Assembly (NCBI RefSeq): GCF_002894645.1
Contig: NZ_NCQY01000002.1
Coordinates: 212,901-276,900 of the forward strand
Direction of reading: 5' to 3'
DNA: 64,000 bases
Source of the DNA: Salinibacter altiplanensis
GTDB lineage: Bacteria > Bacteroidota > Rhodothermia > Rhodothermales > Salinibacteraceae
Shown: positions 1-64,000 of the stretch, one piece after another
How positions within the stretch are numbered: position 1 is the first letter of the stretch
How the letters are laid out: each line of letters begins with the position of its first letter
The notes under the pieces: generated by a model
What the model saw: the letters and a program-made list of their open reading frames with translations, nothing else
Told to the model about the DNA's origin: nothing
Database searches by the model: none
Translations under genes and position numbers: made by a program

Positions 1-2
1 AT

Positions 3-602
3 GCCCACTTCGACACGATCAGCGCCTTCATCAAAAGCCTGCGCGGGTCCGATCCCGACGCGGCGCTCTACTGGCTTGCCCGGATGTTGTACGCGGGGGA
101 GGAGCCGCGCTTCATTCTGCGGCGGATGCTCATCTTCGCGGCTGAGGACGTGGGGATCGCCGACCCGCGGGCCCTGCAGGTGGCCCAGAGTGCGGCGGAG
201 GGGTTCGACTACGTGGGCATGCCGGAGGGGCAGTTTCTAATCGCCGAGTGCTGCCTCTACCTGGCCACGGCCCCAAAAAGCAACACCACGTTTGCCTACT
301 TCGACGCGCTCGAACATGTCCGTGAGGAGCAGACCGAGGGCGTCCCGCAGCACCTCAAGGACCCGTCTCGCGACAAAGACGGCCTGGGCCACGGCGAGGG
401 CTACAAGTACCCCCACGCGTACCGCGAGCACTACACGCCGCAGCAGTATCTCCCCAACGAGATGCAGGGCACCTACTTCTACGATCCGAGCACAGAGGGA
501 TACGAGGAACAGGTCGCCGACCGGCTGGCGCAGTGGCGGGAGCGCGACTTCGACGAGGACGTGGTGAAACGGGCACACCAATACGCCGACGACGAAGCGT
601 AA
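3..602 (+). CDS. rarA: Replication-associated recombination protein A, C-terminal part (partial)
   Basis: This is the last 199 residues of a RarA/MgsA-type AAA+ ATPase, which acts at stalled replication forks; the Walker motifs lie upstream of the window. The reading frame is already open at base 3. It carries the conserved stretch HFDTISAFIKSLRGSDPDAA followed by YWLARML and AAEDVGIADP, typical of the helical and tetramerisation domains. The C-terminal part (KYPHAYREHY, QQYLPNEMQG, FYDPSTEGYE) matches the usual family ending. It is complete at the 3' end, with a TAA stop at 600-602. No downstream gene is close enough to suggest an operon. Confidence 0.93.
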   Translation, partial: AHFDTISAFIKSLRGSDPDAALYWLARMLYAGEEPRFILRRMLIFAAEDVGIADPRALQVAQSAAEGFDYVGMPEGQFLIAECCLYLATAPKSNTTFAYFDALEHVREEQTEGVPQHLKDPSRDKDGLGHGEGYKYPHAYREHYTPQQYLPNEMQGTYFYDPSTEGYEEQVADRLAQWRERDFDEDVVKRAHQYADDEA

Positions 603-1150
603 CGTCTTCGTGGATCCGGCGGGGAGGCCGGGAGTGGATCCGAGATGCTGGAACCCGTCGTGCAGATTTGAATTGTGCTATTCAGGATTAGCCAGTGATC
701 GTCCCACGTGGCGATGCTGGCCGTCTTTCGAATCATCCGCGTTCATGCACATGCGTCACGCCGACGTGCGCAGTTCTCACCTCTCGTCCTCTGTCCGGAC
801 CCTCACTGCGCCGGTGTGTCTCTGTTCGTGTTTGCGTAGCATGATTGCGTCCTGTCGCGGATAACGCCAGTCCCCCGGAGTCTTTTTTCCGGCCCTGATG
901 CGGGCGTCTCGCACCGGGCACTCTCTCCCTGGCGAGACCAGACTGCGTCTCGTATGGACTGAACTGTGGGATTGAACTGGCGAGAACGCAACGCTCTTGC
1001 GTCCCACTTGAGCAGAGAGGGTATCCGTTGCTCTCTCCTACAGTTGGGCTTCCAAGGACGATGGGGTCCGTGTATTTCCGTCGCCCTCGTGCTCAGTCCG
1101 ACGTCCGCCCCCCCTCGTTTTCGTTCAACACCCCAACACACCCCTCAACC
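603..1150. other. Intergenic region, no gene seen
   Basis: About 550 bases between rarA and the rhodanese gene. Open frames exist on both strands, but none has a protein-like composition or a recognisable motif, and they overlap each other. It presumably holds the rarA terminator and the promoter of the rhodanese gene, but I could not pick either with confidence. Confidence 0.5.
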
Positions 1151-2011
1151 ATGAGTACCTACGCAAATCCCGACGTACTTGTCTCCACCGACTGGGCCGC
1201 CGATCGCCTCGACAATCCCGATGTGCGGTTTGTCGAGGTGGACGTGGACACCTCCGCCTACGAGGAGGGCCACGTGCCCGGCGCCGTTGGCTGGAACTGG
1301 GAAACACAACTGGCCGACACGCAGACGCGCGATCTGGCCTCGAAAGAGAATTTCCAGGATCTCCTGCGCGACTCGGGCATCGACGACGACACGACGATCG
1401 TCCTCTATGGCGACAACGACAACTGGTTTGCTGCCTGGGCCTTCTGGCAGCTTACGTACTACGGCCACGAGGACACGAAAGTCCTGGACGGCGGCCGCAA
1501 GAAGTGGCTCGCCGAGGACTACCCTCTGAGTACCGAGGCGCCGGACCACGAGGCGGGCAACTGGTCTGCTTCGGCCCCCGACAACTCGATCCGTGCCTTT
1601 TCCGGCTACGTGCAGCAGACGCTCGACCGCGACGACGTGGAGCTGGTCGATGTGCGCTCCCCGGAAGAGTTTAGTGGCGAGAAGCTGGGACCCGAGGGCC
1701 TGAACGAGGGCGCGCAGCGCGGCGGTCACATCCCCGGCGCCCACAACATCAGCTGGAGCGAGGCCGTGAATGAGGACGGCACCTTCAAGAGCGCCGAAGA
1801 GCTGAAAGAAATCTACGAGAAGCGGGGCATCACGCCGGAGAAGGAGACCATTGCCTACTGCCGCATCGGCGAGCGGTCGAGCCACAGCTGGTTCGTGCTC
1901 TCGCAGCTCCTCGGCCACCCGCGCGTTCGAAACTACGACGGCTCGTGGACCGAGTGGGGCAACCTCGTGGGGGTTCCCATCGAGACGGGGGCCGATCCCG
2001 TGGCGGCGTAG
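1151..2011 (+). CDS. Thiosulfate sulfurtransferase (tandem rhodanese)
   Basis: A 286-residue protein with two rhodanese domains, as in thiosulfate/3-mercaptopyruvate sulfurtransferases. The N-terminal, inactive domain runs to about residue 125 (VEVDVDTSAYEEGHVPGA, then VLYGDNDNWFAAWAFW). The C-terminal domain holds the active-site loop CRIGERSSHSWF, whose first Cys carries the persulfide. This loop is of the thiosulfate-type seen in actinobacterial CysA-like enzymes rather than the CGSGVTA of SseA. The frame is open further upstream, but the ATG at 1151 gives the usual family N-terminus. The enzyme should be cytoplasmic. The protein is strongly acidic, as expected for a halophile. A clear terminator hairpin follows. 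Confidence 0.93.
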   Translation: MSTYANPDVLVSTDWAADRLDNPDVRFVEVDVDTSAYEEGHVPGAVGWNWETQLADTQTRDLASKENFQDLLRDSGIDDDTTIVLYGDNDNWFAAWAFWQLTYYGHEDTKVLDGGRKKWLAEDYPLSTEAPDHEAGNWSASAPDNSIRAFSGYVQQTLDRDDVELVDVRSPEEFSGEKLGPEGLNEGAQRGGHIPGAHNISWSEAVNEDGTFKSAEELKEIYEKRGITPEKETIAYCRIGERSSHSWFVLSQLLGHPRVRNYDGSWTEWGNLVGVPIETGADPVAA

Positions 2012-2045
2012 GGCCCCGCTCCATATCCTTGAGAACGGTCCCAAG

Positions 2046-2091
2046 GGCCGCTCCGCTCCCGACAGCCGTCGGGAGAGGGGGCGGCCTTTTT
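2046..2091 (+). terminator. Rho-independent terminator after the rhodanese gene
   Basis: A GC-rich stem with arms GGCCGCTCCGCTCCCGAC and GTCGGGAGAGGGGGCGGCC (small internal mismatches), a very short loop, then TTTTT at 2087-2091. It starts about 35 bases after the rhodanese stop codon and is the clearest terminator in the window. Confidence 0.85.
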
Positions 2092-2195
2092 GCATTGGGA
2101 CGGTGGACGTGGGGGCCTTCGTTTGAGGATGCGGGCGTCAACCGGTACCCTTGCTGTGACCCACGCACTCCGCGAACGACCAATGCCCCCGGCAC

Positions 2196-2759
2196 ATGGA
2201 CCGCTGGCTTCGGTGGGCCCGCCGCATCGACCGCCTAAACGACCGGCTCGGCCGCCTGCTCTACTGGCTGACCCTGGCGATGGTGGGGGTGGGGGCGTTC
2301 AACGCCCTGGCCCGCTACCTCGACAAGTACACGGGCCTGGGGCTGAGCTCCAACCTCTGGATTGAGATGCAGTGGTACCTCTTCAGCCTCGTGTTCCTAC
2401 TGGGGGCGGCCTACACGCTGGAGTACGACGACCACGTGCGGGTCGACGTGCTGTACAACCGGCTCTCGCGTCGGGGACGGGCGTGGATCGACATCCTGGG
2501 CACGGTGTGCTTTCTCCTGCCGTTCTGCGGGCTGGTGTTGTGGATGTCGATCCCGTTTGTGAGCAACTCGTGGGTGATCCTCGAGGGGTCGCCCGACCCC
2601 GGCGGCCTGCCCCGCTACCCCATCAAAACCGTCATTCCGCTGGCCCTCCTGTTGGTGATGGCGCAGGGAGGGGCCCTCATCATCCGGAAGGTGGCCGTGC
2701 TTCGGGGCCACGAGGTCACCGATCCGACGGACCGCGAGTCCCGGCCCCGAATGGGGTGA
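2196..2759 (+). CDS. TRAP transporter small permease (DctQ family)
   Basis: A 187-residue membrane protein with four hydrophobic segments (about 19-40, 55-75, 97-120 and 145-165). It matches the DctQ small subunit of tripartite ATP-independent periplasmic transporters, including the FNALARYL region after helix 1, WIEMQWYLFSLVFLLGAAY, and the following DDHVRVDVLY motif. It partners the large permease encoded 206 bases downstream. Ligands are usually carboxylates, but the substrate cannot be read from the permeases. No periplasmic DctP-type binding protein is encoded next to it. Confidence 0.92.
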   Translation: MDRWLRWARRIDRLNDRLGRLLYWLTLAMVGVGAFNALARYLDKYTGLGLSSNLWIEMQWYLFSLVFLLGAAYTLEYDDHVRVDVLYNRLSRRGRAWIDILGTVCFLLPFCGLVLWMSIPFVSNSWVILEGSPDPGGLPRYPIKTVIPLALLLVMAQGGALIIRKVAVLRGHEVTDPTDRESRPRMG

Positions 2760-2831
2760 CGGGATCCCCTCAGTCCTCGCAAGGGCCCCTCCCCGATGCC
2801 ATTTCCGGGTGTCAACGGCGGTCTCCGAGGG

Positions 2832-2933
2832 GATGCGTGATGAGTGATGCAGTGATGTGTGAAGAGTTGTGAGTACTCGAAATACAGGTCCGGGTTCACG
2901 CGTCACGAACCACGCCTCACACGACATACTCAC
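2832..2933. repeat. REP-like inverted repeat built from GTGATG / TCACG units
   Basis: The left half (2832-2875) is dense in GTGATG-type units (ATGCGTGATGAGTGATGC and so on). The right half (2895-2933) is dense in the complementary TCACG/CTCAC units, so the element can fold on itself. It sits between the two TRAP permease genes. A related element occurs at 49291-49360. No protein is encoded here. Confidence 0.55.
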
Positions 2934-2965
2934 GTAAATTTTCGAGACGCAGACGACCACTGCCC

Positions 2966-4312
2966 ATGGGTGCCGATCTCCTCGCCCCGCTGATGTTTGC
3001 GGGGGCCCTCCTGTTGATCTTTTCCGGGTACCCCGTCGCGTTTTCCCTCGGCGGGACGGCCCTCGTGTTCATGTTCATCGGCGAGCAGGCGGGCCTGCTC
3101 AGCTGGGGCCTCCTCCAGGCGATGCCGTCCCGCATCTTTGGGGTGATGTCGAACTTTATCCTCCTCGCGGTGCCCTTCTTCATCTTCATGGGCACCATGC
3201 TGGAGAAATCGCGCCTGGCGGCGGACCTGCTCACGACGATCGGGCAGCTGTTTGGGGGGATGCGAGGGGGGCTCGCGATCGCGGTCGTGTTCGTGGGGGC
3301 CTTGCTGGCCGCGGCCACGGGCGTCGTGGGGGCGTCGGTCGTGGCGATGGGCCTTATCTCGATGCCGGTGATGCTGCGCTACGGCTACTCCGAGGAGCTG
3401 TCGTCCGGCGTCATCACGGCGGCGGGGACCCTCGGACAGATCATTCCGCCGAGCATTGTGCTCATCGTGCTGGCCGACCAACTCGGCATCAGCGTGGGGG
3501 ACCTTTTCATCGGCGCGCTGGTGCCGGGCGTCGCCCTGGCGAGCCTCTACGCCCTGTACGCAGGCGGGGTGGCGCTCCTCTGGCCCGATGTGGCACCCGC
3601 CCTCCCTGAAGAAACGCGCGACATCGCGCCGATGCGCCTGCTGAAGCGCGTGCTTCTGGTGATGCTGCCGCCCCTGGTGCTCATCCTGCTCGTCCTGGGC
3701 AGCATCTTCGCCGGGGTGGCGACCCCCACCGAGGCCGGGGCGCTCGGGGCCGTGGGGGCGATGGCGCTTGCCGCGGCCAACGGGCGCCTGTCGATGACGG
3801 CCCTCCACGAGACGATGGACGAGACCCTGCGGCTGACCTCCATGGTCATGTTCCTGCTGGTGGGCTCCACGGCCTTCTCGCTCGTGTTTCGGGGACTGGG
3901 CGGGGACTTCTGGGTGGAGGGGCTCTTGACGAACCTGCCGGGTGGGGTCATCGGCTTTCTGGTGGTGGCCAACCTGGTCATCTTCCTGCTCGGGTTCTTC
4001 ATCGACTTCTTCGAGATCGCGTTCATCATCATTCCGTTGCTGCAGGCCCCGGCCGCTCGGCTGTTGCCGCCGGAGTTTGGGGCCACGGCGGACGCCGCGC
4101 TCGTGTGGTTCGGCGTGATGGTGGGGATGAATCTGCAGACCTCGTTCCTGACGCCGCCCTTCGGGTTCGCGCTCTTCTACCTCCGCGGCGTGGCGCCCGA
4201 TGAGGTAAATACCACGCAGATCTACCGAGGCGCGGTGCCCTTTATCGTAATTCAGGTGCTCGGGCTGGTGGCGCTGATGCTGTTTCCCGAGATGGTGACC
4301 TGGGCGCTGTGA
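2966..4312 (+). CDS. TRAP transporter large permease (DctM family)
   Basis: A 448-residue, highly hydrophobic protein with about 12 membrane segments, of normal length for a DctM-type TRAP large permease. It forms the ion-coupled translocation channel with the DctQ subunit. Family hallmarks are LLAVPFFIFMGTMLEKS (about 69-85), GASVVAMGLISMPVMLRYGY, GTLGQIIPPSIVLIVLADQ, GVATPTEAGALGAVGAMALA and, near the end, MNLQTSFLTPPFGFALFYLR. The gene lies on the same strand as DctQ, separated by the REP-like element. It converges on the following minus-strand gene with only about 20 bases between the stop codons. Confidence 0.95.
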   Translation: MGADLLAPLMFAGALLLIFSGYPVAFSLGGTALVFMFIGEQAGLLSWGLLQAMPSRIFGVMSNFILLAVPFFIFMGTMLEKSRLAADLLTTIGQLFGGMRGGLAIAVVFVGALLAAATGVVGASVVAMGLISMPVMLRYGYSEELSSGVITAAGTLGQIIPPSIVLIVLADQLGISVGDLFIGALVPGVALASLYALYAGGVALLWPDVAPALPEETRDIAPMRLLKRVLLVMLPPLVLILLVLGSIFAGVATPTEAGALGAVGAMALAAANGRLSMTALHETMDETLRLTSMVMFLLVGSTAFSLVFRGLGGDFWVEGLLTNLPGGVIGFLVVANLVIFLLGFFIDFFEIAFIIIPLLQAPAARLLPPEFGATADAALVWFGVMVGMNLQTSFLTPPFGFALFYLRGVAPDEVNTTQIYRGAVPFIVIQVLGLVALMLFPEMVTWAL

Positions 4313-4316
4313 GCAC

Positions 4317-4330
4317 GGCCCGACCGGGCC
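4317..4330. terminator. Short GC hairpin between convergent genes
   Basis: GGCCC-GACC-GGGCC lies in the 19 bases between the DctM stop and the end of the convergent gene. There is no T tract, so termination activity is a guess. Confidence 0.35.
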
Positions 4331-4331
4331 G

Positions 4332-6026
4332 CTAGGCGTAGACGGCCAGGCGCCAGAGGAAGAGGAAGGGCACTCCGTACTGCGCCGCCCCCAGGAGAGA
4401 CGTGCCCACGAGCACGAGCGGGCTCAGAGCCACGAGGGGCAGGAGGGTCCACGCGGGGGGATCACACACTCGCCAGTGATCGAAGAGCACGCGGAAGGAA
4501 ACAGAGAGGAGGGCAAGGGCACCGCCCCCAAGCAGCATGAGGGAAAAGAGCGACGGTGACAGCGGAGCGCCCGGGCCCGCGGCGAGGGCGATGGGGGGGA
4601 CCAGCAGGACGGGCCAGCACGGCCACGCAATGAGCATGAGCCCCTGCGCCCCCGAAAAGCGCATCCCGAGTCGAGCCGTTGCTACCAAGATCCCCATCCA
4701 GAGTAGGAGCCCGACGATCGCGCCCCCGCCCACAACGAGGCCGGCCAGCACCGGGTATCTGATGCCCGGTGCCAGCGCGGTTCGCACGACGGGAGGCAGG
4801 GCAGCGAGCACATGTTCGGTGACGGGCGCGGCCGCTGCCAGTTGGGCCATACGGGTGGCCGTGAGGCCGAGGCTTCCTCCCACGAGGCCCAGCAGCAGGC
4901 CGTTGGCGCCGAAGGAGGCGTCGCGTCCGTTGCGAAGGGCATCCCGGTAAAACCCCGGCGCCGCAAAATACCGGACCACGGTCTCTCGCACAAAGAGGCT
5001 TCTGGCGTACAAAAGCCCGAGTGCGGCCACGAGCCCCCAGCCCACGAGGACGAGGCCGTACGAGCTCGCCGGGGGGGAACCGTCGGGAAACGCGAAGGTG
5101 CGCTGGGCATCTGCGTAGATGCCCTGAACGACCCGCGCCGCGGGACGGGGGATTCCGGCCGCGTCGTGCAGTCCGTAGTGCCGCGCGGACAGGGGAGGCG
5201 TCGCCGCGTCCTGCCACCGGGCGACGAAAACGACAGGGGGCGCCGTGCGGGAGGAGTTGAGGAGCCGAGACAAGCTGGTCTCTAAATACCGGGCCTGGCG
5301 CTCCGCAGAGTGGGGCACCTGCAGTCCAGACGAGGCGGACGGACGCGTCCACGTCCCCAAAGCTCCAATGCCGACTCCATTCGTGTGGGCAGGCCACGCC
5401 CGCCACTGCTCTGCGGGACGCGGACGGCCCCGGAGGTCGAGCAGGGGCCGATCCACGGCGTCTTGGCATCGATCGGCGGTGGAAGCGAATGGAGTTACGT
5501 AGTAGGTCTGGAGCGACGGAGACCGGCCGTGGACACGACTCGCCCAGCGACGCAGGTGCTCACAGGTCTGGGGGACTGTCGTATCGACGCCCTGAGCAAG
5601 GCCGACGTGGGTAATCGAAGGATGTCGATCGGCGAGAGCGAGAAGCCGGGTCAGCGTGGGACCGACCCGAGAGAGTGTGTCCGCCAGGGAGGCGGCCGAG
5701 GCGTGACGGATCGGCAGGTCGACGTACAGACGCAGGCCCAGCGAATCGGCCCGGCCCGCGATCGTGTCGGGGGGGAGGCGTGTGAGCCGGACGGCCGTGG
5801 CCCCGGTGGCTGCGATGCGGTCCAGGGCGGAGAGGGCCGAGTCCGGTGGAGACGGCGGCGTCCAGACGATGCCGAGTGTGGGCGCGGCGGAGGACGACGA
5901 CGAAGAGAGCGCGGATGGCGGCGGAGGGGCAGGTGCCGACGACGAGGGGACGAGGCCAAGGAGCACGCCCATCAAGAGGAGAGAAAAAGAAAAAACGGAA
6001 GAGGATGTGGGGACGAGAAAATTCAT
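4332..6026 (-). CDS. Exported barrel-like/polytopic membrane fusion protein, function unknown
   Basis: A 564-residue protein. It starts with a signal-like segment (FSLLLMGVLLGLVPSSSA), then a low-complexity Ser/Pro/Ala linker. A roughly 270-residue domain follows that reads like part of a TIM-barrel glycosidase fold: TGATAVRLTRLPPDTIAGRA, ADSLGLRLYVDLPI, and VVFVARWQDA near its end. The C-terminal 240 residues form about six membrane helices, a layout resembling Yip1-type membrane domains. I see no obvious pair of catalytic acids in the barrel part, so enzymatic activity is doubtful. It faces the TRAP genes convergently and is probably transcribed alone. Confidence 0.75.
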   Translation of the reverse strand: MNFLVPTSSSVFSFSLLLMGVLLGLVPSSSAPAPPPPSALSSSSSSAAPTLGIVWTPPSPPDSALSALDRIAATGATAVRLTRLPPDTIAGRADSLGLRLYVDLPIRHASAASLADTLSRVGPTLTRLLALADRHPSITHVGLAQGVDTTVPQTCEHLRRWASRVHGRSPSLQTYYVTPFASTADRCQDAVDRPLLDLRGRPRPAEQWRAWPAHTNGVGIGALGTWTRPSASSGLQVPHSAERQARYLETSLSRLLNSSRTAPPVVFVARWQDAATPPLSARHYGLHDAAGIPRPAARVVQGIYADAQRTFAFPDGSPPASSYGLVLVGWGLVAALGLLYARSLFVRETVVRYFAAPGFYRDALRNGRDASFGANGLLLGLVGGSLGLTATRMAQLAAAAPVTEHVLAALPPVVRTALAPGIRYPVLAGLVVGGGAIVGLLLWMGILVATARLGMRFSGAQGLMLIAWPCWPVLLVPPIALAAGPGAPLSPSLFSLMLLGGGALALLSVSFRVLFDHWRVCDPPAWTLLPLVALSPLVLVGTSLLGAAQYGVPFLFLWRLAVYA

Positions 6027-6679
6027 GTGTGAAGCGGCAGAACGGGACCGGTTGACCGGGTTCCTATGCTAGAGAGTGAAAGACAACGGGCCCACGAATT
6101 TCCGATGGGAGGGAGGGTAGTACACCTTGGTTGATCCGGGACATTGGCTCTGCCAATGACTCCATTCTACGAGGGTTTCTGGAACGATGAATCCAAATCT
6201 TGCTCCCCCAACTCTCTTTTTGTGCACGCAAATTTGCCGTCTTCTAACGTACGTTCGCGTCGTGGGCTTGTCCATGGTTCTCAGGGCAATCTGGCCGTTC
6301 CTTCACTTGCCCGCTTCCACTCTGGGGGGCGTGTCCGGTTCTGGGACGACTCCACGTCCGCAACAGAAGCATGATGCGCGCCTGGCAATGTCCCATGGCA
6401 ATGGGGATACACCGGAAAGGCGGTGCTGAAGGCGTGGCGGTGGATGCTCGTGCTGGCCTGTTTGAAGAAGATAATTGAAAGCCGTTCAGAGAAGGGTTGA
6501 CGGAGGGCTGCCGCGTCTGAGAGCCTTGTCTTCGCAGATTCCCATTTCCACGGCAGGCATCTTCAGTTCCTGCGTCTCCCGCTGTTGGAGTACCACGGGA
6601 CACAAGGCGCTATGTGCAAGACGATTGTTCAGGACCAGGTGGTCCTAAGTGCCTCTTACGGCTTTTTTGAAGTGAGCTA
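6027..6679. other. Divergent intergenic region with promoters, no gene seen
   Basis: About 650 bases between two divergent genes, so it should hold promoters for both. I see a perfect small hairpin, ATTGGC-TCT-GCCAAT (6143-6157), and a palindromic CCCATGGCAATGGG near 6395. Short open frames on both strands show no protein-like features. Confidence 0.5.
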
Positions 6680-9166
6680 TTGAAAAACATCATGGGTCGA
6701 TTTGGAGCAGCCTATTCCTGCCGGACGATGATCGTGGGGTTGGTCTTCTTGGCCGCTGCGATCCTCGCCAGGGCCCTCCACGCGCAGAAAACTGGACCAC
6801 GCATTTCCGCGGTCCAGCCCGATCCGATTGTTGGTAGTATCGACTGGAGGGAGCTGACCATACAGGGCGGTGGGTTCGACGAAGACTTTGCCGTGCGGCT
6901 CCACGCGGAAGACGTGGTGGATACGGTAATCGAAGCAGAGGACCGGTTGACGTACGTCGATGCCCAGACCGTGCGGGTGCGAGCTGTTTTTGGGACTGCG
7001 GCCAGCACGTGGACGGTGCAGGTCCTCCACCCGGACGGCGTCTCTTCGAACGTTGACACATTCAGGGTGGAAGCGCCGCCGCCGAAAATCGATGTCGTGC
7101 GGCCCCTTCGGCGGACTCAGGACGGGACCTCATTCAAGGTAACCGTCCAGGGGGCTACAATGACCCCCTCCTCGACGGTGCGGTGGAACGGGAACGACCT
7201 TCCCACCACCCCCATCAAGTCCAGCCCGAAACCCAACGCGATCACCATTGGGCTGGAGGCCACCGTGCCACCGGGTAGGGTTGAGGGCCCGGGCCAAAAT
7301 GCGATTACGGTGCACACACCTCCACCGGGGGGCGGGACCTCGTCCCCGACGTTTTTCACTGTGGCTGCGCAGCCGTTTTATCAGACGACGTGGTTTTATG
7401 TGGGACTTGTGGGCCTGATCATCGTGGGCGGACTGGGGCTTCACCGGCTTCGGGTGAAGCATGTCCGTGAGAAGGAGCTTGAGCAGAAGATCCAGCGGCG
7501 TACCGCGGCGCTCCGGAAGGAGAAGGAACGGACGGAGAAGCAGGCCCGGCGCCTCAAAGAACTAGACGAGGCGCGCCGGCGACTGTTTGAGGATCTTTCC
7601 CATGAGCTGCGAACCCCCCTGACGATGATTAGCATGCCCCTCCGCACCGTACTGGCCGATGGGGACGAGACGCCTCCCGATGAGAGGCAAGAACTGCTGA
7701 CCGCGGCTCTCCGCAACGCCAATCGGTTGGAGGATCTGGTGGATCAGGTGCTGAAGCTTTCGTGTGCCGAGACTGGTCGTCTCTCCCTCGATCCGAGCCC
7801 AGGGGATCTGGTGGCGTTCGCTCGCGAAACGACGCGTTCGTTTGAGCCGATGGCTGAGCGAAACGACGTTCAGCTTCGCTTTCGCACCGACCCGGAGCAG
7901 GTACCCAGTGTGTTCGATTCCGAAAAGCTGCGCTCTGTGCTGGGCAATCTGCTCGAAAATGCCCTCAAATACACCCCTGGAGGTGGAAAGGTCCTGCTTC
8001 ATGTAAAGCACCCGTCGGAGCAGACCGCTGTGCTTCGTGTCTCCGACACCGGCCCCGGCATCCCCGAAGACGAGATCCCCGACCTCTTTGATCGGTTCTG
8101 CCGGGGGACGGAAGCCCATGACCATCAGGCAGACGGATCCGGCCTGGGCCTGTCGCTGGCCAACAAGCTGGCAGAGTTGCATGGGGGCTCGATTGAGGTC
8201 GAGAGTGAACTGGGGATGGGAAGCACCTTCAGCGTTCGCCTTCCGGTCCAGGCCCCCGAGGCCGAGCCGGTGGACCGGGTGAGGGACGAGGACAGTGTGG
8301 AAGCCCGAGCAGACGCCTCGGTGACACCGGACGAGAACGGCGAGTTGGAGTGGGGGCGCGCACGTCCCGAGACCAGACGCGACGCCGCGAGCAACGGCGC
8401 CGCGCCTGCAGAATCGTCCCCGACCCTTCTCGTCGTGGAGGACAACGCGGAGACAGGCACGTACCTTCGAGGCCAACTCTCTGACGTCTACCACGTCCTG
8501 GAGGCCCAAGACGGCGCGGAGGCCCTCGACTGGGTTCAGGCGGCGTCCCCCGATCTTGTCCTCAGCGATGTGATGATGCCCGGGATGGACGGTGTGGAGC
8601 TGTGCCGCCGCGTCAAGAGCGACGATGCGCTGTGCGACGTGCCGGTCCTGCTGCTCACGGCCAAGGCCGGGGAGGACGCCGAGGTGGAAGGCCTCGACGC
8701 CGGAGCCGACGCATACGTCGAGAAGCCGTTCTCAATGGAAACGCTCCGTGCTCGCATCCGGTCGGTCCTTGACCGTCGAGAGGCCCTGCGCGGGCAGTAC
8801 GGCCAGGAGGTGGTGATGCGCCCCACCGACATTTCCGTGACGCCGGAGCAAGAAGCGTTCTACGAGGAGGCGCGGGCCGTGGTGGAGGCGCACATCGACG
8901 AGTCCGGATTCACCGTCGAGCAATTTGCGAGCGAAATGTCGGTGAGCCGCAGCACGTTGCGTCGCCGACTGAAAGAGGCCACGGGGCAGACCCCCGCTGA
9001 ATTTGTCCGACACCTCCGCCTGAAGCGAGCGGCCCAGTTGCTACGAGAGGACGCGCACCTGCGGGTCTATCAGGTGGCCGATGCCGTCGGATACGAGAGT
9101 CCGGATCACTTCTCTCGGCTCTTCCGCGATCAGTTTGACGCTTCTCCGTCGAAGTACCCCGAGTAG
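6680..9166 (+). CDS. Hybrid histidine kinase with IPT/TIG-like sensor, receiver and AraC output
   Basis: An 828-residue one-protein two-component system. In order: an N-terminal hydrophobic signal/anchor (about 16-36); two IPT/TIG-like beta domains outside the membrane (about 40-130 and 132-227); a membrane helix (234-255); a coiled coil; HisKA with phospho-His308 in SHELRTP; HATPase_c with N-box NLLENALKY, DTGPGIPEDE and GSGLGLSLANKL; a receiver with phospho-Asp630 in LVLSDVMMPGMDG; and an AraC-type double HTH (about 725-828). This is the hybrid two-component plan common in Bacteroidota, but the usual beta-propeller sensor is replaced by TIG-like domains. The TTG start has a purine-rich GAAGTGAG upstream; ATG at 6692 is the alternative. 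Targets are unknown. Confidence 0.93.
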   Translation: MKNIMGRFGAAYSCRTMIVGLVFLAAAILARALHAQKTGPRISAVQPDPIVGSIDWRELTIQGGGFDEDFAVRLHAEDVVDTVIEAEDRLTYVDAQTVRVRAVFGTAASTWTVQVLHPDGVSSNVDTFRVEAPPPKIDVVRPLRRTQDGTSFKVTVQGATMTPSSTVRWNGNDLPTTPIKSSPKPNAITIGLEATVPPGRVEGPGQNAITVHTPPPGGGTSSPTFFTVAAQPFYQTTWFYVGLVGLIIVGGLGLHRLRVKHVREKELEQKIQRRTAALRKEKERTEKQARRLKELDEARRRLFEDLSHELRTPLTMISMPLRTVLADGDETPPDERQELLTAALRNANRLEDLVDQVLKLSCAETGRLSLDPSPGDLVAFARETTRSFEPMAERNDVQLRFRTDPEQVPSVFDSEKLRSVLGNLLENALKYTPGGGKVLLHVKHPSEQTAVLRVSDTGPGIPEDEIPDLFDRFCRGTEAHDHQADGSGLGLSLANKLAELHGGSIEVESELGMGSTFSVRLPVQAPEAEPVDRVRDEDSVEARADASVTPDENGELEWGRARPETRRDAASNGAAPAESSPTLLVVEDNAETGTYLRGQLSDVYHVLEAQDGAEALDWVQAASPDLVLSDVMMPGMDGVELCRRVKSDDALCDVPVLLLTAKAGEDAEVEGLDAGADAYVEKPFSMETLRARIRSVLDRREALRGQYGQEVVMRPTDISVTPEQEAFYEEARAVVEAHIDESGFTVEQFASEMSVSRSTLRRRLKEATGQTPAEFVRHLRLKRAAQLLREDAHLRVYQVADAVGYESPDHFSRLFRDQFDASPSKYPE

Positions 9167-9388
9167 AAACAGCCGGCCTGTTCTGCCCCTTGTCTCTGGT
9201 TCTGTTGGGAGGCACTGTGGTGACGTGAGTCGGGAATCACGTGGTGTCCGCGCAGGGGCTTCAAAACCCCTCGGAAATCCGTCGTGACGAATGAGTCGGG
9301 GCAGACTGACGCGTATCTAAGGAGGGAGAGAAGACATCCTGTACGCGAAGGTTTGGTCAATCCCCATAACCGATTCGCTTTCAGAACC

Positions 9389-9742
9389 ATGAAGGCCAAA
9401 AAAGACACGTTCTTTCTCGCTCCTCTGATGCTTGCGCTCTTTCTGTTGACGAGCGGATGTGCGGCAATCACTGGCGTACGGGGGGTCCCCCGCGGAACGA
9501 TTCTCACGGATGTACAGGGGCCCCAGTCGACCCAGAGCTTCGAAATGTCTGTCCAGGCCGGTGAACTCAAGAAGGGCACCTCTACCGCGGAGGGGTACCT
9601 TGGCCTCGTCGCACAGGGGGATGCCAGCATCCAGGCCGCCGCGAGGGATGCCGAAATCTCAGACATCCACCACGTAGACTTCAAGACGAGGAGCATTCTG
9701 GGCCTGTACGTGAAGCACACGACCGTCGTGTACGGCCGGTGA
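9389..9742 (+). CDS. TRL-family lipoprotein
   Basis: A 117-residue protein whose N-terminus is a lipoprotein signal (LMLALFLLTSGC, Cys about residue 20). The C-terminal half has the pattern of the TRL-like family: GYLGLVAQGDASIQAAARDA, then DIHHVDFKTRSILGLYVKHT. These proteins are small cell-envelope lipoproteins without a defined biochemical role. The frame is open upstream, but the ATG at 9389 puts the signal peptide at the true N-terminus. It follows the hybrid kinase on the same strand after about 220 bases, so it could be a target of that regulator; this is inference only. Confidence 0.85.
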   Translation: MKAKKDTFFLAPLMLALFLLTSGCAAITGVRGVPRGTILTDVQGPQSTQSFEMSVQAGELKKGTSTAEGYLGLVAQGDASIQAAARDAEISDIHHVDFKTRSILGLYVKHTTVVYGR

Positions 9743-10366
9743 CGTTTTCGAGGTGGGGCCCTTCTAGATGAGGGAAGCACATGATCTGAACTGGTGGGAT
9801 GAGCTGGTCCGTGGGACACACAGCAGTACATTTTCGGACGATTGAGAGAGCCCCAATGACTGTGGCAGACCACGCCACACGACAGAACTCTCATTGCAGG
9901 TCCTCCTGAGCGCCGGCGGAGGATCTTTCTGAACAAAGTGGACGCCTTCTCGACGCGGACTGCCGGAGGGTTCCGCTTTTTGCCGCCCCCGAAGAGATTT
10001 TCTGCCGAAGCACTCGGTCACTTCGTCCCCAGCACTTTCGGTCGCAGGCCACACCAGAATCGCCGATTGTAGAGCGGGAAGGGGGGACCTCGTACTGGTG
10101 AAGTTTCTGTTGTGGAGCTGGGCAGGAGACCGGTCTAGAAGAGGACGCCACCTCGAATACGGCTTAACCGATGAAAACAAACATAACACTTTGGAAATCA
10201 AGGTGTATGACGCAAATAACACAAATAAAATGAAATATAGATATAAGTACGAGAGAGTACAAAAAACACACAAAACTAAAATTTATAAGAATAAAATATG
10301 GTATGAAGGATAGGACGAAAAAATGCATCGACGAAAAATAAATAGACAACGTAAAGCTACAAAGTT
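9743..10366. other. Intergenic region with a strongly AT-rich patch
   Basis: No convincing gene. From about 10150 to 10366 the composition drops to roughly one third G+C (runs such as AACACAAATAAAATGAAATA), in sharp contrast to the rest of the window. Frames open on both strands in the patch give only Lys/Asn/Tyr-rich or Phe/Ile-rich translations, as expected from base composition alone. The patch ends exactly at the start of the next gene and probably serves as its promoter region, or marks a recent insertion boundary. Confidence 0.55.
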
Positions 10367-11452
10367 ATGGGCATTCCCACTCCTTTGGCACGAGACCAGC
10401 ACACGCTTCGAAGTGCTCTGCAGATTGTGACTGGAGAGGCCCCGACGCGCCGGGCCACCCAACACATTGTGCAGAAGTGTCATCGGATTGCTCGTGCTAC
10501 CCTTTGCCAGCAAAAAAGAACGAAGTCCCTCCGCGAAGATGTGCTGGGGGAGGATGTGGGGGATTTGGCGATGGACGCGGTTGCTGGCCTGTTTGAGCGG
10601 GATGACCAAGGCCGATTTCCTGAGCTGCGACGCTATTTCGAGGGACAGGTCTCTTCGGACTGTCCGGAGAAGCAGCTGATGGAGGACCTCCGACGCCTTG
10701 TTCAGAGTGCTGTCACCGACTGGCTGTTTGAGGCATACCGAACTGCGGATCGATCGCTTTCTAACCAAATCCGGGCCCTAAAACGAGCGATCGGCCAGCG
10801 AGAGGATGTTCGCTTACATCGTAGAGGATCGGTCCAGTGGGTCGAAATTGTGGAGGGACCTACGGAGACAGAGGCAGTGGGTAGGGCGTCCGGAACGGCC
10901 GCTCGCACAGGGCGTCCGATGCCGCTACAGACTCTGGAAGCCCACCTGACGAGTGCAGTCGCGGCGGCCCACTCAACGGAAGACCTCCTGGACGCGGCCC
11001 TTGATGCACTTAGGGGTCATTTCGACTACGAGGCTGCCTACCCGCTGACCCGTCTTGCCCAGGCCATGCGGGCGGCCCGCGTTCGCGTGCAGGCAGTGAC
11101 AGAACATCCCGGGATGAATGTGAGCCCGGAGCGTCCCCTCTTGCGTCCCGATGAGACGAAGCGATACATCGATCGCACTCTGAAGGCGCTGCGGTCCGAA
11201 AAGCGGGCCACCTACGTGAGGCAGAACAAGCTTACGGAACAGGCCTATGCCGCCTATTTCCAGGCGCTCTGCGACCGGCTCGAGGCCCGCTTCGTTCCGC
11301 CCGGAGATCCAGAGATGACCCATTTTGAGGCACTCTCGGAGCACCTTCCGCTCACGAAGGACGAGTACCGGATGGAGCATCGCGCCCGGTTTGAATACCT
11401 GGAGCGGCAGGCTCGTGAGGCCTTGATCGAACGCCTCAAAGAAGTCGTGTGA
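10367..11452 (+). CDS. Unrecognised protein, possible sigma-like regulator
   Basis: A 361-residue, largely helical, cytoplasmic-looking protein with no signal peptide or membrane segment. The N-terminal part (about residues 35-95: HIVQKCHRIARATL, then EDVGDLAMDAVAGLFERDDQ) and LRRLVQSAVTDWLFEAYR, with SNQIRALKRAI further on, loosely recall the helices of divergent sigma-70-like proteins, but I cannot confirm this. The C-terminal half is charged and helical. It is the first gene after the AT-rich patch and begins a same-strand series with the next two unrecognised genes. The start at 10367 is the first in-frame ATG after the patch. Confidence 0.7.
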   Translation: MGIPTPLARDQHTLRSALQIVTGEAPTRRATQHIVQKCHRIARATLCQQKRTKSLREDVLGEDVGDLAMDAVAGLFERDDQGRFPELRRYFEGQVSSDCPEKQLMEDLRRLVQSAVTDWLFEAYRTADRSLSNQIRALKRAIGQREDVRLHRRGSVQWVEIVEGPTETEAVGRASGTAARTGRPMPLQTLEAHLTSAVAAAHSTEDLLDAALDALRGHFDYEAAYPLTRLAQAMRAARVRVQAVTEHPGMNVSPERPLLRPDETKRYIDRTLKALRSEKRATYVRQNKLTEQAYAAYFQALCDRLEARFVPPGDPEMTHFEALSEHLPLTKDEYRMEHRARFEYLERQAREALIERLKEVV

Positions 11453-11697
11453 AGACGTTTCTGCTTGCGGAGACCCGCACGTGAGGAGTTCTTTGGGGGG
11501 TGCTTTTGGAGGTCGCGGGTGTAGGTGGATCCTGGAAGAAGGGGATCCTCAAGGAGATTGGAGACGTTTTCAGCAAGTGATTCCAGTCGGAAGGAAACAT
11601 GTAGTACCACTCTGCTACTGGATAAGCAGACCTTCTGAGAGCAGCGGATCATGCCCCTGAGGAGTCCCAATGTCCCTCGAATCGGACCGGTGCGACC

Positions 11698-12645
11698 GTG
11701 ACCTCTGATGATGAGCGACGTATCGAGTGCTTTGTTCGCCGGCCAGAGGATATGGTGGAAGACGAACGGCAGCGGGCAAAGCAGTTGGTGAATGAAGATC
11801 GGGGAGCGGCCCTGTACGCCGAGTTTCTTCGGGACTTCTACGATCGGTTTGGCGAAGAGCGTCCGACCGACCCTCGTGTGGATGCGTTCGTGGATGCCCT
11901 CTTTCAGGAAGAGGTTGCCGAGGCACCGGAGAATGAGACGGCTACGGTGATTCCCGTTTCGTCCCACAATTCTGGCCTGCAGGCCCGTCCCACAGTGCTC
12001 GCCGCCGATGCTCCGCCGCCCAGAAGTCCGGCAGTGGCGGACAGTGCGGGAAACCGATTTGTAGACCTTGCCTCCCTTTCGTCCGACGGCGAAGGGGTGC
12101 TCGTTCGTGTGGTTGGGGACCGGCAGACCGGACACGGTCGACTCTACGTACTGTCTGCATCGGGGGACAAGACGCAGCGCGGGGAGGCGTACGCAGTGGT
12201 GTCGTTCCCCGAACTTGGCCGCGACATCTTGACCGATGAAGAGGGACGGGCGTCGTTTGAGCTTCGAATCGGCCCCGAGGTGGAGAACCTGAGGCGGAGC
12301 AGCCTTGAGAAATGGACAGGGATCTCCGCTGTGGTGCGTCGTCCCGTCGCCTCGGCGGAGGTTCGGCCGAAGGGAACGGCGATGCTTCCGGCGTCGGGTC
12401 CTCCGCCGGAAGAGAATTCTGAGTCGGAGGATGCGCCCCGTCATGGAGCAGGCGCCCGGCTGATCTGTCGGCACCACGGAGCCCGGCTCAGTCTCAGTCT
12501 CGGACCTGCAGAGACCGATGAGCCCGTCTTGCTTGGGGTGTCGAGTCCAGGGGCGGACTCGTTTCTCGTGTCCCTTCGATCGGGGGCGCCGGAGCCGGCC
12601 CCGATCCCGTCTGGGAAGCGTCTGGTGCTCCGGCTCTACGAATGA
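11698..12645 (+). CDS. Unrecognised acidic protein, possibly anti-sigma-like
   Basis: A 315-residue protein starting at a GTG. The first 70 residues are charged and helical (RRIECFVRRPEDMVEDER, then GAALYAEFLRDFYDRFGEE), an arrangement seen at the N-terminus of some anti-sigma factors, but without a zinc motif. A disordered Pro/Ala-rich linker (about 85-120) leads to a beta-rich C-terminal part (EAYAVVSFPELG, GRASFELRIG, GKRLVLRLYE). No membrane segment is present. It lies between the possible sigma-like gene and the membrane protein at 12757, and the three may work together. The function is unknown. Confidence 0.65.
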   Translation: MTSDDERRIECFVRRPEDMVEDERQRAKQLVNEDRGAALYAEFLRDFYDRFGEERPTDPRVDAFVDALFQEEVAEAPENETATVIPVSSHNSGLQARPTVLAADAPPPRSPAVADSAGNRFVDLASLSSDGEGVLVRVVGDRQTGHGRLYVLSASGDKTQRGEAYAVVSFPELGRDILTDEEGRASFELRIGPEVENLRRSSLEKWTGISAVVRRPVASAEVRPKGTAMLPASGPPPEENSESEDAPRHGAGARLICRHHGARLSLSLGPAETDEPVLLGVSSPGADSFLVSLRSGAPEPAPIPSGKRLVLRLYE

Positions 12646-12756
12646 ACGTGGCGCCCAGCCGGTCTCGGGGATATCTCCGCGCGGACCGAAGACTGAAAGA
12701 TAGGGCGCGGAAGAGACGAGCCTTGTGCCTGTGCATTTGAACGCCTTCCTAGCCCC

Positions 12757-15189
12757 GTGAGACCGCCCGAGCCGACGGGCCGAGAGGCCCATTTCCGTCG
12801 TCTCCGCGAGATGATCGATGGCCCGGTATCCGGCCGATGGGCTGTTGTGGAAGCGCAGTTGTTTCTGGCCCGTCTGGATCCCAAAGGGCCCGAGATGGAG
12901 TCCTATCTCCTGTCGCTGATGGAGCCGCTCTCGGCACTAACTGAGGCCCTCGACCCGGTCGGTCTGCCACTGGGGCCCCCGGTTCAGCTTGCGGACCAAC
13001 TCGCTGAGGCGCGAACGGCAGGAGGAGCGCTTGCGGGGCTTCCCCCCTTGCGGCGAACCGAAGTAGCACTTCGCCGGCGGGCGGCCCTGCTGTACGCTTA
13101 CGCCGGGTCGATGAAGAAAGCCCTCCGGCAGCTCGTGAAGTGCGATGGAGTCCCTGATGATCTCTCCGAAAGCGTCCGCGCCGCACGAGGCCCCAAGAAC
13201 GGAGGGGAGTCGTCCGGGCGGGTGTCTCCCCAGCGGCGTCTCCAGAAGATGCGGCAAGAGGAAAAGAGGGAGGGTCTGGAGCTCGAACTGGAGTGGCTTC
13301 TGGATCACTGGGCGCTAACGCCCCCGGAGGAAGAGAGGGGGCATGGGGCCTGGGTGCCGGTCGTCGAGCGGCTTCCTGCCTGGGCTCGGGGGACTCGTGA
13401 AAGGTCCGATCCATGTTCGCACGAGGTCGGCGCCCTGCGGCGCGTGCTTGTTGACCTTCGAGGGGCTGTCGCCACGTCGCCGGGTGGGGACGCCTCGGTG
13501 TCTGCAGACGAAGACCGTCTGTGGACAGGAGGCGCGCTCCATGCCAATTCAAAGAGCGTGGTTGAGGAACCGCTGGCTGCGGCCCGCGCATGGATCGACC
13601 GTGAGCATCCCACCCTTCGCGGACGATACCTGGAGGGACGCCTCGCCTTCGATTGGGCCTGCCTCCGACGGGAGGGACGGTCGGCCGGCCTTCCGATCGC
13701 CTCGCTCTTCTACACGTCTGCCCTGGAGGAGGCTGGGCACCGGCAACGACTGGTCCTACGGCCGGACGCGGCGTTCACTGGGGCTGTTTCTTCGGGCAGT
13801 GGGCCCGGCCCTCCCCGGCAGAAATCACCGAATCGCGAGGGAGAGGCCGTCCGCCCCGTCAGCGAGCAAGGACTATCCATCAAGGTACGGACGGCCTTCT
13901 TCTCCCCGCAGGAGACCTTGGCGGTACCGGCGGCGCAGGAGGCGCAGGCCCGTCGGATTCTGGATCGCCTCCGAGACCGCCATCCCCACGGGGCCCTAGA
14001 CGTCGTTGGGGTCTCGGAGCTCCGGAACGTTATGAACCACCGACGACTGACGACGCGGATCGAAACCGGTTGGCTGCGTCATGCGGCGCGGTGCCTCCGG
14101 GCACGGCGCGGACCGGTGTTTGCCGGAGCCGTGATCGCCGTTCTCGTGCTGACACTCGGGGTCCTCCTGTATGGGCCCCTCGACAAAACGCCCGCAACGG
14201 CCGACTTCGAGGGCGAGCAGATGATCGTCAAAAACGCCGGTGGGTCGGCAATTGAGCGGATTTCGGTCGGGGCCAAGGTGGTCCGGCGAGCCAACGATCC
14301 GACCCGCCGGTACCGTGCGTTTGCCTTTCACGACGTCACCGGCGACGGTCGAAAGGAAATTTGCTGGGGCCAGAACACGCCCCAGTCCGATGATCGGGAT
14401 TTTGTGGCCTGCAAGGAAGTGGGAGCCAATGAGCCGCTCTGGCACTTTTCGCTGGACAGCCTTGCGGCACCGTTTCCGAACAAGCCGGCCGTGCGGGCTG
14501 GGCAATACACGGCCTCCGGCATGACCATCGGGGACTTCACAGGGGACGACCGGCCGGAGGTGTACGTTACAACTGCGCATCAGCCCTACTTTCCCTCTCT
14601 GTTCCTTCAGCTCGACGCACGGACGGGCGAGGAGATGGGGCGGTACCTGCACCCTGGTCACTTCAAGGTTGGACCGGTCCCGGTCGACCTAGACGGGGAC
14701 GGACCCGAAGAGCTTTTGATCGGCGGGCACACGAATGCCTACGACCAGGCCGCCCTCGCGGTGCTTGACCCGGACCGTGTCGAGGGCCATGGTCCGGTTA
14801 CGCCGGAGTACGCTGTGTCTAGTCACGATCGTGCCACCGAGCGGGCCTACCTCCGGTTCCCCCGAACGAAGGTGGGAGCCGCGCAGGGCAATGGAATTTC
14901 AATGGTGCGGAGGATTCGGGTTCGGGAGGGGGGGCGGATCGAGGTCCAGGTCCGGGAGGGATACGTTGGAAGTTCCGAACAGAGAGGGGAAGCATACATC
15001 CTTGTTTGCTTCGATCGATCCCTCCGTCCCGAGTCGGTGGGCACATCATCCCAGTACGATCGCCTCGCCGACACCCTTGCCCAGCGGGGCACGATCGGTG
15101 AGGTTCCCGACGCGGACTACTTCGAGTCCTACCAGGGGCACCTACGGTACTGGACAGGGGGGAAGTGGCAGGCCGAAAACAAGCGGTGA
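12757..15189 (+). CDS. Single-pass membrane protein with FG-GAP-like extracellular repeats
   Basis: An 810-residue protein starting at GTG. The first ~440 residues are mostly helical and soluble, with no recognised fold. A single membrane helix follows (about 452-472, FAGAVIAVLVLTLGVLLYG). The C-terminal ~330 residues contain calcium-binding-loop repeats of the FG-GAP/VCBS type: FHDVTGDGRKEICWG, IGDFTGDDRPEVYV and VPVDLDGDGPEELLIGG. The layout (cytoplasmic domain, helix, beta-propeller-like exterior) suits a sensor or anchor. It ends a same-strand trio with the two unrecognised genes upstream. No homologue comes to mind with the same N-terminal half. Confidence 0.7.
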   Translation: MRPPEPTGREAHFRRLREMIDGPVSGRWAVVEAQLFLARLDPKGPEMESYLLSLMEPLSALTEALDPVGLPLGPPVQLADQLAEARTAGGALAGLPPLRRTEVALRRRAALLYAYAGSMKKALRQLVKCDGVPDDLSESVRAARGPKNGGESSGRVSPQRRLQKMRQEEKREGLELELEWLLDHWALTPPEEERGHGAWVPVVERLPAWARGTRERSDPCSHEVGALRRVLVDLRGAVATSPGGDASVSADEDRLWTGGALHANSKSVVEEPLAAARAWIDREHPTLRGRYLEGRLAFDWACLRREGRSAGLPIASLFYTSALEEAGHRQRLVLRPDAAFTGAVSSGSGPGPPRQKSPNREGEAVRPVSEQGLSIKVRTAFFSPQETLAVPAAQEAQARRILDRLRDRHPHGALDVVGVSELRNVMNHRRLTTRIETGWLRHAARCLRARRGPVFAGAVIAVLVLTLGVLLYGPLDKTPATADFEGEQMIVKNAGGSAIERISVGAKVVRRANDPTRRYRAFAFHDVTGDGRKEICWGQNTPQSDDRDFVACKEVGANEPLWHFSLDSLAAPFPNKPAVRAGQYTASGMTIGDFTGDDRPEVYVTTAHQPYFPSLFLQLDARTGEEMGRYLHPGHFKVGPVPVDLDGDGPEELLIGGHTNAYDQAALAVLDPDRVEGHGPVTPEYAVSSHDRATERAYLRFPRTKVGAAQGNGISMVRRIRVREGGRIEVQVREGYVGSSEQRGEAYILVCFDRSLRPESVGTSSQYDRLADTLAQRGTIGEVPDADYFESYQGHLRYWTGGKWQAENKR

Positions 15190-15320
15190 CTGCTTTCCTG
15201 AAAGAGTTTCTGGACGGAAGTGGGCAAACCGTCTCCTATCGAACATAGAAGCATTCTGGCCAAAATATTCGGGGCCCCCTTGCTGCTGCGTGATTTTCTC
15301 GTGTCGATTAACGCGATATT

Positions 15321-15328
15321 TACATTTG
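15321..15328 (+). promoter_or_regulatory. Possible -7 element of Bacteroidota type
   Basis: TACATTTG fits the Bacteroidota -7 consensus TAnnTTTG, in a locally AT-rich stretch about 120 bases before the lipoprotein gene. I see no convincing -33 TTTG at the right distance, so this is a weak call. Confidence 0.3.
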
Positions 15329-15450
15329 GGATGGAGAAGGCGTTCAGCGGCCAGCCCGGGACGAAAGGAATTAATGCATAGAAACAGTGGGTTGGTTATT
15401 GCACACCACAGTTCAGCTCTTCTCGGGAAGACCGAAGATACTTCGGACTG

Positions 15451-15837
15451 ATGCCTTTCGACACGACTCGTCTATTTCATGCTGGTTCTACTGCTTTCTG
15501 TCTTGCATTCTGCAGCTTGGTCCTCCTCGGGTGTTCCGGAGAGGCGGAGCTTACGGCTGAGCAGAAGCAAAAACTTGATGCTCAATTGCAACGGATTGTC
15601 CTGGATGGGGCGAACCCAGGGCATCAGGGACCTGCACGCGACGACGGATCGGCGGTGCACAGTGTGCTTGTGCGGTCTGATGACCCGGAATCGCTTGTGA
15701 AAGCGGGCTTCTCCATCAACAGCGTTTCTGGAACAGTTGCGACGGCACGCTGGACAGTGGAAGAGATCCGCAGGGCGGCCCAGCAGGAGTCCGTGCGCAT
15801 GATTGAGTCTTCGGGACAGGCAGAAGCGCATCAGTAG
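15451..15837 (+). CDS. Lipoprotein resembling a free-standing subtilase propeptide
   Basis: A 128-residue protein with a lipoprotein signal (FCSLVLLGC, Cys about 28). The mature part is homologous by eye to the propeptide of the subtilase encoded next. LTAEQKQKLDAQLQRIV aligns with LTDAEKSRLDTRFRSVI of the protease, and VKAGFSINSVSGTVATARW aligns with RAAGVSINSVQPDFVTAQV. The spacing between these blocks is also similar. Propeptides of this I9-like kind fold and inhibit their protease, so a separate lipidated copy could be an inhibitor or chaperone in trans. The gene ends about 106 bases before the protease ATG, same strand. Confidence 0.8.
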   Translation: MPFDTTRLFHAGSTAFCLAFCSLVLLGCSGEAELTAEQKQKLDAQLQRIVLDGANPGHQGPARDDGSAVHSVLVRSDDPESLVKAGFSINSVSGTVATARWTVEEIRRAAQQESVRMIESSGQAEAHQ

Positions 15838-15943
15838 CATTTGAGATCCGGAGAGCCGAAAGCCCGAGGGGCTGAAAGAGATGGGACGTCAATTCCAGTG
15901 TCTCCTATTTTCGTTCTCTGCCTCAGTTATTTTCAACTCTACC

Positions 15944-18900
15944 ATGTCTTTCGGGTCACGTCGACTGCAAGCATATGCGTTTTCCGTTCTCTTCGCCGGA
16001 TTGCTCCTTTCAGCGACATCGGCGGTGGGGCAGGCGCTAACGGACGCGGAAAAGTCACGGCTGGACACGCGCTTCCGGTCGGTCATTGCGAAAGAGAATC
16101 CCGACGCTGGCCTGACGGCCGCGGGCGTAACTCCAGAGCCCTTGAGGAACCAGGGGCGCGCGAAGCGCGGCCAGACGCGGTATGGGGCAGCCATCTACAC
16201 CAGTGATGTGCAGGCAGTGCGTGCAGCTGGGGTCTCCATTAACTCGGTCCAGCCCGACTTCGTCACGGCCCAGGTGTCGTCCTCCGACCTGCTGACACTG
16301 GCGAGACTGGATGCGGTGCGGTGGGTAGATGCCGGGACTCAGTTGCAGCCCACCAATGACATAACGGGGGGCGAAACGGGGGCTGAGACACTGCGGGATG
16401 GGTTCCTCAATGGCACCAGCTACACAGGAAGTGGAACAATGGTTTGCGTCATTGACAGTGGTGTTGACTGGGAACACGAAGACTTTCGAACCGGGAGCAG
16501 CCTTGCGAACAGCAAGATTGAGTACATTTGGGATCAGACCCTGAGCCCTCAGTCAGGCGAGCAGGATCCCTCGAACCGGGGGGGAGACTTTTCCGGGTTC
16601 AGCTATGGCGTCGAGTATAGCAAGAGCGACATTGAAAGCTCCATAGGTGCGAGCGCCCCCGATGTGCGAAGTGAAGATACGACCGGACACGGGACGCACG
16701 TGGCGGGAACTGCTGTGTCGACCGGAAATGCACACCCCGATGAGAAATACAAGGGCATGGCACCGGGGGCTGACCTGATCGTCGTGAAGGCGGGGAATGA
16801 AAGGTTTTCTTTCAACAATGTCATCGACGGAATGAATTACTGCGGGGAGGTGGCCGACGATCAGGGGAAGCCGGTCGTCGTGAACATGAGCCTCGGAAGC
16901 CCTGCAGGCCCACACGATGGAACGAGTAACGTGGCACGGGCGGTGGATGCGTTTGCCGGAAGTGGACAGCTACCCGTCGTCTCGGCCGGGAATGATGGGA
17001 ACAGTGGCATGCACCTTCGGCAGAGCGTGCAGGCAGGTGCCAGTACGTCGTTCAACTTTGAGGTCGGCAGCTTCACGCCTCAGTCCGGATCGGGCAACGA
17101 CGACGCTCAGTTTGACATCTGGTTCGATACGGCCGATAGCCTCGAAGTTACGGTGGCGGGTCCGAATGGGGCAAGTCACACGGTTCCCTCGGATAGTTCG
17201 TCTGTTGCGGACACCCCCGACGGCGCAATTTCGATCAGCAATCAGGTGAGTGGCCTAAACGGGGATCGACGGGTTCAAGTCCGGGTGTTCGATCAAGATG
17301 CCAGCACGCCCCCCGTACAGGGCACCTGGACGGTCTCGATTGCTGACAATTCCGGGAATGGGAACGGGTTTCACGCCTGGTTCTACGACCGAAATCTTGG
17401 AACCAACGCTGCCCAGTCGCCAGTCCTTGTGGAGGGAAATGAAGTGTCAGCGTCTCCGCAGGAGTTTGCGGCCGACTACGTCCAGGGAGGCGACGGGCGG
17501 TACACCATCGGGACGCCCGGGACGGCGACGAGTGCGCTCACCGTGGGGGCCTGGACACACCGGTGGCGCTGGCGCGACATAAATGGAAACAACCTTCTGT
17601 GGAACAACAACTTCGATCGCACCGACAACATTGCCGTCTTCAGCAGCGTGGGGCCTCGCCGAGACGGAACTCTGAAGCCTGAAGTTGCGGCGCCCGGCCG
17701 AGCGACCGCTTCGGCGCTGTCTTCCGATGATCAATCTGCGGCGTCTCAACTCACGCTTCCCGGCGGAGAGCACGTGTTAAAGAATGGAACGAGCATGGCT
17801 TCGCCGGCGACCGCGGGGGCGGCCGCCCTTCTTTTTCAGGAAGACGGGTCCTTGTCTGGTGCTCAAATCAAGAGTCTCTTCACCAACCAGGCGACGAGGG
17901 ATGATTTCACTGGGGCGACCCCGAACAATACGTGGGGCCACGGCAAGCTGGACGTGTTTCGGGCCATGGCTGAACTCACAGGGAGCAAGGTGCCGGAGCG
18001 AGAGTTGCTGGCCTACGACGAAAATGCTCCTACCAGCAGCCGGAGTAGTGAAATCCTCGGGGGAAGCAACGCCGAGAAGCTGGCCGTTCGGATTACGCCG
18101 AGCATTGGCGGGTCAATGACCGGCGCTCTTGTGCATCTCGGACGTGGGAATGCCAATCAGCTTACTGATTCGCTGAATGTGGAGGTGTGGGACGATGATG
18201 GCAACGGACGTCCGGGGACGAAGCAGGGAAACACGGTGAAGGTCGTGCCGTCGACCCTGGCGGAGCACGCCTGGAATTACATCCCGCTGTCCGGTACGGG
18301 GGCATCCGTCGCAGAGAACACGGACTACCACCTGGTCATCTACCCCGATGATCCGTCCGGGACCCTTGAGGTCTACGCTGAGACACAGTCGGTGGACGGG
18401 CGATCCTCGATTATGACCGGCGGCTCCTCGAACCGCTTGCGGCACCAAGCGGCGGACGACCCGGACGAAGTGGTGGCGCCAAAGTCGGGGGCGACGCAGG
18501 GTTCGTGGGGTCCGTTAAGTGGAAAAGATCTGGCCGTGCGGGGCTTCGTGAGTTCGACTCAGCCCACCGACCTGGCCGTAGACATTTCCTCGCTGGACTT
18601 CAAACTGCTCGACTATCCGAGGCTGCCGACGCCCGTGCAGACCGTCACGACTGTGAGCGTGGAGAACAACGGCGAACCGGTCAAGAACCTGACAGCCAAT
18701 GACTTTGCCCTCGCCGAAGACGGGGCGAACATCTCCATCGGGGCGTCCAGTCAGCAAAGTTGTGCGATTACCCCTCCCGGGCAGGGCCTCAACCGACGCC
18801 TGGCGGATATTGTCTTCATCGTCGACAACAGTGGGAGCATGGGGTTCGAGCAGGACGATGTCGTGCAAAACATTGAGGACTTCGTCGACGAACTCCGGGC

Positions 18901-21757
18901 GCGAGGTGTGAACTCAGCCCTGGGCCTTACGCGCTACGGGCAAGGTGCGACCGGAGACTTGGGACAGACGCGCGGCGGTCCCATTTTTGAGAACCAGGGG
19001 AATCTAACGACGGATGATCAGTTCTTCAAGACCACGATTCTTCCCCGCAATGTGACGGGGGGAGGAACCGAGCCCGGGTACTTTGCCACCGAGCAATCCG
19101 TGAGTAATTTTACGTTCCGGAGTGGGGCGGAGAAGGTATTCGTTGTCGCAACCGACGAGACGCCTGCACAACGGACGGGCCTCGCTGACGTTGACGACGC
19201 GCGCCAGGCGGTCATCAATGAGGGAGCGACCCTGTATGCCGCAACGACGTCGGACCTGGATGGGGATTTTCAGCCCCTCACCGACGCAACGGGCGGGCAG
19301 ATCTTCGACATCTTCGATCCGTTTGCGACAACTGTGGCCGACGCAATTACCGGCCAAACGTCGAGCACATACGTGATCACCTGCTTGTCGCCGTCGGACT
19401 TTGACGGGGCGTCCACGTCAAAAACAAAGCGGGAGGTGGAGGTGCAGGCCAGTACAAGTGGCGTTACCGACACCGCCACGGATACCTTTGACATTGCCAG
19501 CCGACCATTTATCACCCCTTCGACCCAGGTCAGGCAGGTGGCGTCCACGCAGCAGCCGTCGGATCAAGACATTGAGATTCAGACAACCGTTCGAACCTTT
19601 GGCGGCGGTGGAGGGGGGAGCGCATTTGCGAAGCAGAACGTGGCCGCTGAACTCTTCTACCGAACGGCCGGGTCCGGCGACTCCTACTCGTCGGTGTCAA
19701 TGTCGGAGACGACTGGTAGGACGTTTGAGGGAGCAATCCCGGCGTCTGACGTGGAACGTCCCGGAATGGATTTTTACATCCAAGCCACCGACGGTGACGG
19801 AGACCGGGTCACCCTTCCGGGGTCGAATGCGGCGAACGATCCACTCAAGACGGCCGTCGACCAGGATCCGCCGACGGTCTCTCACGACCTGATTGACGGG
19901 ACGACGCCGGGACGGGACCGGGTGATAACGGCGGAGGCCGACGACGATGGGCAGGTCGACCAAGTCACGCTGTTCTACCGGACGCAGGGCGACCTGGCGT
20001 ACTCGCAGCTTTCGATGACGAACACCAGTGGCACGACGTACGAAGCCACGGTGCCAGGCGACGAGATTACGACGGCTGGAATCGAGTATTACATCGAGGC
20101 CGAAGATGACGTTGGCATCACGAATTCAGAAGGGATCGCCGACGATCCGTTGGTCGAGCTCTCTGAGGGACGCATCGTGGCCCCGGCCCCGAGCAACCGG
20201 ACGCTTGGTCTGCCCAATGACGTAGACATTGCCTTCAACAGCGTCTTCCGAGCGTTCGAGTATGAGGTGCAGTGGGCCCCGGACGCAAGCTTCCCCGAGG
20301 CGGAGACCGATACGATGACGGTCACGGACACTACTGCGACGCTGGCGGGGCTGAGCTCAGGGACGACCTACCACTGGCGTGTCCGCCCGATTCGTGACCA
20401 GGAAGGTCCGTTCTCGGATACGACCCAGTTTGAAACCTATCCCGATCAAGTTGAGTCTGCGGTCTCACGGTCTTTCGGAGATCCCTCACAGTCTACGAGC
20501 TATCGCCTCATGGCGCTGCCCGGGGACCAAAAGACGGAACTCGAGTCCACCGTGGGGGGGGCCAATGAGGAGACCTGGCAGGCCTACCGGGACGATGGGG
20601 ACAATCTGATCTCGTATGCCGACGGGCAACCGTCCAACTTTGCCTTCGAGCCCGGGGGGGGCTACTGGGTGCTCAGCAAGGACGAGGTGAACGTTTCGGG
20701 CACGAATCCGACCCTCAGTATCGGCAGTGACGAGGGAGACTTCCAGACGACGATCCCCCTGCACGAAGGGTGGAATATCATTTCCAATCCGTTGGATCGT
20801 GCTGTGGACTGGAGTGCGGTAGAAGACGTGAATGGAGGGACGATCAATGCGCTGTGGGCGTTCGATGGACGCTACAGCGATACCGCTGTATTCACGCCGG
20901 CGGTCGAGGGGGACGCATTCTACTTCCTCAATGACCAGGGACTCGACGACCTCGTGATACCGTATCCGAGCACTCCCTCTAGCTCAAGCGCCTCCTCTCA
21001 GCAAGAGGGGCCCGCACTAGTGCTTGAGACCTTCCAGGACGGACGGAAAACGTCCACCGCGAAGGCGGGGCTCCGCACTTCGGCCGAGGATGCACTCGAT
21101 CAACATGATCAGTATGCCCCGCCGGCCCGCTTCGAAGCGGCCTCCCTGCGGTTTGCGGTCGAGGAGAACGCAGAGGGCGCAGATGCGTCTCGTCGAGAAC
21201 TGTTAGCGCATGAGTATCGGTCGGCCCCTGAGGACGGGACTGCAGATCCGGGCGGTCACGCCTTCGACCTGCGCCTCTCTGCTGCCCCTGACGAGCCGGT
21301 TGAGGTCAAGGCCTCTGGGCTTGATGCCTTCCAGGACCAGGAGGTTGTGCTCCTGAACCCCTCCACGGGACGGTCCTATGACCTCCGGAGTGAGAGAAGT
21401 ATCCGGTTGACCCCGGCCACGGAGGTGGCTCCCCTGCGCTTGCTGGTTGGGGATGCCCAGTTTGTTGATGCCGAGAAGGAGGCAGTGACCCCGAACGAGG
21501 TGAGGCTGGAGGGGAACTACCCAAATCCTTTCTCACAACGGACCACCATTACCTACGCACTGCCGGAGCAGCAGCATCACCGCCTTGAGGTGTATGACAT
21601 CATGGGGCGGCGAGTTACCGTGCTGTCAGATGGATCAGAGCGGGCTGGTGTCCATCGTGTTCAGTGGAGCGGACAGACGGTTGCCAGTGGAGTGTACTTC
21701 GTGCGCCTCGAAGCAGAGCAGGCCACACGGGTGAAGAAGATGACCGTGGTTCGATAG
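15944..21757 (+). CDS. Giant secreted subtilisin-like protease with vWA domain and T9SS tail
   Basis: A 1937-residue S8 peptidase. In order: signal peptide (1-~29, ending SAVGQA), I9-like propeptide (about 30-115), catalytic domain with Asp171 (VIDSGVDWEHED), His249 (TTGHGTHVAGT), oxyanion Asn350 (SAGNDG) and Ser617 (NGTSMASPATAGA). A large insertion (about 365-500) with a beta-sandwich look separates Asn350 from Ser617. A von Willebrand A-like domain begins near residue 955 (DIVFIVDNSGSMGF, a MIDAS-type DxSxS). Fibronectin-like repeats follow, and the last ~80 residues are a T9SS type-A sorting domain (EGNYPNPFSQRTTITY, SGVYFVRLEA). The ATG at 15944 is preferred to one at 15881 because it places the signal peptide first. 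Confidence 0.93.
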   Translation: MSFGSRRLQAYAFSVLFAGLLLSATSAVGQALTDAEKSRLDTRFRSVIAKENPDAGLTAAGVTPEPLRNQGRAKRGQTRYGAAIYTSDVQAVRAAGVSINSVQPDFVTAQVSSSDLLTLARLDAVRWVDAGTQLQPTNDITGGETGAETLRDGFLNGTSYTGSGTMVCVIDSGVDWEHEDFRTGSSLANSKIEYIWDQTLSPQSGEQDPSNRGGDFSGFSYGVEYSKSDIESSIGASAPDVRSEDTTGHGTHVAGTAVSTGNAHPDEKYKGMAPGADLIVVKAGNERFSFNNVIDGMNYCGEVADDQGKPVVVNMSLGSPAGPHDGTSNVARAVDAFAGSGQLPVVSAGNDGNSGMHLRQSVQAGASTSFNFEVGSFTPQSGSGNDDAQFDIWFDTADSLEVTVAGPNGASHTVPSDSSSVADTPDGAISISNQVSGLNGDRRVQVRVFDQDASTPPVQGTWTVSIADNSGNGNGFHAWFYDRNLGTNAAQSPVLVEGNEVSASPQEFAADYVQGGDGRYTIGTPGTATSALTVGAWTHRWRWRDINGNNLLWNNNFDRTDNIAVFSSVGPRRDGTLKPEVAAPGRATASALSSDDQSAASQLTLPGGEHVLKNGTSMASPATAGAAALLFQEDGSLSGAQIKSLFTNQATRDDFTGATPNNTWGHGKLDVFRAMAELTGSKVPERELLAYDENAPTSSRSSEILGGSNAEKLAVRITPSIGGSMTGALVHLGRGNANQLTDSLNVEVWDDDGNGRPGTKQGNTVKVVPSTLAEHAWNYIPLSGTGASVAENTDYHLVIYPDDPSGTLEVYAETQSVDGRSSIMTGGSSNRLRHQAADDPDEVVAPKSGATQGSWGPLSGKDLAVRGFVSSTQPTDLAVDISSLDFKLLDYPRLPTPVQTVTTVSVENNGEPVKNLTANDFALAEDGANISIGASSQQSCAITPPGQGLNRRLADIVFIVDNSGSMGFEQDDVVQNIEDFVDELRARGVNSALGLTRYGQGATGDLGQTRGGPIFENQGNLTTDDQFFKTTILPRNVTGGGTEPGYFATEQSVSNFTFRSGAEKVFVVATDETPAQRTGLADVDDARQAVINEGATLYAATTSDLDGDFQPLTDATGGQIFDIFDPFATTVADAITGQTSSTYVITCLSPSDFDGASTSKTKREVEVQASTSGVTDTATDTFDIASRPFITPSTQVRQVASTQQPSDQDIEIQTTVRTFGGGGGGSAFAKQNVAAELFYRTAGSGDSYSSVSMSETTGRTFEGAIPASDVERPGMDFYIQATDGDGDRVTLPGSNAANDPLKTAVDQDPPTVSHDLIDGTTPGRDRVITAEADDDGQVDQVTLFYRTQGDLAYSQLSMTNTSGTTYEATVPGDEITTAGIEYYIEAEDDVGITNSEGIADDPLVELSEGRIVAPAPSNRTLGLPNDVDIAFNSVFRAFEYEVQWAPDASFPEAETDTMTVTDTTATLAGLSSGTTYHWRVRPIRDQEGPFSDTTQFETYPDQVESAVSRSFGDPSQSTSYRLMALPGDQKTELESTVGGANEETWQAYRDDGDNLISYADGQPSNFAFEPGGGYWVLSKDEVNVSGTNPTLSIGSDEGDFQTTIPLHEGWNIISNPLDRAVDWSAVEDVNGGTINALWAFDGRYSDTAVFTPAVEGDAFYFLNDQGLDDLVIPYPSTPSSSSASSQQEGPALVLETFQDGRKTSTAKAGLRTSAEDALDQHDQYAPPARFEAASLRFAVEENAEGADASRRELLAHEYRSAPEDGTADPGGHAFDLRLSAAPDEPVEVKASGLDAFQDQEVVLLNPSTGRSYDLRSERSIRLTPATEVAPLRLLVGDAQFVDAEKEAVTPNEVRLEGNYPNPFSQRTTITYALPEQQHHRLEVYDIMGRRVTVLSDGSERAGVHRVQWSGQTVASGVYFVRLEAEQATRVKKMTVVR

Positions 21758-21854
21758 GCCTCAGGGGGGCTCCCGTTGTCCCAGGCCCGAAACCGTGCGC
21801 AATCCACTCCCCTGTATCGTTCTTGATCTCTCAAACTTTGAACCGTGTGACGCC

Positions 21855-22280
21855 ATGTTTTTGAATGTACACCGGGGCCTCTCGCTGTCAACCATCTCTG
21901 CCTCCGTCCTGCTCTTCGCCGCGGTCTCGGGGTGCGGGCTCTTTGGGGGAGGAGACAGCGATCCCCCTCCAGCTCCTTCTAGCCTAGAACTTTCTGCCAG
22001 TCAGAGCGGAGTCGACGTATCCTGGCAGTCACGTTCAGATGCGAGCGAGTATAACGTGTATCGTTCTGAGGCATCCATTCCAGAGGAAGATCTCTCAAGC
22101 GCTAGGCGCGTCACTGAGGGATCTTCGGTTCAGGGGACGTCCTTTCTAGATGAGAATGCTGAAAATGCGACGGCCTACTTCTATCGCGTGACCGCAGAGA
22201 ATGACGCTGGGGAAAGCGATCCTACTCCTGAAGCAGAGATTCAAATGCCATTCCCAGAATCCCCAGAACGGCCGCAGTAG
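21855..22280 (+). CDS. Small lipoprotein with a fibronectin type III-like domain
   Basis: A 141-residue protein. The signal ends in a lipobox (LLFAAVSGC). The mature part is one fibronectin type III-like domain: PSSLELSASQSGVDVSWQ, then YNVYRSEASI and TAYFYRVTAENDAGES, with the usual Trp and Tyr positions. It lies about 100 bases after the giant protease on the same strand and may be co-transcribed. Such lipoproteins often present binding domains at the outer membrane; the partner is unknown. The upstream in-frame ATG at 21795 would bury the signal peptide and is rejected. Confidence 0.8.
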   Translation: MFLNVHRGLSLSTISASVLLFAAVSGCGLFGGGDSDPPPAPSSLELSASQSGVDVSWQSRSDASEYNVYRSEASIPEEDLSSARRVTEGSSVQGTSFLDENAENATAYFYRVTAENDAGESDPTPEAEIQMPFPESPERPQ

Positions 22281-22348
22281 ATGATCAGAAAGTGGGACGC
22301 ACTGTCTGAGGACTGCTGACCTACTGAAGAGTGTCGAGCTAGGAATTC

Positions 22349-22564
22349 TTAGACGGCGGCCAGAGCATCCACGCCCCGCAGTGGTTGGTCCCATGCCGCA
22401 TGACTGATTGTCGACGCCCCTTGAGGGGACGGCGCGGCGCTTGGTGGCATTTGATCTTCTGGTCGGAGCGGATTGAGGACGACCTGTCTGCCGTCGAGGT
22501 CGAGCGAGAAGCGTCGATCTCGACGTCCCCCTAACTTGCGCTGCAGGCTTGACCTGAGGACTCG
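22349..22564 (-). pseudogene. Possible 3' remnant of an unidentified gene
   Basis: A 71-codon frame with no start codon in the right place. It reads GGRRDRRFSLDLDGRQVVLN and ends PLRGVDALAAV before a TAA at 22349-22351; an in-frame stop lies just upstream (22565-22567). The translation is more protein-like than neighbouring frames. I do not recognise the family, so this may be chance. Confidence 0.3.
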
Positions 22565-23092
22565 CTACAGGGGGCCCTACGAAGCCGATTTCGGGACTCG
22601 GGACACCGGGGCCTCATCAGATCGGTGAAGACAATCGCCCTGTGACACTTGCCCGACCGCCGGCGGAATGGCTCGTTGGACACCTCGGCGGCCGGTCCTC
22701 AAGTTCAACCTGGCAAAAGATTTCCCGCACAAGCCCCACAGGCATGAACTAGGATACAGGGTGTGCATCTTTTACTGTCGGACGGCGCTCAGCAACCAGT
22801 AGAGAACGATGTCAGGTGGAATGCTGCAGGGGTGCTCAGTGGGGCAGTGGTGGTACGGTGTCTTTTGTTGTTTCTTTTTCCAAGGTAGGCTTGGCTTTTC
22901 AGCAGTAATCCACTGCCGTGGGGAGTACAACACGAGCCATTTGCGTTCACTCTTTTCTGCCACTGGCGGCTGGCAGTACCTCGTGGTCGGCAGGCGAGAA
23001 GACTCAGGCACGCTGGAGTTTCTCAATGTCGCGTACCTGGCGTAGGTGAATCCGAAATATTTTTCTGAAGGACCGCGTTGTCGGCCACTCAC

Positions 23093-23137
23093 TTTGTAGT
23101 GCCTTTGTAGTGCACTGGAGTTTGTAGTGCACTGGAG
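23093..23137 (+). repeat. Short tandem direct repeat TTTGTAGTGCACTGGAG
   Basis: Two and a half copies in a row: a partial TTTGTAGTGC, then two nearly identical 17-18 base units, about 50 bases before the start codon of the next lipoprotein gene. It could affect its promoter or leader. Confidence 0.8.
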
Positions 23138-23186
23138 AATGCCCTCTCTCGCTAGTTGTTGATGATACAAATTATCGCGCTCAGTC

Positions 23187-24296
23187 ATGTACACACTCAG
23201 ACGACGACTGCTCCTTTTCCTCTGTGTTGTTGGCCTTGGGCTTCCTCTTTCGGGCTGTGACCAGGGCGAAGGAATGGACGAAGCACTCCCTCCGGAGGAG
23301 GCCGAAACCCGGATCAGCTCCGCTGTGGAAGGCCTCAGCGAGAGTGCGGGGACTTTGGAGGGCGGCGAGTTTTCCAATTCCCTGAAAGGCTTTTTGGGGC
23401 TAGAGAATGGAGAAGCAACGTCGGAGGACTGGGCCGAACCGCTGATTGAGAGACTCGACGCGGTGATTAAGACTTCCGACGAACGATTTCAGTTCGACGC
23501 AAGCACCGGCGTATACGTCTGGAGTGCTGACACCGAGGAGTGGGTACGGGAGGGATCCTCAAACAGCATAGTCCTGGAATTTCCCGCGACTGAGGGAGCG
23601 GCGGGCAATAACACAATGCTTGAACTGAGCCGGTATTCAGACACGCCGCTGACGGTGAATGGGGAAACGGTGTATCTGCCCACGTCAGGAGCGGGGGCAA
23701 TCTCGGTGGATGAATCCGAGGTCTTCTCCGTAGATTTGAATGGTGTCGACTACGCTACGGAAGAAGGATTCGAAGTCCCCATTCCACAGTCGTTTTCACT
23801 TGAGATCTTTACAGCGCCTCATACTCATACGTTCAACTTGAGTGAGAACTCAAGTACGGACTATGATTTCTCCTTCGATCTTGAAAACAGGGACCAGCTT
23901 GTCGCGGGATTTTCGGTGGGGGCACAGTTGGCGACAGACAACTACGACGAGCTGGAGAGTACCGACGTAGAAGAGCTTTCGGGCGAACTCCGGATCGGCC
24001 CCGACCTGACGGTCCCGTACACGGTGGAGGCCGGAGAGATAGCTGCTTTCGACGATCCGACAGAAGAACAGGTCAATAATCGCATTGACGCGACTGTGCA
24101 GTTCCAGGGGCAAGAACTCGCTACGTTGCAGTACGACGACGGATCGGAACGCTTTGAGGTCGTCTACTCAGACGGGTCCGTCGATCCGGCTTCGATGTTC
24201 TTCGAAGACTTCGTTAGTGAGATGGAGGCGATCTGGTCTGAGTACCTTGGGCGGGATGACTTCGGGACCGTTCTCGATGACATTGTTCTTGACTGA
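23187..24296 (+). CDS. Lipoprotein of unknown function
   Basis: A 369-residue exported protein with a lipoprotein signal (LLLFLCVVGLGLPLSGC, Cys about 24). The mature protein is very acidic and beta-rich, with no motif I can name. Its middle contains DYDFSFDLENRDQLVAGFSV, and the C-terminus ends in a helical EMEAIWSEYLG. The gene lies just before a gene for a small exported, possibly beta-barrel protein, with only about 20 bases between them, so the two probably form an operon. A short tandem repeat precedes the start. Confidence 0.75.
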   Translation: MYTLRRRLLLFLCVVGLGLPLSGCDQGEGMDEALPPEEAETRISSAVEGLSESAGTLEGGEFSNSLKGFLGLENGEATSEDWAEPLIERLDAVIKTSDERFQFDASTGVYVWSADTEEWVREGSSNSIVLEFPATEGAAGNNTMLELSRYSDTPLTVNGETVYLPTSGAGAISVDESEVFSVDLNGVDYATEEGFEVPIPQSFSLEIFTAPHTHTFNLSENSSTDYDFSFDLENRDQLVAGFSVGAQLATDNYDELESTDVEELSGELRIGPDLTVPYTVEAGEIAAFDDPTEEQVNNRIDATVQFQGQELATLQYDDGSERFEVVYSDGSVDPASMFFEDFVSEMEAIWSEYLGRDDFGTVLDDIVLD

Positions 24297-24318
24297 TGCC
24301 TGGGCGCAATTGCATTCC

Positions 24319-24945
24319 ATGGTCATCTATGCATCCGGTTCACCCCTACGGATCTCCTTCGTATGCCGGAAACTAAGAACCTCTTGTTTTGGAATATGCC
24401 TGCTACTTACAGGGTGGGCAACGGCCTCCGTGGCGAAAGGGCAAGAACCGTCGGCGGATTCAGCCCGGCACCAGTCCCGCCAGATTGGTGTCTCGGCGCC
24501 CTCTCTCTTCAAACTTCTAGAGGAGGGACGTCCTACTCACCAGTATCAGATTTACGGACGCTACTGGACAACCCCCCGACGAATGGGCCGAGCGGCACTC
24601 CGGTACCGTCAGGTCGTGGGCGAGGATGTGGAAGTTGACGTTGGGCTTCGCGGAGGGGCTGCGTGGGTCTTCCAGCGTGAAGGACAGTGGCGGTTTTACG
24701 GGGGCGGGGACGTACTCATCGGATACAGGCGGTTTGCAAATGGGCGAGAGTCGTACCGCGGCGGCGTGTCTCCGCTGTTCGGGGCACTCTTCTTCATCGG
24801 GCGTCATGTGTCCCTCGCCTTGGAGCCCCGCCTCGTCGCGACGTATGCACACACCCAGGGAGGCAGCTCCAGCCGCGCCTCTTCCCGTGTGTTCTCGATC
24901 GAAATCGACGAGACGGCGCTCCTCATTCTTAGCGTTCACTTCTAG
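24319..24945 (+). CDS. Exported protein, possibly a small outer-membrane beta-barrel
   Basis: A 208-residue protein with a signal-like N-terminus (FGICLLLTGWATASVAKGQ). The remainder alternates polar and hydrophobic residues with many Gly and Tyr, as in small beta-barrels: YQIYGRYWTTPRRMGRAALR, EVDVGLRGGAAWVFQ, RFYGGGDVLIGYRRF and a final LILSVHF ending in Phe, the usual C-terminal signature of outer-membrane proteins. The start is chosen at ATG 24319; upstream in-frame ATGs overlap the previous gene. It probably shares an operon with that lipoprotein gene. The function is unknown. Confidence 0.6.
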   Translation: MVIYASGSPLRISFVCRKLRTSCFGICLLLTGWATASVAKGQEPSADSARHQSRQIGVSAPSLFKLLEEGRPTHQYQIYGRYWTTPRRMGRAALRYRQVVGEDVEVDVGLRGGAAWVFQREGQWRFYGGGDVLIGYRRFANGRESYRGGVSPLFGALFFIGRHVSLALEPRLVATYAHTQGGSSSRASSRVFSIEIDETALLILSVHF

Positions 24946-25300
24946 CCCTGGGCACGTCGCGGTCGCATCCTCTTCGGGAGCAGACCCGCAGGGCATCCTG
25001 GCTCCAGGCCCAAAAGAAAGCTGGGACGGTCTTCCCAAATTTCTACCACGTGCTGGTTTTTGTGGATGAGAGGGCCGAAGGAATGTCGGCTTGGCTCCGA
25101 GTGGCGCTTCTTGAGGGCCTTCATTACCACCGGCAGGGTGCGACCACCGGTCGGGGCGGGGCCGAGGGGAGCGACGTCCCGGATCTTCTCGCTGTCTCCT
25201 TCGTCGTAGGGCCCAGGCCCGTCGGCAGATCGTGGGGGGAGGCCCCAGATGGCGAACGACCGCGCTTCATCTTTTTCACAAACTGGTTCCAAATCCACAC
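24946..25300. other. Intergenic region, no gene seen
   Basis: About 355 bases. A minus-strand frame of 118 codons crosses it, but its translation has no recognisable domain and it runs against the direction of both neighbours. Presumably it holds the promoter of the following reductase-like gene. Confidence 0.45.
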
Positions 25301-25945
25301 ATGAATGTCGCAGTCATTGGCGCGAACGGGGGCATTGGTCGTCGTCTCCTCCCGCGTCTCGACCAGGCAGGGCACGATCCCATCGGCGTCGTCCGCTCCG
25401 ACGAGCAGTTCGACGCGATTCGTGAACGTGGCGGCGAGCCGCGGCTCGGCGACCTCGAGGAGGAGGTGGCCCCGGCTTTGGAGGAGGCAGACGCGGTCGT
25501 CTTCACTGCGGGGGCCGGCGGATCCACGGGATGGGACAAGACGATCTTGGTGGACCTGTGGGGGGCGGAGCGGGCGGTGACGGCCTGTGCGGAGTGCGGC
25601 ATCGACCGGTTCGTGATGGTCAGCTCACGGGGAGCGGGCGATCCGGAGTCGCGCCAGGGCCCGATCAAGCCGTACATCGTGGCGAAGCACGTCGCCGACC
25701 GGAGCCTCCAGCGGTCGCCGCTCGAAGAGACCATCCTCCGTCCCACCCGTCTCACGGACGAAGAGGGAACGGGACGGGTCGCTGCCCACTTTGGCACCGA
25801 TCCCGAAACAGGTCCCCCCATCCCCCGAGACGATGTGGCCCAGGCTGTCGTCGCGTGTCTCGAAAACAAGGACACGGTCGGCCACGCCGTCACGCTGTAC
25901 GGCGGCGACACCCCGATCGAGGAGGCAATGCAAGAAGCCTCGTGA
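25301..25945 (+). CDS. NAD(P)-binding atypical SDR protein (YwnB/YhfK-like)
   Basis: A 214-residue Rossmann-fold protein. The nucleotide-binding loop is at the very N-terminus (VAVIGANGGIGRRLLPRL), which supports the ATG at 25301. Further family features are DAVVFTAGAGGSTGWDKT, the VMVSSRGAGD strand and the short active-site-like YIVAKHVADRSL, in which Tyr and Lys are spaced as YxxxK. Relatives are atypical short-chain dehydrogenases of the NmrA/flavin-reductase-like group, whose substrates are mostly unknown. It is the last ordinary gene before the sulfotransferase region. Confidence 0.88.
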   Translation: MNVAVIGANGGIGRRLLPRLDQAGHDPIGVVRSDEQFDAIRERGGEPRLGDLEEEVAPALEEADAVVFTAGAGGSTGWDKTILVDLWGAERAVTACAECGIDRFVMVSSRGAGDPESRQGPIKPYIVAKHVADRSLQRSPLEETILRPTRLTDEEGTGRVAAHFGTDPETGPPIPRDDVAQAVVACLENKDTVGHAVTLYGGDTPIEEAMQEAS

Positions 25946-26125
25946 GCCGGACGGAGAAGTCGCGAAAGGTCTCCTGTCGCGCAGGCAAACCCCTTCGCAG
26001 CGGGGGAAAGGAAGAGGTCTCCCCGATGGGGCCGGCTGGGGCGTCACAAAGGGGCCGTTCATGCTCAAACCTTTCCTTGGAGAGGGACAGTCATTGGTAT
26101 TGTCATCCCGAATCGTCTTTGCACG

Positions 26126-26974
26126 ATGGACAAGGTGTACGACGCTCTACGAAGTGTGGCCAAGAGCACAGTGCCGGACCGCACGCTTGCATTGCTGAAC
26201 AGAGGGGTCGTCGAGTTCAACCGGCTGGCAACTGAAAGTCCATTTGGGGAAGATGGACCGGCCCTGCTCGTGCACTGCTGTCACCACCGAAGCGGCACCG
26301 TGTGGTTCACCCGGGTGCTGTCAACGGTGGCCCGGCAGTACGGCCTTCACTTTCAAGGGGCGAGCCAGGACGCCCTGACATCGTCCACAGAGGTGTTCTT
26401 GCAAGATCACAGTCGCATCGACCGGGCGGCCCTCTCGCCGTACCGCGGGTCCCACATGATTCGCGATCCCCGAGACATGGTCGTGTCCGGGTACCACTAT
26501 CACCTGTGGACGGAGGAGGAGTGGGCACACCGCCCCCGTGAAACGTACGATGGAAAGAGCTTCCGGGAGGCCCTCAATAGCGTGGGGAAGAAACAAGGGA
26601 TGATGCTTGAGATGGAGCGGTTCTGCGAGGAAGACCTTCAGGACATGCTCCGGTGGAATTACGATGACCCGGCGTTTTTGGAGCTAACGTACGAGGAGGT
26701 CATTGCCGACGAGGCGTCCCATTTCGAGGCGTTGTTCGAGCACTACGGCTTCCACGACGAGGCTGTAGAGGTGGGGCTGGAGGCCGCTCGATACTACAGC
26801 TTCCAGAATCTTTCCGGTCGCGATTTTGGTGAGGTCGAAGAAGAGTCGCACCTCCGGTCGGGGCGGACGAGTCAGTGGGAGGCGCACTTCGACGACGAAC
26901 TGAAGGCCCGCTTCAAGGAGATGGCCGGCGACGCGGTTGTCCGGCTAGGCTACGAGGAGAGCAGCGACTGGTAG
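26126..26974 (+). CDS. Sulfotransferase domain protein 1
   Basis: A 282-residue PAPS-dependent sulfotransferase-like protein. The 5'-phosphosulfate loop is HHRSGTVWFTRVL (about residues 52-64) and the 3'-phosphate site is MIRDPRDMVVSGYHYH (about 111-126), with Arg, Asp and Ser in the expected order. Such enzymes transfer sulfate from PAPS to a hydroxyl or amino group of a glycan or small molecule. It is one of six such genes within 13 kb. It converges on the next sulfotransferase gene across a GC-rich hairpin. The acceptor is unknown. Confidence 0.88.
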   Translation: MDKVYDALRSVAKSTVPDRTLALLNRGVVEFNRLATESPFGEDGPALLVHCCHHRSGTVWFTRVLSTVARQYGLHFQGASQDALTSSTEVFLQDHSRIDRAALSPYRGSHMIRDPRDMVVSGYHYHLWTEEEWAHRPRETYDGKSFREALNSVGKKQGMMLEMERFCEEDLQDMLRWNYDDPAFLELTYEEVIADEASHFEALFEHYGFHDEAVEVGLEAARYYSFQNLSGRDFGEVEEESHLRSGRTSQWEAHFDDELKARFKEMAGDAVVRLGYEESSDW

Positions 26975-26975
26975 C

Positions 26976-26996
26976 GGGGGGACTCCGTCTCCCCCC
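26976..26996. terminator. Hairpin between convergent sulfotransferase genes
   Basis: GGGGGGA and TCCCCCC arms (7 bp) around a 7-base loop, starting two bases after the stop codon of the plus-strand gene. It is suitable as a shared bidirectional terminator; there is no T tract. Confidence 0.5.
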
Positions 26997-27020
26997 GGAT
27001 GGGGTGTGGGGCAGATGGGG

Positions 27021-27893
27021 CTACCTGTCGGCCCCTGCTCCGGGTTGGGGTCTGGTGTAGACCTCAAATCCAAGGTCGCGCAAATAGGCGTAGGTCGGGG
27101 CAAACTCCTCCTGGAGCTGCTCCTTCACCTCGGGCGCCAAGACCTCCGTTTTCGCACCGGCCGTCCCGAGAAGACGAAGGAGCGCCAGTTTGGCGTGTCG
27201 GGCCATGGGGGTTCCCAACAGCCAGCGATAGGCCTGCGGAAAGTGGCGGCGCAGGGGCCGAACCGTGGAGCGGTACACGGCGCGAAAGGCCGGGCTGCCC
27301 GTCGGGTTCTCGGGCTGATTGCCCGCTTTTGGGCGAGGGACGTTCGGCAGATCGAGGAAGTCCAGCAGGTCGCCCCAGAATGCCCCCGGCTTGGCTCGTC
27401 CCGCCTCCAGGCTCACGACCCTGAACTGATCTGTGCCGAACCGATCGGTGTACGCCGGAAGGGTCTCCTCGTAGTGACTGGTGCGGACCAGGTACCTGCG
27501 ATCAGGGAGCGCCTCCGATAGAGAGGTCGCCTCGTCGATGAGGCCGAGCTGCTTGTTGTATTGAAACTGAGACAGCAGGCGTTGGATCGGATCGCGGACG
27601 ATTGCCAGCAGCTTGGCGTCCGGGTTGTAGGCCCGGATCTCGTCGGCCGTCGCCGCGCTTTTGTAGTATATCACTGTAGCGTCGCCGAAGTACTGGTAGC
27701 TCTGGTCGAAGGGGAAGTGGCGGTGGTAGGCGTCACGGGTTCGGGGCCGCTCTTCGTCGGGCCCGTCGCTGCCGAAGTAATACAGCTCCTTCGCGTCCGC
27801 CATGAACACATCGGGGTGGTGGTCGAGCAGGTAGTAGAGCCAGCTCGTCCCGGCCTTGTTCACGCCGATGACAAAAAGGTTGACCTGGTTCAT
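27021..27893 (-). CDS. Sulfotransferase domain protein 2
   Basis: A 290-residue sulfotransferase-like protein. The 5'-phosphosulfate loop is close to the N-terminus (GVNKAGTSWLYYLLDHHPD), followed by the typical KELYYFG. The 3'-phosphate site is AIVRDPIQRLLSQFQYN. This is the subtype resembling heparan-sulfate-type sulfotransferases found in bacterial polysaccharide clusters. On the same strand as, and about 48 bases after, the methyltransferase gene at 27942-28835, so the two are probably co-transcribed. Confidence 0.9.
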   Translation of the reverse strand: MNQVNLFVIGVNKAGTSWLYYLLDHHPDVFMADAKELYYFGSDGPDEERPRTRDAYHRHFPFDQSYQYFGDATVIYYKSAATADEIRAYNPDAKLLAIVRDPIQRLLSQFQYNKQLGLIDEATSLSEALPDRRYLVRTSHYEETLPAYTDRFGTDQFRVVSLEAGRAKPGAFWGDLLDFLDLPNVPRPKAGNQPENPTGSPAFRAVYRSTVRPLRRHFPQAYRWLLGTPMARHAKLALLRLLGTAGAKTEVLAPEVKEQLQEEFAPTYAYLRDLGFEVYTRPQPGAGADR

Positions 27894-27941
27894 GGACGTA
27901 AAATCTGAGGCGTGCGGCGGAGAGGGCCCGGGAAACCGGGC

Positions 27942-28835
27942 TCAGTGGGACGAACCGTTCTGGATCAGGTACAACTGTGCGGAGGATTGGTGTCCGTGCG
28001 CGGCGTTCCAAAGGACGGAGAGCGCTGCCACGATTGGGGCCCGGAGGAGCCATCCGTCCCGGTACCGTTCGCTGAGCAGCGACACGTAGAAGGCGTCGAG
28101 TCGCATCGGACGTACCTCGTCCACCGTCAGGCCGTGTTGGTCGAACAGACGGCGGAGATCCCGCGGGCGGAAATGGGACAAGTGGCGGGGCACGTCGTAC
28201 CCGGCCCAGTCTGCGCCGTAGTACTGGGCGTCAAGGGACGCGCAGTTGGGAACGGCCACGATCAGGGTACCGGTGGAGGCGAGAACTCGCCTCAGCTGCC
28301 TGATCGTGTCGGACAGTTTTGGAACGTGCTCCAGCACGTGCCAGAGCGTGATCACGTCGAAGTGGTTGGACGGCAGGTCGCGGATGTGCTCGGGGGGCTC
28401 TACCGTCAGTCCGTGCGTTGCGGACGCTACCTCCTGCGCCCCTGCGTCGGGCTCGAGCCCGCAGGCCTCCCACCCGTGCGAGCGGCAGTGGGCCAAAAAC
28501 TCCCCCGTTCCGCACCCGAAGTCGAGCAGGCGACCGGGCGGGCGATCGACGAGAGAGGCGATGAGCCGACGTTTTGACCAGAGGGTGTAGTGGCGCACCC
28601 ACCGGTACAGCGTGTCGATCAGGTTCTGGCCGGTATCCTGGTGAGGAGTGTAGTCCTCACTCTGGTAGTATCGCCCGAGTTCGTCCGCGGAGGGGCGCGG
28701 GTTGGTGAAGCGAAAGCCGCAGCGATCGCACTCGACAATGGTGAATGTTTCTCTCGAAACGGTGTGGTCCCGGCACGTCTCGAAGGGCCGATGGGGAGTA
28801 CCGTGACAGAGAGGACAGTGGTCGAGGTTGTCCAC
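27942..28835 (-). CDS. Class I SAM-dependent methyltransferase with N-terminal zinc ribbon
   Basis: A 297-residue protein. The N-terminus has paired cysteines typical of a zinc ribbon (CPLC near residue 7 and CDRC near 36). A SAM-binding domain follows: motif I LLDFGCGTGEFLAHC, then DVITLWHVLEHV and a PNCASLDAQYYG region. This family is common in capsule and O-antigen clusters, where it methylates sugars or precursors. It precedes the sulfotransferase gene on the same strand. A sugar-methylation role is inference from context. Confidence 0.9.
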   Translation of the reverse strand: MDNLDHCPLCHGTPHRPFETCRDHTVSRETFTIVECDRCGFRFTNPRPSADELGRYYQSEDYTPHQDTGQNLIDTLYRWVRHYTLWSKRRLIASLVDRPPGRLLDFGCGTGEFLAHCRSHGWEACGLEPDAGAQEVASATHGLTVEPPEHIRDLPSNHFDVITLWHVLEHVPKLSDTIRQLRRVLASTGTLIVAVPNCASLDAQYYGADWAGYDVPRHLSHFRPRDLRRLFDQHGLTVDEVRPMRLDAFYVSLLSERYRDGWLLRAPIVAALSVLWNAAHGHQSSAQLYLIQNGSSH

Positions 28836-29065
28836 TGGGGCTGCGGAAGACGGGTGTAGAGGGAAAGGCTGCAGGCTGGGACACTAGCAGACTGAGGCCG
28901 ATCAGGTTCCGGGACGAAGAGAGGCCCCAGACCCTCTACATTTCCTTTCATGTGTCCGGCGTCTCTGGAACAGCGAAATAGACCGACCGTTTTGAGACGG
29001 CTTGTCAAATTAAGCGGGCCCTCCGGCCCGCGGTCTCGTCTCGACTGCGTCAGCGCCCCCTCCAC

Positions 29066-31606
29066 ATGGCTTCCTCCGCCCAGACGCCCACTCCGCGCAC
29101 CGCACAGGCCGACACGTTCTGGACGCGGCTCTCACCGACGACACGCCACGCGGGCTGCCTCGGGATCCTGTTGGTGGTGGCCCTCGCCTTTTACGCCCCC
29201 GCCGTCTTCGAGGGAAAAACCATCCAGGGGACCGACACCGTCACCTTCCGCGCCAACGCGCAGGTGACGGTGGAGCATCACCAGAAGACGGGCGAGTGGG
29301 CCCGCTGGGCCCCGAATGTATTCGGTGGGATGCCCTACGTCAACGAAAAGATCTCCGTCCTGCAGCTCGACGACGTGGTGAACCTGGTCCGTGGTGCCGC
29401 CTGGCCGGTGTCGCTCTTGTTCGTGCTCATGGCGGGCGTCTACCTGCTTGTCTTCTACCTGACGCGGGATCATTTCTCGGGACTCGTATCGGGGCTTGCC
29501 TTCGGGTTTACGACGTACATCCCCATCATCATCGGGGTGGGACACGGGACCAAGTTCGTCGCACTGGCCTACGCGCCGTACGTTGTGCTGGCCTTTGCCT
29601 ACACCCTGCGGAATTCCTCCCTGCTGGGAGGGCTCTTGTTCGCAGGGGCACTGGCACTCCAGCTGCGGGCCAATCATCCGCAGATTGTGTTCTACACGGG
29701 AATGCTTCTCCTGCTGTGGTGGATCGTGGAGGCCATTGGGGCCTGGCGAGAGGATCGCGTGCCGGAGTTGGCCACATCCACCGGCTGGCTCGCCCTGGGG
29801 ACGGTGCTGAGCCTCGCCATGGCCGCGGAGCCGTACCTGGCCCGGTATCAGTACAAACAGTACTCGGTGCGGGGGGCCGCGGCGGCCGTAAACGGCGGCG
29901 GAGCAGGTGGTGGGGGCATGGGCTGGACGGCGGCCATGCGGTGGAGTCACGGGCCGGGGGAACTGTTCACCTTCATTGTCGCGGATGCGTTCGGCGGCGG
30001 GGGACAAACGTACTGGGGGCCCAAAACCTTCACGGAGGGGCCGCACTACGTGGGCGGTGTCATCATGGCCCTGGCCGGCCTGGCGGTGTGGCGGGTGCGC
30101 ACCTGGTTGGTCTGGGGCCTCGGCCTCGGCGTGCTCGGCACGGCTCTTTTTGCACTGGGCAAGTACGCGGCGTGGCTCAACTGGCCGATGTTTCAGTACG
30201 TCCCGTTTTTCGATGCCTTCCGGGGGCCGGAAATGTGGCTGAGCGTCACCGCCCTTGCTCTTGTCCTCCTGGCCGGCATTGGCCTGGACTACGCGCTGCG
30301 ACGAAAGGAGCGACAAGGGCGACGGACGCAGTCCCCCGATCCTCGGCAGCGCCCCCTTCTCATCGCATTCGGGGCCGTGTTCGGAATTGTGGCTCTGATG
30401 TGGCTGGCCCCCAACACGGTCCTCGACTTTGAGAAGCCCAACGAGCAGCAGCGCATCCGGCAGGCGCTGCTGCGCCAGAACCCGAACGTCTCCCCAAAAA
30501 ACCCGCGGGTGCAGCAGGCGGTGCGACAGCAGATGCAGAAGCAGAAGCAGCAGCGGCGTGGTGCCTTCACGACTGATGCGCAGCGGACGATGCTCTTTCT
30601 CGTTCTGGCCGCCGGGGTGCTCGTGTTGTACCGCCGGAAGACCCTTCCGGCGTGGGGAGCAGGCCTCGCGGTCGTGGCCATCGTGGGCGTTGACCTGTGG
30701 GGCGTCGACACGCGCTACATGGGGGATGAGCGCTACTCGGCCCAAGACGTGGAGCAGTCCATTCCCACGTACTCGTTTGACCAGTTCATCAAGGAGCGGC
30801 AGAAGAAGGCTGGGGGGCTGGGCCGCTTTCGCGTGCTTTCGCTGGCGGAGGGCGACCCGACGAGCAAAGCCCGCCCCTCCTACCACTACGAGAACGTAGG
30901 GGGATACCACGGGGCGAAGCTACAGCGCTACCAGGACTACCTCGACCACATTCTGCAGGTGACCGGCTCGGGCCCCCCGAACGAAAACGCGCTCGATCTT
31001 CTGAACACCCGCTATGTCGCCGCCCGTCAGCAGTTGCCGGGCACCGAGGTGGCCTACCGTAGTCAGGAGTCGGGTGTACTGGTGCTCGAGAACACGGACG
31101 CTGTTCCGCGCGGCTTCCTCGTGGGGACGACGGAGGTCGTTGAGGACCCAACACAGATGTGGTCGCGACTTCGGTCTGCATCCTTCGAACCTCGTCAGAC
31201 TGCCCTCCTCCCTGCCCCCCTCGACCAGCCGGTCACGCCCATCGACAGCGGCAGCACGGCCGAGGTCACCATGGAGCACTACGAGCCGGAAGAGATCCGG
31301 TGGACTGTGAATACGGACGCGCCCCGCTTCTTCGTGGCGAGCGAGGTGTACTACCCGGCCGGCTGGAACGCGTACCTGGACGGGGAGCCGATCCCGATCC
31401 ACCGCACTGATTATCTGCTCCGCGGTGTGCACGTGCCGGCGGGAGAACATACCCTCGAGATGCGCTTCGAGCCCAAGGCGGACCGGTACGGCACCTGGAT
31501 TGCGTGGACGAGCACGATCCTTGTCTACGGGGCGGTTCTGATGCTGGCGGGCATTCGGGTGCGTCGGCAGAGGGGCGCGGGCCCCGAAGACGAAGAGGTG
31601 GCGTGA
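29066..31606 (+). CDS. YfhO-family polytopic membrane protein
   Basis: An 846-residue protein with about 12 membrane helices and a long C-terminal beta-rich domain. YfhO proteins are thought to act in glycosylation of cell-envelope polymers, as GT-C-like membrane proteins. Typical features are the loop after helix 1 with QGTDTVTFRANAQ, the PYVNEKISVLQ region, and the C-terminal EVYYPAGWNAYLDGEPIPI motif, which is diagnostic of the family. A Gln/Lys-rich stretch near residue 480-495 is unusual. It stands between the methyltransferase (divergent) and a convergent sulfotransferase gene. Confidence 0.9.
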   Translation: MASSAQTPTPRTAQADTFWTRLSPTTRHAGCLGILLVVALAFYAPAVFEGKTIQGTDTVTFRANAQVTVEHHQKTGEWARWAPNVFGGMPYVNEKISVLQLDDVVNLVRGAAWPVSLLFVLMAGVYLLVFYLTRDHFSGLVSGLAFGFTTYIPIIIGVGHGTKFVALAYAPYVVLAFAYTLRNSSLLGGLLFAGALALQLRANHPQIVFYTGMLLLLWWIVEAIGAWREDRVPELATSTGWLALGTVLSLAMAAEPYLARYQYKQYSVRGAAAAVNGGGAGGGGMGWTAAMRWSHGPGELFTFIVADAFGGGGQTYWGPKTFTEGPHYVGGVIMALAGLAVWRVRTWLVWGLGLGVLGTALFALGKYAAWLNWPMFQYVPFFDAFRGPEMWLSVTALALVLLAGIGLDYALRRKERQGRRTQSPDPRQRPLLIAFGAVFGIVALMWLAPNTVLDFEKPNEQQRIRQALLRQNPNVSPKNPRVQQAVRQQMQKQKQQRRGAFTTDAQRTMLFLVLAAGVLVLYRRKTLPAWGAGLAVVAIVGVDLWGVDTRYMGDERYSAQDVEQSIPTYSFDQFIKERQKKAGGLGRFRVLSLAEGDPTSKARPSYHYENVGGYHGAKLQRYQDYLDHILQVTGSGPPNENALDLLNTRYVAARQQLPGTEVAYRSQESGVLVLENTDAVPRGFLVGTTEVVEDPTQMWSRLRSASFEPRQTALLPAPLDQPVTPIDSGSTAEVTMEHYEPEEIRWTVNTDAPRFFVASEVYYPAGWNAYLDGEPIPIHRTDYLLRGVHVPAGEHTLEMRFEPKADRYGTWIAWTSTILVYGAVLMLAGIRVRRQRGAGPEDEEVA

Positions 31607-31628
31607 GGAGAGCGGAGGGACCGGATGG

Positions 31629-32558
31629 CTATCTCGGTGTTGCGAGATCGTCATAGCCGCACTCCCGAAGTGTTGGAGCAATCGCCTCTTCGAGATGCTC
31701 GATTTGTTCCGCTCGGAGCCGCGTCCGCCACGTTGTTTGAGGCGGGCGCACCTTCGTTAGGTGTCGCCGGTTTTGCTCCGTGAAGAAGCCCTCTGGGGAC
31801 AGGGCGGCGATGGAAAACACGCGGCGGAGCACTCGGCCCGGGGCGTCGAGAAAGGACTCGTAGTGAACCTCTAAGCAGTGCTCATCAGGAAAACGAGCGA
31901 TGTCGGTCCGAATTTGTCCGATGCACTGCTGCCAGGTCCACGCGGCCTGTTCGATGGGAGGCGCTGACTGGACGGACTGCCAGCCGGGGGGGCGCACGCC
32001 CCACCACTGGTGGAGCCTACCGCTCGCCCGGCGCCGTTTCAAAATGGAGGCCGCCACGGCCCGGCCGTCCCGAATTAGGTGAACGATGCGGGCCTGCGGG
32101 AACAGGGCACGAAGGAACCGGAGCCGAAAGGCATTTTTGGGGGTTTTCCACACGAGCCGGGGGCGATCGTGATACCTGCGGTGCCACTGCACGACGTCCC
32201 GGAGGTAGGTGCGAACGTCCTCGGTCACGTCCTCCGCGGTGGCCCGGTGGTCCTCCGCCGGCGGGAGGGCTTGGTCCCAGATGGCGTGCCCTTCGTGGGT
32301 TTCAAAGACGGAGGACAACCCGAGAGAGCCGTCGTACGGACCGCGCAACAGAGGCGGCAAGGCCGCATTGGGAAGGCGGTGCAAGACCCATTCGACGGGC
32401 CATGCAGCCGGGGGAGAAATGCGTCGAAACCAGGGCTTGCCGCACACTGCGTTGGTAAAGGGGGTGATCCAGGCCACCTGGGGGTGGAGTCGGACCAGCT
32501 GGTGAAATATGCCCGTCCCGGAGCGGGGGCATCCGACAATAAAGATCGGGCGATTCAT
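31629..32558 (-). CDS. Sulfotransferase domain protein 3
   Basis: A 309-residue sulfotransferase-like protein of the Sulfotransfer_3 type. The 5'-phosphosulfate loop is at the N-terminus (FIVGCPRSGTGIFHQLV) and the 3'-phosphate region is ARIVHLIRDGRAVAASILKR. WKTPKNAFRLRFLRALFP lies between them, as is usual. The start is the first in-frame ATG and gives the standard N-terminus. It ends 22 bases from the YfhO gene stop (convergent). The acceptor is unknown. Confidence 0.9.
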   Translation of the reverse strand: MNRPIFIVGCPRSGTGIFHQLVRLHPQVAWITPFTNAVCGKPWFRRISPPAAWPVEWVLHRLPNAALPPLLRGPYDGSLGLSSVFETHEGHAIWDQALPPAEDHRATAEDVTEDVRTYLRDVVQWHRRYHDRPRLVWKTPKNAFRLRFLRALFPQARIVHLIRDGRAVAASILKRRRASGRLHQWWGVRPPGWQSVQSAPPIEQAAWTWQQCIGQIRTDIARFPDEHCLEVHYESFLDAPGRVLRRVFSIAALSPEGFFTEQNRRHLTKVRPPQTTWRTRLRAEQIEHLEEAIAPTLRECGYDDLATPR

Positions 32559-33318
32559 AGAATGACGCGGTGAAATTGCGGGAGAACGCCGAACAGTGGA
32601 GACGCCCCTAGAAAACCGGGAGTGGGGGCGACGCCGAATTGGCGCACGCGGGCCATGTGCGCACGGCGGCCCCGAAGCCCTCGATCTGCCGTTTTATCCA
32701 TAGCGGGTTGTCCGCCGGCTGACCAGCTCCGACGTCGTTCGTGAAGTTCTGTACGACGCTCCACTGGTATTCGATGGAGAAGTGACGGCTGGGGATTCTG
32801 GCCTAGCGCCGAACGTTGGGGAGTGAGGCTGTGGTCCCGGACGGCCCGGACTGAACATGAGGAGGAGAGACACTTGCCGGCTGACGTTTGCAGAGATCAG
32901 AGACGGCTGTGCGTATTCGTCTGTCCATCCTCGCCACTGGAGAGCACCCTCGTCCTTTTTGCTGATGAGCCCACGAGTGCAAACGACGCCCCCTGAGAAG
33001 CCGTTCGGATCCACGCCTCGACGCGTAAGAGGCGCCGGCACTCCATCAACCTGACTGTGGGCCAGTGGGGCCGCAATCTGATCCGTTGAGGTGTTCCAAT
33101 GTGCTGGGGGAACGAGCTTGCGTGCAGGGTCGGAGGCATCGGCCACTCAGCAGCCGAGCCCCATTTCGTGCAGGGACTGGCGCGGCGAGAGGACCTGCCG
33201 CTCGTTGGTGCTTCTCCCGGGTTCGTCCAGTACCTCGGAAAGATATCGTGTTCGTGTGCAGGGCCTCAACGTTTTGCGTCAATCGCAGGAGAACCGTCCT
33301 AGATCATCCCCTGTCTGT
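32559..33318. other. Long intergenic region, no intact gene
   Basis: About 760 bases between two minus-strand sulfotransferase genes. The plus-strand frame near 32950-32990 reads LVLFADEPTSAND, similar to an ABC-ATPase Walker B, and then meets a stop codon. No Walker A or signature motif is found nearby, so I do not call a gene. The stretch may be decayed coding DNA. Confidence 0.4.
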
Positions 33319-34116
33319 TCAGTCGAGGTATTCAGCGTACGGGGTGCCCCGAAGCCGGCGGGCAAGCGCCTCGTAGTTGGCCACTCGCTCTCGCAGCGCG
33401 GAGGGGGCCGTCTTGCGGTAGCTGCTTTCCACCGGGACGGAGTCGATGTTTAGAAAGTCACAAATCATATCAACGGTCGGCTGATGAGCTTTGTCGTGGC
33501 GGATGTGCTCTTCGTAGGTCAAGGAGAGATGCGGTACGCCCTTCAGAAGCGTTGCCTCGTACTCGCGAAGGGCCTCGGCCCTCTCCATCCACTCGATGAC
33601 ATGCTCGGGAGCGACGCGTGGGGCTGTTGGCTCAGTGTCCGGCGCCGACTTTTTTCGATGGAAAGTGTCCTGCCGGGCCCAAATGTTCGAGAGCGCGTGG
33701 CGCAGCAGGTGCGTGCGACGGAGATACAGGATGTGGAAGCCGTGGTCGTGGTGAAGGGTGTGCAGAAAATCCTCATGCCGTCCCGGCGGGTGCTGTACGT
33801 CTTCGATCTGGTAGCTAAGAATTTTGCACCCGTACGCCTCCGCCGAGCACCGTGCGGCGCGGCCCAGGACGTGCCGGCGGGGAAACGGAACGTAGTCGTG
33901 GAGCACTTCTCCTTCGCACCGCAGTCCCGGCACGTCGTCAAGCATGCTCACGAGTGCTGTGGTTCCCGAGCGTCCTCGTCCGAACAAGACGAACCGTGTG
34001 TCGGGGAGTGGTCGGCCGGAGAGATAGTTCAGTCCGGCCTGAAGGTGTCGGAATTGCTGGCGGACAAACAGATACTGTTGCCGCAGGAAGGTCGTCGCCT
34101 CATCGAGAACCGGCAT
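33319..34116 (-). CDS. Sulfotransferase domain protein 4
   Basis: A 265-residue sulfotransferase-like protein. The 5'-phosphosulfate loop is FVLFGRGRSGTTALVSML (about 43-60), followed by GEVLHD. The candidate 3'-phosphate site is HILYLRRTHLLRHALSNIWA, in which the canonical RD/RNP is replaced by RRTH, a divergence worth noting. The frame extends far upstream into the flippase gene; the ATG at 34116 (MPVLDEATTFLRQQ) is the sensible start and leaves 68 bases after the flippase stop. It is probably co-transcribed with the flippase. Confidence 0.85.
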   Translation of the reverse strand: MPVLDEATTFLRQQYLFVRQQFRHLQAGLNYLSGRPLPDTRFVLFGRGRSGTTALVSMLDDVPGLRCEGEVLHDYVPFPRRHVLGRAARCSAEAYGCKILSYQIEDVQHPPGRHEDFLHTLHHDHGFHILYLRRTHLLRHALSNIWARQDTFHRKKSAPDTEPTAPRVAPEHVIEWMERAEALREYEATLLKGVPHLSLTYEEHIRHDKAHQPTVDMICDFLNIDSVPVESSYRKTAPSALRERVANYEALARRLRGTPYAEYLD

Positions 34117-34184
34117 AGAGAGAGAACGCTCGGGAAAGGTTGTGCAGCGCACCGACGAGCGCTCGGGCCCGTGGTGCCATTGAT

Positions 34185-35741
34185 CTACGTGTCCAGTCGT
34201 GCTCGCAGTTCCGACCACAGGTTGTCCGCAATGGCCTGGTCGCGGGGAGACAGACCCAGGGCGAGCAGGACACTGCCATAGACGAGTAGGGCCGCCGGGA
34301 TGCCAATCAGCCAACGGCCTGAGGAGGCGAGCTGGACGAAGAGCATCCACGCTGTGCCCCCCGACGCGCCCGCCGCCACGAGGGGTTTCCACAGGTTCCA
34401 CCGGAATGGCTGGATGTGAGTAAAATGGTAGAGCCCCCACAACTGGAAGAGATTTCCTAGAATATGTGTCGTGCCCGTCGCAATGGCCGCACCCACAACG
34501 CCATACCACTGAATAAGAATCCAGTTGAGGCCCACGTTCAACACGGCCATGCTGGCGTTCACCCAAAAAGTGAAATCCTGATGGTCGGACATCTGTAGCA
34601 TGTGGCCCACGGATCCGGACCCAGCGACCACGATGTAGGCCCCTGCCAGCACCCGAAGCAGAATGGCCCCCTCTCGGAACTCGGGCCCGAAAATCGCCAT
34701 GATGTCCGGAGCGAACACAATCAGAACCACGGCCAGCGGAAGCGTGCCCAGGGCGATCCACCGGACCGTGTCGGCGTAGAGCCGAGCCAACTCGTCAGTC
34801 CGGTCGCTGTGGTACAGCTCAGAGATGACCGGGGAAAACGCAGCCGTGAGCGCAAACAGGACAAACCGGAGCTGGACCGACATTTTGGAGGCGGCGGTGT
34901 AGAGGCCCACGGCCTCTTCGCCGGCGAGGGGCCCGAGCATGATCCGGTCGGCCCGGGCGAGGCCCATGCTGGCGAGACTCACTCCGACGATGGGCAGGGA
35001 AAAGCGCAAGAGGCGTCGAAGGTCGACCGTTGGGGCCAGGGATGAGAAAAGCGGTGGAAACAGCCGGTAAACCGCGTACACCGATGCCCCGGCGGCCAGT
35101 GCGGTGGAGGCCACGAAGGCGTACAGGGCCGCCGTGAACCCCCATCCGAACAGCAGAATGATGCCCGTGAGCAGCAGGAAGAGGGCCGGTTGAAGAATCG
35201 AGTCGAGAAGCACGTCCACCCGCATTTTGCCGAGGGCACGAGCCATGCGGGAGCCGAGGTAGGTGAGGACGTAGAAGGGGAGTCCGACCGCAAAAAGCTG
35301 GAAGACCAGCGGATCGTTCGTATTGCTGAGCGCAACCTCGGTCAGCCACGGGGCCGCCAGGTAGAGCGCCGCGCCCATGAGAACTCCGGCTCCCGTCCCG
35401 AGTCCCCCAACGGCCAAGAACGTTCCCTTCAGTGCAGCCGTATCCTCGTTCTCGCTGTGCTCGGCGCCGAACCGGACCACGCCGTTTTGAAGCCCGATTG
35501 TACTCAATTCCCGGACGATCCGAAGAAGAGAAAGCCCATAGCTGTAAATGCCGTAAAGCCCCTTGCCGAATCCCCGGCCGAGAACAACCTGTAGGGCAAA
35601 CCCGACGGCCTTCGCGATGAGGGATCCGGAAAAGACCGAGCCCCCTCCCTTCAAAATGCGACGGGTGTAGTCAGGCGTCCCGCCCCCCTCATCCGAACTG
35701 GCGTCGGGGGACGAGGCGTCGTGCGTCGACGAATGGTTCAT
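34185..35741 (-). CDS. Polysaccharide flippase (Wzx/MOP superfamily)
   Basis: A 518-residue protein with about 14 membrane helices, of the size and pattern of Wzx-type exporters. These move lipid-linked oligosaccharides across the inner membrane for assembly of surface polymers. Recognisable parts are the N-terminal GSVFSGSLIAKAVGFALQVV helix, RIVRELSTIGLQNGVVRFG, and the helix-loop SLASMGLARADRIMLGPLAG near the middle. The first ~25 residues are a disordered acidic/Ser tail. It shares a strand with the downstream sulfotransferase gene, suggesting that the exported polymer is sulfated; this is inference. Confidence 0.92.
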   Translation of the reverse strand: MNHSSTHDASSPDASSDEGGGTPDYTRRILKGGGSVFSGSLIAKAVGFALQVVLGRGFGKGLYGIYSYGLSLLRIVRELSTIGLQNGVVRFGAEHSENEDTAALKGTFLAVGGLGTGAGVLMGAALYLAAPWLTEVALSNTNDPLVFQLFAVGLPFYVLTYLGSRMARALGKMRVDVLLDSILQPALFLLLTGIILLFGWGFTAALYAFVASTALAAGASVYAVYRLFPPLFSSLAPTVDLRRLLRFSLPIVGVSLASMGLARADRIMLGPLAGEEAVGLYTAASKMSVQLRFVLFALTAAFSPVISELYHSDRTDELARLYADTVRWIALGTLPLAVVLIVFAPDIMAIFGPEFREGAILLRVLAGAYIVVAGSGSVGHMLQMSDHQDFTFWVNASMAVLNVGLNWILIQWYGVVGAAIATGTTHILGNLFQLWGLYHFTHIQPFRWNLWKPLVAAGASGGTAWMLFVQLASSGRWLIGIPAALLVYGSVLLALGLSPRDQAIADNLWSELRARLDT

Positions 35742-36228
35742 GCGGGGATGGGAAACACAAAAGCATTAACGGATCGGAGCAGGCGCCCGATTTTGTCGCT
35801 GTCGAGTGGACAGTAGACCCTCGCAAGAAATCAGGAAACCCTGACGGCATCGAGGAACGGGCCCGGTTTTGGTTGAGGATTGACGCGGGGCACGGTGTTG
35901 ACGCAGGACACGATGCCGGCCCCGTCTGCCCGGTCGGCCAGGGTCAGGGCTTAGGGGCGTTCTCAGTGTAGGCCATGCAGGGATCATCTGATCCCTGCCC
36001 AAGTTGCCTGTTGAGGCACTCTTTTCTGGGCACAAACGGGCACAAAAAGGCCGACACCGACTGCCGGGTCGGGGGCTCCAGCGCCGCCGCCACGTTCCCG
36101 GCCGGTCGCCGTCGTGCGGGACTGATTCCCCGTTGATCCGCCCGGTGCCTCTACGCATTGAGGAGGGGCGGAGGGGCGACCCGCGCGCCGAGCCGCCTAC
36201 TCGACCTTTTCAACTCTGAACTGTACCG
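35742..36228. other. Divergent intergenic region with a long palindrome
   Basis: About 490 bases between the flippase and the divergent sulfotransferase gene, so promoters for both should lie here. The open frames have no protein-like content. The notable structure is the palindrome at 35978-35999. Confidence 0.5.
35978..35999. promoter_or_regulatory. Perfect 10-bp inverted repeat, candidate operator
   Basis: Arms GCAGGGATCA and TGATCCCTGC flank a 2-base centre (TC), with no mismatches. It lies between the divergent flippase and sulfotransferase transcription units, the natural position for a shared regulator site; it could also act as an RNA hairpin. Confidence 0.5.
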
Positions 36229-37170
36229 ATGGCGACGATGCCGAATACATTCGTCATTGGGGCGGCCAAGTCCGGGACGACCTCGCTCTACGACTATCTG
36301 CGCCAGCACCCGGATGTGTTCATGAGTCCGGTAAAGGAGCCCTGTTATTTTGCCTACGCGGAGAATCCCCCCGTGATGGCTGGGCCAGGGGACGAAGAGG
36401 CAAACCGGGAGTCTGGGGTTGTCTACACGACCCCCGAGTATGAATCACTGTTTTCAGAGGCAACGAGTGAGGCCATTGTGGGAGAGGCCTCTCCCGTGTA
36501 CCTCTACGACAAGGATGCGCCGCGTCTCTTGCACGAGCAGTGCCCCGAGGCCTCGCTGATCGCGATCCTTCGAAATCCCGTCGTGCGGGCTCACTCGCAC
36601 TACCTGCAGCTGATCCAGAGCGGCCGCGAGCCGCTGGACGACTTCGAGGCGGCCCTCGACGCCGAAGACGAGCGGGTGGACGCGGGATGGGAGTGGTCGT
36701 GGCACTACCGGCGCATGGGGCTCTACGGCCGGCAACTGGCGCGGTACCTGGAGTACTTCGATCGGGAGCAACTGCACGTCTACCGCTTCGAAGAGCTGAC
36801 GGCGGACCCAGCAGGCTTTGCCCAAACCGTGTACCGGGCGCTCGGGGTGGACCCGTCCTTCACGCCCGACACTGGGGTTCGCCGCCGTGCCACGGGGGTT
36901 CCCACCTTCGACTGGTTGCACCGGTTCATTGGAACGCCGGATCATGTCCTCCGGCGGTGGGCACGCCTGGTGCTTCCAGAGGCCCTCCGCGACCGGATCC
37001 TGATGAGGGTGCGAAACGCAAACCTGCGGAAGCCGCCGCTGCCGCGTGCGGCCCGGGCCCGCCTGGCAGAGGCATACGCCGGCGATGTGCACCGGCTGGA
37101 AACACTGCTCGATCGTTCCTTCTCCGATTGGTTGACCACAGACGAAAATCGAATCGCCAATGACGGATGA
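36229..37170 (+). CDS. Sulfotransferase domain protein 5
   Basis: A 313-residue sulfotransferase-like protein. The 5'-phosphosulfate loop is FVIGAAKSGTTSLYDYLRQH, followed by KEPCYFA. The 3'-phosphate site is LIAILRNPVVRAHSHYLQL, with Arg, Pro and Ser in the usual places. The C-terminal part has the expected RFEELTADP and DWL regions. Two ATGs (36229 and 36238) are possible. The stop overlaps the start of the next glycosyltransferase gene by 11 bases, so translation is coupled. Together with the following genes it forms a sulfotransferase-glycosyltransferase-sulfotransferase operon. Confidence 0.92.
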   Translation: MATMPNTFVIGAAKSGTTSLYDYLRQHPDVFMSPVKEPCYFAYAENPPVMAGPGDEEANRESGVVYTTPEYESLFSEATSEAIVGEASPVYLYDKDAPRLLHEQCPEASLIAILRNPVVRAHSHYLQLIQSGREPLDDFEAALDAEDERVDAGWEWSWHYRRMGLYGRQLARYLEYFDREQLHVYRFEELTADPAGFAQTVYRALGVDPSFTPDTGVRRRATGVPTFDWLHRFIGTPDHVLRRWARLVLPEALRDRILMRVRNANLRKPPLPRAARARLAEAYAGDVHRLETLLDRSFSDWLTTDENRIANDG

Positions 37171-38260
37171 TCGACCGGCGGAATGTCCCGGCCCCGATCC
37201 TGGCCGACCGCTGAACGTGCTCGGCTGGCCGGGATTTTCGAGCGAGAACGGGAATCCGTACACCCGGCTCCTGTACGAGGGAATGGAGGCGGAGGCGAAC
37301 GTGGAGGTGGACGGGTTTGCGAGGTTCGAGCCCCTCCGACAACGCTACGACGTATGGCACGTGCACTGGCCGGAGGACTTCCTGAGTTATCCGTCGCCGA
37401 CGGCGGCCTACTTCTACGTCATGGCGGAGCTGCTGCTCTTCGCATGGGCGCGGCTCTGCGGCACGAAGCTGGTGTGGACGGTCCACGATCTGGGCCCGCA
37501 CGAGTCCTACCATCCGCGGTTGGAGCGGCTGTTCTGGCTGCTCTTTCTCCCGATGGTGGACGGGATCATCAGCCTGAGCGAGACGGCCCGCGACGAGGCC
37601 TGCGAGCGGTTTCCCGTGCTCCGGTCGGTGCCAAGCGCGGTTGTCCCGCACGGCCACTACCGCACGGCCTATCCGGCGCCCGTGCCCAAAGCGGAGGCCC
37701 GCCGTCGGTTCAATCTTGATCCAGAAGCCCCCGTCGCGCTGTTCGTGGGGCGCATCCGCCCGTACAAGAATGTCGTTCCACTCATCCAGACATTCCGACA
37801 GTGGGAGTCCCCGGAGGCGCGCCTCGTGGTCGCCGGAAACCCCGTCTCTGATGATTTGGCCGAACGCATCCGGGGGGCTGCCGAGAGGGACCCCCGGGTC
37901 TGCACAGACCTCCGGTTCATCGAAGAAGAGACCATGCCGGCTCTCATCGCGACCGCCGACCTCGTGGTGCTTCCCTACGAGACCATCATGCACTCGGGAT
38001 CGGCCCTGCTTGCCCTGTCGTTCGACCGGCCGGTCCTTGTGCCCGACCGCGGCGCCATGACGGAGTTGCAAGAGCGAGTGGGCCCCGGGTGGATGCGTAC
38101 CTACACGGGCGAGCTTACCCCGCCGGTGCTGGCTGAGGGCATGAGGTGGGCCCGGACGACCGACCGAGCAGGCCGGGCGCCGGTGGAGGACCTTGACTGG
38201 TCCCGTCTGGCCCGGCAGACCGTTGCGCTCTATCGCCGCGCGCTCACAGCCCATGATTGA
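37160..38260 (+). CDS. Glycosyltransferase, GT4-like (GT-B fold)
   Basis: A 366-residue cytoplasmic glycosyltransferase. The N-terminal Rossmann domain has RYDVWHVHWPEDFL and LVWTVHDLGPHE, and the C-terminal domain starts near residue 190 with VALFVGRIRPYKNV. The family's sugar-nucleotide site reads ATADLVVLPYETIMHSGSAL, where the common EGFG-type motif is replaced by HSGS, as in several GT4 members. Both ends overlap sulfotransferase genes (11 bases at the start, 8 at the end), implying tight co-expression. Donor and acceptor sugars are unknown. Confidence 0.9.
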   Translation: MTDDRPAECPGPDPGRPLNVLGWPGFSSENGNPYTRLLYEGMEAEANVEVDGFARFEPLRQRYDVWHVHWPEDFLSYPSPTAAYFYVMAELLLFAWARLCGTKLVWTVHDLGPHESYHPRLERLFWLLFLPMVDGIISLSETARDEACERFPVLRSVPSAVVPHGHYRTAYPAPVPKAEARRRFNLDPEAPVALFVGRIRPYKNVVPLIQTFRQWESPEARLVVAGNPVSDDLAERIRGAAERDPRVCTDLRFIEEETMPALIATADLVVLPYETIMHSGSALLALSFDRPVLVPDRGAMTELQERVGPGWMRTYTGELTPPVLAEGMRWARTTDRAGRAPVEDLDWSRLARQTVALYRRALTAHD

Positions 38261-39242
38261 GTCGTGCATTCCCCGACATCCGGTGTTTGTGGTTGGCATG
38301 CCGCGCTCCGGCACCACGCTCCTCAGCAGCCTGCTCGATGCGCATCCTGCCCTCGTGGTTGCCCCGGAGACGCACTACTTCACGCGGTGCTGGAGAGGGG
38401 GGGCGATTGAGGACTGGGCCGACGTTGAGCGAATGCTCGCCCGGCTCGACCAGCAGCCCGGCGTGCACGACATGGCGCTCTCCGATGACGAGTGGGCCAC
38501 CATTCGCGGTCGGCTCCGTGCCCTGCAGGCCCCCACGCACGGAGATGTTTTTCGTGCGCTGCTCGACACATACGCTGCCCGTTCAGGGGCCCCAGCCTGG
38601 GGGGAAAAAACCCCGGACCACCTCGCGAAGGTCCCCGCGATGGCCCGCCAATTCCCCAACGCCGTCTTCGTCACCATCATTCGCGATCCGCGGGACGTGG
38701 TTCTCTCACTGCGGAACCTGCCGTGGAGCCGGCGCACAATCCCGGAACAGGCGTGGACATGGCGTACCTACGCGGCCCTCGTGGACCGCTATCGGACCGA
38801 CTATGAGGGGCGATTTTTCGCGCTGCGGTACGAAGACCTGATCGTCGACCCCGAGGCCTGTCTCCGCGACGTATGCGCCTTTCTAGAAATGCCGTTCCAG
38901 GAAGCGATGCTGCGCCCCCCACAGCAAGCCTCCCATCACTTCGACCCCGACCGGGAACCCTGGAAGCGAAAAAGTGCCCGGCAGATCGATTCGTCCAACC
39001 GGGAGAAGTGGCGCTCGCAAATGCCGGAGGCGGAGCGGGGAATTGTAGAACTTATCGTGGGCCGATGGCTCTCCGTCCACAGATACCCCCGATCCCATAT
39101 CAGGTGGCGGCCTGCCCTCATCGGAAAGGTCCTGCAGCGCCTCGGCACGGCGGCGCTGCAGCGGGCACGTCGCACCTTCCACAAACTCCGTTCGGGACGG
39201 GCTTTCAGCCGCAGTGCGGCGCCGCGGTGGACAGAAGAGTGA
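38253..39242 (+). CDS. Sulfotransferase domain protein 6
   Basis: A 329-residue sulfotransferase-like protein of the Sulfotransfer_3 type. The 5'-phosphosulfate loop is FVVGMPRSGTTLLSSLLDAH and the 3'-phosphate site is VFVTIIRDPRDVVLSLRNL, both textbook. WGEKTPDHLAKVPAMARQFP lies between them. The ATG at 38253 overlaps the glycosyltransferase stop (ATGATTGA); the longer upstream frame would lie inside that gene. The C-terminus is unusually basic (about residues 290-325), unlike its acidic neighbours. It is the last gene of the overlapping three-gene operon. Confidence 0.92.
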   Translation: MIESCIPRHPVFVVGMPRSGTTLLSSLLDAHPALVVAPETHYFTRCWRGGAIEDWADVERMLARLDQQPGVHDMALSDDEWATIRGRLRALQAPTHGDVFRALLDTYAARSGAPAWGEKTPDHLAKVPAMARQFPNAVFVTIIRDPRDVVLSLRNLPWSRRTIPEQAWTWRTYAALVDRYRTDYEGRFFALRYEDLIVDPEACLRDVCAFLEMPFQEAMLRPPQQASHHFDPDREPWKRKSARQIDSSNREKWRSQMPEAERGIVELIVGRWLSVHRYPRSHIRWRPALIGKVLQRLGTAALQRARRTFHKLRSGRAFSRSAAPRWTEE

Positions 39243-39448
39243 GAGGAGTGCCCAAAGCGGTTCGATGAGGCGAGAACTCTCCGTCACCGCGCTACCCCTC
39301 CCTGCCGGAACGAAGACGAGGTGGGACGCGGCAAAGAGGTGGGGCGGAAACGAAAATCCCTACGATTGCCCCGAACCCTACACGGAGGCCTTCCGTTAAG
39401 AACAAGCTATTCACGCCATCTCGACCACGGGAGCCCTGGAGGCGCCGC

Positions 39449-40522
39449 ATGCTCGACGACGTACTTGCGCTGATCCGAGAGCACGATCGGTTTTTCATCA
39501 CGACCCATCTCGGCCCGGACGGGGACGCCGTCGGGTCGCAATTGGCCCTCGGGCGGTTCCTAGAGGAAATGGGGAAGTCGGTCGCGATGGTCAACGCCGA
39601 TGAGGTGGACTACAACCTCGACTGGATGCCCGGGGCCGGGGACATTGCCGTCTTCAACGGCTCGCTGGAGCAGCATGAGGCCCTGGCGGAGGCGGAGGTT
39701 GCCTTTGTGCTCGACACCAACGACGAAGAGCGCCTCGGCAAGGTGGGCTCGCTCGTCCGAAACGCCGCCGCGACGACGGTCTTGGTCGACCATCACCTGG
39801 AGCCCGAGCACTGGTTCGACGTCCAGTTCGTCCGGGAGGAGGCCGCCGCCACCGGCGCACTGGTCTATGAGATCATCGAGGGGCTCTCTCCAGGCTTGAT
39901 TGACGAGACGATTGCCACGGCCCTCTACACGGCCATCATGACGGACACCGGCTCCTTCCGCTACAGCAGCGTGACCCCGGAGCTGCACCGGAGCGTGGCG
40001 GACATTCTGGAGCGGGGGGGGATCGGGCCCGCACCGATCCACGAAACCATCTACGACCGCAAGTCGATGCCTGGGCTTCGCCTCCTCGGGCGCATGCTGA
40101 ACCGCATTCGGCTCCGCTACAACGGACAGCTCGGCTACTCCGTGGTCACGCAGCGGATGGTGGAAGACACGGGGGCGAGCTGGGACGACAAGCAGGGCTT
40201 CGTGAACTACGTCCTGTCGATCGAGGGCGTGAAGACCGCGCTGCTCTTTTCGGAAACCGACGATGGATCCAAGATCAGCTTCCGCTCGGAAGCGGACGTG
40301 CGCGTTGACCAGTGGGCTCGTCACTTCGGCGGCGGGGGCCATCGGAACGCGGCCGGGGCGTACGTCAAACGCCCAACCTTCGAGAAGACCATCGAGGCCG
40401 TCGTTGACGCGGCGTCGGACTACATTGCCTTCGACGCGCGCCATGCCCCGGGCGACGACCTGTCCCCGGAAGACCATTCCTACCTGGAAACCCTCCTTGA
40501 CGGCCCCTCCGATTCCGCCTGA
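39449..40522 (+). CDS. nrnA: DHH-family phosphoesterase, NrnA-type (pAp phosphatase/oligoribonuclease)
   Basis: A 357-residue protein. The DHH domain carries GPDGDAVGSQ, FVLDTNDEERL and VDHH (metal ligands), and the C-terminal DHHA1 domain ends with HFGGGGHRNAAGAYV. Characterised NrnA enzymes degrade short RNA oligonucleotides and also dephosphorylate pAp, the by-product of PAPS-using sulfotransferases. It lies about 200 bases after the sulfotransferase operon on the same strand, which makes a pAp-recycling role attractive here, although NrnA is widespread and the neighbourhood may be coincidental. Confidence 0.9.
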   Translation: MLDDVLALIREHDRFFITTHLGPDGDAVGSQLALGRFLEEMGKSVAMVNADEVDYNLDWMPGAGDIAVFNGSLEQHEALAEAEVAFVLDTNDEERLGKVGSLVRNAAATTVLVDHHLEPEHWFDVQFVREEAAATGALVYEIIEGLSPGLIDETIATALYTAIMTDTGSFRYSSVTPELHRSVADILERGGIGPAPIHETIYDRKSMPGLRLLGRMLNRIRLRYNGQLGYSVVTQRMVEDTGASWDDKQGFVNYVLSIEGVKTALLFSETDDGSKISFRSEADVRVDQWARHFGGGGHRNAAGAYVKRPTFEKTIEAVVDAASDYIAFDARHAPGDDLSPEDHSYLETLLDGPSDSA

Positions 40523-40737
40523 CGTGCCGGAGCATCTGGCTCGTTGAATCCCGTGGATCCTCTGTTTCTCCAGGGGCGACGGTGCCCGCGGGCGACGCCC
40601 CCCGCCTCGATGCCGAGAAGCCTCTGTGCGGAGGCGCCCGACCGGCTGGTGTTCGGGCGCGGTGCGGCGTCCCTGGCCCAGTCGACCTGGGCTGTCGCCG
40701 TCTTCAATGTGCTTTTCCGAATCGATTCGACGCCTTC

Positions 40738-41808
40738 ATGCAAATTCAGCGACCCACCTTCCAGCGACCTGAACCGCCGGCGCCGGACGGCGCGCCCACC
40801 CGCCTGGCCATTACCCTGGGCGACCCGAATGGGATCGGGCCCGAGGTGGTGCTGAAGAGCCTGCATGATCCCAGCCTGATGCCGTCCATGACCCCGGTTC
40901 TCATCGGGTCGGCCCACGTGCTGCGGGTGCACGCCGACGTGCTTGGCTTCTCGGACCTCGACATCCATGTTGTGGACGAGGTGCCGGAGGAGGTGCCGCA
41001 TGGCGACGTGGCGGTGCTCGATGTGGCCGAGGATCCGGAGCCGCCCGTTCTGTTTGGATCCATCACGGCGGAGGGGGGCGGGCTGGCGATGCGGGCGGTC
41101 GAACGGGCCGTGGAGGCGTGTCGGGCCGGGACCGTCGACGCGATGGTCACTGCGCCGATCTCGAAGGACGCGGTTCAGCAAGCGGGGTACGACGTGCCGG
41201 GCCACACCGAATTCCTCGCGGAGAAGACGGGCAGCGTGCAACCGACGATGATGATGGTGGCCGGGGGACTACGGGTGGGGCTCGTGACGAGTCACGTTGC
41301 GCTGTCGAAGGTCCCGTCGGCGGTGACGAAGGAGGCCATTCTCGAAAAGCTGCGTGTCCTCGATGCATCCCTGCGTGATGATTTCGCGATCGAGCAGCCC
41401 AAGATTGTGGTGTTTGGACTGAATCCACACGCAGGAGAGGCCGGCGCCTTCGGCGAAGAAGAAGAGGAGGTCATTGCGCCGGCCCTGCGGGCCGCGCAGC
41501 AGGAAGGCTTTCGGGTGGAGGGGCCGATTGCGGCGGACGGGTTCTTCGGGACCCAACTCGATGCCGATCACGACGCCGCTTTGGCAATGTACCACGACCA
41601 GGGGCTCGTGCCCTTCAAGGCCCTCGCGTTCGACCACGGCGTCAACTACACGGCGGGGCTGCCCATCGTGCGCACGTCGCCGGACCACGGGACGGCCTTC
41701 GGCATTGCGGGCAAAGGCATGGCCCTGCCGGGCAGCATGCGAAGCTCAATGGAGCTGGCCGTGGCCATCGCCCGTCACCGCCACCAGCAGGCCCGGCCCG
41801 CCACGTAG
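40738..41808 (+). CDS. pdxA: 4-hydroxythreonine-4-phosphate dehydrogenase
   Basis: A 356-residue PdxA enzyme of vitamin B6 (pyridoxal phosphate) synthesis, which oxidises 4-phosphohydroxy-L-threonine with NAD. Signatures are ITLGDPNGIGPEVVLKSL near the N-terminus, metal-ligand histidines in VPGHTEFLAEKTGS and AMYHDQGLVPFKALAFDHG, LNPHAGEAGAFGEEE, and TSPDHGTAFGIAGKG. The ATG at 40738 gives the normal N-terminus; the frame is open further upstream, but that part has a different composition. It is cytoplasmic. It follows the NrnA-type gene after about 215 bases. Confidence 0.97.
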   Translation: MQIQRPTFQRPEPPAPDGAPTRLAITLGDPNGIGPEVVLKSLHDPSLMPSMTPVLIGSAHVLRVHADVLGFSDLDIHVVDEVPEEVPHGDVAVLDVAEDPEPPVLFGSITAEGGGLAMRAVERAVEACRAGTVDAMVTAPISKDAVQQAGYDVPGHTEFLAEKTGSVQPTMMMVAGGLRVGLVTSHVALSKVPSAVTKEAILEKLRVLDASLRDDFAIEQPKIVVFGLNPHAGEAGAFGEEEEEVIAPALRAAQQEGFRVEGPIAADGFFGTQLDADHDAALAMYHDQGLVPFKALAFDHGVNYTAGLPIVRTSPDHGTAFGIAGKGMALPGSMRSSMELAVAIARHRHQQARPAT

Positions 41809-41974
41809 GTCTCTGGCCCGTACGGGGTCAGCTTGTGGGTGACTCGCGGCGGTCGCGTGTCCGGCGCATCTCTGTTGGAGAACGCTTCTGTCCCGGACGG
41901 GACGAAAAGGGTTGATCCTTCCTGTCCGGACCGCGATCATGTAGGCCTCTCTGCCCGGCTTGATCTTTCTGTCC

Positions 41975-42658
41975 GTGATCGACTTTCGCGACGTCTCCAT
42001 TTCGTTCTCCCTGCCGAACGGCACCCAGCGTTCGGTGTTGGACGACGTCTCCTTCCACATCGACCAGTCGCAGAAGACGTATCTGGTGGGGCCCACGGGC
42101 AGTGGCAAGAGCACGATTCTGCGCCTGCTGTACATGGATCTGCTTCCCGACTCGGGGGTCGTTCAAATTGGAGACTACCGATCCGACGAGATTGGGCGGG
42201 ACGACATTCCGCATCTCCGGCGCTCGATTGGGGTCGTCTTTCAGGACTTTCAGCTCCTTCCAGACCGGACGGCGTACGAGAATGTGGCCTTTGCCCTGCA
42301 CGCCACCGGTACATCTGCCTCGGAGGTGAAGAGCCGGGTTACCAAGGTGCTAGGGCGCGTGGGCCTTAGCCACAAGCACCGCAGCTACCCCCACGAACTG
42401 TCGGGGGGCGAGCAGCAGCGCGTTGTCGTCGCGCGGGCAATTGCCAACGACCCGTGGGTGCTCCTGGCCGATGAGCCTACGGGCAACCTGGACCCGTCCG
42501 TGGCCGACGAGATTCATGAATTGCTGCTGGAGCTGCACAAGCAGGGAATGACGCTCTTCGTGGCGACCCACGACCACCGCCTCGTCAAGTCGTATTCGGC
42601 CCGCACCCTCGCGATGATGAACCGGCAGGTGGTGGAGATTGCCCCGGAGACGCTCTAG
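41975..42658 (+). CDS. ftsE: FtsE-type cell-division ABC ATPase
   Basis: A 227-residue ABC ATPase with Walker [11 protein letters not shown]-loop [20 protein letters not shown], signature LSGGEQQR, Walker [13 protein letters not shown] and H-loop ATHDH. The spacing and sequence fit FtsE, which with the membrane protein FtsX controls peptidoglycan hydrolases at the septum. The start is taken at GTG 41975 (reading [11 protein letters not shown], the usual FtsE opening) rather than TTG 41960. The next gene encodes a membrane protein, but it does not look like FtsX, so the partner must be elsewhere. Confidence 0.9.
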
Positions 42659-42803
42659 CTCGATCTCAAGACCCCCCTCGGTCGTAGGGAGCTGTGCATG
42701 TGACTGTATTGAAAGGGCGTTCGCCCCCCGAAAACCGCCTGTTCCGGCGTGCGTGTGGCGTGCTCCATCCGATCTTTGCCCTCACGGTGTTTCGTGCGTC
42801 CCC

Positions 42804-43790
42804 ATGAGTGCTGCTCTTGCGATCCTTCGCTTCAGTGGCCGTGTCTTCGATGTCTTCGAAGAATGGTGGGAGGGCGAGGAGGCTCGTCGTATGGTGGCGG
42901 GGGGGCTCGTTGGGGGCTTTTTGGGGGCCCTTGTCGCGATTGAGCTCAGCCGGATGGGCTGGCTGCCCGAGCCGATGGGGAGGGCCGTCTCGACCAATCA
43001 CTTCAAGGCCATCGACGTTGCCTTCACGCTTTTCCTCGTGGTGGAGCTTGTCGGGCTGGTTGTGGGCCTCGCCACGAGTGTGGCCGACACGGCAGGCAAG
43101 CAGTTTGAAGTGTTTTCGCTCATCCTGCTCCGTCGCTCCTTCAAGGAGCTCGTGGAGTTTGAAGAAGAGCCCATCCAGTGGGGAATGGAGACGGGGCGGG
43201 AGGCGGTGCAGCACCTCGTGGTAGACGCCACGGCGGCCCTGCTCATCTTTGTCATCCTCGGTCTGTTCTACAAACTGCAACTGCACCAGCCCATTACCGA
43301 GTCGGAAGGGGAACAGCAGTTCTTCGTCCGACAGAAAAAGCTGGTGGCGAACGGTCTGCTTCTCGTCCTGTCCGGCCTTGCCGCGTACGCTGTGCTGGGG
43401 CCGCTTGTCGGCGAAGAAGGCATTCCCTTCTTCAACACCTTCTACACGGTGCTCATCTTCAGCGACATTCTTGTGGTTCTGATGTCGCTTCGCCACAGTG
43501 TGACGTATCACGTGGTCTTTCGGAACTCCGGGTTCGCCGCGGCGACGGTGATGATTCGCCTTGCCCTGTCGGGGCCGCGATACCTGGGGGCTGCACTGGG
43601 CGTGGGCGCGGCCCTCTTTAATCTGGGGGTCGCAGCGGCGTACTACTACGTAGCGCCGGCGGCGCAGGCCTCGACGCAGCGCAACCGCGAGCGGAAGAAA
43701 TTTGAGGAGGCACCGACGGAGCCGGCTGAGGCCGACGACCGGTCCGCCGCGGAGGACTCCACCGAGGCCCAGTCCACGCCGGGGGGATAG
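42804..43790 (+). CDS. Polytopic membrane protein, unrecognised
   Basis: A 328-residue protein with about six membrane helices (for example RMVAGGLVGGFLGALVAIEL, VVELVGLVVGLATSVAD, LVVDATAALLIFVILGLFY) and a hydrophilic acidic tail of about 35 residues (EEAPTEPAEADDRSAAEDS). I do not recognise the family. The start is the ATG at 42804; the longer frame would overlap ftsE. It lies about 145 bases after ftsE on the same strand. It lacks the large periplasmic loop and four-helix plan of FtsX, so I do not call it FtsX. Confidence 0.75.
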   Translation: MSAALAILRFSGRVFDVFEEWWEGEEARRMVAGGLVGGFLGALVAIELSRMGWLPEPMGRAVSTNHFKAIDVAFTLFLVVELVGLVVGLATSVADTAGKQFEVFSLILLRRSFKELVEFEEEPIQWGMETGREAVQHLVVDATAALLIFVILGLFYKLQLHQPITESEGEQQFFVRQKKLVANGLLLVLSGLAAYAVLGPLVGEEGIPFFNTFYTVLIFSDILVVLMSLRHSVTYHVVFRNSGFAAATVMIRLALSGPRYLGAALGVGAALFNLGVAAAYYYVAPAAQASTQRNRERKKFEEAPTEPAEADDRSAAEDSTEAQSTPGG

Positions 43791-43977
43791 GAACGGGTCC
43801 TCCGCCTCTTCTGAGATGCCATGGTGGCCGGCAACGTCCTGGGAACCCGGTCGTCGACCCCGTGCGATCGGAGTGTCGGACATGGGGGGCGTGGGAGAGA
43901 CGCCCGATTTTTCGAACGCAGCAGCCCCGTTGAGGGGAAGAGTGGAGGCGGCGTAGACCAGGGCCCTGAAACGACCG

Positions 43978-44457
43978 TCAGTTTGAACTCAGAAGCCACC
44001 GTCGGAGTCCCTCGGGCCCTACCTCTTCGTACATGGTTTGAATCCGGGCCGCACCGTCTTCGGTGATCTTGGCACGAATAATCTTCTCAATGGTCGCCGC
44101 CAGTGCAGGCGGCATCGCCTGTTCGACGTCGACCTCAAGGGTCCGTTTGCCCTGATTCAAGTTGTGAAACGCGAGCGGGGCCGCGGCTGCCTCGGCGATC
44201 TCGGGGGGCAGGTGATCGGACAAAATCGTTTCTACGACCGTCGCTGGAGAGCGGGCATTCTCGTCCTGTGCGGTCCCCATTACGTTCTCCAGTTCCGAGC
44301 GAACCCCATCGGACAAACGGAGGCCATCGAGCCCGTTCACTTCTAGGTGGGTGTGAAGTTGCGTGGCCAAACGCTCCGCCTCATCCTGGTTCGGAATGTA
44401 CGTCAACGTCCAGCCGCGGAGCCAATCCCGCGCCGTTGGAGTACTGAAGGTTTTCAT
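43978..44457 (-). CDS. Small cytoplasmic protein, unrecognised
   Basis: A 159-residue acidic, mostly helical protein without signal or membrane segments. Features include WLRGWTLTYIPNQDEAERLA near the N-terminus and a C-terminal EEVGPEGLRRWLLSSN. The composition and codon use match the genes around it, so it is probably real. It converges on the membrane protein at 42804-43790, with about 190 bases between the stops. No function can be assigned. Confidence 0.65.
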   Translation of the reverse strand: MKTFSTPTARDWLRGWTLTYIPNQDEAERLATQLHTHLEVNGLDGLRLSDGVRSELENVMGTAQDENARSPATVVETILSDHLPPEIAEAAAAPLAFHNLNQGKRTLEVDVEQAMPPALAATIEKIIRAKITEDGAARIQTMYEEVGPEGLRRWLLSSN

Positions 44458-45281
44458 GTAGGTGCATGTCTGTTTCGTTGATCGGAGGGCACACTTGCGT
44501 TTCAGGGGACCTCGACCGGTCTGAGATCCCGTCCGTGGAGGCGCACGAACTCTCGCCTGGATCGGGGCTCAAGAAGGCCTCAATGCCGGGGGGAGAGGAG
44601 TCTCCTTCTCTTTCGCCCCAGGACGGGGGTAAATCCGTAACAAGGACTATTCCACAGAGAAAGAGCGATCCGGAGCACGATCAGCAGAGCCCCAACTTCC
44701 AATCACTGGAGGGGAGAGCACAGAACCCGCTGTAAGTGCATGGGAGAGTGCGACTCAGTGGGGAAACCCGGGGTAGTGTTTTTCCGAGGGACGTGTATAT
44801 ATTCGCTGAAAATTTTAATATTTAGTGAACTAAGTGTGACAGAACATAAAAGTGTTGACGGCAGTCCCCCCGCCGTCTAGATTTAAAACGTGCATGTTGC
44901 TGTTTAGGCATCGCTTGTTCTGACGACCCAGTAAAGACGGTAAGCTCCTAGCCGAGACGGCGGCTCCTGACGGATGCCGCAGTCTTCCAGGGCCCGGAGA
45001 TGCGATGGGGGAGACTCCCTCTTTCCGCCGTTCTTGTCTTCCCGAGACGGGGTTCCCCGGCGGAACTTCTTGTGCAGGCGATTGGCCGACGCTTGGGCTT
45101 TAACGTCCGTGCAACGCAGGAATCCATAAAGACGTTCGTTTCACACGTCCGCGGGTGGGAAGGGAGCCGTGTTCTCCAGAGTGGGAGGGCCCGTATACGT
45201 CACTCGTCCCCGTGAGGTGCGTCCCATCTCCTCATACACTTATCATCGCTGCAAACAATTGGCAAGATGATAGACTCGAGC
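44458..45281. other. Long leader/intergenic region upstream of the second subtilase pair
   Basis: About 820 bases. The middle (44795-44890) is AT-rich and contains a promoter-like sequence (44855-44883). Downstream lies a possible hairpin, AGCCG-AGACGG-CGGCT, near 44950. No intact gene is seen, so the message from this promoter would carry an almost 400-base leader, or a small RNA may be made here. Confidence 0.5.
44855..44885 (+). promoter_or_regulatory. Promoter-like sequence TTGACG-17-TAGATTTA
   Basis: TTGACG (44855-44860), 17 bases, then TAGATT (44878-44883), continuing as TAGATTTA, which also fits the Bacteroidota -7 pattern TAnnTTTG in seven of eight positions. It lies in an AT-rich stretch on the plus strand, about 400 bases before the propeptide-like gene. 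Confidence 0.55.
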
Positions 45282-45659
45282 ATGTCCGACGACGTGGTTG
45301 CCCAAGTGATTCTCCGTTCTGCGGATGGGTCTTCGGTGTTAGATCCGGATGAGCCCATTACGTCGGAAACCGTAGACTCGCATCGAGTCGAGAGCCACGT
45401 AATCGAACGCGCGAAAGAGGCCCTCCGTGATCTTGGGTTCGAGGTGGTTCAGGCCAGCGAGGTGGGGCTCTCGATTTCGGGGGACAAGGAACGGTTCGAG
45501 GAAGTGTTCGACACCACGCTGAAAGCGCGCCCGGGGTCTACCGATGCGGACACAAGCCGAGGACAGGTGTACGAGGCGACAGCGCCGGTCCAGATTCCTG
45601 AAGAGCTGTCGTCCCTCGTGGACGATGTTGCGTTTCCGGTTTCCCCCGAGTTTCACTAG
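45282..45659 (+). CDS. Free-standing subtilase propeptide-like protein (cytoplasmic)
   Basis: A 125-residue acidic protein without a signal peptide. It aligns by eye along nearly its whole length with the first ~137 residues of the protease encoded next. DEPITSETVDS matches TEEPITGGNVDE, AKEALRDLGFEVVQ matches AERELRELGFRVLD, EEVFDTTLKA matches QDVFGVALKG, and both stretches end in PEFH (PVSPEFH-stop here). So this gene encodes the pro-region alone. The start is ATG 45282, parallel to the protease N-terminus MSD; ATG 45267 is the alternative. A role as inhibitor or folding partner of the protease is inferred. Confidence 0.82.
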   Translation: MSDDVVAQVILRSADGSSVLDPDEPITSETVDSHRVESHVIERAKEALRDLGFEVVQASEVGLSISGDKERFEEVFDTTLKARPGSTDADTSRGQVYEATAPVQIPEELSSLVDDVAFPVSPEFH

Positions 45660-45722
45660 TTCGTTCGATGGCCACTCGACGTTTATCCTTCATGAACTCC
45701 CTCATAATAGACCAGAGAAACC

Positions 45723-47279
45723 ATGTCTGACGCTGAGGAAAACCCAGAAATCGTCACCATTATCTCGACCAAATCCAAGGGCGGAGTCTCCCTATTCGAC
45801 ACCGAGGAGCCCATTACCGGAGGGAATGTCGACGAGTACAATTCGGATCCGGGGGTTACTGAGGAGGCCGAGCGTGAGCTCCGAGAGCTGGGGTTCCGCG
45901 TCCTCGACGTGAATCCAGCCACCATCTCGGTCGGGGGCTCGGCCGACCTGTGCCAAGACGTGTTTGGGGTGGCTCTGAAGGGCAAGACGAAAGAAGTGTT
46001 TGATGGCGCGGAGGCAGAGTACTTCGACGTGGAAGAGGACGAACAAGAAATGGCCGGAGCGCTGGGGGACTGGGCGGAAGGGGCCACACCAGTTGTCCCT
46101 CCTGAATTCCATGCCGAGAGCCCCATTTCTCCCATTGCGGAGCCTCACTCGGATGCGTACCACTACTTCACAGTCCCCGACGAGGTCGCCACGATCCTCC
46201 GGGCCACCCGTGTGCACCGCAACGCGATTACCGGTTCGAAGATAAAGGTGGCCATGCCGGACACGGGGTTTTACGAACACGAGTTTTACGAACGGCGTGG
46301 CTACCGCACGCGCTCGACAATCCTTGGCCCCGGTGCCAGAAACCCGTCCCAGGACAGCTATGGACACGGCACCGGAGAAGCGGCCAACATCTTCTCGGCC
46401 GCCCCTGATGCCCAGCTAATTCCGGTAAAAATGGGAAACGACGCGGTTGGAGCATTCAACAAGGCCCGGAATCAGAATCCAGACATCATCACCAACAGCT
46501 GGGGCTGGTCGGTGGACCAACCCGGCACGTCCTGGAGGGACATTCGCAACCGCAGTCGCTCCCTGTACAACACGCTGAAGGCGATGGAGGCTGCGATTGC
46601 CAACGCCGTGAACAACGGCATTGTCGTGTGCTTCTCCGCGGGGAATGGGCCGAACGGATACGGCTTCCCGGCCAGCCACCCCGATGTTATTGCCGTCGGG
46701 GGGGTACACGTGAGCTACCCCGACCTGGACCTCGAAGCTTCCAGCTACGCGGCCAGCTTCGACAGCAGCCTGTACTCCGGGCGGCAGGTCCCGGACCTCT
46801 GCGGAATGGTGGGCAATGACTCATCGTCTCTTCCTGCGCCGCTCCTGATGCTTCCCGTTCCGCCCGGAAGCCGGCTCGACACCTCGTCGACCGGGACCGG
46901 GGATGACAGCTGGGGCCTCTTCAGTGGGACATCGGCGGCGGCCCCACAGGTGGCGGGCGTTGTGGCCCTGATGTTGGAGAAGAACAGCTCTCTGAGCCCA
47001 TCTGAGGTGAAGAAAAAGCTTGTCAACCAGGCCGCCAAGGACGTGACGAAGGGCCAGAGTGCAATGGGCGATTCGGCGGGTCCGGGGGACGACGCGGCGA
47101 CCGGTGCGGGAATGGTGGACGCCAAATGGGCCTGGGTCGTGTCCATGGGCGACACGATGGCCCGCTTCTTCGAGGCCACGCCCGAGAAGCGGGAACAGTT
47201 GATCGAGGAAGACGCCGTCCCGGAGATTGACGGGGAGTTTGTAGAAGACATGATGCAGACGCTTCGTTCGCGGTCGTAA
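45723..47279 (+). CDS. Subtilisin-like serine protease without signal peptide
   Basis: A 518-residue S8 peptidase. The pro-region is residues 1-~137. The catalytic domain has Asp180 (VAMPDTGFYEHE), His215 (SYGHGTGEAANI), oxyanion Asn308 (FSAGNGPNG) and Ser404 (SGTSAAAPQVAGVV), so the triad is intact. There is no signal peptide, membrane segment or T9SS tail, so it is either cytoplasmic or exported by an unrecognised route. The C-terminal ~60 residues are helical and acidic (MARFFEATPEKREQLIEED). It starts 63 bases after the propeptide-like gene on the same strand and is probably co-transcribed with it. Confidence 0.9.
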   Translation: MSDAEENPEIVTIISTKSKGGVSLFDTEEPITGGNVDEYNSDPGVTEEAERELRELGFRVLDVNPATISVGGSADLCQDVFGVALKGKTKEVFDGAEAEYFDVEEDEQEMAGALGDWAEGATPVVPPEFHAESPISPIAEPHSDAYHYFTVPDEVATILRATRVHRNAITGSKIKVAMPDTGFYEHEFYERRGYRTRSTILGPGARNPSQDSYGHGTGEAANIFSAAPDAQLIPVKMGNDAVGAFNKARNQNPDIITNSWGWSVDQPGTSWRDIRNRSRSLYNTLKAMEAAIANAVNNGIVVCFSAGNGPNGYGFPASHPDVIAVGGVHVSYPDLDLEASSYAASFDSSLYSGRQVPDLCGMVGNDSSSLPAPLLMLPVPPGSRLDTSSTGTGDDSWGLFSGTSAAAPQVAGVVALMLEKNSSLSPSEVKKKLVNQAAKDVTKGQSAMGDSAGPGDDAATGAGMVDAKWAWVVSMGDTMARFFEATPEKREQLIEEDAVPEIDGEFVEDMMQTLRSRS

Positions 47280-47604
47280 CGGCCCACTTCGGGGGCGGGC
47301 TGCCGGCCGCTACTGCGCTTGGAGGGGCATGCTGGGCTTGAGAGCGACTCGCAGTGCGTGTGCACTGGCCAAGAGGGGATCCTGTATCGCACAGAGCGCC
47401 GATGAGAGCTGGTTGGCTGTCCCTGTGCTAGGGATCCCCTCCGGTGTGTCTGAGCGTGGTGGCCAGCATCTGCGTGCCCGTGCCCGTCGTACCCGGACGG
47501 GAGCCCGTTCCGAAACGGGGCGCTTGCCACGGGGACGGGGCCTGGGAGTAGGCGGCCCGCATCGTTTCCTGCAGATTGTGCGGACCGGTCTCCAGGCCGG
47601 AGCC
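47280..47604. other. Convergent intergenic region, no gene seen
   Basis: About 325 bases between the subtilase and the convergent HhH-GPD gene. It contains complementary blocks AGGGGATCC (about 47373) and GGATCCCCT (about 47444) that could pair, but the loop is long. No coding signal is seen. Confidence 0.45.
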
Positions 47605-48123
47605 CTACGCCGCGTTCGAGAAGTCGCGGTGCCCGAAGTAGTGGAGGACGTATTTGATCTTCGAGGCCTTGGCCGGGCCGAAGCCGGGCAGGTCCTGGAG
47701 GCGCTTTTCGATGGTGTCCAGGTCGGCGCCGTCGTTCCACATGTTCGCCGCGCGGCCGTCATACTCGTCCGCAATGTGGGCGGCCACAGTCTGGGTGTTC
47801 TCCGCCATCTTGTTGACGAAGCGGTGGACGGCGGGGGACTCGGCGAAGTGCTCCTGGAACGGCTCGAAGTCCATCGCGGCGATCTTTTCCATGTCGAGGT
47901 GCCCGAGGCGGTCCTTGAGGCGAAGCGGGCCGGTAAAGGCCGACTCGGCCCGGACGCGCTGGTCGTAGAGCAGGCCGAGGAGGGCGGCGTTCGGGTCGTC
48001 TCGGAGCCGGTCGTCGTCCTCGATCTCGCCGGTCAGGGTGCCCTCTTCCTTAAACCGGTCCATCATGCGGACGAGGCCGCCGGCGAGGTCGCTGTAGTCG
48101 ATGTGGGTGATCTCAACTGCCAT
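47605..48123 (-). CDS. HhH-GPD family protein, uncharacterised
   Basis: A 172-residue protein with a helix-hairpin-helix motif near the C-terminus (LQDLPGFGPAKASKIKYVLH). Its N-terminal part (DPNAALLGLLYDQRVRAESA, then GPLRLKDRLGHLDMEKIAA) matches a short, uncharacterised HhH-GPD-related family, which is smaller than true base-excision glycosylases and lacks their iron-sulfur cluster. A DNA-repair role is guessed from the fold only. The ATG at 48123 is chosen because the upstream extension runs into the 3' end of hemB. It follows hemB by about 95 bases, same strand. Confidence 0.85.
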   Translation of the reverse strand: MAVEITHIDYSDLAGGLVRMMDRFKEEGTLTGEIEDDDRLRDDPNAALLGLLYDQRVRAESAFTGPLRLKDRLGHLDMEKIAAMDFEPFQEHFAESPAVHRFVNKMAENTQTVAAHIADEYDGRAANMWNDGADLDTIEKRLQDLPGFGPAKASKIKYVLHYFGHRDFSNAA

Positions 48124-48217
48124 CTTGAAAGTGCGGATTTTTGTGGATGGGGGATGAGGGTGCAGGTTGAACGTACCTAGGGAGGCGACGAATTCGAAAC
48201 GCATCCCCTGAAACTCG

Positions 48218-49243
48218 TCACTGCTCCAGCCAGCGGGCCGCGTCCTCTGCGAAGTAGGTAAGGATGACATCGGCCCCGGCGCGGCGGATGCCGGTGAGTG
48301 CCTCCAAGGCACAGGCCTTTTCGTCGAGCCAGCCATTCTGGGCGGCGGCCTTGATCATGGCGTACTCGCCGCTCACGTTGTAGGCAGCGACCGGCACATC
48401 GCTGTGCTGCTGGACGCGGTGGATGACGTCGAGGTAGGGAAGGGCCGGCTTGACCATCACCATGTCGGCCCCTTCGTCGAGGTCGAGCATGAGCTCGCGG
48501 ACGGCCTCCTCGCCGTTTGCCGGGTCCATCTGGTAGGTGTCCTTGTTCTCGGGGATGTCCTTGGCCGGCGCGTTCGCCGCGTCTTCGGGGGCGGAGTCGA
48601 GCGCGTCGCGGAACGGGCCGTAGTAGTTCGACGAGTACTTGGCGGTGTAGGACAGGAGGGCAACATCGGTGTGCCCGGCGGAGTCGAGCGCGTCGCGGAG
48701 GGCGCCCACGCGCCCATCCATCATGTCGGACGGAGCAATGACGTCGGCCCCGGCCTCGGCGTGGAGCACCGCCATCTGACACATCACCTGAATGGTCGCG
48801 TCGTTGTCGATGATGCCGTCTCGCACGATCCCGTCGTGGCCGTCGCTGTTGTAGGGGTCGAGGGCGGTGTCGGTAATCACCATCAGCTCCGGCACGGCCT
48901 TCTTGAGGGCCCGAATGGCGTTCGGATAGAGATGATCGGGGTCGAGGGCGTGCCCGGCGTCCGGGGTCTTCAGGCCGTCGGGAATGGCGGGGAAGAGGGC
49001 AATGGCTGGAATCCCGAGGGCATCTAGTGTCTCCGCATGGTCGACGAGCCGGTCGACCGTGTGGCGGTACGTGTCCGGCATCGACGGGACTTCCTCTCGA
49101 TTGTTCTCGCCGTCCATCACGAACTGCGGAGCAATCAAGTGGTCCGTCGACAGCCGTGTCTCCCGGGCCATGCGGCGGATGTTCGCGGTCCTGCGCAGTC
49201 GGCGGGGACGGGAGGAAATGTCGTAGTCAGACGAGACGGCCAT
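48218..49243 (-). CDS. hemB: Delta-aminolevulinic acid dehydratase (porphobilinogen synthase)
   Basis: A 341-residue HemB enzyme of tetrapyrrole synthesis, which condenses two aminolevulinate molecules into porphobilinogen. The two active-site lysines are in SYTAKYSSNYYGPFRDALDS and MVMVKPALPYLDVIH. VITDTALDPYNSDGHDGIV has Asp/Ala where zinc enzymes have cysteines, so this is the Mg-dependent, zinc-free type. AEAGADVIAPSDMMDGRVGA is the allosteric-site region. The start is ATG 49243; the frame continues upstream into the repeat element. It lies just downstream of cysS on the same strand. Confidence 0.97.
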   Translation of the reverse strand: MAVSSDYDISSRPRRLRRTANIRRMARETRLSTDHLIAPQFVMDGENNREEVPSMPDTYRHTVDRLVDHAETLDALGIPAIALFPAIPDGLKTPDAGHALDPDHLYPNAIRALKKAVPELMVITDTALDPYNSDGHDGIVRDGIIDNDATIQVMCQMAVLHAEAGADVIAPSDMMDGRVGALRDALDSAGHTDVALLSYTAKYSSNYYGPFRDALDSAPEDAANAPAKDIPENKDTYQMDPANGEEAVRELMLDLDEGADMVMVKPALPYLDVIHRVQQHSDVPVAAYNVSGEYAMIKAAAQNGWLDEKACALEALTGIRRAGADVILTYFAEDAARWLEQ

Positions 49244-49290
49244 GAGCGAATCAAGAGTAATGTGCAACGCAAGAACTACGAAGGGGGGCC

Positions 49291-49360
49291 GTGATGCGTG
49301 CCCCGTGATGCGTAACATCAGTGAACATTGCCTTCTTCACCCATCACGGGGCATCACTCA
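49291..49360. repeat. REP-like inverted repeat with TGCCCCGTGATG core
   Basis: The left arm GTGATGCGTGCCCCGTGATG (49291-49310) pairs imperfectly with the right arm CACCCATCACGGGGCATCAC (49338-49357), with a loop of about 30 bases. The same GTGATG/TCACG word style is used at 2832-2933. It sits directly after the cysS stop codon and before hemB. Confidence 0.65.
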
Positions 49361-49361
49361 T

Positions 49362-50912
49362 TCAGCCCACTTCTATCGTCCGCCGCCACTCGGTGCCGTC
49401 GGGGGTGTCCATCACCTCGATGCCTAGGGCCTCCAGCGTGTCGCGGATGGCGTCGGCGCGGGCGTACTCGCCCTCGGTGCGGGCGGCCTCTCGGTCCTCC
49501 AGAAGCGTGTTGATGGAGCTGGACAGGTGGCCGGCCGATAGGCCGTCCTGGGAGCCATCGTCGGTGGCCGGCTCTGCGTCGTGCTCGGACTCGACGATGC
49601 CGAGCAGGGCGTTCGTGCGGTCGAGCCAGTTGCGGGCGCTCCGGGCCGCGTCCCCACTAAGGCGGTCCGTCTGTTCGATGGCCTTCACACCCTCCAGGGC
49701 GGCGGCCGTGGCGGCGGGGGTGTTGAGGTCGTCGCACATGGCCTCCAGGGTCCGCTCGTGAATGGCCCCGAGACGGTCGCCCAGGTGGTCGGGGCCGGCG
49801 GCGTCGGCCTCCAACGCCTCTTCGACCCGTTCGGCCGCGTCCTGATACCGGCGGACGTGGCGGGCGGCGGTGTGGAGGGCATCGAGCGTGAAGTTGAACG
49901 GCTTCCGGTACTGGCCCTGCATCAGGGTGTAGCGGAGGGCAAGCGGATCGATGCCCCCCTGTTCCCGAACCGAGTCCGGCACGTGCTTGTCATTCGGGCC
50001 CGGCGCGATGAGGTCACGGACGGTGTAGAAGTTGCCCGTCGACTTCGACATCTTCTCGCCCTCCACCTGCAAGAAGCGGGTGTGTACCCAGTAGTTGACG
50101 ACGGGGTGCCCGGCGAGGGACTGATTCTGCGCGATCTCACACTCGTGGTGGGGAAAAATCAAGTCTTCCCCCCCAGTGTGGAGGTCAAATCGGTCGCCGA
50201 GGTACTGCATGCCCATCACCGAGCACTCGATGTGCCATCCGGGGTAGCCCCAGCCCCAGGGGCTGTGCCAGTGCATAAGGTGATCGGGGTCGTGCTTCCA
50301 GAGCGCGAAGTCGCGCGGATCGTGCTTCTCGGGGTCCTCCACCACGTCGCGGTCCGTGGCCTCCAGCTGTTGCGCCTCCGTGTTGCCGCTGAGGTGGCCG
50401 TAGTCGTCGACGCTCTCGACGGAGAAATAGACGCCCTGCTCCGTCGTATAGGCGTGGCCCGTCTCGACGAGCTCAATGACAGCCTCCAGTTGGTCCGTGA
50501 CGTGCTCCGTAGCACGGGGCCGCACCTCCGGCTCGCGCAGGTTGAGGGCCCCCCAGTCCTCCAGGAACGCCTCCGTGTAGTGGCGGGCGAGGTCGTAGAT
50601 GTTGGCGAACCGCTCCCCCTCCCGCTCCAGGGCCCGTTGCATCTTGTCCTCGCCCCCCGGGTCCACGAGGTCGTCCTGCGTGAGGTGCCCCACGTCCGTG
50701 ATGTTGCTCACGTTGGTCACGTCCCACCCGATCGCCTCGGCCGTGCGCCGGATGAGGTCGGCCGTGAGAAACGACCGGAAGTTGCCGATGTGGGCGTACA
50801 TGTACACCGTCGGCCCACAGCTGTAGAAGCGGAGGTGCTCCTCCTCGATCGGCTCGACCGGCTCGGTCTCGTGCGTCAGCGTGTTGTAAAGGCGGAATGT
50901 GGGCGATGGCAT
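49362..50912 (-). CDS. cysS: Cysteinyl-tRNA synthetase
   Basis: A 516-residue class I aminoacyl-tRNA synthetase. The N-terminal [19 protein letters not shown] includes the zinc-ligand Cys and the HIGH-type signature (HIGN); a further zinc region is GWHIECSVM, followed by [18 protein letters not shown]. The KMSKS loop is [14 protein letters not shown]. The C-terminal anticodon domain (from about residue 370) is normal in length. The ATG at 50912 gives the usual N-terminus ([10 protein letters not shown]). A REP-like element separates it from hemB downstream; co-transcription is possible. Confidence 0.97.
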
Positions 50913-51078
50913 GTGCGGGTGGACGGGCGGCGGGATGAGAAGAGGTTGTGACTGAAGGACCCGCTCGGCTGTACCTCGTGCCCCGTGGATTGTGCCATGA
51001 CTTCCACGTGGACCGAAGAAGAGACGAGTGGAAAATCGTGAGGCTGGGAAGGGAATGGGCGGGACAGAGTCATTGCAA

Positions 51079-51435
51079 TTATCCCGTCGACTCCACGTCG
51101 TCGGCGTCCCACCGATCGGCCTCGTCGCGGAGGGCCTGTAGGTCGTCCCAGTAGCGGGCGATCGTGCGACGGCCGTTCTCGCTCAGCGACACGGTTGTCA
51201 CGGGCGTCTTGTCCTCAAATGACTTGTCCACGTCCACCAGGCTCGCCTCTTCGAGCCGCGACAGGTGGCTCGAGAGGTTGCCCCGCGTGAGGCCCGTCAG
51301 GCGCTGTAGGAATGTGAAGTCGGCCTGTCCGCACGACGAGAGGGCCGTGAGGATTGACAGCCGCGCGGGCTCGTGGATCAGCTTATCCAGTTCGGCGAGA
51401 TGCTCAAAAGGCACGTCGGAGTCCGAATCACTCAT
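51079..51435 (-). CDS. Winged-helix transcriptional regulator (HTH_34/ArsR-like)
   Basis: A 118-residue DNA-binding protein. LDKLIHEPARLSILTALSS opens the winged helix, DFTFLQRLTGLTRGNLSSHL holds the recognition helix, and SRLEEASLVDVDKSFEDKTP forms the wing; these match the small single-domain family usually annotated as winged-helix (PF13601-type). No metal-binding cysteines are evident. The start overlaps the end of the upstream membrane-protein gene by 8 bases, so the two are translationally coupled. It is likely a repressor of its own operon through the palindromes at 52143-52222 (inference). Confidence 0.88.
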   Translation of the reverse strand: MSDSDSDVPFEHLAELDKLIHEPARLSILTALSSCGQADFTFLQRLTGLTRGNLSSHLSRLEEASLVDVDKSFEDKTPVTTVSLSENGRRTIARYWDDLQALRDEADRWDADDVESTG

Positions 51436-52108
51436 CGGCGCTCACCTCCCTCGTGTCGTGTATCGGGCCGAGGGTGCTGACGAGGAGGCGATGATTGTAA
51501 AGACCAACGCCGAGGAGGACGGCTCCCAGGAGCCCGTAGTTCACGGCCTGCACCAGGACCATGTTGGTCGTGATCAGAGGGAGAAGGGGGGCTAGGAAGA
51601 GAAGAGCGCCCGTCGTCGCGTACGTCCAGCGAAGATGAGGAAGTGGTGCCGGCAGGCTCGCAACAATCAGCAACCACCCTGGGAAGAACACGAGGAAATG
51701 GTTGTCGCCGAGGGGAGTGTGCTGCGGAATGTAAAACGTAATGAGTGCAATCCAGCAGAAGGCCCCTGTCAAGAGGGGGACGAAGGTCCATGCCGAGAAT
51801 ACATTCGGGGTTCCGAGGGGACTCCCGGGTCCCTCTCGGTTTCGGACCCGCCCGTATGTGCTCTCGTAGCGTCGGTGCATGTACCACACCCACGGAGACG
51901 TGAGAACGAGGAGGGCAAACGCCCCGAGGGGCGCCCCATAAATCAGCATCTGGGGACGCACGAGCAGACCCCCGAGCACGCCGAGAAGAAGCAATCCCCC
52001 TGCAGGCGCGTAGCAGAGCCCCTTCAGTTGATGATAGTATTGAGTGAAGAACCAGACCTGGTCTGGAGAGCGAGGCGGGTCCGACGCGCGTGCTTCCGCA
52101 GAAGACAT
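51428..52108 (-). CDS. Membrane protein of unknown function, operon partner of the winged-helix regulator
   Basis: A 226-residue protein with about six membrane helices (for example GGLLLLGVLGGLLVRPQMLI, FALLVLTSPWVWYMHRRYES, GALLFLAPLLPLITT and NYGLLGAVLLGVGLYNH). The start is taken at the ATG giving MSSAEARASD; a longer frame to 52159 would include the proximal palindrome region and is less likely. It is the first gene of a two-gene operon with the regulator. Membrane protein/winged-helix pairs of this kind are common, and the regulator usually controls the pair. The function is unknown. Confidence 0.8.
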   Translation of the reverse strand: MSSAEARASDPPRSPDQVWFFTQYYHQLKGLCYAPAGGLLLLGVLGGLLVRPQMLIYGAPLGAFALLVLTSPWVWYMHRRYESTYGRVRNREGPGSPLGTPNVFSAWTFVPLLTGAFCWIALITFYIPQHTPLGDNHFLVFFPGWLLIVASLPAPLPHLRWTYATTGALLFLAPLLPLITTNMVLVQAVNYGLLGAVLLGVGLYNHRLLVSTLGPIHDTREVSADE

Positions 52109-52142
52109 CGGACGAAGAGAGACCTGTTGAAGAAGACGACTT

Positions 52143-52222
52143 GTTTGCGCTACAAACATCCGTCGAAGACAAATTCGCTCGGGTGGGTCGATGTTCCAGG
52201 CAAACCTGTTTGTGCCACAAAC
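52143..52222. promoter_or_regulatory. Two near-identical 15-bp palindromes, candidate operators
   Basis: GTTTGCGCTACAAAC (52143-52157) and GTTTGTGCCACAAAC (52208-52222) share 13 of 15 bases (consensus GTTTGYGCYACAAAC), with centres 65 bases apart (about six helical turns). The second is perfect around one central base and overlaps a further inverted repeat CAAACCTGTTTG. They lie 35 and 100 bases upstream of the membrane-protein start codon. The regulator encoded in that operon is the obvious candidate binder. Confidence 0.7.
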
Positions 52223-52270
52223 CCAACACGTCTACCCGAGGGAGTCGACCCGACAGGAGGGCAAGCAGCT

Positions 52271-52588
52271 TCATCGCCGTTCTTCTGTGGCCTGCGGTCG
52301 ATAGTCCGAGGCCGGATGCTCTTCTCCAAAATGCTCTTCTCCAAACCACCGGGGCGGGTCGTAGCCGTGCCCGCCCCACGGGTGGCATCGAAGCAGCCGA
52401 TGAATGGTGAGCACCAAGCCCTTGAGCACGCCGTATTCCCGAAACGCCTGGATCGCGTAGGTGGAGCAGGTGGGATGGAACCGGCACGTGCGGCCTAGGT
52501 GGGGAGACAGCAGGAGCTGGTACGCCTGCACCAGTCCGATGAGGAGAAGACGCGGGACCCGAAGTAGAAACGAGAGAACGCGGTGCAT
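52271..52588 (-). CDS. yidD: Membrane protein insertion efficiency factor
   Basis: A 105-residue YidD protein, which assists the YidC insertase at the inner membrane. The core motif is [20 protein letters not shown], then [19 protein letters not shown] and the final [11 protein letters not shown], all standard. The start at ATG 52588 ([10 protein letters not shown]) is preferred over the longer frame. The gene is not next to yidC/rnpA/rpmH as it often is. A 15-bp in-frame tandem duplication (52316-52345) after the conserved core makes the peptide repeat [10 protein letters not shown]. It is divergent from hisI. Confidence 0.95.
52316..52345. repeat. 15-bp tandem duplication inside yidD
   Basis: ATGCTCTTCTCCAAA occurs twice in a row (52316-52330 and 52331-52345). 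It is in frame and falls in the non-conserved C-terminal tail of YidD, so the protein should stay functional. Confidence 0.9.
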
Positions 52589-52688
52589 CGGGAGGGCGAA
52601 CAGTGATTGACAGGGTCTACAGAACAGCACGCATGGAGAAGAAGTTCGACGGTGCAGCTTGCCCTATTCTTCCTAAGATCAACGCCCC

Positions 52689-53078
52689 ATGCCCAGTCCG
52701 AATGCTCTCCTTGACGCCGTCGCGTTCGACGACGACGGCCTCGTCCCCGCCATCGCCCAGGATGCCGAGACCGACCAGGTGCTCATGATGGCGTACATGA
52801 CGGCCGACACGCTGCAGGAGACCCTAGATACAGGCCGGATGGTCTACTGGAGCCGCTCGCGACAAGAGCGATGGGTGAAGGGACAGACGAGTGGCCACGC
52901 CCAGGACGTAGAGGAGGTTCGGCTCGACTGCGACGGCGACACGCTGCTCTTCAAGGTACAGCAGGATGGCGGGGCGTGCCACACCGGCTTCCGGTCGTGC
53001 TTTCACCGCCGGGGTGACGGCGACGGCTGGACGGTCGATGGTGAGAAGGTATTCGACCCGGACGCGGTGTACGAGTAG
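52689..53078 (+). CDS. hisI: Phosphoribosyl-AMP cyclohydrolase
   Basis: A 129-residue HisI enzyme, the third step of histidine synthesis. It carries [37 protein letters not shown] and the metal ligands in [20 protein letters not shown], with a second set in [10 protein letters not shown]. The length is that of the cyclohydrolase domain alone; no HisE (pyrophosphohydrolase) domain is fused, so HisE must be encoded elsewhere. No other his gene is nearby. It is divergent from yidD. Confidence 0.96.
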
Positions 53079-53089
53079 GACTACGACGT

Positions 53090-53550
53090 CGATGTCGGCG
53101 TGGGGGACGACTGGGAGGGAGGCGTAACATGTGCCTGGGAAGACCACCAGGGCCACAGGCCACACCAGGACGGGAAACATGGCGGGCGAAAGGTACAAGT
53201 TGCCGGTGGCGCTCATCAGCCCCGCGGCCACCCGCAAACACGCCGGGTCCCGTCGTGCGGGGCCATAGGACCAGAAAGCCATAGGACCAGAAAAGTGAGG
53301 GGCAGCCCGAGCGTCGCCCCGAGCCCGACGAAGGCAAAGTCGATGATGTCGAAGATCGTCCTGGGCCGCGAGTAGGCCAGGGCGACCCCGAGCAGGGCCA
53401 TCATGCTCACAGTGGCCGGGTGCCCACACCGCGGCCGGCGAGCATGTAATCTGCGAGCCGTTGGGTCTCGCTTCGGAGAAAGAAATAGCCCCCGATGCCC
53501 ACGAGGACGAAGAGATGCAGCCCGACTGTCGGTGAGAGGCCGATCGACAT
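53090..53550 (-). pseudogene. Sodium:solute symporter (SSS/PutP-like) pseudogene
   Basis: Decayed transporter gene. From ATG 53550, 47 codons read like an SSS N-terminus: one membrane helix (LFVLVGIGGYFFL), then TQRLADYMLAGRGVG, before a TGA at 53407-53409. Immediately after the stop the sequence continues as MMALLGVALAYS and IFDIIDFAFVGLGATLG, which belongs near residue 400 of a normal ~500-residue symporter, so about 330-340 codons have been lost. A 16-bp tandem duplication (53263-53294) then shifts the frame. Deleting one copy restores LTFLVLWPRTTGPGVFAG. A further indel leads to LMSATGNLYLSPAMF. Confidence 0.8.
53263..53294. repeat. 16-bp tandem duplication causing a frameshift
   Basis: CCATAGGACCAGAAAG (53263-53278) is followed at once by CCATAGGACCAGAAAA (53279-53294). 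Sixteen bases are not a multiple of three, so the duplication shifts the reading frame of the symporter remnant that it interrupts. Confidence 0.9.
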
Positions 53551-53556
53551 GGGCGA

Positions 53557-53706
53557 CTACGACGCGGACGGGCGACGGCCGAAAACTGTCCCGTGCTCGC
53601 TGGCTCGGTCCGTATCCACGCGGTACAGAGCGTAGGCAGGAAGAGAGAGGGCCCCCACGACCGCAAGGGCCGTGGCCGTGCCGAACGGAAGGCCGAGCAG
53701 GGTCAT
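53557..53706 (-). CDS. Small single-helix protein, likely symporter accessory subunit
   Basis: A 49-residue protein too short for routine gene calling. It starts MTLLGLPFGTATALAVVGAL, making one membrane helix of about 20 residues, then a short hydrophilic tail ending GRRPSAS. The stop codon lies six bases before the start of the symporter pseudogene. Small membrane proteins of this kind commonly precede SSS-family symporters and are annotated as accessory subunits. The frame is intact although the symporter is dead, so it may be non-functional or a recent leftover. Confidence 0.6.
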   Translation of the reverse strand: MTLLGLPFGTATALAVVGALSLPAYALYRVDTDRASEHGTVFGRRPSAS

Positions 53707-53749
53707 GCGACGATCAATCCCTGGGTGTGCAAGCAAGAGCGAACAGGGG

Positions 53750-54370
53750 CTACCGGTCCTGCAGGTCCTCAGGAATCTCTTCCGGAATGGTCCAGCGGTA
53801 CACGGTATCGCCCTTCAGGTCCACCGTCCGGTCCGGCGACCATTGGCCCATGTCAAAGTCATGAGACACCACCGGCGTGCCGGGGGACAGCTGCTCGAAC
53901 AAGATGGGACGGAGCTTCTGGTTGACCGACGGCAGCAGATACAAGGTCACCACCGTCGCGTCGCTGATGTTGGATGCAAACAGGTCGCCCTGCCGGAACT
54001 CAACGAGATCCGACACACCAGCCTTCTGGGCATTCTTGCGGGCTTCTTCGACGCGGGCGGGGTCGATCTCAATGCCGACGCCGCGCGCCCCGTACGTGCG
54101 GGCCGCGCGGATGACGATGCGTCCGTCCCCGCTCCCGAGGTCGTACACGATGTCCGTCTCGTCTACGTTGGCCAGCTCCAACATGCGGTCGACGACGGGC
54201 TCTGGGGTCGGCACGTAGGGCACGTCCGACTCTTGTTCGGGCGGCGTCAGTTCCGGCAGTGTCGTGCTCTCGGTGGTGTCCTCCTGCTGGGCGTGTCCGG
54301 ACCGTGGCCCACTGGCCAGCAGAAGGCCGAGTGCGAGTAGGAGAGGCGGAAGCGACCGGAGAAGGGGCAT
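53750..54370 (-). CDS. Exported SAM-methyltransferase-fold protein
   Basis: A 206-residue protein with a clear signal peptide (LLRSLPPLLLALGLLLASG, cleavage near HAQ) followed by a class I methyltransferase domain. It has DVPYVPTPEPVVDRMLELA, motif I DIVYDLGSGDGRIVIRAA, GARGVGIEIDPARVEEARKN, FRQGDLFASNISDATVVTLY and VVSHDFDMGQW. Family members in Gram-negative bacteria often carry such a signal, which is puzzling because SAM is cytoplasmic. The start ATG 54370 is chosen to place the signal peptide at the N-terminus. It follows the permease gene on the same strand, 61 bases apart. Confidence 0.88.
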   Translation of the reverse strand: MPLLRSLPPLLLALGLLLASGPRSGHAQQEDTTESTTLPELTPPEQESDVPYVPTPEPVVDRMLELANVDETDIVYDLGSGDGRIVIRAARTYGARGVGIEIDPARVEEARKNAQKAGVSDLVEFRQGDLFASNISDATVVTLYLLPSVNQKLRPILFEQLSPGTPVVSHDFDMGQWSPDRTVDLKGDTVYRWTIPEEIPEDLQDR

Positions 54371-54431
54371 GGGGGGGTGTTGATCAGGGAGAGACGATCC
54401 GGCGTTGAGACGAGTCGGCATTGAGAAAGCG

Positions 54432-55775
54432 TCAGGGGGAGGCGTCTAAGGAGTGAGATTCCCGTAGGGTCAGCAGCGGAACGCCGGCCAGCAGCACCCC
54501 GATGCCCAGCAGGGCACCGGTGCCGGCGTAGACCACACTGGACCAGAGCATGTACACGCAGGCTGCACAGAAGAGAAGTGGGGTCACGGGATACAAGGGA
54601 ACCTGGAAGGGACGAGATACCTCGGGCTCGGTCCGGCGCAGAACGAAGAGGGCCGCGCCGGCCAGCCCGAAAAACAGCCAGAACACGGGGGCGGTGTAAT
54701 CCACCATCGCCTCGAAGCCCTGCCGGGTGGCGGCGCCCACGCCCACCAGCATGAGCGCGATGCCGCCCTGGGCGAGGAGGGCCGTGGCGGGGGTCTCGGC
54801 GTCCTCGTCCCAGTGGCCTAAGAAGCGGAAGAGGCGAAAGTCCCGCCCGAGCGCGAAGCTGGTCCGCGCCCCAGTGAAGATGGTCGCGTTCGTGGAGCTA
54901 AGGGCGGCCGCCACGACCAGCAGGCTGATGAGCTGGGCCCCTGGGGTCCCGAAGGCGGCCCGCATCAGGTCGGCCGCGACGACCTGCGAGTCGGCCATGC
55001 CGGCGAGCCCGAGTCCCTGGAGGTAGGCCCAGTTCACGAGCAGGTAGAGCCCGGCAATGAGGCCGAGGCTTGCAAACAGCCCCCGCGTCATGTTGTGGCG
55101 AAGGTTGCGGACCTCGGCCGAGAGGTAGGCCGCCTCGTTCCACCCCCCGTAGGTCAAAAGCACGAAGACCATGGCCATCCCGAAGCTGCCAGTTCCGCCC
55201 CCCGACGCTCCCGGGCCTGCGGAGGACACGGCCGACGCCGGAACGAGGAAAAGGCCTGCCCCGATGATGACGAGCAGGCCAATGATCGTGGCGACGGTGA
55301 GGCCCCGCTGCACGTGTTTACCCTGCCGCACGCCTCTCACGTTGAGCAGCGTAAGGCCGACGACGGCCAGGGCAGCGTAGATGGAGGGCGAGTATGCGCC
55401 CAGGGACCACAGTTCGGTGGCGTAGTCGCCGAACACGAAGGCCAGCAGGGCGATGGAGCCGGTCTGAATCACCACCAGACGGGCCCACGCAAACAGAAAT
55501 GACAGCCAGTCCCCGAAGGCCCGCTGAAAGTAAAAATAGTCGCCGCCGGCGTGGGGGTAGGCCGTGGTCAGTTCGGCGTAACAGAGAGCCCCTACGATCG
55601 ACACGCCGCCCCCCAGCACCCAGGCAAGCAGCATGATCCAGCCACTGCCGGTATTTCCAGCCACGAGGGCAGGGGTCTCAAAGACACTGGCCCCGATCAC
55701 GACCCCGACCGTGAGGGCGACGACATCAACGGTTGAAAGGCTGGACGCCAGTTGCGTTTGGGGAGAGTCGTCCAT
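54432..55775 (-). CDS. APC-family amino acid permease
   Basis: A 447-residue protein with about 12 membrane helices, typical of the amino acid-polyamine-organocation family. The first helix has VVALTVGVVIGASVFETPAL with the broken-helix Gly motif, and CYAELTTAYPHAGGDYFYFQ is the usual conserved loop; LTYGGWNEAAYLSAEVRNLR lies in the middle. The substrate cannot be read. The start is ATG 55775 (MDDSPQTQLASS); the longer frame adds a non-conserved 31-residue extension. It is upstream of the exported methyltransferase gene on the same strand. Confidence 0.92.
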   Translation of the reverse strand: MDDSPQTQLASSLSTVDVVALTVGVVIGASVFETPALVAGNTGSGWIMLLAWVLGGGVSIVGALCYAELTTAYPHAGGDYFYFQRAFGDWLSFLFAWARLVVIQTGSIALLAFVFGDYATELWSLGAYSPSIYAALAVVGLTLLNVRGVRQGKHVQRGLTVATIIGLLVIIGAGLFLVPASAVSSAGPGASGGGTGSFGMAMVFVLLTYGGWNEAAYLSAEVRNLRHNMTRGLFASLGLIAGLYLLVNWAYLQGLGLAGMADSQVVAADLMRAAFGTPGAQLISLLVVAAALSSTNATIFTGARTSFALGRDFRLFRFLGHWDEDAETPATALLAQGGIALMLVGVGAATRQGFEAMVDYTAPVFWLFFGLAGAALFVLRRTEPEVSRPFQVPLYPVTPLLFCAACVYMLWSSVVYAGTGALLGIGVLLAGVPLLTLRESHSLDASP

Positions 55776-56044
55776 GCGGGAATCTCGATCGGGAACCGAG
55801 AAAGCCGGTGCGCCTCGGGAGACCACCGTCGGGTCATCGACGCAGGTCGGTGGAAAACGGGCGCCCACCCAGGCCAGAGGAGTGTCGAAGCAAAATCTGC
55901 GACCCCTACGGATGCAGTCGAGGGACGTTCGCTGTGCGACGGCTACCCCACCGGGCGTCCGGGAATGGAGGGCCGGCCGTGAAAAAGTTCGCCGGAGGCT
56001 CTATCTTGTGTGCCAGTTGTCTTTCGCGCCAGTGGAGTCGAGCA

Positions 56045-56539
56045 ATGTTCAACGATCGGCACCAAGTACTTGCGCTGCTCGGACAGGCCCTCGGAGCGAT
56101 TCTGTTCTGTGAGGGCGTGGGGCTTTTGGCCGCCTGGATCACCCAGACCTCCGTCACCACCTGGTACCCAACCCTCGCCAAACCGAGCTTTACCCCGCCC
56201 AACTGGGTGTTCGCCCCGGCCTGGACCACCCTGTATGCCCTCATGGGGGTCGCCGCGTTCCTGGTGTGGCGCTGCGGCCCGGATCGACGCCCGGTTCAGA
56301 CGGCCCTCACGGCGTTTGGCCTTCAACTTGCCGCCAATGCCGGGTGGTCGTTTGCGTTCTTCGGCGCCCGGTCGCCCACCCTTGGACTCGTCGTCATTTT
56401 CGGGCTGTGGGGACTTCTGGCCTGGACGATGGACCGCTTCTTCCGTGTGCGGCCCACCGCCGGATGGTTGCTCGTGCCGTATCTTGCGTGGGTGACGTAC
56501 GCCCTCGCGCTCAACGCGGCGATCTGGGGGATGAACTGA
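56045..56539 (+). CDS. tspO: TspO/MBR family protein
   Basis: A 164-residue protein with five membrane helices. Signature residues are in TWYPTLAKPSFTPPNWVFAP, followed by AWTTLYALMGVAAFLVW, NAGWSFAFFGARSP and LVPYLAWVTYALALNAAIW. TspO proteins bind porphyrins and are linked to stress or light responses. The ATG at 56045 is chosen; the longer upstream frame is not conserved. It faces the SDR/DUF2867 gene convergently (about 34 bases between the stops). Confidence 0.95.
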   Translation: MFNDRHQVLALLGQALGAILFCEGVGLLAAWITQTSVTTWYPTLAKPSFTPPNWVFAPAWTTLYALMGVAAFLVWRCGPDRRPVQTALTAFGLQLAANAGWSFAFFGARSPTLGLVVIFGLWGLLAWTMDRFFRVRPTAGWLLVPYLAWVTYALALNAAIWGMN

Positions 56540-56573
56540 TAAGGAATGAACTGGCGAGGCGCGGCCACGACGC

Positions 56574-58103
56574 CTACGCGGAGGTGGGCACGCTCGTTGC
56601 CGTCGAGGCCTCGAAGGAACCGTCCTCGTCGTCGGCGCGGTCCTCGGCCCAGTCGGCGAGGGCACGAAGCTGGCCCGCAAACAGAGGGCGGTGCACCCAC
56701 CGGGCGAGCGACCAGTACAGCGTCCCGGTCAGTCCCTTGGGTTCGAAGAAGATCGTCTGCGTGATGCGACTGCGGCCGTCATCTTCGGTGTGGGGAGAGA
56801 CCTTGAACTGGAGCCAGGCGCGCCCCGGGAGCCGTGTCTCCGCCCGCAGGCGCAGCAGCTGATTCTCCTCGCGGGCCTCCACGCGCCAAAAGTCGACCGT
56901 GTCGCCGACGCGAAGGGTGTCCGGGTCCCGCCGTCCGTAGCGAAACCCGACGCCGCCGACCAGTTGGTCGATCCACCCGCGCAGGCGCCACAGGGCGTCC
57001 CCGTAGAGCCAGCCCGTGTCGCCTCCCAGCTGTTCGAGGGTATCGAAGACGAGGGCGGGCCGAGCGTCCACGTCCACGGCGCGCTCCTCCCGGTACAGGC
57101 CCTCGCTGATCTCCAGCTGCGTCGAGGGGGCCTCGTTGGGCACCGAGGAGACGGCGCTGTTCCAGACGGTCGGGATGGTTCCCGTTTCCGCCCGCCGCAG
57201 GGCAAGCCGCAACGCCGCCTCGAACGAGATGGGCTCGATGTCCGGGAAGAGGGAGTGCGCCTTCTCGGGGTCCTCAACGACCACTTCGTTGTCGAGTCCC
57301 TCGATGAGTGGACGAGCGATGCTGTTCGAGACGGGGGTGACGAACCCGATCCAGTGCGACGAGAGCCGAGGGGTGAGAAACGGCACGTTCACCACCCACC
57401 GGGTGAGCCCTCGGACGGCGGCGTAGATCTCGAACATCTCGGCGTAGGTAAAGACGTCGGACCCCCCAATCTCGACGATTTCTCCGGCACTGTCCGGCTG
57501 CTGGAGCGCCGAGACCAGGTACTGGAGGACGTTCCGGATGGCGATCGGCTGCGTTGGGGTGTAGACCCACCGGGGGCAGATCATGAGGGGCACCCGTTCG
57601 GTCAGGTACCGGACCAGCTCGAACGACAGGCTTCCGGATCCGACAATCTGGGCGGCCCGAAATTCCGTAACGGGCACGGATCCGTCCCGCAGCACCTTGC
57701 CCGTTTCGATGCGACTCTGGAGGTGTTTGGACTGCCGCTCTCCCTTCGGCCGCATGCCGCCCAGGTAGACGATCCGCTGCACGCCGGCCCCTTCGGCGGC
57801 GCGCCGGACGTTGGTGGCGGCGCGCCGGTCCCGGTCCTCAAATGCGTCCTCCCCGGCCCCGAGGGAGTGGATGAGGTAATAGACGGCATCCACGTCCTGC
57901 ATGGCGGGCGGCACCGTGTCGCCCTCCAGGGCATCGCCCACCGCCACCTCGACGTCGTCGCTCCAGGGCTGCGCTTTGAGGCGCTTGGCACTTCGCACGA
58001 AGCACCGGACCGAATATCCTTCGCGGAGCAGACAGGGAACGAGGCGGCCGCCCACGTAGCCGGTGGCGCCAGTGACCAATATGGTTGAGGAGGAAGGAGA
58101 CAT
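56574..58103 (-). CDS. NAD(P)-binding SDR protein fused to a DUF2867 domain
   Basis: A 509-residue protein. The N-terminal ~300 residues are an atypical SDR (TILVTGATGYVGGRLVPCLL, then DAVYYLIHSLGAGEDAFED and RIVYLGGMRP). The C-terminal ~170 residues are a DUF2867-like domain (GLYREERAVDVDA, LYGDALWRLRGWIDQLVGG, SRITQTIFFEPKGLTGTLYW). This two-domain architecture is a known family, without an assigned substrate. It is cytoplasmic, and convergent with tspO. The start at ATG 58103 is supported by the standard SDR N-terminus. Confidence 0.93.
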   Translation of the reverse strand: MSPSSSTILVTGATGYVGGRLVPCLLREGYSVRCFVRSAKRLKAQPWSDDVEVAVGDALEGDTVPPAMQDVDAVYYLIHSLGAGEDAFEDRDRRAATNVRRAAEGAGVQRIVYLGGMRPKGERQSKHLQSRIETGKVLRDGSVPVTEFRAAQIVGSGSLSFELVRYLTERVPLMICPRWVYTPTQPIAIRNVLQYLVSALQQPDSAGEIVEIGGSDVFTYAEMFEIYAAVRGLTRWVVNVPFLTPRLSSHWIGFVTPVSNSIARPLIEGLDNEVVVEDPEKAHSLFPDIEPISFEAALRLALRRAETGTIPTVWNSAVSSVPNEAPSTQLEISEGLYREERAVDVDARPALVFDTLEQLGGDTGWLYGDALWRLRGWIDQLVGGVGFRYGRRDPDTLRVGDTVDFWRVEAREENQLLRLRAETRLPGRAWLQFKVSPHTEDDGRSRITQTIFFEPKGLTGTLYWSLARWVHRPLFAGQLRALADWAEDRADDEDGSFEASTATSVPTSA

Positions 58104-58332
58104 AGAAGAAGGGAAATGTGGTGTCCACCGAACGGTAGCTCGTACGGACCCGGAAAGAAATAGATTGCGAGCTCGCGAGAGGTCGTGGCAACGAGCTGCC
58201 CATTACGAAAACGTTTCACCCTGAGGGGGAAACCAGAGATCCCCTCCGGACTTCCATGTGGGTGAACCTCAAAAACGTACGAGTGTTGGGGTTAATCGCT
58301 TATCACATCCCGAAACAAAATCACATTCAGCT

Positions 58333-58536
58333 ATGGCTGAAGTAGATGACACCAAAACGTGGCCGGAACTTGCCATCGGTCTATACGACAAGCTCACCGG
58401 CCGCGGCGCCGAAATTACCTACGAGTTTGATGACTTCGACCTCCATGTGCCCAGCAAGGTCGGGGACGATGCCCGACATGCACACTGGAATATGGACGGG
58501 ACCCTAAAGATTCGGACGAAAGACAACGAATCGTAA
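58333..58536 (+). CDS. Small acidic protein, unrecognised
   Basis: A 67-residue soluble protein. It contains LAIGLYDKLTGRGAEITYEF and HVPSKVGDDARHAHWNMDGT, with a helix followed by short beta strands. I do not recognise the family. The composition is like that of real genes here, and a start codon with an upstream purine-rich stretch supports it. It precedes a second small unrecognised protein gene (58836) on the same strand, and the two may be related in function. Confidence 0.65.
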   Translation: MAEVDDTKTWPELAIGLYDKLTGRGAEITYEFDDFDLHVPSKVGDDARHAHWNMDGTLKIRTKDNES

Positions 58537-58835
58537 ATCAGTCCTTCAGCGTATGTCTTCTCTCAGGTCGGTGCGGCGGGGGGCTACGCCTCTGTTGCTG
58601 CCATGAGCCCCCGCCAGCGCCGGCTTCACGTGCCCAGGCCACCGCGCTCCGAATTCCGTTCTGGGCGGTTCGAGGTGCCCTGACTCCACGAGTGCACTGA
58701 GCCCCTGAACGGGCACTGAGCCCACGGTGCCGTGTGCACAAGGCGTCTCCTATCTTCTTCACCTCCGGCCCGTCCCTCGTCTGGCAATCGATCTGGCCCA
58801 TCCGGACCAGGGGCCGCCCAATCTCCGTGTCCGAT

Positions 58836-59261
58836 ATGGCACTTCCCCTCGAAGTTCTCGCCGATCTCCAGCTTGCCGTCGATGGAGAAGACATCGACAT
58901 TCGGGGCACGGGCGACCGGATTGTCGTTGATCTCCCAAGCCTCCGAGCCGGGCGTCGTCTCCTGGCCTCGGGGCCGTTCGCCTCTGGGCAGCGGGCCCGA
59001 ACGACCGGTCGCGTCCACGAGGCCCTTCACATCTCGGGGCTGACCGTGGAAGTGCGACTTCGGGGCGATCCGGTGGCCCGCCTCGGCGCCGACGCACAGC
59101 CGGGGGCCGTGGGACGCTTCCTGAACCTGGACGGCGTTGAGCTGCAGCCCGTACGCCCACTGCGGGCGGCCCTCCGACGCCGGCCCGTGCTCGCGGCCGT
59201 GGTGATAGGGGGGCTGCTCGTCGGACTGGGATGGTGGTTCTTCCGGCGGAGAGAACCGTAA
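58836..59261 (+). CDS. Small tail-anchored-like protein, unrecognised
   Basis: A 141-residue protein with a beta-rich acidic N-terminal part (LADLQLAVDGEDIDIRGTGD, then IVVDLPSLRAGRR) and a single hydrophobic helix near the C-terminus (VLAAVVIGGLLVGLGWWFF) ending in a basic tail, so it looks tail-anchored. No family is recognised. The ATG at 58836 is preferred; an upstream extension of the frame has low-complexity content. It lies on the same strand as the preceding 67-residue protein and the following lipoprotein. Confidence 0.65.
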   Translation: MALPLEVLADLQLAVDGEDIDIRGTGDRIVVDLPSLRAGRRLLASGPFASGQRARTTGRVHEALHISGLTVEVRLRGDPVARLGADAQPGAVGRFLNLDGVELQPVRPLRAALRRRPVLAAVVIGGLLVGLGWWFFRRREP

Positions 59262-59330
59262 CGGCCCCCGGACGGCCTCGACAAACACAACTGAATCCGT
59301 GTTGATCGTCGACCCGCCTGCCCCCAGCCC

Positions 59331-60260
59331 ATGCCGTGCCGTCTCTCTGTAGTCGCTGCGATGGGCCTGGCCCTCTCGGCTGGTCTTCTCGCCGGGTGCA
59401 CTCGCTCGTCCACCTCCTCCGAGACCGAGTCGCTCCCGATCACGGACGCCGCGTACCTCACGGGAGAGGTCTGGAACGATGGCCAGGCGGAGGTTGCGTT
59501 CTACCGAGTCGAGCGCACCCAGGATCAGTACGGTCGCGCACACCAGCAGCAGTTCGTGGTGGGGACGTACCTCGTTAAGCACCGGTTCAGCCCGGCCGAG
59601 ATGACGAAGATGACGGACGGCACAGGGGTGTCGTCGTTCAAGTACGCCCTGTTCTACGAGCTCAAGAGCGGATCGTATCAGTACAAGCGCAACTGGGTCG
59701 TCAATGCACGGCAGGAAGACCTTCGGCCCTTCAAGCAGTCGTTCACGAGCTTCGACTGGTGCTCGAACCAGTACCGCGAGCTGGCCTTTCCGCCCGACGG
59801 GCCCGTGGAGGTACGCACACGGAGTGACGATTACGGCAACCGTCGTTCCTCCTTTGCCCGACGCCCGAATGCGTATCCGTCCGCCCAGCTTCCCTTATTA
59901 ATTCGGGGGCTCGACTTCGAGACCACCGACACGCGGTCTTTTTCTGTGCCCGTTGCGGACAGCAGTGAACACGTGTCGGTCCGGGCAGTCCGGACCGGGA
60001 GCGAGACCGTGGAGACCGAGGCGGGCACCTACGATGCCGACCGCATCGTCGTCCGCTATGAGGCCCCGGTGCCGTCTCCGATCGGGGAGGAGAGCGACAC
60101 GACCGAGATCTACTGGCGCGGCACGGGGCCGGAGCGTCGCCTCATCCGCATGGAGGCGGGGGACGGGCGATACAGGATGGCACTCGTCGAGCACCTTCGC
60201 ACCCCGTACTGGAAAGAAAACCTGTGGCCCCAACTGGACCGCATCGAAGAACGTCCCTGA
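59331..60260 (+). CDS. Lipoprotein of the family often mislabelled 'septum formation inhibitor Maf'
   Basis: A 309-residue lipoprotein (signal LALSAGLLAGC, Cys about 23). Conserved family segments are AYLTGEVWNDGQAEVAFYRV, QQQFVVGTYLVKHRF, SSFKYALFYELKSGSYQYKR and SFTSFDWCSNQYRELAF. Bacteroidota relatives with this pattern are annotated in databases as Maf but share nothing with the Maf nucleotide pyrophosphatase. The likely role is an outer-membrane-associated beta-rich protein of unknown function. It is on the same strand as the two small proteins upstream. Confidence 0.85.
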   Translation: MPCRLSVVAAMGLALSAGLLAGCTRSSTSSETESLPITDAAYLTGEVWNDGQAEVAFYRVERTQDQYGRAHQQQFVVGTYLVKHRFSPAEMTKMTDGTGVSSFKYALFYELKSGSYQYKRNWVVNARQEDLRPFKQSFTSFDWCSNQYRELAFPPDGPVEVRTRSDDYGNRRSSFARRPNAYPSAQLPLLIRGLDFETTDTRSFSVPVADSSEHVSVRAVRTGSETVETEAGTYDADRIVVRYEAPVPSPIGEESDTTEIYWRGTGPERRLIRMEAGDGRYRMALVEHLRTPYWKENLWPQLDRIEERP

Positions 60261-60653
60261 GCAGATGGCTTTGCCCCCGAGGTCTGCGTTGAAGGCCGGG
60301 ACGAATCGCAAGAGCGAGAATTGACGGGTTGGCAGTTCCTCCCTGAGCGAGTGTCGCAGCGGTGTGCCGGGGGGACAGCGCAGAATGTGTTCGTCGGCGT
60401 GCTCCCGGTCGAGCAAGGAGGCGTGTACAGCCCGAAGCCACCGCTCGGAGTGTCCCATCCCACCCTCTTCGCTCGTGGGAGTTGGAGAATCTGCCTCGCC
60501 CTTCCATCCGGCTCGGTACAACGATTTCCACGCGTTGGGCGTCCCGTTGAGGGCTGCGCGACACTACACCTGCGCGGACGGGGCCAACGGAACCAGGGGC
60601 CGACGCGGGGCCGTTCGTGCGATCCGAGTTCCGAGAGCAACTGATCCAGCCGC
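60261..60653. other. Intergenic region, no gene seen
   Basis: About 390 bases between the lipoprotein and the site-2 protease gene. Overlapping frames are open on both strands; the minus-strand frame reading RWLRAVHASLLDREHADEHI is the most protein-like but has no start codon in a sensible place and no recognised family. I therefore do not call it. Confidence 0.4.
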
Positions 60654-61832
60654 ATGAAGCGATCACTCCGCGTCGGGTCCGTGGCGGGGATAGGGATTTT
60701 CCTGCACTGGACTTTTCTGCTGCTTTTTGCCGCCGTCGGTGCCTACTACTACGTTCAGGGACAGAGCCTGGGCGCGGTCCTCTGGGGGGTGGGGCTCACC
60801 CTTGGTGTGTTTGCGTGCGTGGTTCTCCACGAGCTGGGGCACGCGTTGACCGCTCGCCGCTTCGGGATTCCTACGCGAAGCATCACTCTCTATCCGGTTG
60901 GCGGACTGGCGCGGCTGGAGCGCATTCCGTCCGAGCCGATGAAAGAGTTTTGGATTGCCGTCGGGGGGCCAGCCGTGAACGTCGCGATTGCCATCGGGCT
61001 CGCGGTTCCGCTGCTGGTGACCGGGGGCACCATGGCCCCGACGGCGGTGGGGGCTCCGAGCAGCTCTCCCCTAGCGTCCCTGATGTGGGTCAACGCCGTC
61101 CTGGCAATCTTCAACATGCTCCCTGCCTTCCCGATGGATGGGGGGCGCGTGTTGCGGGCGCTCCTCGCGCTCCGCTGGAATTACCCCCGGGCCACCCGGA
61201 CGGCCGCAGCTGTGGGGAAGGGCATGGCGGTCCTCTTTGGGCTGGTTGGGGGTACGACATGGAATCCTGTTCTGCTGTTTGTCGCCCTGTTCGTGTACGT
61301 CGGGGCCCAGCACGAGTCGAAGCAGGCCCTCCACCGCGTCTTCACCGAAGACACGCCGGTCCGGGAAGCGATGGTGACGCAATTCGCGACCCTGACCGTT
61401 GACCACACCCTCGACGATGCGGTGGACGCCCTCCTGGCGGGCACCGACCACGCCTTTCCGGTACTGAAGGAGGAGGCCGTCGTGGGCCTGCTGGGCCGCG
61501 AGCAGCTCCTCCAGGCCCTGTCCGAGCACAGCCGCGACACCCCGGCCGGAGAGGTGGCTGACAGAGGCTGCTTCACCACGGCCCCGAGCGCCCCGCTCGA
61601 CGAGGCATTCAGGCAGATGAAGGCGCGGGGCTGCTCGACTGTGCCCGTCGTGGAAGACGAACAGCTCGTCGGTCTGCTGACCCTTGAGACCGTCAGAGAG
61701 CTTCTCCTGGTATCGAATGCCCTGAAGACACGGCCCCACTTGCAGGTGTCGCCCGACCGGCCCTCCGACGTCCCGCTGCGGGAGCGCCCGAATGGAGCGG
61801 CGTCCTCGCCCGGCACGTCCCCCGTCCCGTGA
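60654..61832 (+). CDS. Site-2-type membrane zinc metalloprotease with CBS domains
   Basis: A 392-residue M50 family protein. The metal-binding helix has the HExxH-type motif VLHELGHALTA (about 60-70), and the third ligand is in NMLPAFPMDGGRVLRALL. Five to six membrane helices surround the site. The C-terminal third holds two CBS domains (VREAMVTQFATLTVDHTLDD, and LDEAFRQMKARGCSTVPVV), which usually bind adenosine nucleotides and regulate the protein. Such proteases cleave membrane-embedded anti-sigma factors or signal peptides; the target here is unknown. The gene lies just before pyruvate kinase on the same strand. Confidence 0.93.
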   Translation: MKRSLRVGSVAGIGIFLHWTFLLLFAAVGAYYYVQGQSLGAVLWGVGLTLGVFACVVLHELGHALTARRFGIPTRSITLYPVGGLARLERIPSEPMKEFWIAVGGPAVNVAIAIGLAVPLLVTGGTMAPTAVGAPSSSPLASLMWVNAVLAIFNMLPAFPMDGGRVLRALLALRWNYPRATRTAAAVGKGMAVLFGLVGGTTWNPVLLFVALFVYVGAQHESKQALHRVFTEDTPVREAMVTQFATLTVDHTLDDAVDALLAGTDHAFPVLKEEAVVGLLGREQLLQALSEHSRDTPAGEVADRGCFTTAPSAPLDEAFRQMKARGCSTVPVVEDEQLVGLLTLETVRELLLVSNALKTRPHLQVSPDRPSDVPLRERPNGAASSPGTSPVP

Positions 61833-61980
61833 AGACTTCCGGGGAAATGGGGCGGCTCCGGCGCTCGCCGTGCATTTCCGTGTGGCCTCTTCTAAACTTG
61901 AAGCCAATTATATCTCGAAGTCACCGTCGAGGGACCTGAAGCCCTCATTGCACGAGCTGTTTCCCAATCCTCTTCGAAGC

Positions 61981-63411
61981 ATGGACCGCCGAACAAAAAT
62001 CGTATGCACGCTGGGACCGGCAACCACGGACCCGGACACCCTTCGCCGCCTGGTGGCGGCAGGGATGGACGTTGCCCGCATGAACTTCTCACACGGCACC
62101 CACGAAGAGCATCGGCAGCGCGTGGAGACGGTCCGGGAGGTGGCCGAGGCGGAAGGGACGGGAATAACGGTGTTGCAGGACCTGCAGGGGCCCAAAATTC
62201 GGGTCGGGCCGGTACAAAACGAGTCGGCAATGCTGGTGGAGGGCGATGAGGTGGTGGTGTCCACCGACACGCCGCGGGAGAGCACGAGCGATCACATCTT
62301 CATCGACTACGACGCCCTTGCCCGAGACGCGCGGGAAGACGAGCGCATCCTAATCGACGACGGCCTGCTTGAACTGCGAGTCCTCGAGACCGGAGCCTCG
62401 CAGCTTCGGGCGACGGTTGTGGAGGGCGGCCCGTTGCGATCCCGGAAGGGCGTCAACCTGCCCGACCTGCAGGCTGCCACCCCCCCGATGACGGAGAAAG
62501 ACCTGAAAGACCTTGAGCTTGGCCTCGAACTGGAGGTCGACGTCGTGGCCCTGTCGTTCGTGCAGGAGCGCTCCGACGTGGAGGCCCTGGTTCACCGCAT
62601 CGAGGAGACCGGGAAGAACACCAGCGTCATTGCCAAGATCGAGAAGCCCCAGGCCGTCCGCAACATCGACGAGATCCTGGAAATCGTGGACGGCATCATG
62701 GTGGCGCGCGGCGACCTGGGCATTGAGATGCCGATGGAGGAGGTGCCCGGCACGCAAAAGCGCCTTATCCGCAAGAGCATGGAGGCGGCCAAGCCTGTCA
62801 TTACGGCCACCCAGATGCTCGAGAGCATGGTGGAGGATCCGCGCCCGACCCGCGCCGAGGCGAGCGATGTGGCCAACGCGGTGCTCGACGGCAGCGACGC
62901 GGTGATGCTCTCCGCGGAGACGGCAGTGGGCGAGCACCCGGTTCGGGTCGTGGAGGCGATGCACCAGATCATTCGCCAGGCCGAGTCCTACTGGCAGGAG
63001 CAGCACCAGGCCCTCACCATGATTCCCGATCACTTTGAGCAGGGAGCGAGCGTGACGGACAGCGTCAGTTTTACGGCGTGTCGTCTTGCTGAGCAGGTGG
63101 GGGCGGAGGCCATCTGTTGCCTGACCAACTCGGGCTCGACCGCCCGATCCATCGCCCGACACCGGCCCAGCATGCCCATTTATGCCTTCACCGACAACAA
63201 GCGGGTGGTTGCCCAGCTTGGAAGCCTCTGGGGCACCGAGGCCTTTTACATTCCCTTTCAGCAAGACACCGATCAGGGCATTGCGCGCGTCCACAGCGTT
63301 CTTCATGAGTACGACCTGGTGAAGCCGGGCGGCAAGGTGGTGTTGACCGTGGGGATGCCGCTGCCGGCCCGCGGGCGCACCAATACCATCCACGTCAATT
63401 CTGTACAGTAG
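61981..63411 (+). CDS. pyk: Pyruvate kinase
   Basis: A 476-residue pyruvate kinase, the last step of glycolysis. Signatures are KIVCTLGPAT, VARMNFSHGTHEEH, the Lys-containing VIAKIEKPQAVRNIDEILE, GIMVARGDLGIEMPMEEVPG, TATQMLESMVEDPRPTRAE, and NAVLDGSDAVMLSAETAVGE. The C-terminal domain ends in GKVVLTVGMPL. The start at ATG 61981 gives the standard N-terminus; the in-frame ATG at 61792 overlaps the protease gene and is rejected. Confidence 0.98.
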   Translation: MDRRTKIVCTLGPATTDPDTLRRLVAAGMDVARMNFSHGTHEEHRQRVETVREVAEAEGTGITVLQDLQGPKIRVGPVQNESAMLVEGDEVVVSTDTPRESTSDHIFIDYDALARDAREDERILIDDGLLELRVLETGASQLRATVVEGGPLRSRKGVNLPDLQAATPPMTEKDLKDLELGLELEVDVVALSFVQERSDVEALVHRIEETGKNTSVIAKIEKPQAVRNIDEILEIVDGIMVARGDLGIEMPMEEVPGTQKRLIRKSMEAAKPVITATQMLESMVEDPRPTRAEASDVANAVLDGSDAVMLSAETAVGEHPVRVVEAMHQIIRQAESYWQEQHQALTMIPDHFEQGASVTDSVSFTACRLAEQVGAEAICCLTNSGSTARSIARHRPSMPIYAFTDNKRVVAQLGSLWGTEAFYIPFQQDTDQGIARVHSVLHEYDLVKPGGKVVLTVGMPLPARGRTNTIHVNSVQ

Positions 63412-63519
63412 AGAGCGTCCGGTGCGCTGAGCCGTCGCAAGAGGATCTCATAGCGCCCCGCTTCCATTGTAGGATCGGCACAGACTCTTCCTCCTTTCCG
63501 ACGCGACTGACGTGTCGAC

Positions 63520-64000
63520 ATGGGTCGCTTCTCTCTTCCGGGGCGGGCACCAGTCCGTATGGTGTGCGGCCTTGCTCTTCTTCTCGTCGGTACCGGACTG
63601 ATGATGAGCTGCGGGCGAGGCTCATTTGTCGGGCGCCAGTACGACGACCTTACGGCCTACTACAATGCCTTTTACAACGCCAACCAAGCCTTTGAGAACG
63701 GGCTCGAATCGGTGAATGAGTCCGAGGAAGACATTGATCGGGCCCATTACCTCTCCGTATTCCCGGCGCCACAGGGCGACGCCGGCCAGTCGTCTTTCGA
63801 GAACGCAATTCAGAAGAGCGCGGACGTTCTGCGAGAGCATCCCAACTCGGAGTGGGTCGACGACGCGCTGCTCCTGATCGGGCGGGCTCGATATCACCAA
63901 CAGAACTACGTGGGGGCCGCCCAGAAATTTCGGGAGGTGACCGCCCTCGATGCCGAGCGGGAAGGCGAGGCCCGCTTCCGACTCACGCAGACACTGGTGG
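63520..64000 (+). CDS. TPR-containing lipoprotein, N-terminal part (partial; possibly SprE/PorW-like)
   Basis: The first 160 residues of a gene that continues beyond the window. A lipoprotein signal ends in a lipobox (TGLMMSCG), followed by FVGRQYDDLTAYYNAFYNAN and then tetratricopeptide-like helices (DDALLLIGRARYHQQNYVGA). The YYNAFYNAN segment resembles the start of SprE/PorW-like lipoproteins, which belong to the T9SS machinery, so this may be a T9SS component serving substrates such as the giant protease. That assignment is tentative. The start is the ATG at 63520. Confidence 0.6.
   Translation, partial: MGRFSLPGRAPVRMVCGLALLLVGTGLMMSCGRGSFVGRQYDDLTAYYNAFYNANQAFENGLESVNESEEDIDRAHYLSVFPAPQGDAGQSSFENAIQKSADVLREHPNSEWVDDALLLIGRARYHQQNYVGAAQKFREVTALDAEREGEARFRLTQTLV

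Follow-up and report, generated by a model that had tools for sequence, protein, structure and literature searches.

Results

Gene content of the locus

The window, which is the entire stretch of 64,000 nucleotides of Salinibacter altiplanensis DNA analyzed here, contains a small gene and a protease gene that share strand and reading frame and lie 63 nt apart (Table 1). The ATG start of the small gene is backed by alignment with three other species. Inspection of the protease sequence reveals the Asp-His-Ser triad and the DTG, GHGT and GTS motifs of family S8, and the D, H, N and SGTS motifs are intact in all 86 full-length relatives fetched. The exchange of His for Glu that belongs to the Ser-Glu-Asp set of family S53 is not seen: the window protease keeps its catalytic His within GHGT.

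Table 1. Features of the gene pair, with positions counted from the first nucleotide of the window.
Feature	Position	Strand	Remark
Stand-alone pro-domain-like protein, 125 aa, 13.6 kDa, pI 4.2	45282..45659	+	
C-terminal PEFH tail of the small protein, reaching its terminus	45645..45656	+	putative P4-P1 residues, from comparison with propeptides
Spacer of 63 nt between the two genes, in frame, with TGA, TAA and TAG stops	45660..45722	+	
S8 (subtilisin-like) protease, 518 aa, 55.1 kDa, no evident signal peptide	45723..47279	+	
N-terminal pro-domain of the protease, residues 1-130, ending in PPEFH	45723..46112	+	homologous to the small protein
Peptidase_S8 catalytic domain, residues 171-449	46233..47069	+	Pfam PF00082, 8.9e-29
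Catalytic-domain residues D180, H215, N308 and S404	46260, 46365, 46644, 46932	+	

A Glu four residues beyond the catalytic His (GHGTGE, window 46365-46379) is present in 84 of 86 relatives, a count biased by the fact that one search pattern itself included that Glu; it is added to the His and does not replace it. The His+4 position is presumably that of the second acid of sedolisins, and together with the sedolisin-type pro-domain predicted below it gives the enzyme what looks like a mixture of S8 and S53 traits. A second S8 peptidase domain lies elsewhere in the window, within an open frame of 1970 aa (about 16427-17944; G000:C16:229327-230844).

For the window protease, a 12-residue Kyte-Doolittle mean over the first 45 residues, which is a simple hydrophobicity measure and not SignalP, identifies no signal peptide, in agreement with the initial annotation of this DNA. 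The same mean rises above 1.6 in just 2 of 87 proteases, and the window protease is not one of them. The neighboring genes are ordinary, encoding PdxA, an ABC ATPase, an HhH-GPD-like protein, HemB and CysS, and a scan for promoters and terminators near the small gene returned nothing exceeding chance. Two other origins were considered and rejected: PADLOC gave a generic subtilase match for the protease and none for the small protein, which does not indicate a defense system, and 50,697 phage records held no match.

Homology between the two genes

The small protein had initially been described as similar to the pro-region of its neighbor and as ending at the same PEFH boundary, and both statements hold. 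Two-sequence BLASTP aligns 80 residues at 33% identity (E = 2e-9), a search of the organism's own genome recovers the protease copy across query residues 4-125 (E = 8.9e-11), and the similarity is likewise significant by profile. The extent needs trimming, as the homology involves the N-terminus of the protease but covers residues 1-130 (45723-46112) and not the ~137 residues first given. Across the whole genome, no gene beyond these two carries the domain. Alignment with MAFFT of the small proteins and protease N-domains from four species yields 28 invariant columns, with the final P-EFH among them in both families; the small proteins stop there, while the proteases run through.

Both genes occur together in 4 of the 13 genomes of the genus, where identity to the window is 70-72% for the small protein and about 92% for the protease. 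Two members of the genus lack the pair, and their DNA resembles the window only from 47.6 kb onward, just past the two genes. Beyond the genus, a profile search covering 394 genomes of the phylum produced no convincing match, only hits at chance level, such that the distribution of the pair is patchy.

Spread of the pair in bacteria and archaea

Plasmids of Nonomuraea, Calothrix, rhizobia and Paenibacillus hold relatives that a translated search recovered; the small protein alone was too weak a query. Small upstream ORFs that carry the same domain occur at the loci of Nonomuraea and Calothrix, and the small gene of Calothrix is annotated as hypothetical. A scan of genome contigs gave 212 relatives, the best 80 of which entered the locus set. 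This set leans toward relatives of the window protease. Stand-alone ORFs were identified with an iterated domain profile run against the six-frame ORFs of all loci.

A stand-alone domain ORF is found in 68 of the 87 loci that hold a full-length protease (a set that includes the best 80 of 212 relatives), and the initial suggestion to look for the same gene order in other genomes thus gives a positive answer as regards the pairing. Within this set the small gene lies no more than 400 bp from the protease gene in 59 loci (58 without the window) and 1.8-2.0 kb downstream in 9, with one RiPP-type radical-SAM gene between. With the window excluded, 33 small genes are upstream on the same strand, 28 are downstream and 6 are on the opposite strand. 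The occurrence of both orders, and even of opposite strands, indicates that proximity has been kept and not one frozen operon. Convergent small genes on the opposite strand, 25-106 bp past the protease, were observed in Methanosarcina, a Methanotrichaceae bin and a Bathyarchaeota bin (L058, L059, L061, L062).

The 87 loci span bacteria and archaea under about 15 phylum labels. Bacterial labels include Pseudomonadota, Actinomycetota, Cyanobacteriota, Bacteroidota, Bacillota, Deinococcota, Acidobacteriota, Chloroflexota, Planctomycetota, Zixibacteria and Aminicenantes, and archaeal ones Methanosarcina, Bathyarchaeota, Thermoplasmatota and Nitrosopumilus; because many records are metagenome bins, single labels may be wrong. 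Protease length is mostly 450-550 aa. In the fetched DNA of 19 of the 87 loci no small gene was found, chiefly beside cyanobacterial proteases of 650-790 aa, and the partner is therefore dispensable in part of the family. The extra length of these long cyanobacterial members (L065, L079, L081, L088, L091, L093, L100, L102, L117, L124, L125) may stand in for the stand-alone pro-domain.

Among 94 immediate neighbors of related pairs, the sole family common to many loci is TIGR03975, at 9 loci. Since the neighbors otherwise share no widespread family, the conserved unit consists of the two genes alone. The TIGR03975 loci, which encode a RiPP-maturation radical-SAM/B12 methyltransferase (L084, L096, L106, L111, L114, L115, L116, L120, L123), have a PPDFGPT-like tail in most of their small proteins. 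As a separate observation, two rhizobial plasmids (L043, L044) carry protease relatives that have neither the small gene nor the His+4 Glu, in surroundings reminiscent of nucleotide metabolism (CoF synthetase, beta-RFAP synthase, FolE, PurB, PurH, QueE) that are perhaps a purine-analogue cluster.

Age of the pairing

The two labels, 87 N-domains and 68 small proteins, largely separate in a tree. Only 4 label changes are needed, compared to a mean of 50.7 after shuffling, and 0 of 500 shuffles are as low. The tree comes from a quick search over 141 columns, such that its deep forks are unsure while the label separation is clear. The nearest relatives of the window small protein are small proteins from an actinomycetal and a zixibacterial bin, and not the N-domain of its own neighbor. 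Because the labels separate, the stand-alone gene is, as judged from these sequences, an old paralogue and partner that has stayed beside the protease while gene order shifted, and not debris of a local duplication. Distances among small proteins also correlate with distances among catalytic domains (Mantel r = 0.74, 0 of 2000 permutations). This correlation reflects joint inheritance and is by itself no sign of physical contact.

Predicted fold and placement

Inspection of Pfam assigns the small protein to no curated family above cut-off. The only sensible lead is the pro-kumamolisin activation domain (PF09286; 17.2 bits, cut-off 23.5), matched at E <= 1 by 15 of 51 small proteins, with a best value of 5.8e-5. 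Inhibitor_I9 has no match up to E = 1 with the small protein or the protease N-domain and is absent among the 25 families listed for the 51 small proteins, and the small protein likewise gives no Pfam match to BsuPI (PF12690).

The AF2 model of the small protein, built with 50 relatives, describes a strand-helix-strand-strand-helix-strand order at a mean pLDDT of 71, which is middling confidence and falls below 50 for the last 4 residues. Foldseek with this model returned a single match below 1e-3, pro-kumamolisin 1t1e (E 8.1e-4), and 1t1e also ranks first (E 0.0073) when the family profile is compared with PDB sequences. Structural alignment with VIA-align pairs the model with the 1t1e pro-domain over 116 residues at 3.3 Å (Z 10.2, where unrelated rows reach Z 5-7), and with the pro-domains of TPP1 precursors at Z 9.1 and 8.8. 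Subtilisin propeptides and POIA1 score Z 5-6.4, which is not above unrelated folds. The small protein is thus predicted to fold as a protease pro-domain of the sedolisin (pro-kumamolisin) type rather than the I9 type. That is to say, the propeptide-like structure anticipated at first is retained in the model, but not in the form of a classic I9 subtilisin propeptide.

Placement was modeled on a read-through fusion of both genes, 665 aa long with the stops written as Gly, which gave a pLDDT of 84 and a pTM of 0.74. The subtilisin fold is evident, as the fusion model matches mature subtilisins at 1.9-2.4 Å over about 250 residues (Z about 30). Fusion residues 155-623 comprise the protease including its N-domain, and this segment superposes as a single body on unprocessed pro-Tk-subtilisin (325 residues, 2.8 Å, Z 31.8) and on pro-subtilisin E (327 residues, 3.6 Å, Z 33.2). 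Because N-domain and catalytic domain align together in this way, the N-domain of the protease lies at the propeptide site in the model. This placement concerns the protease's own cis N-domain, which is what fills the site in the fusion model. The stand-alone proteins have a conserved P-P-E-F-F/H-like tail at or just before the C-terminus, and at most 3 residues follow the last P-x-aromatic/Leu in 54 of 69 small proteins.

Discussion

A proposed protease/inhibitor module

The pair is likely to be a protease/inhibitor module in which a stand-alone pro-domain acts as cognate inhibitor of a leaderless subtilase. Features that lead to this reading include the homology and recurrent pairing of the two genes, the predicted pro-domain fold, the intact triad motifs of the protease, the lack of an evident signal peptide in it, and the propeptide-like tail of the small protein. 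According to the proposed mechanism, the downstream gene would give a subtilisin-type endopeptidase that lacks a signal peptide and bears its own N-terminal pro-domain, and the upstream gene a free copy of that pro-domain, folded as a protease pro-domain. The free copy would dock at the propeptide site of the partner's catalytic domain, with the ..PEFH-COOH tail entering the substrate cleft as the product of pro-domain cleavage would. The protease would thereby be held inactive in the cytoplasm, with the small protein possibly also aiding its folding, until the inhibitor is removed, for example by degradation, or until the protease exits the cell. What we infer in this mechanism is that the small protein binds and inhibits in trans, that the protease is cytosolic, and that loss of the inhibitor releases it. 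With this qualification, the initial interpretation holds largely in kind.

Both central steps have parallels among subtilases. The C-terminal residues of the cleaved propeptides of subtilisin and SUB1 sit in the active-site groove (PMC6993865), and nanomolar concentrations of a subtilase propeptide can be enough for inhibition of the cognate enzyme in trans (PMC10580911). Counting against the inhibitor reading, the protease already bears a pro-domain in cis.

Myxococcus PopC and PopD, and other readings of the small protein

The initial annotation knew of no established bacterial operon of this type, a statement that has to be withdrawn in light of Myxococcus popCD, in which one operon encodes a leaderless subtilisin-like protease and its inhibitor. 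PopC is a 50.8-kDa subtilisin-like protease with no signal peptide and an N-terminal part without a recognized domain, and PopD complexes with PopC and is degraded on starvation (PMC6434023, PMC4320627). PopC found in the medium retains its native N-terminus, and its N-terminal part therefore need not be lost for secretion. By analogy, popCD is the described system nearest to the present pair and a probable precedent for it.

Whether the Salinibacter pair is of the full PopC/PopD type is a further question, and one that we would answer with a cautious no. Here the small protein would retain the leaderless protease, and its regulated degradation would allow secretion and cleavage of a surface protein; this is a special case of the inhibitor reading and not exclusive of it. 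The make-up is the same, comprising a leaderless subtilisin-like protease of ~50 kDa, an N-terminal part without a named domain and an inhibitor in the operon, and distances to MrpC sites imply that popD (MXAN_0207) starts 1437 nt after popC (PMC6434023, PMC4320627), a spacing compatible with a protease no longer than about 478 aa and popD directly behind it. The likeness of a leaderless subtilisin-like protease beside a small-protein gene is one of described make-up. On the other side, popD lies downstream of popC, whereas the small gene here lies upstream; FtsH(D)/stringent-response release and Oar secretion are known only for PopC/PopD; and the archaea and Gram-positives that have the pair are without the outer-membrane route described for PopC.

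It is improbable that the small protein is chiefly a folding helper, that is, an intermolecular chaperone that serves as template for the catalytic domain and is degraded afterwards, leaving no lasting inhibitor. The pro-domains of mesophilic bacterial subtilisins are chaperone and inhibitor at once (PMC10580911), and the predicted fold suits either role. Yet the protease's own cis pro-domain can do the folding, and small genes that lie downstream or on the opposite strand do not favor a strictly co-translational helper.

Still less probable is a role of the small protein as protease substrate or precursor, in which the domain would be a leader delivering a C-terminal product as in RiPP pathways. 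The TIGR03975 radical-SAM C-methyltransferase gene between protease and small gene at 9 loci speaks for such a role, and leader-processing S8 enzymes do exist, with EpiP and lanthipeptide-protease structures among the structural matches. Against this, the window and most loci have 0 or 1-3 residues past the P-x-aromatic motif, which leaves no core peptide, and there is no radical-SAM gene among the window neighbors examined. Finally, although the small gene lies in tandem and in frame with a parent-like domain, the notion that it is a functionless, decayed partial duplication of the protease gene is scarcely credible, as it is contradicted by a tree in which the small protein joins stand-alone proteins from other phyla, by an ORF intact in all four species (70-72% identity) and by the presence of the gene in 68 loci.

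Relation to other propeptides and inhibitors

The cognate-inhibitor reading has functional counterparts in the separately encoded propeptide mimics POIA1, yeast peptidase B inhibitor, Arabidopsis SPI-1, TgMIC5 and Plasmodium SUB1-ProM, which inhibit subtilases. Such stand-alone mimics are established in eukaryotes, and SUB1-ProM is encoded near subtilase genes (PMC6993865). Unlike the small protein, they are eukaryotic and of the I9 type; here there is no Pfam I9 match and the closest fold is a sedolisin pro-domain. The gene described here also differs in directly adjoining its likely target, in both bacteria and archaea.

By sequence profile and structure the nearest pro-domains are those of pro-kumamolisin and TPP1 (MEROPS S53). 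The matched structures, however, are the cis pro-region of a Ser-Glu-Asp peptidase, whereas the catalytic domain here is a Ser-His-Asp S8 enzyme. In the model, the cis pro-domain sits on its catalytic domain as it does in pro-Tk-subtilisin and pro-subtilisin E, for which no separate second pro-domain gene is described. Bacillus subtilis provides another intracellular subtilisin with a protein inhibitor, IspA (Isp1) with IPI (PMC3901451). In contrast to the predicted alpha/beta pro-domain of the small protein, IPI has an Ig-like, all-beta fold; homologues of its gene are not adjacent to subtilisin genes (PMC3901451), and Isp1 has a propeptide of 18 residues.

Implications

The pair may represent a general prokaryotic switch, in which S8 proteases that lack a leader and carry a sedolisin-type pro-domain in cis would each be guarded by an ancient stand-alone pro-domain, across about 15 phyla and in some RiPP clusters, with PopC/PopD as the sole studied case of a family not yet described as such. 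We offer this tentatively, placing its chances a little short of even. In the open-access literature searched, neither the wide occurrence of the pair among bacteria and archaea nor the presence of a sedolisin-type pro-domain on an S8 enzyme appears to be documented.

A dedicated, linked inhibitor would explain how cells tolerate a subtilisin-type endopeptidase that has no signal peptide. The pairing provides a ready annotation for 'hypothetical protein' genes adjoining 'S8 family serine peptidase' genes, makes the membership of PopC/PopD in a wide family testable, and would be a source of small, natural, cognate subtilase inhibitors. The combination of an S8 catalytic domain with a predicted sedolisin-type pro-domain also bears on the relationship between families S8 and S53.
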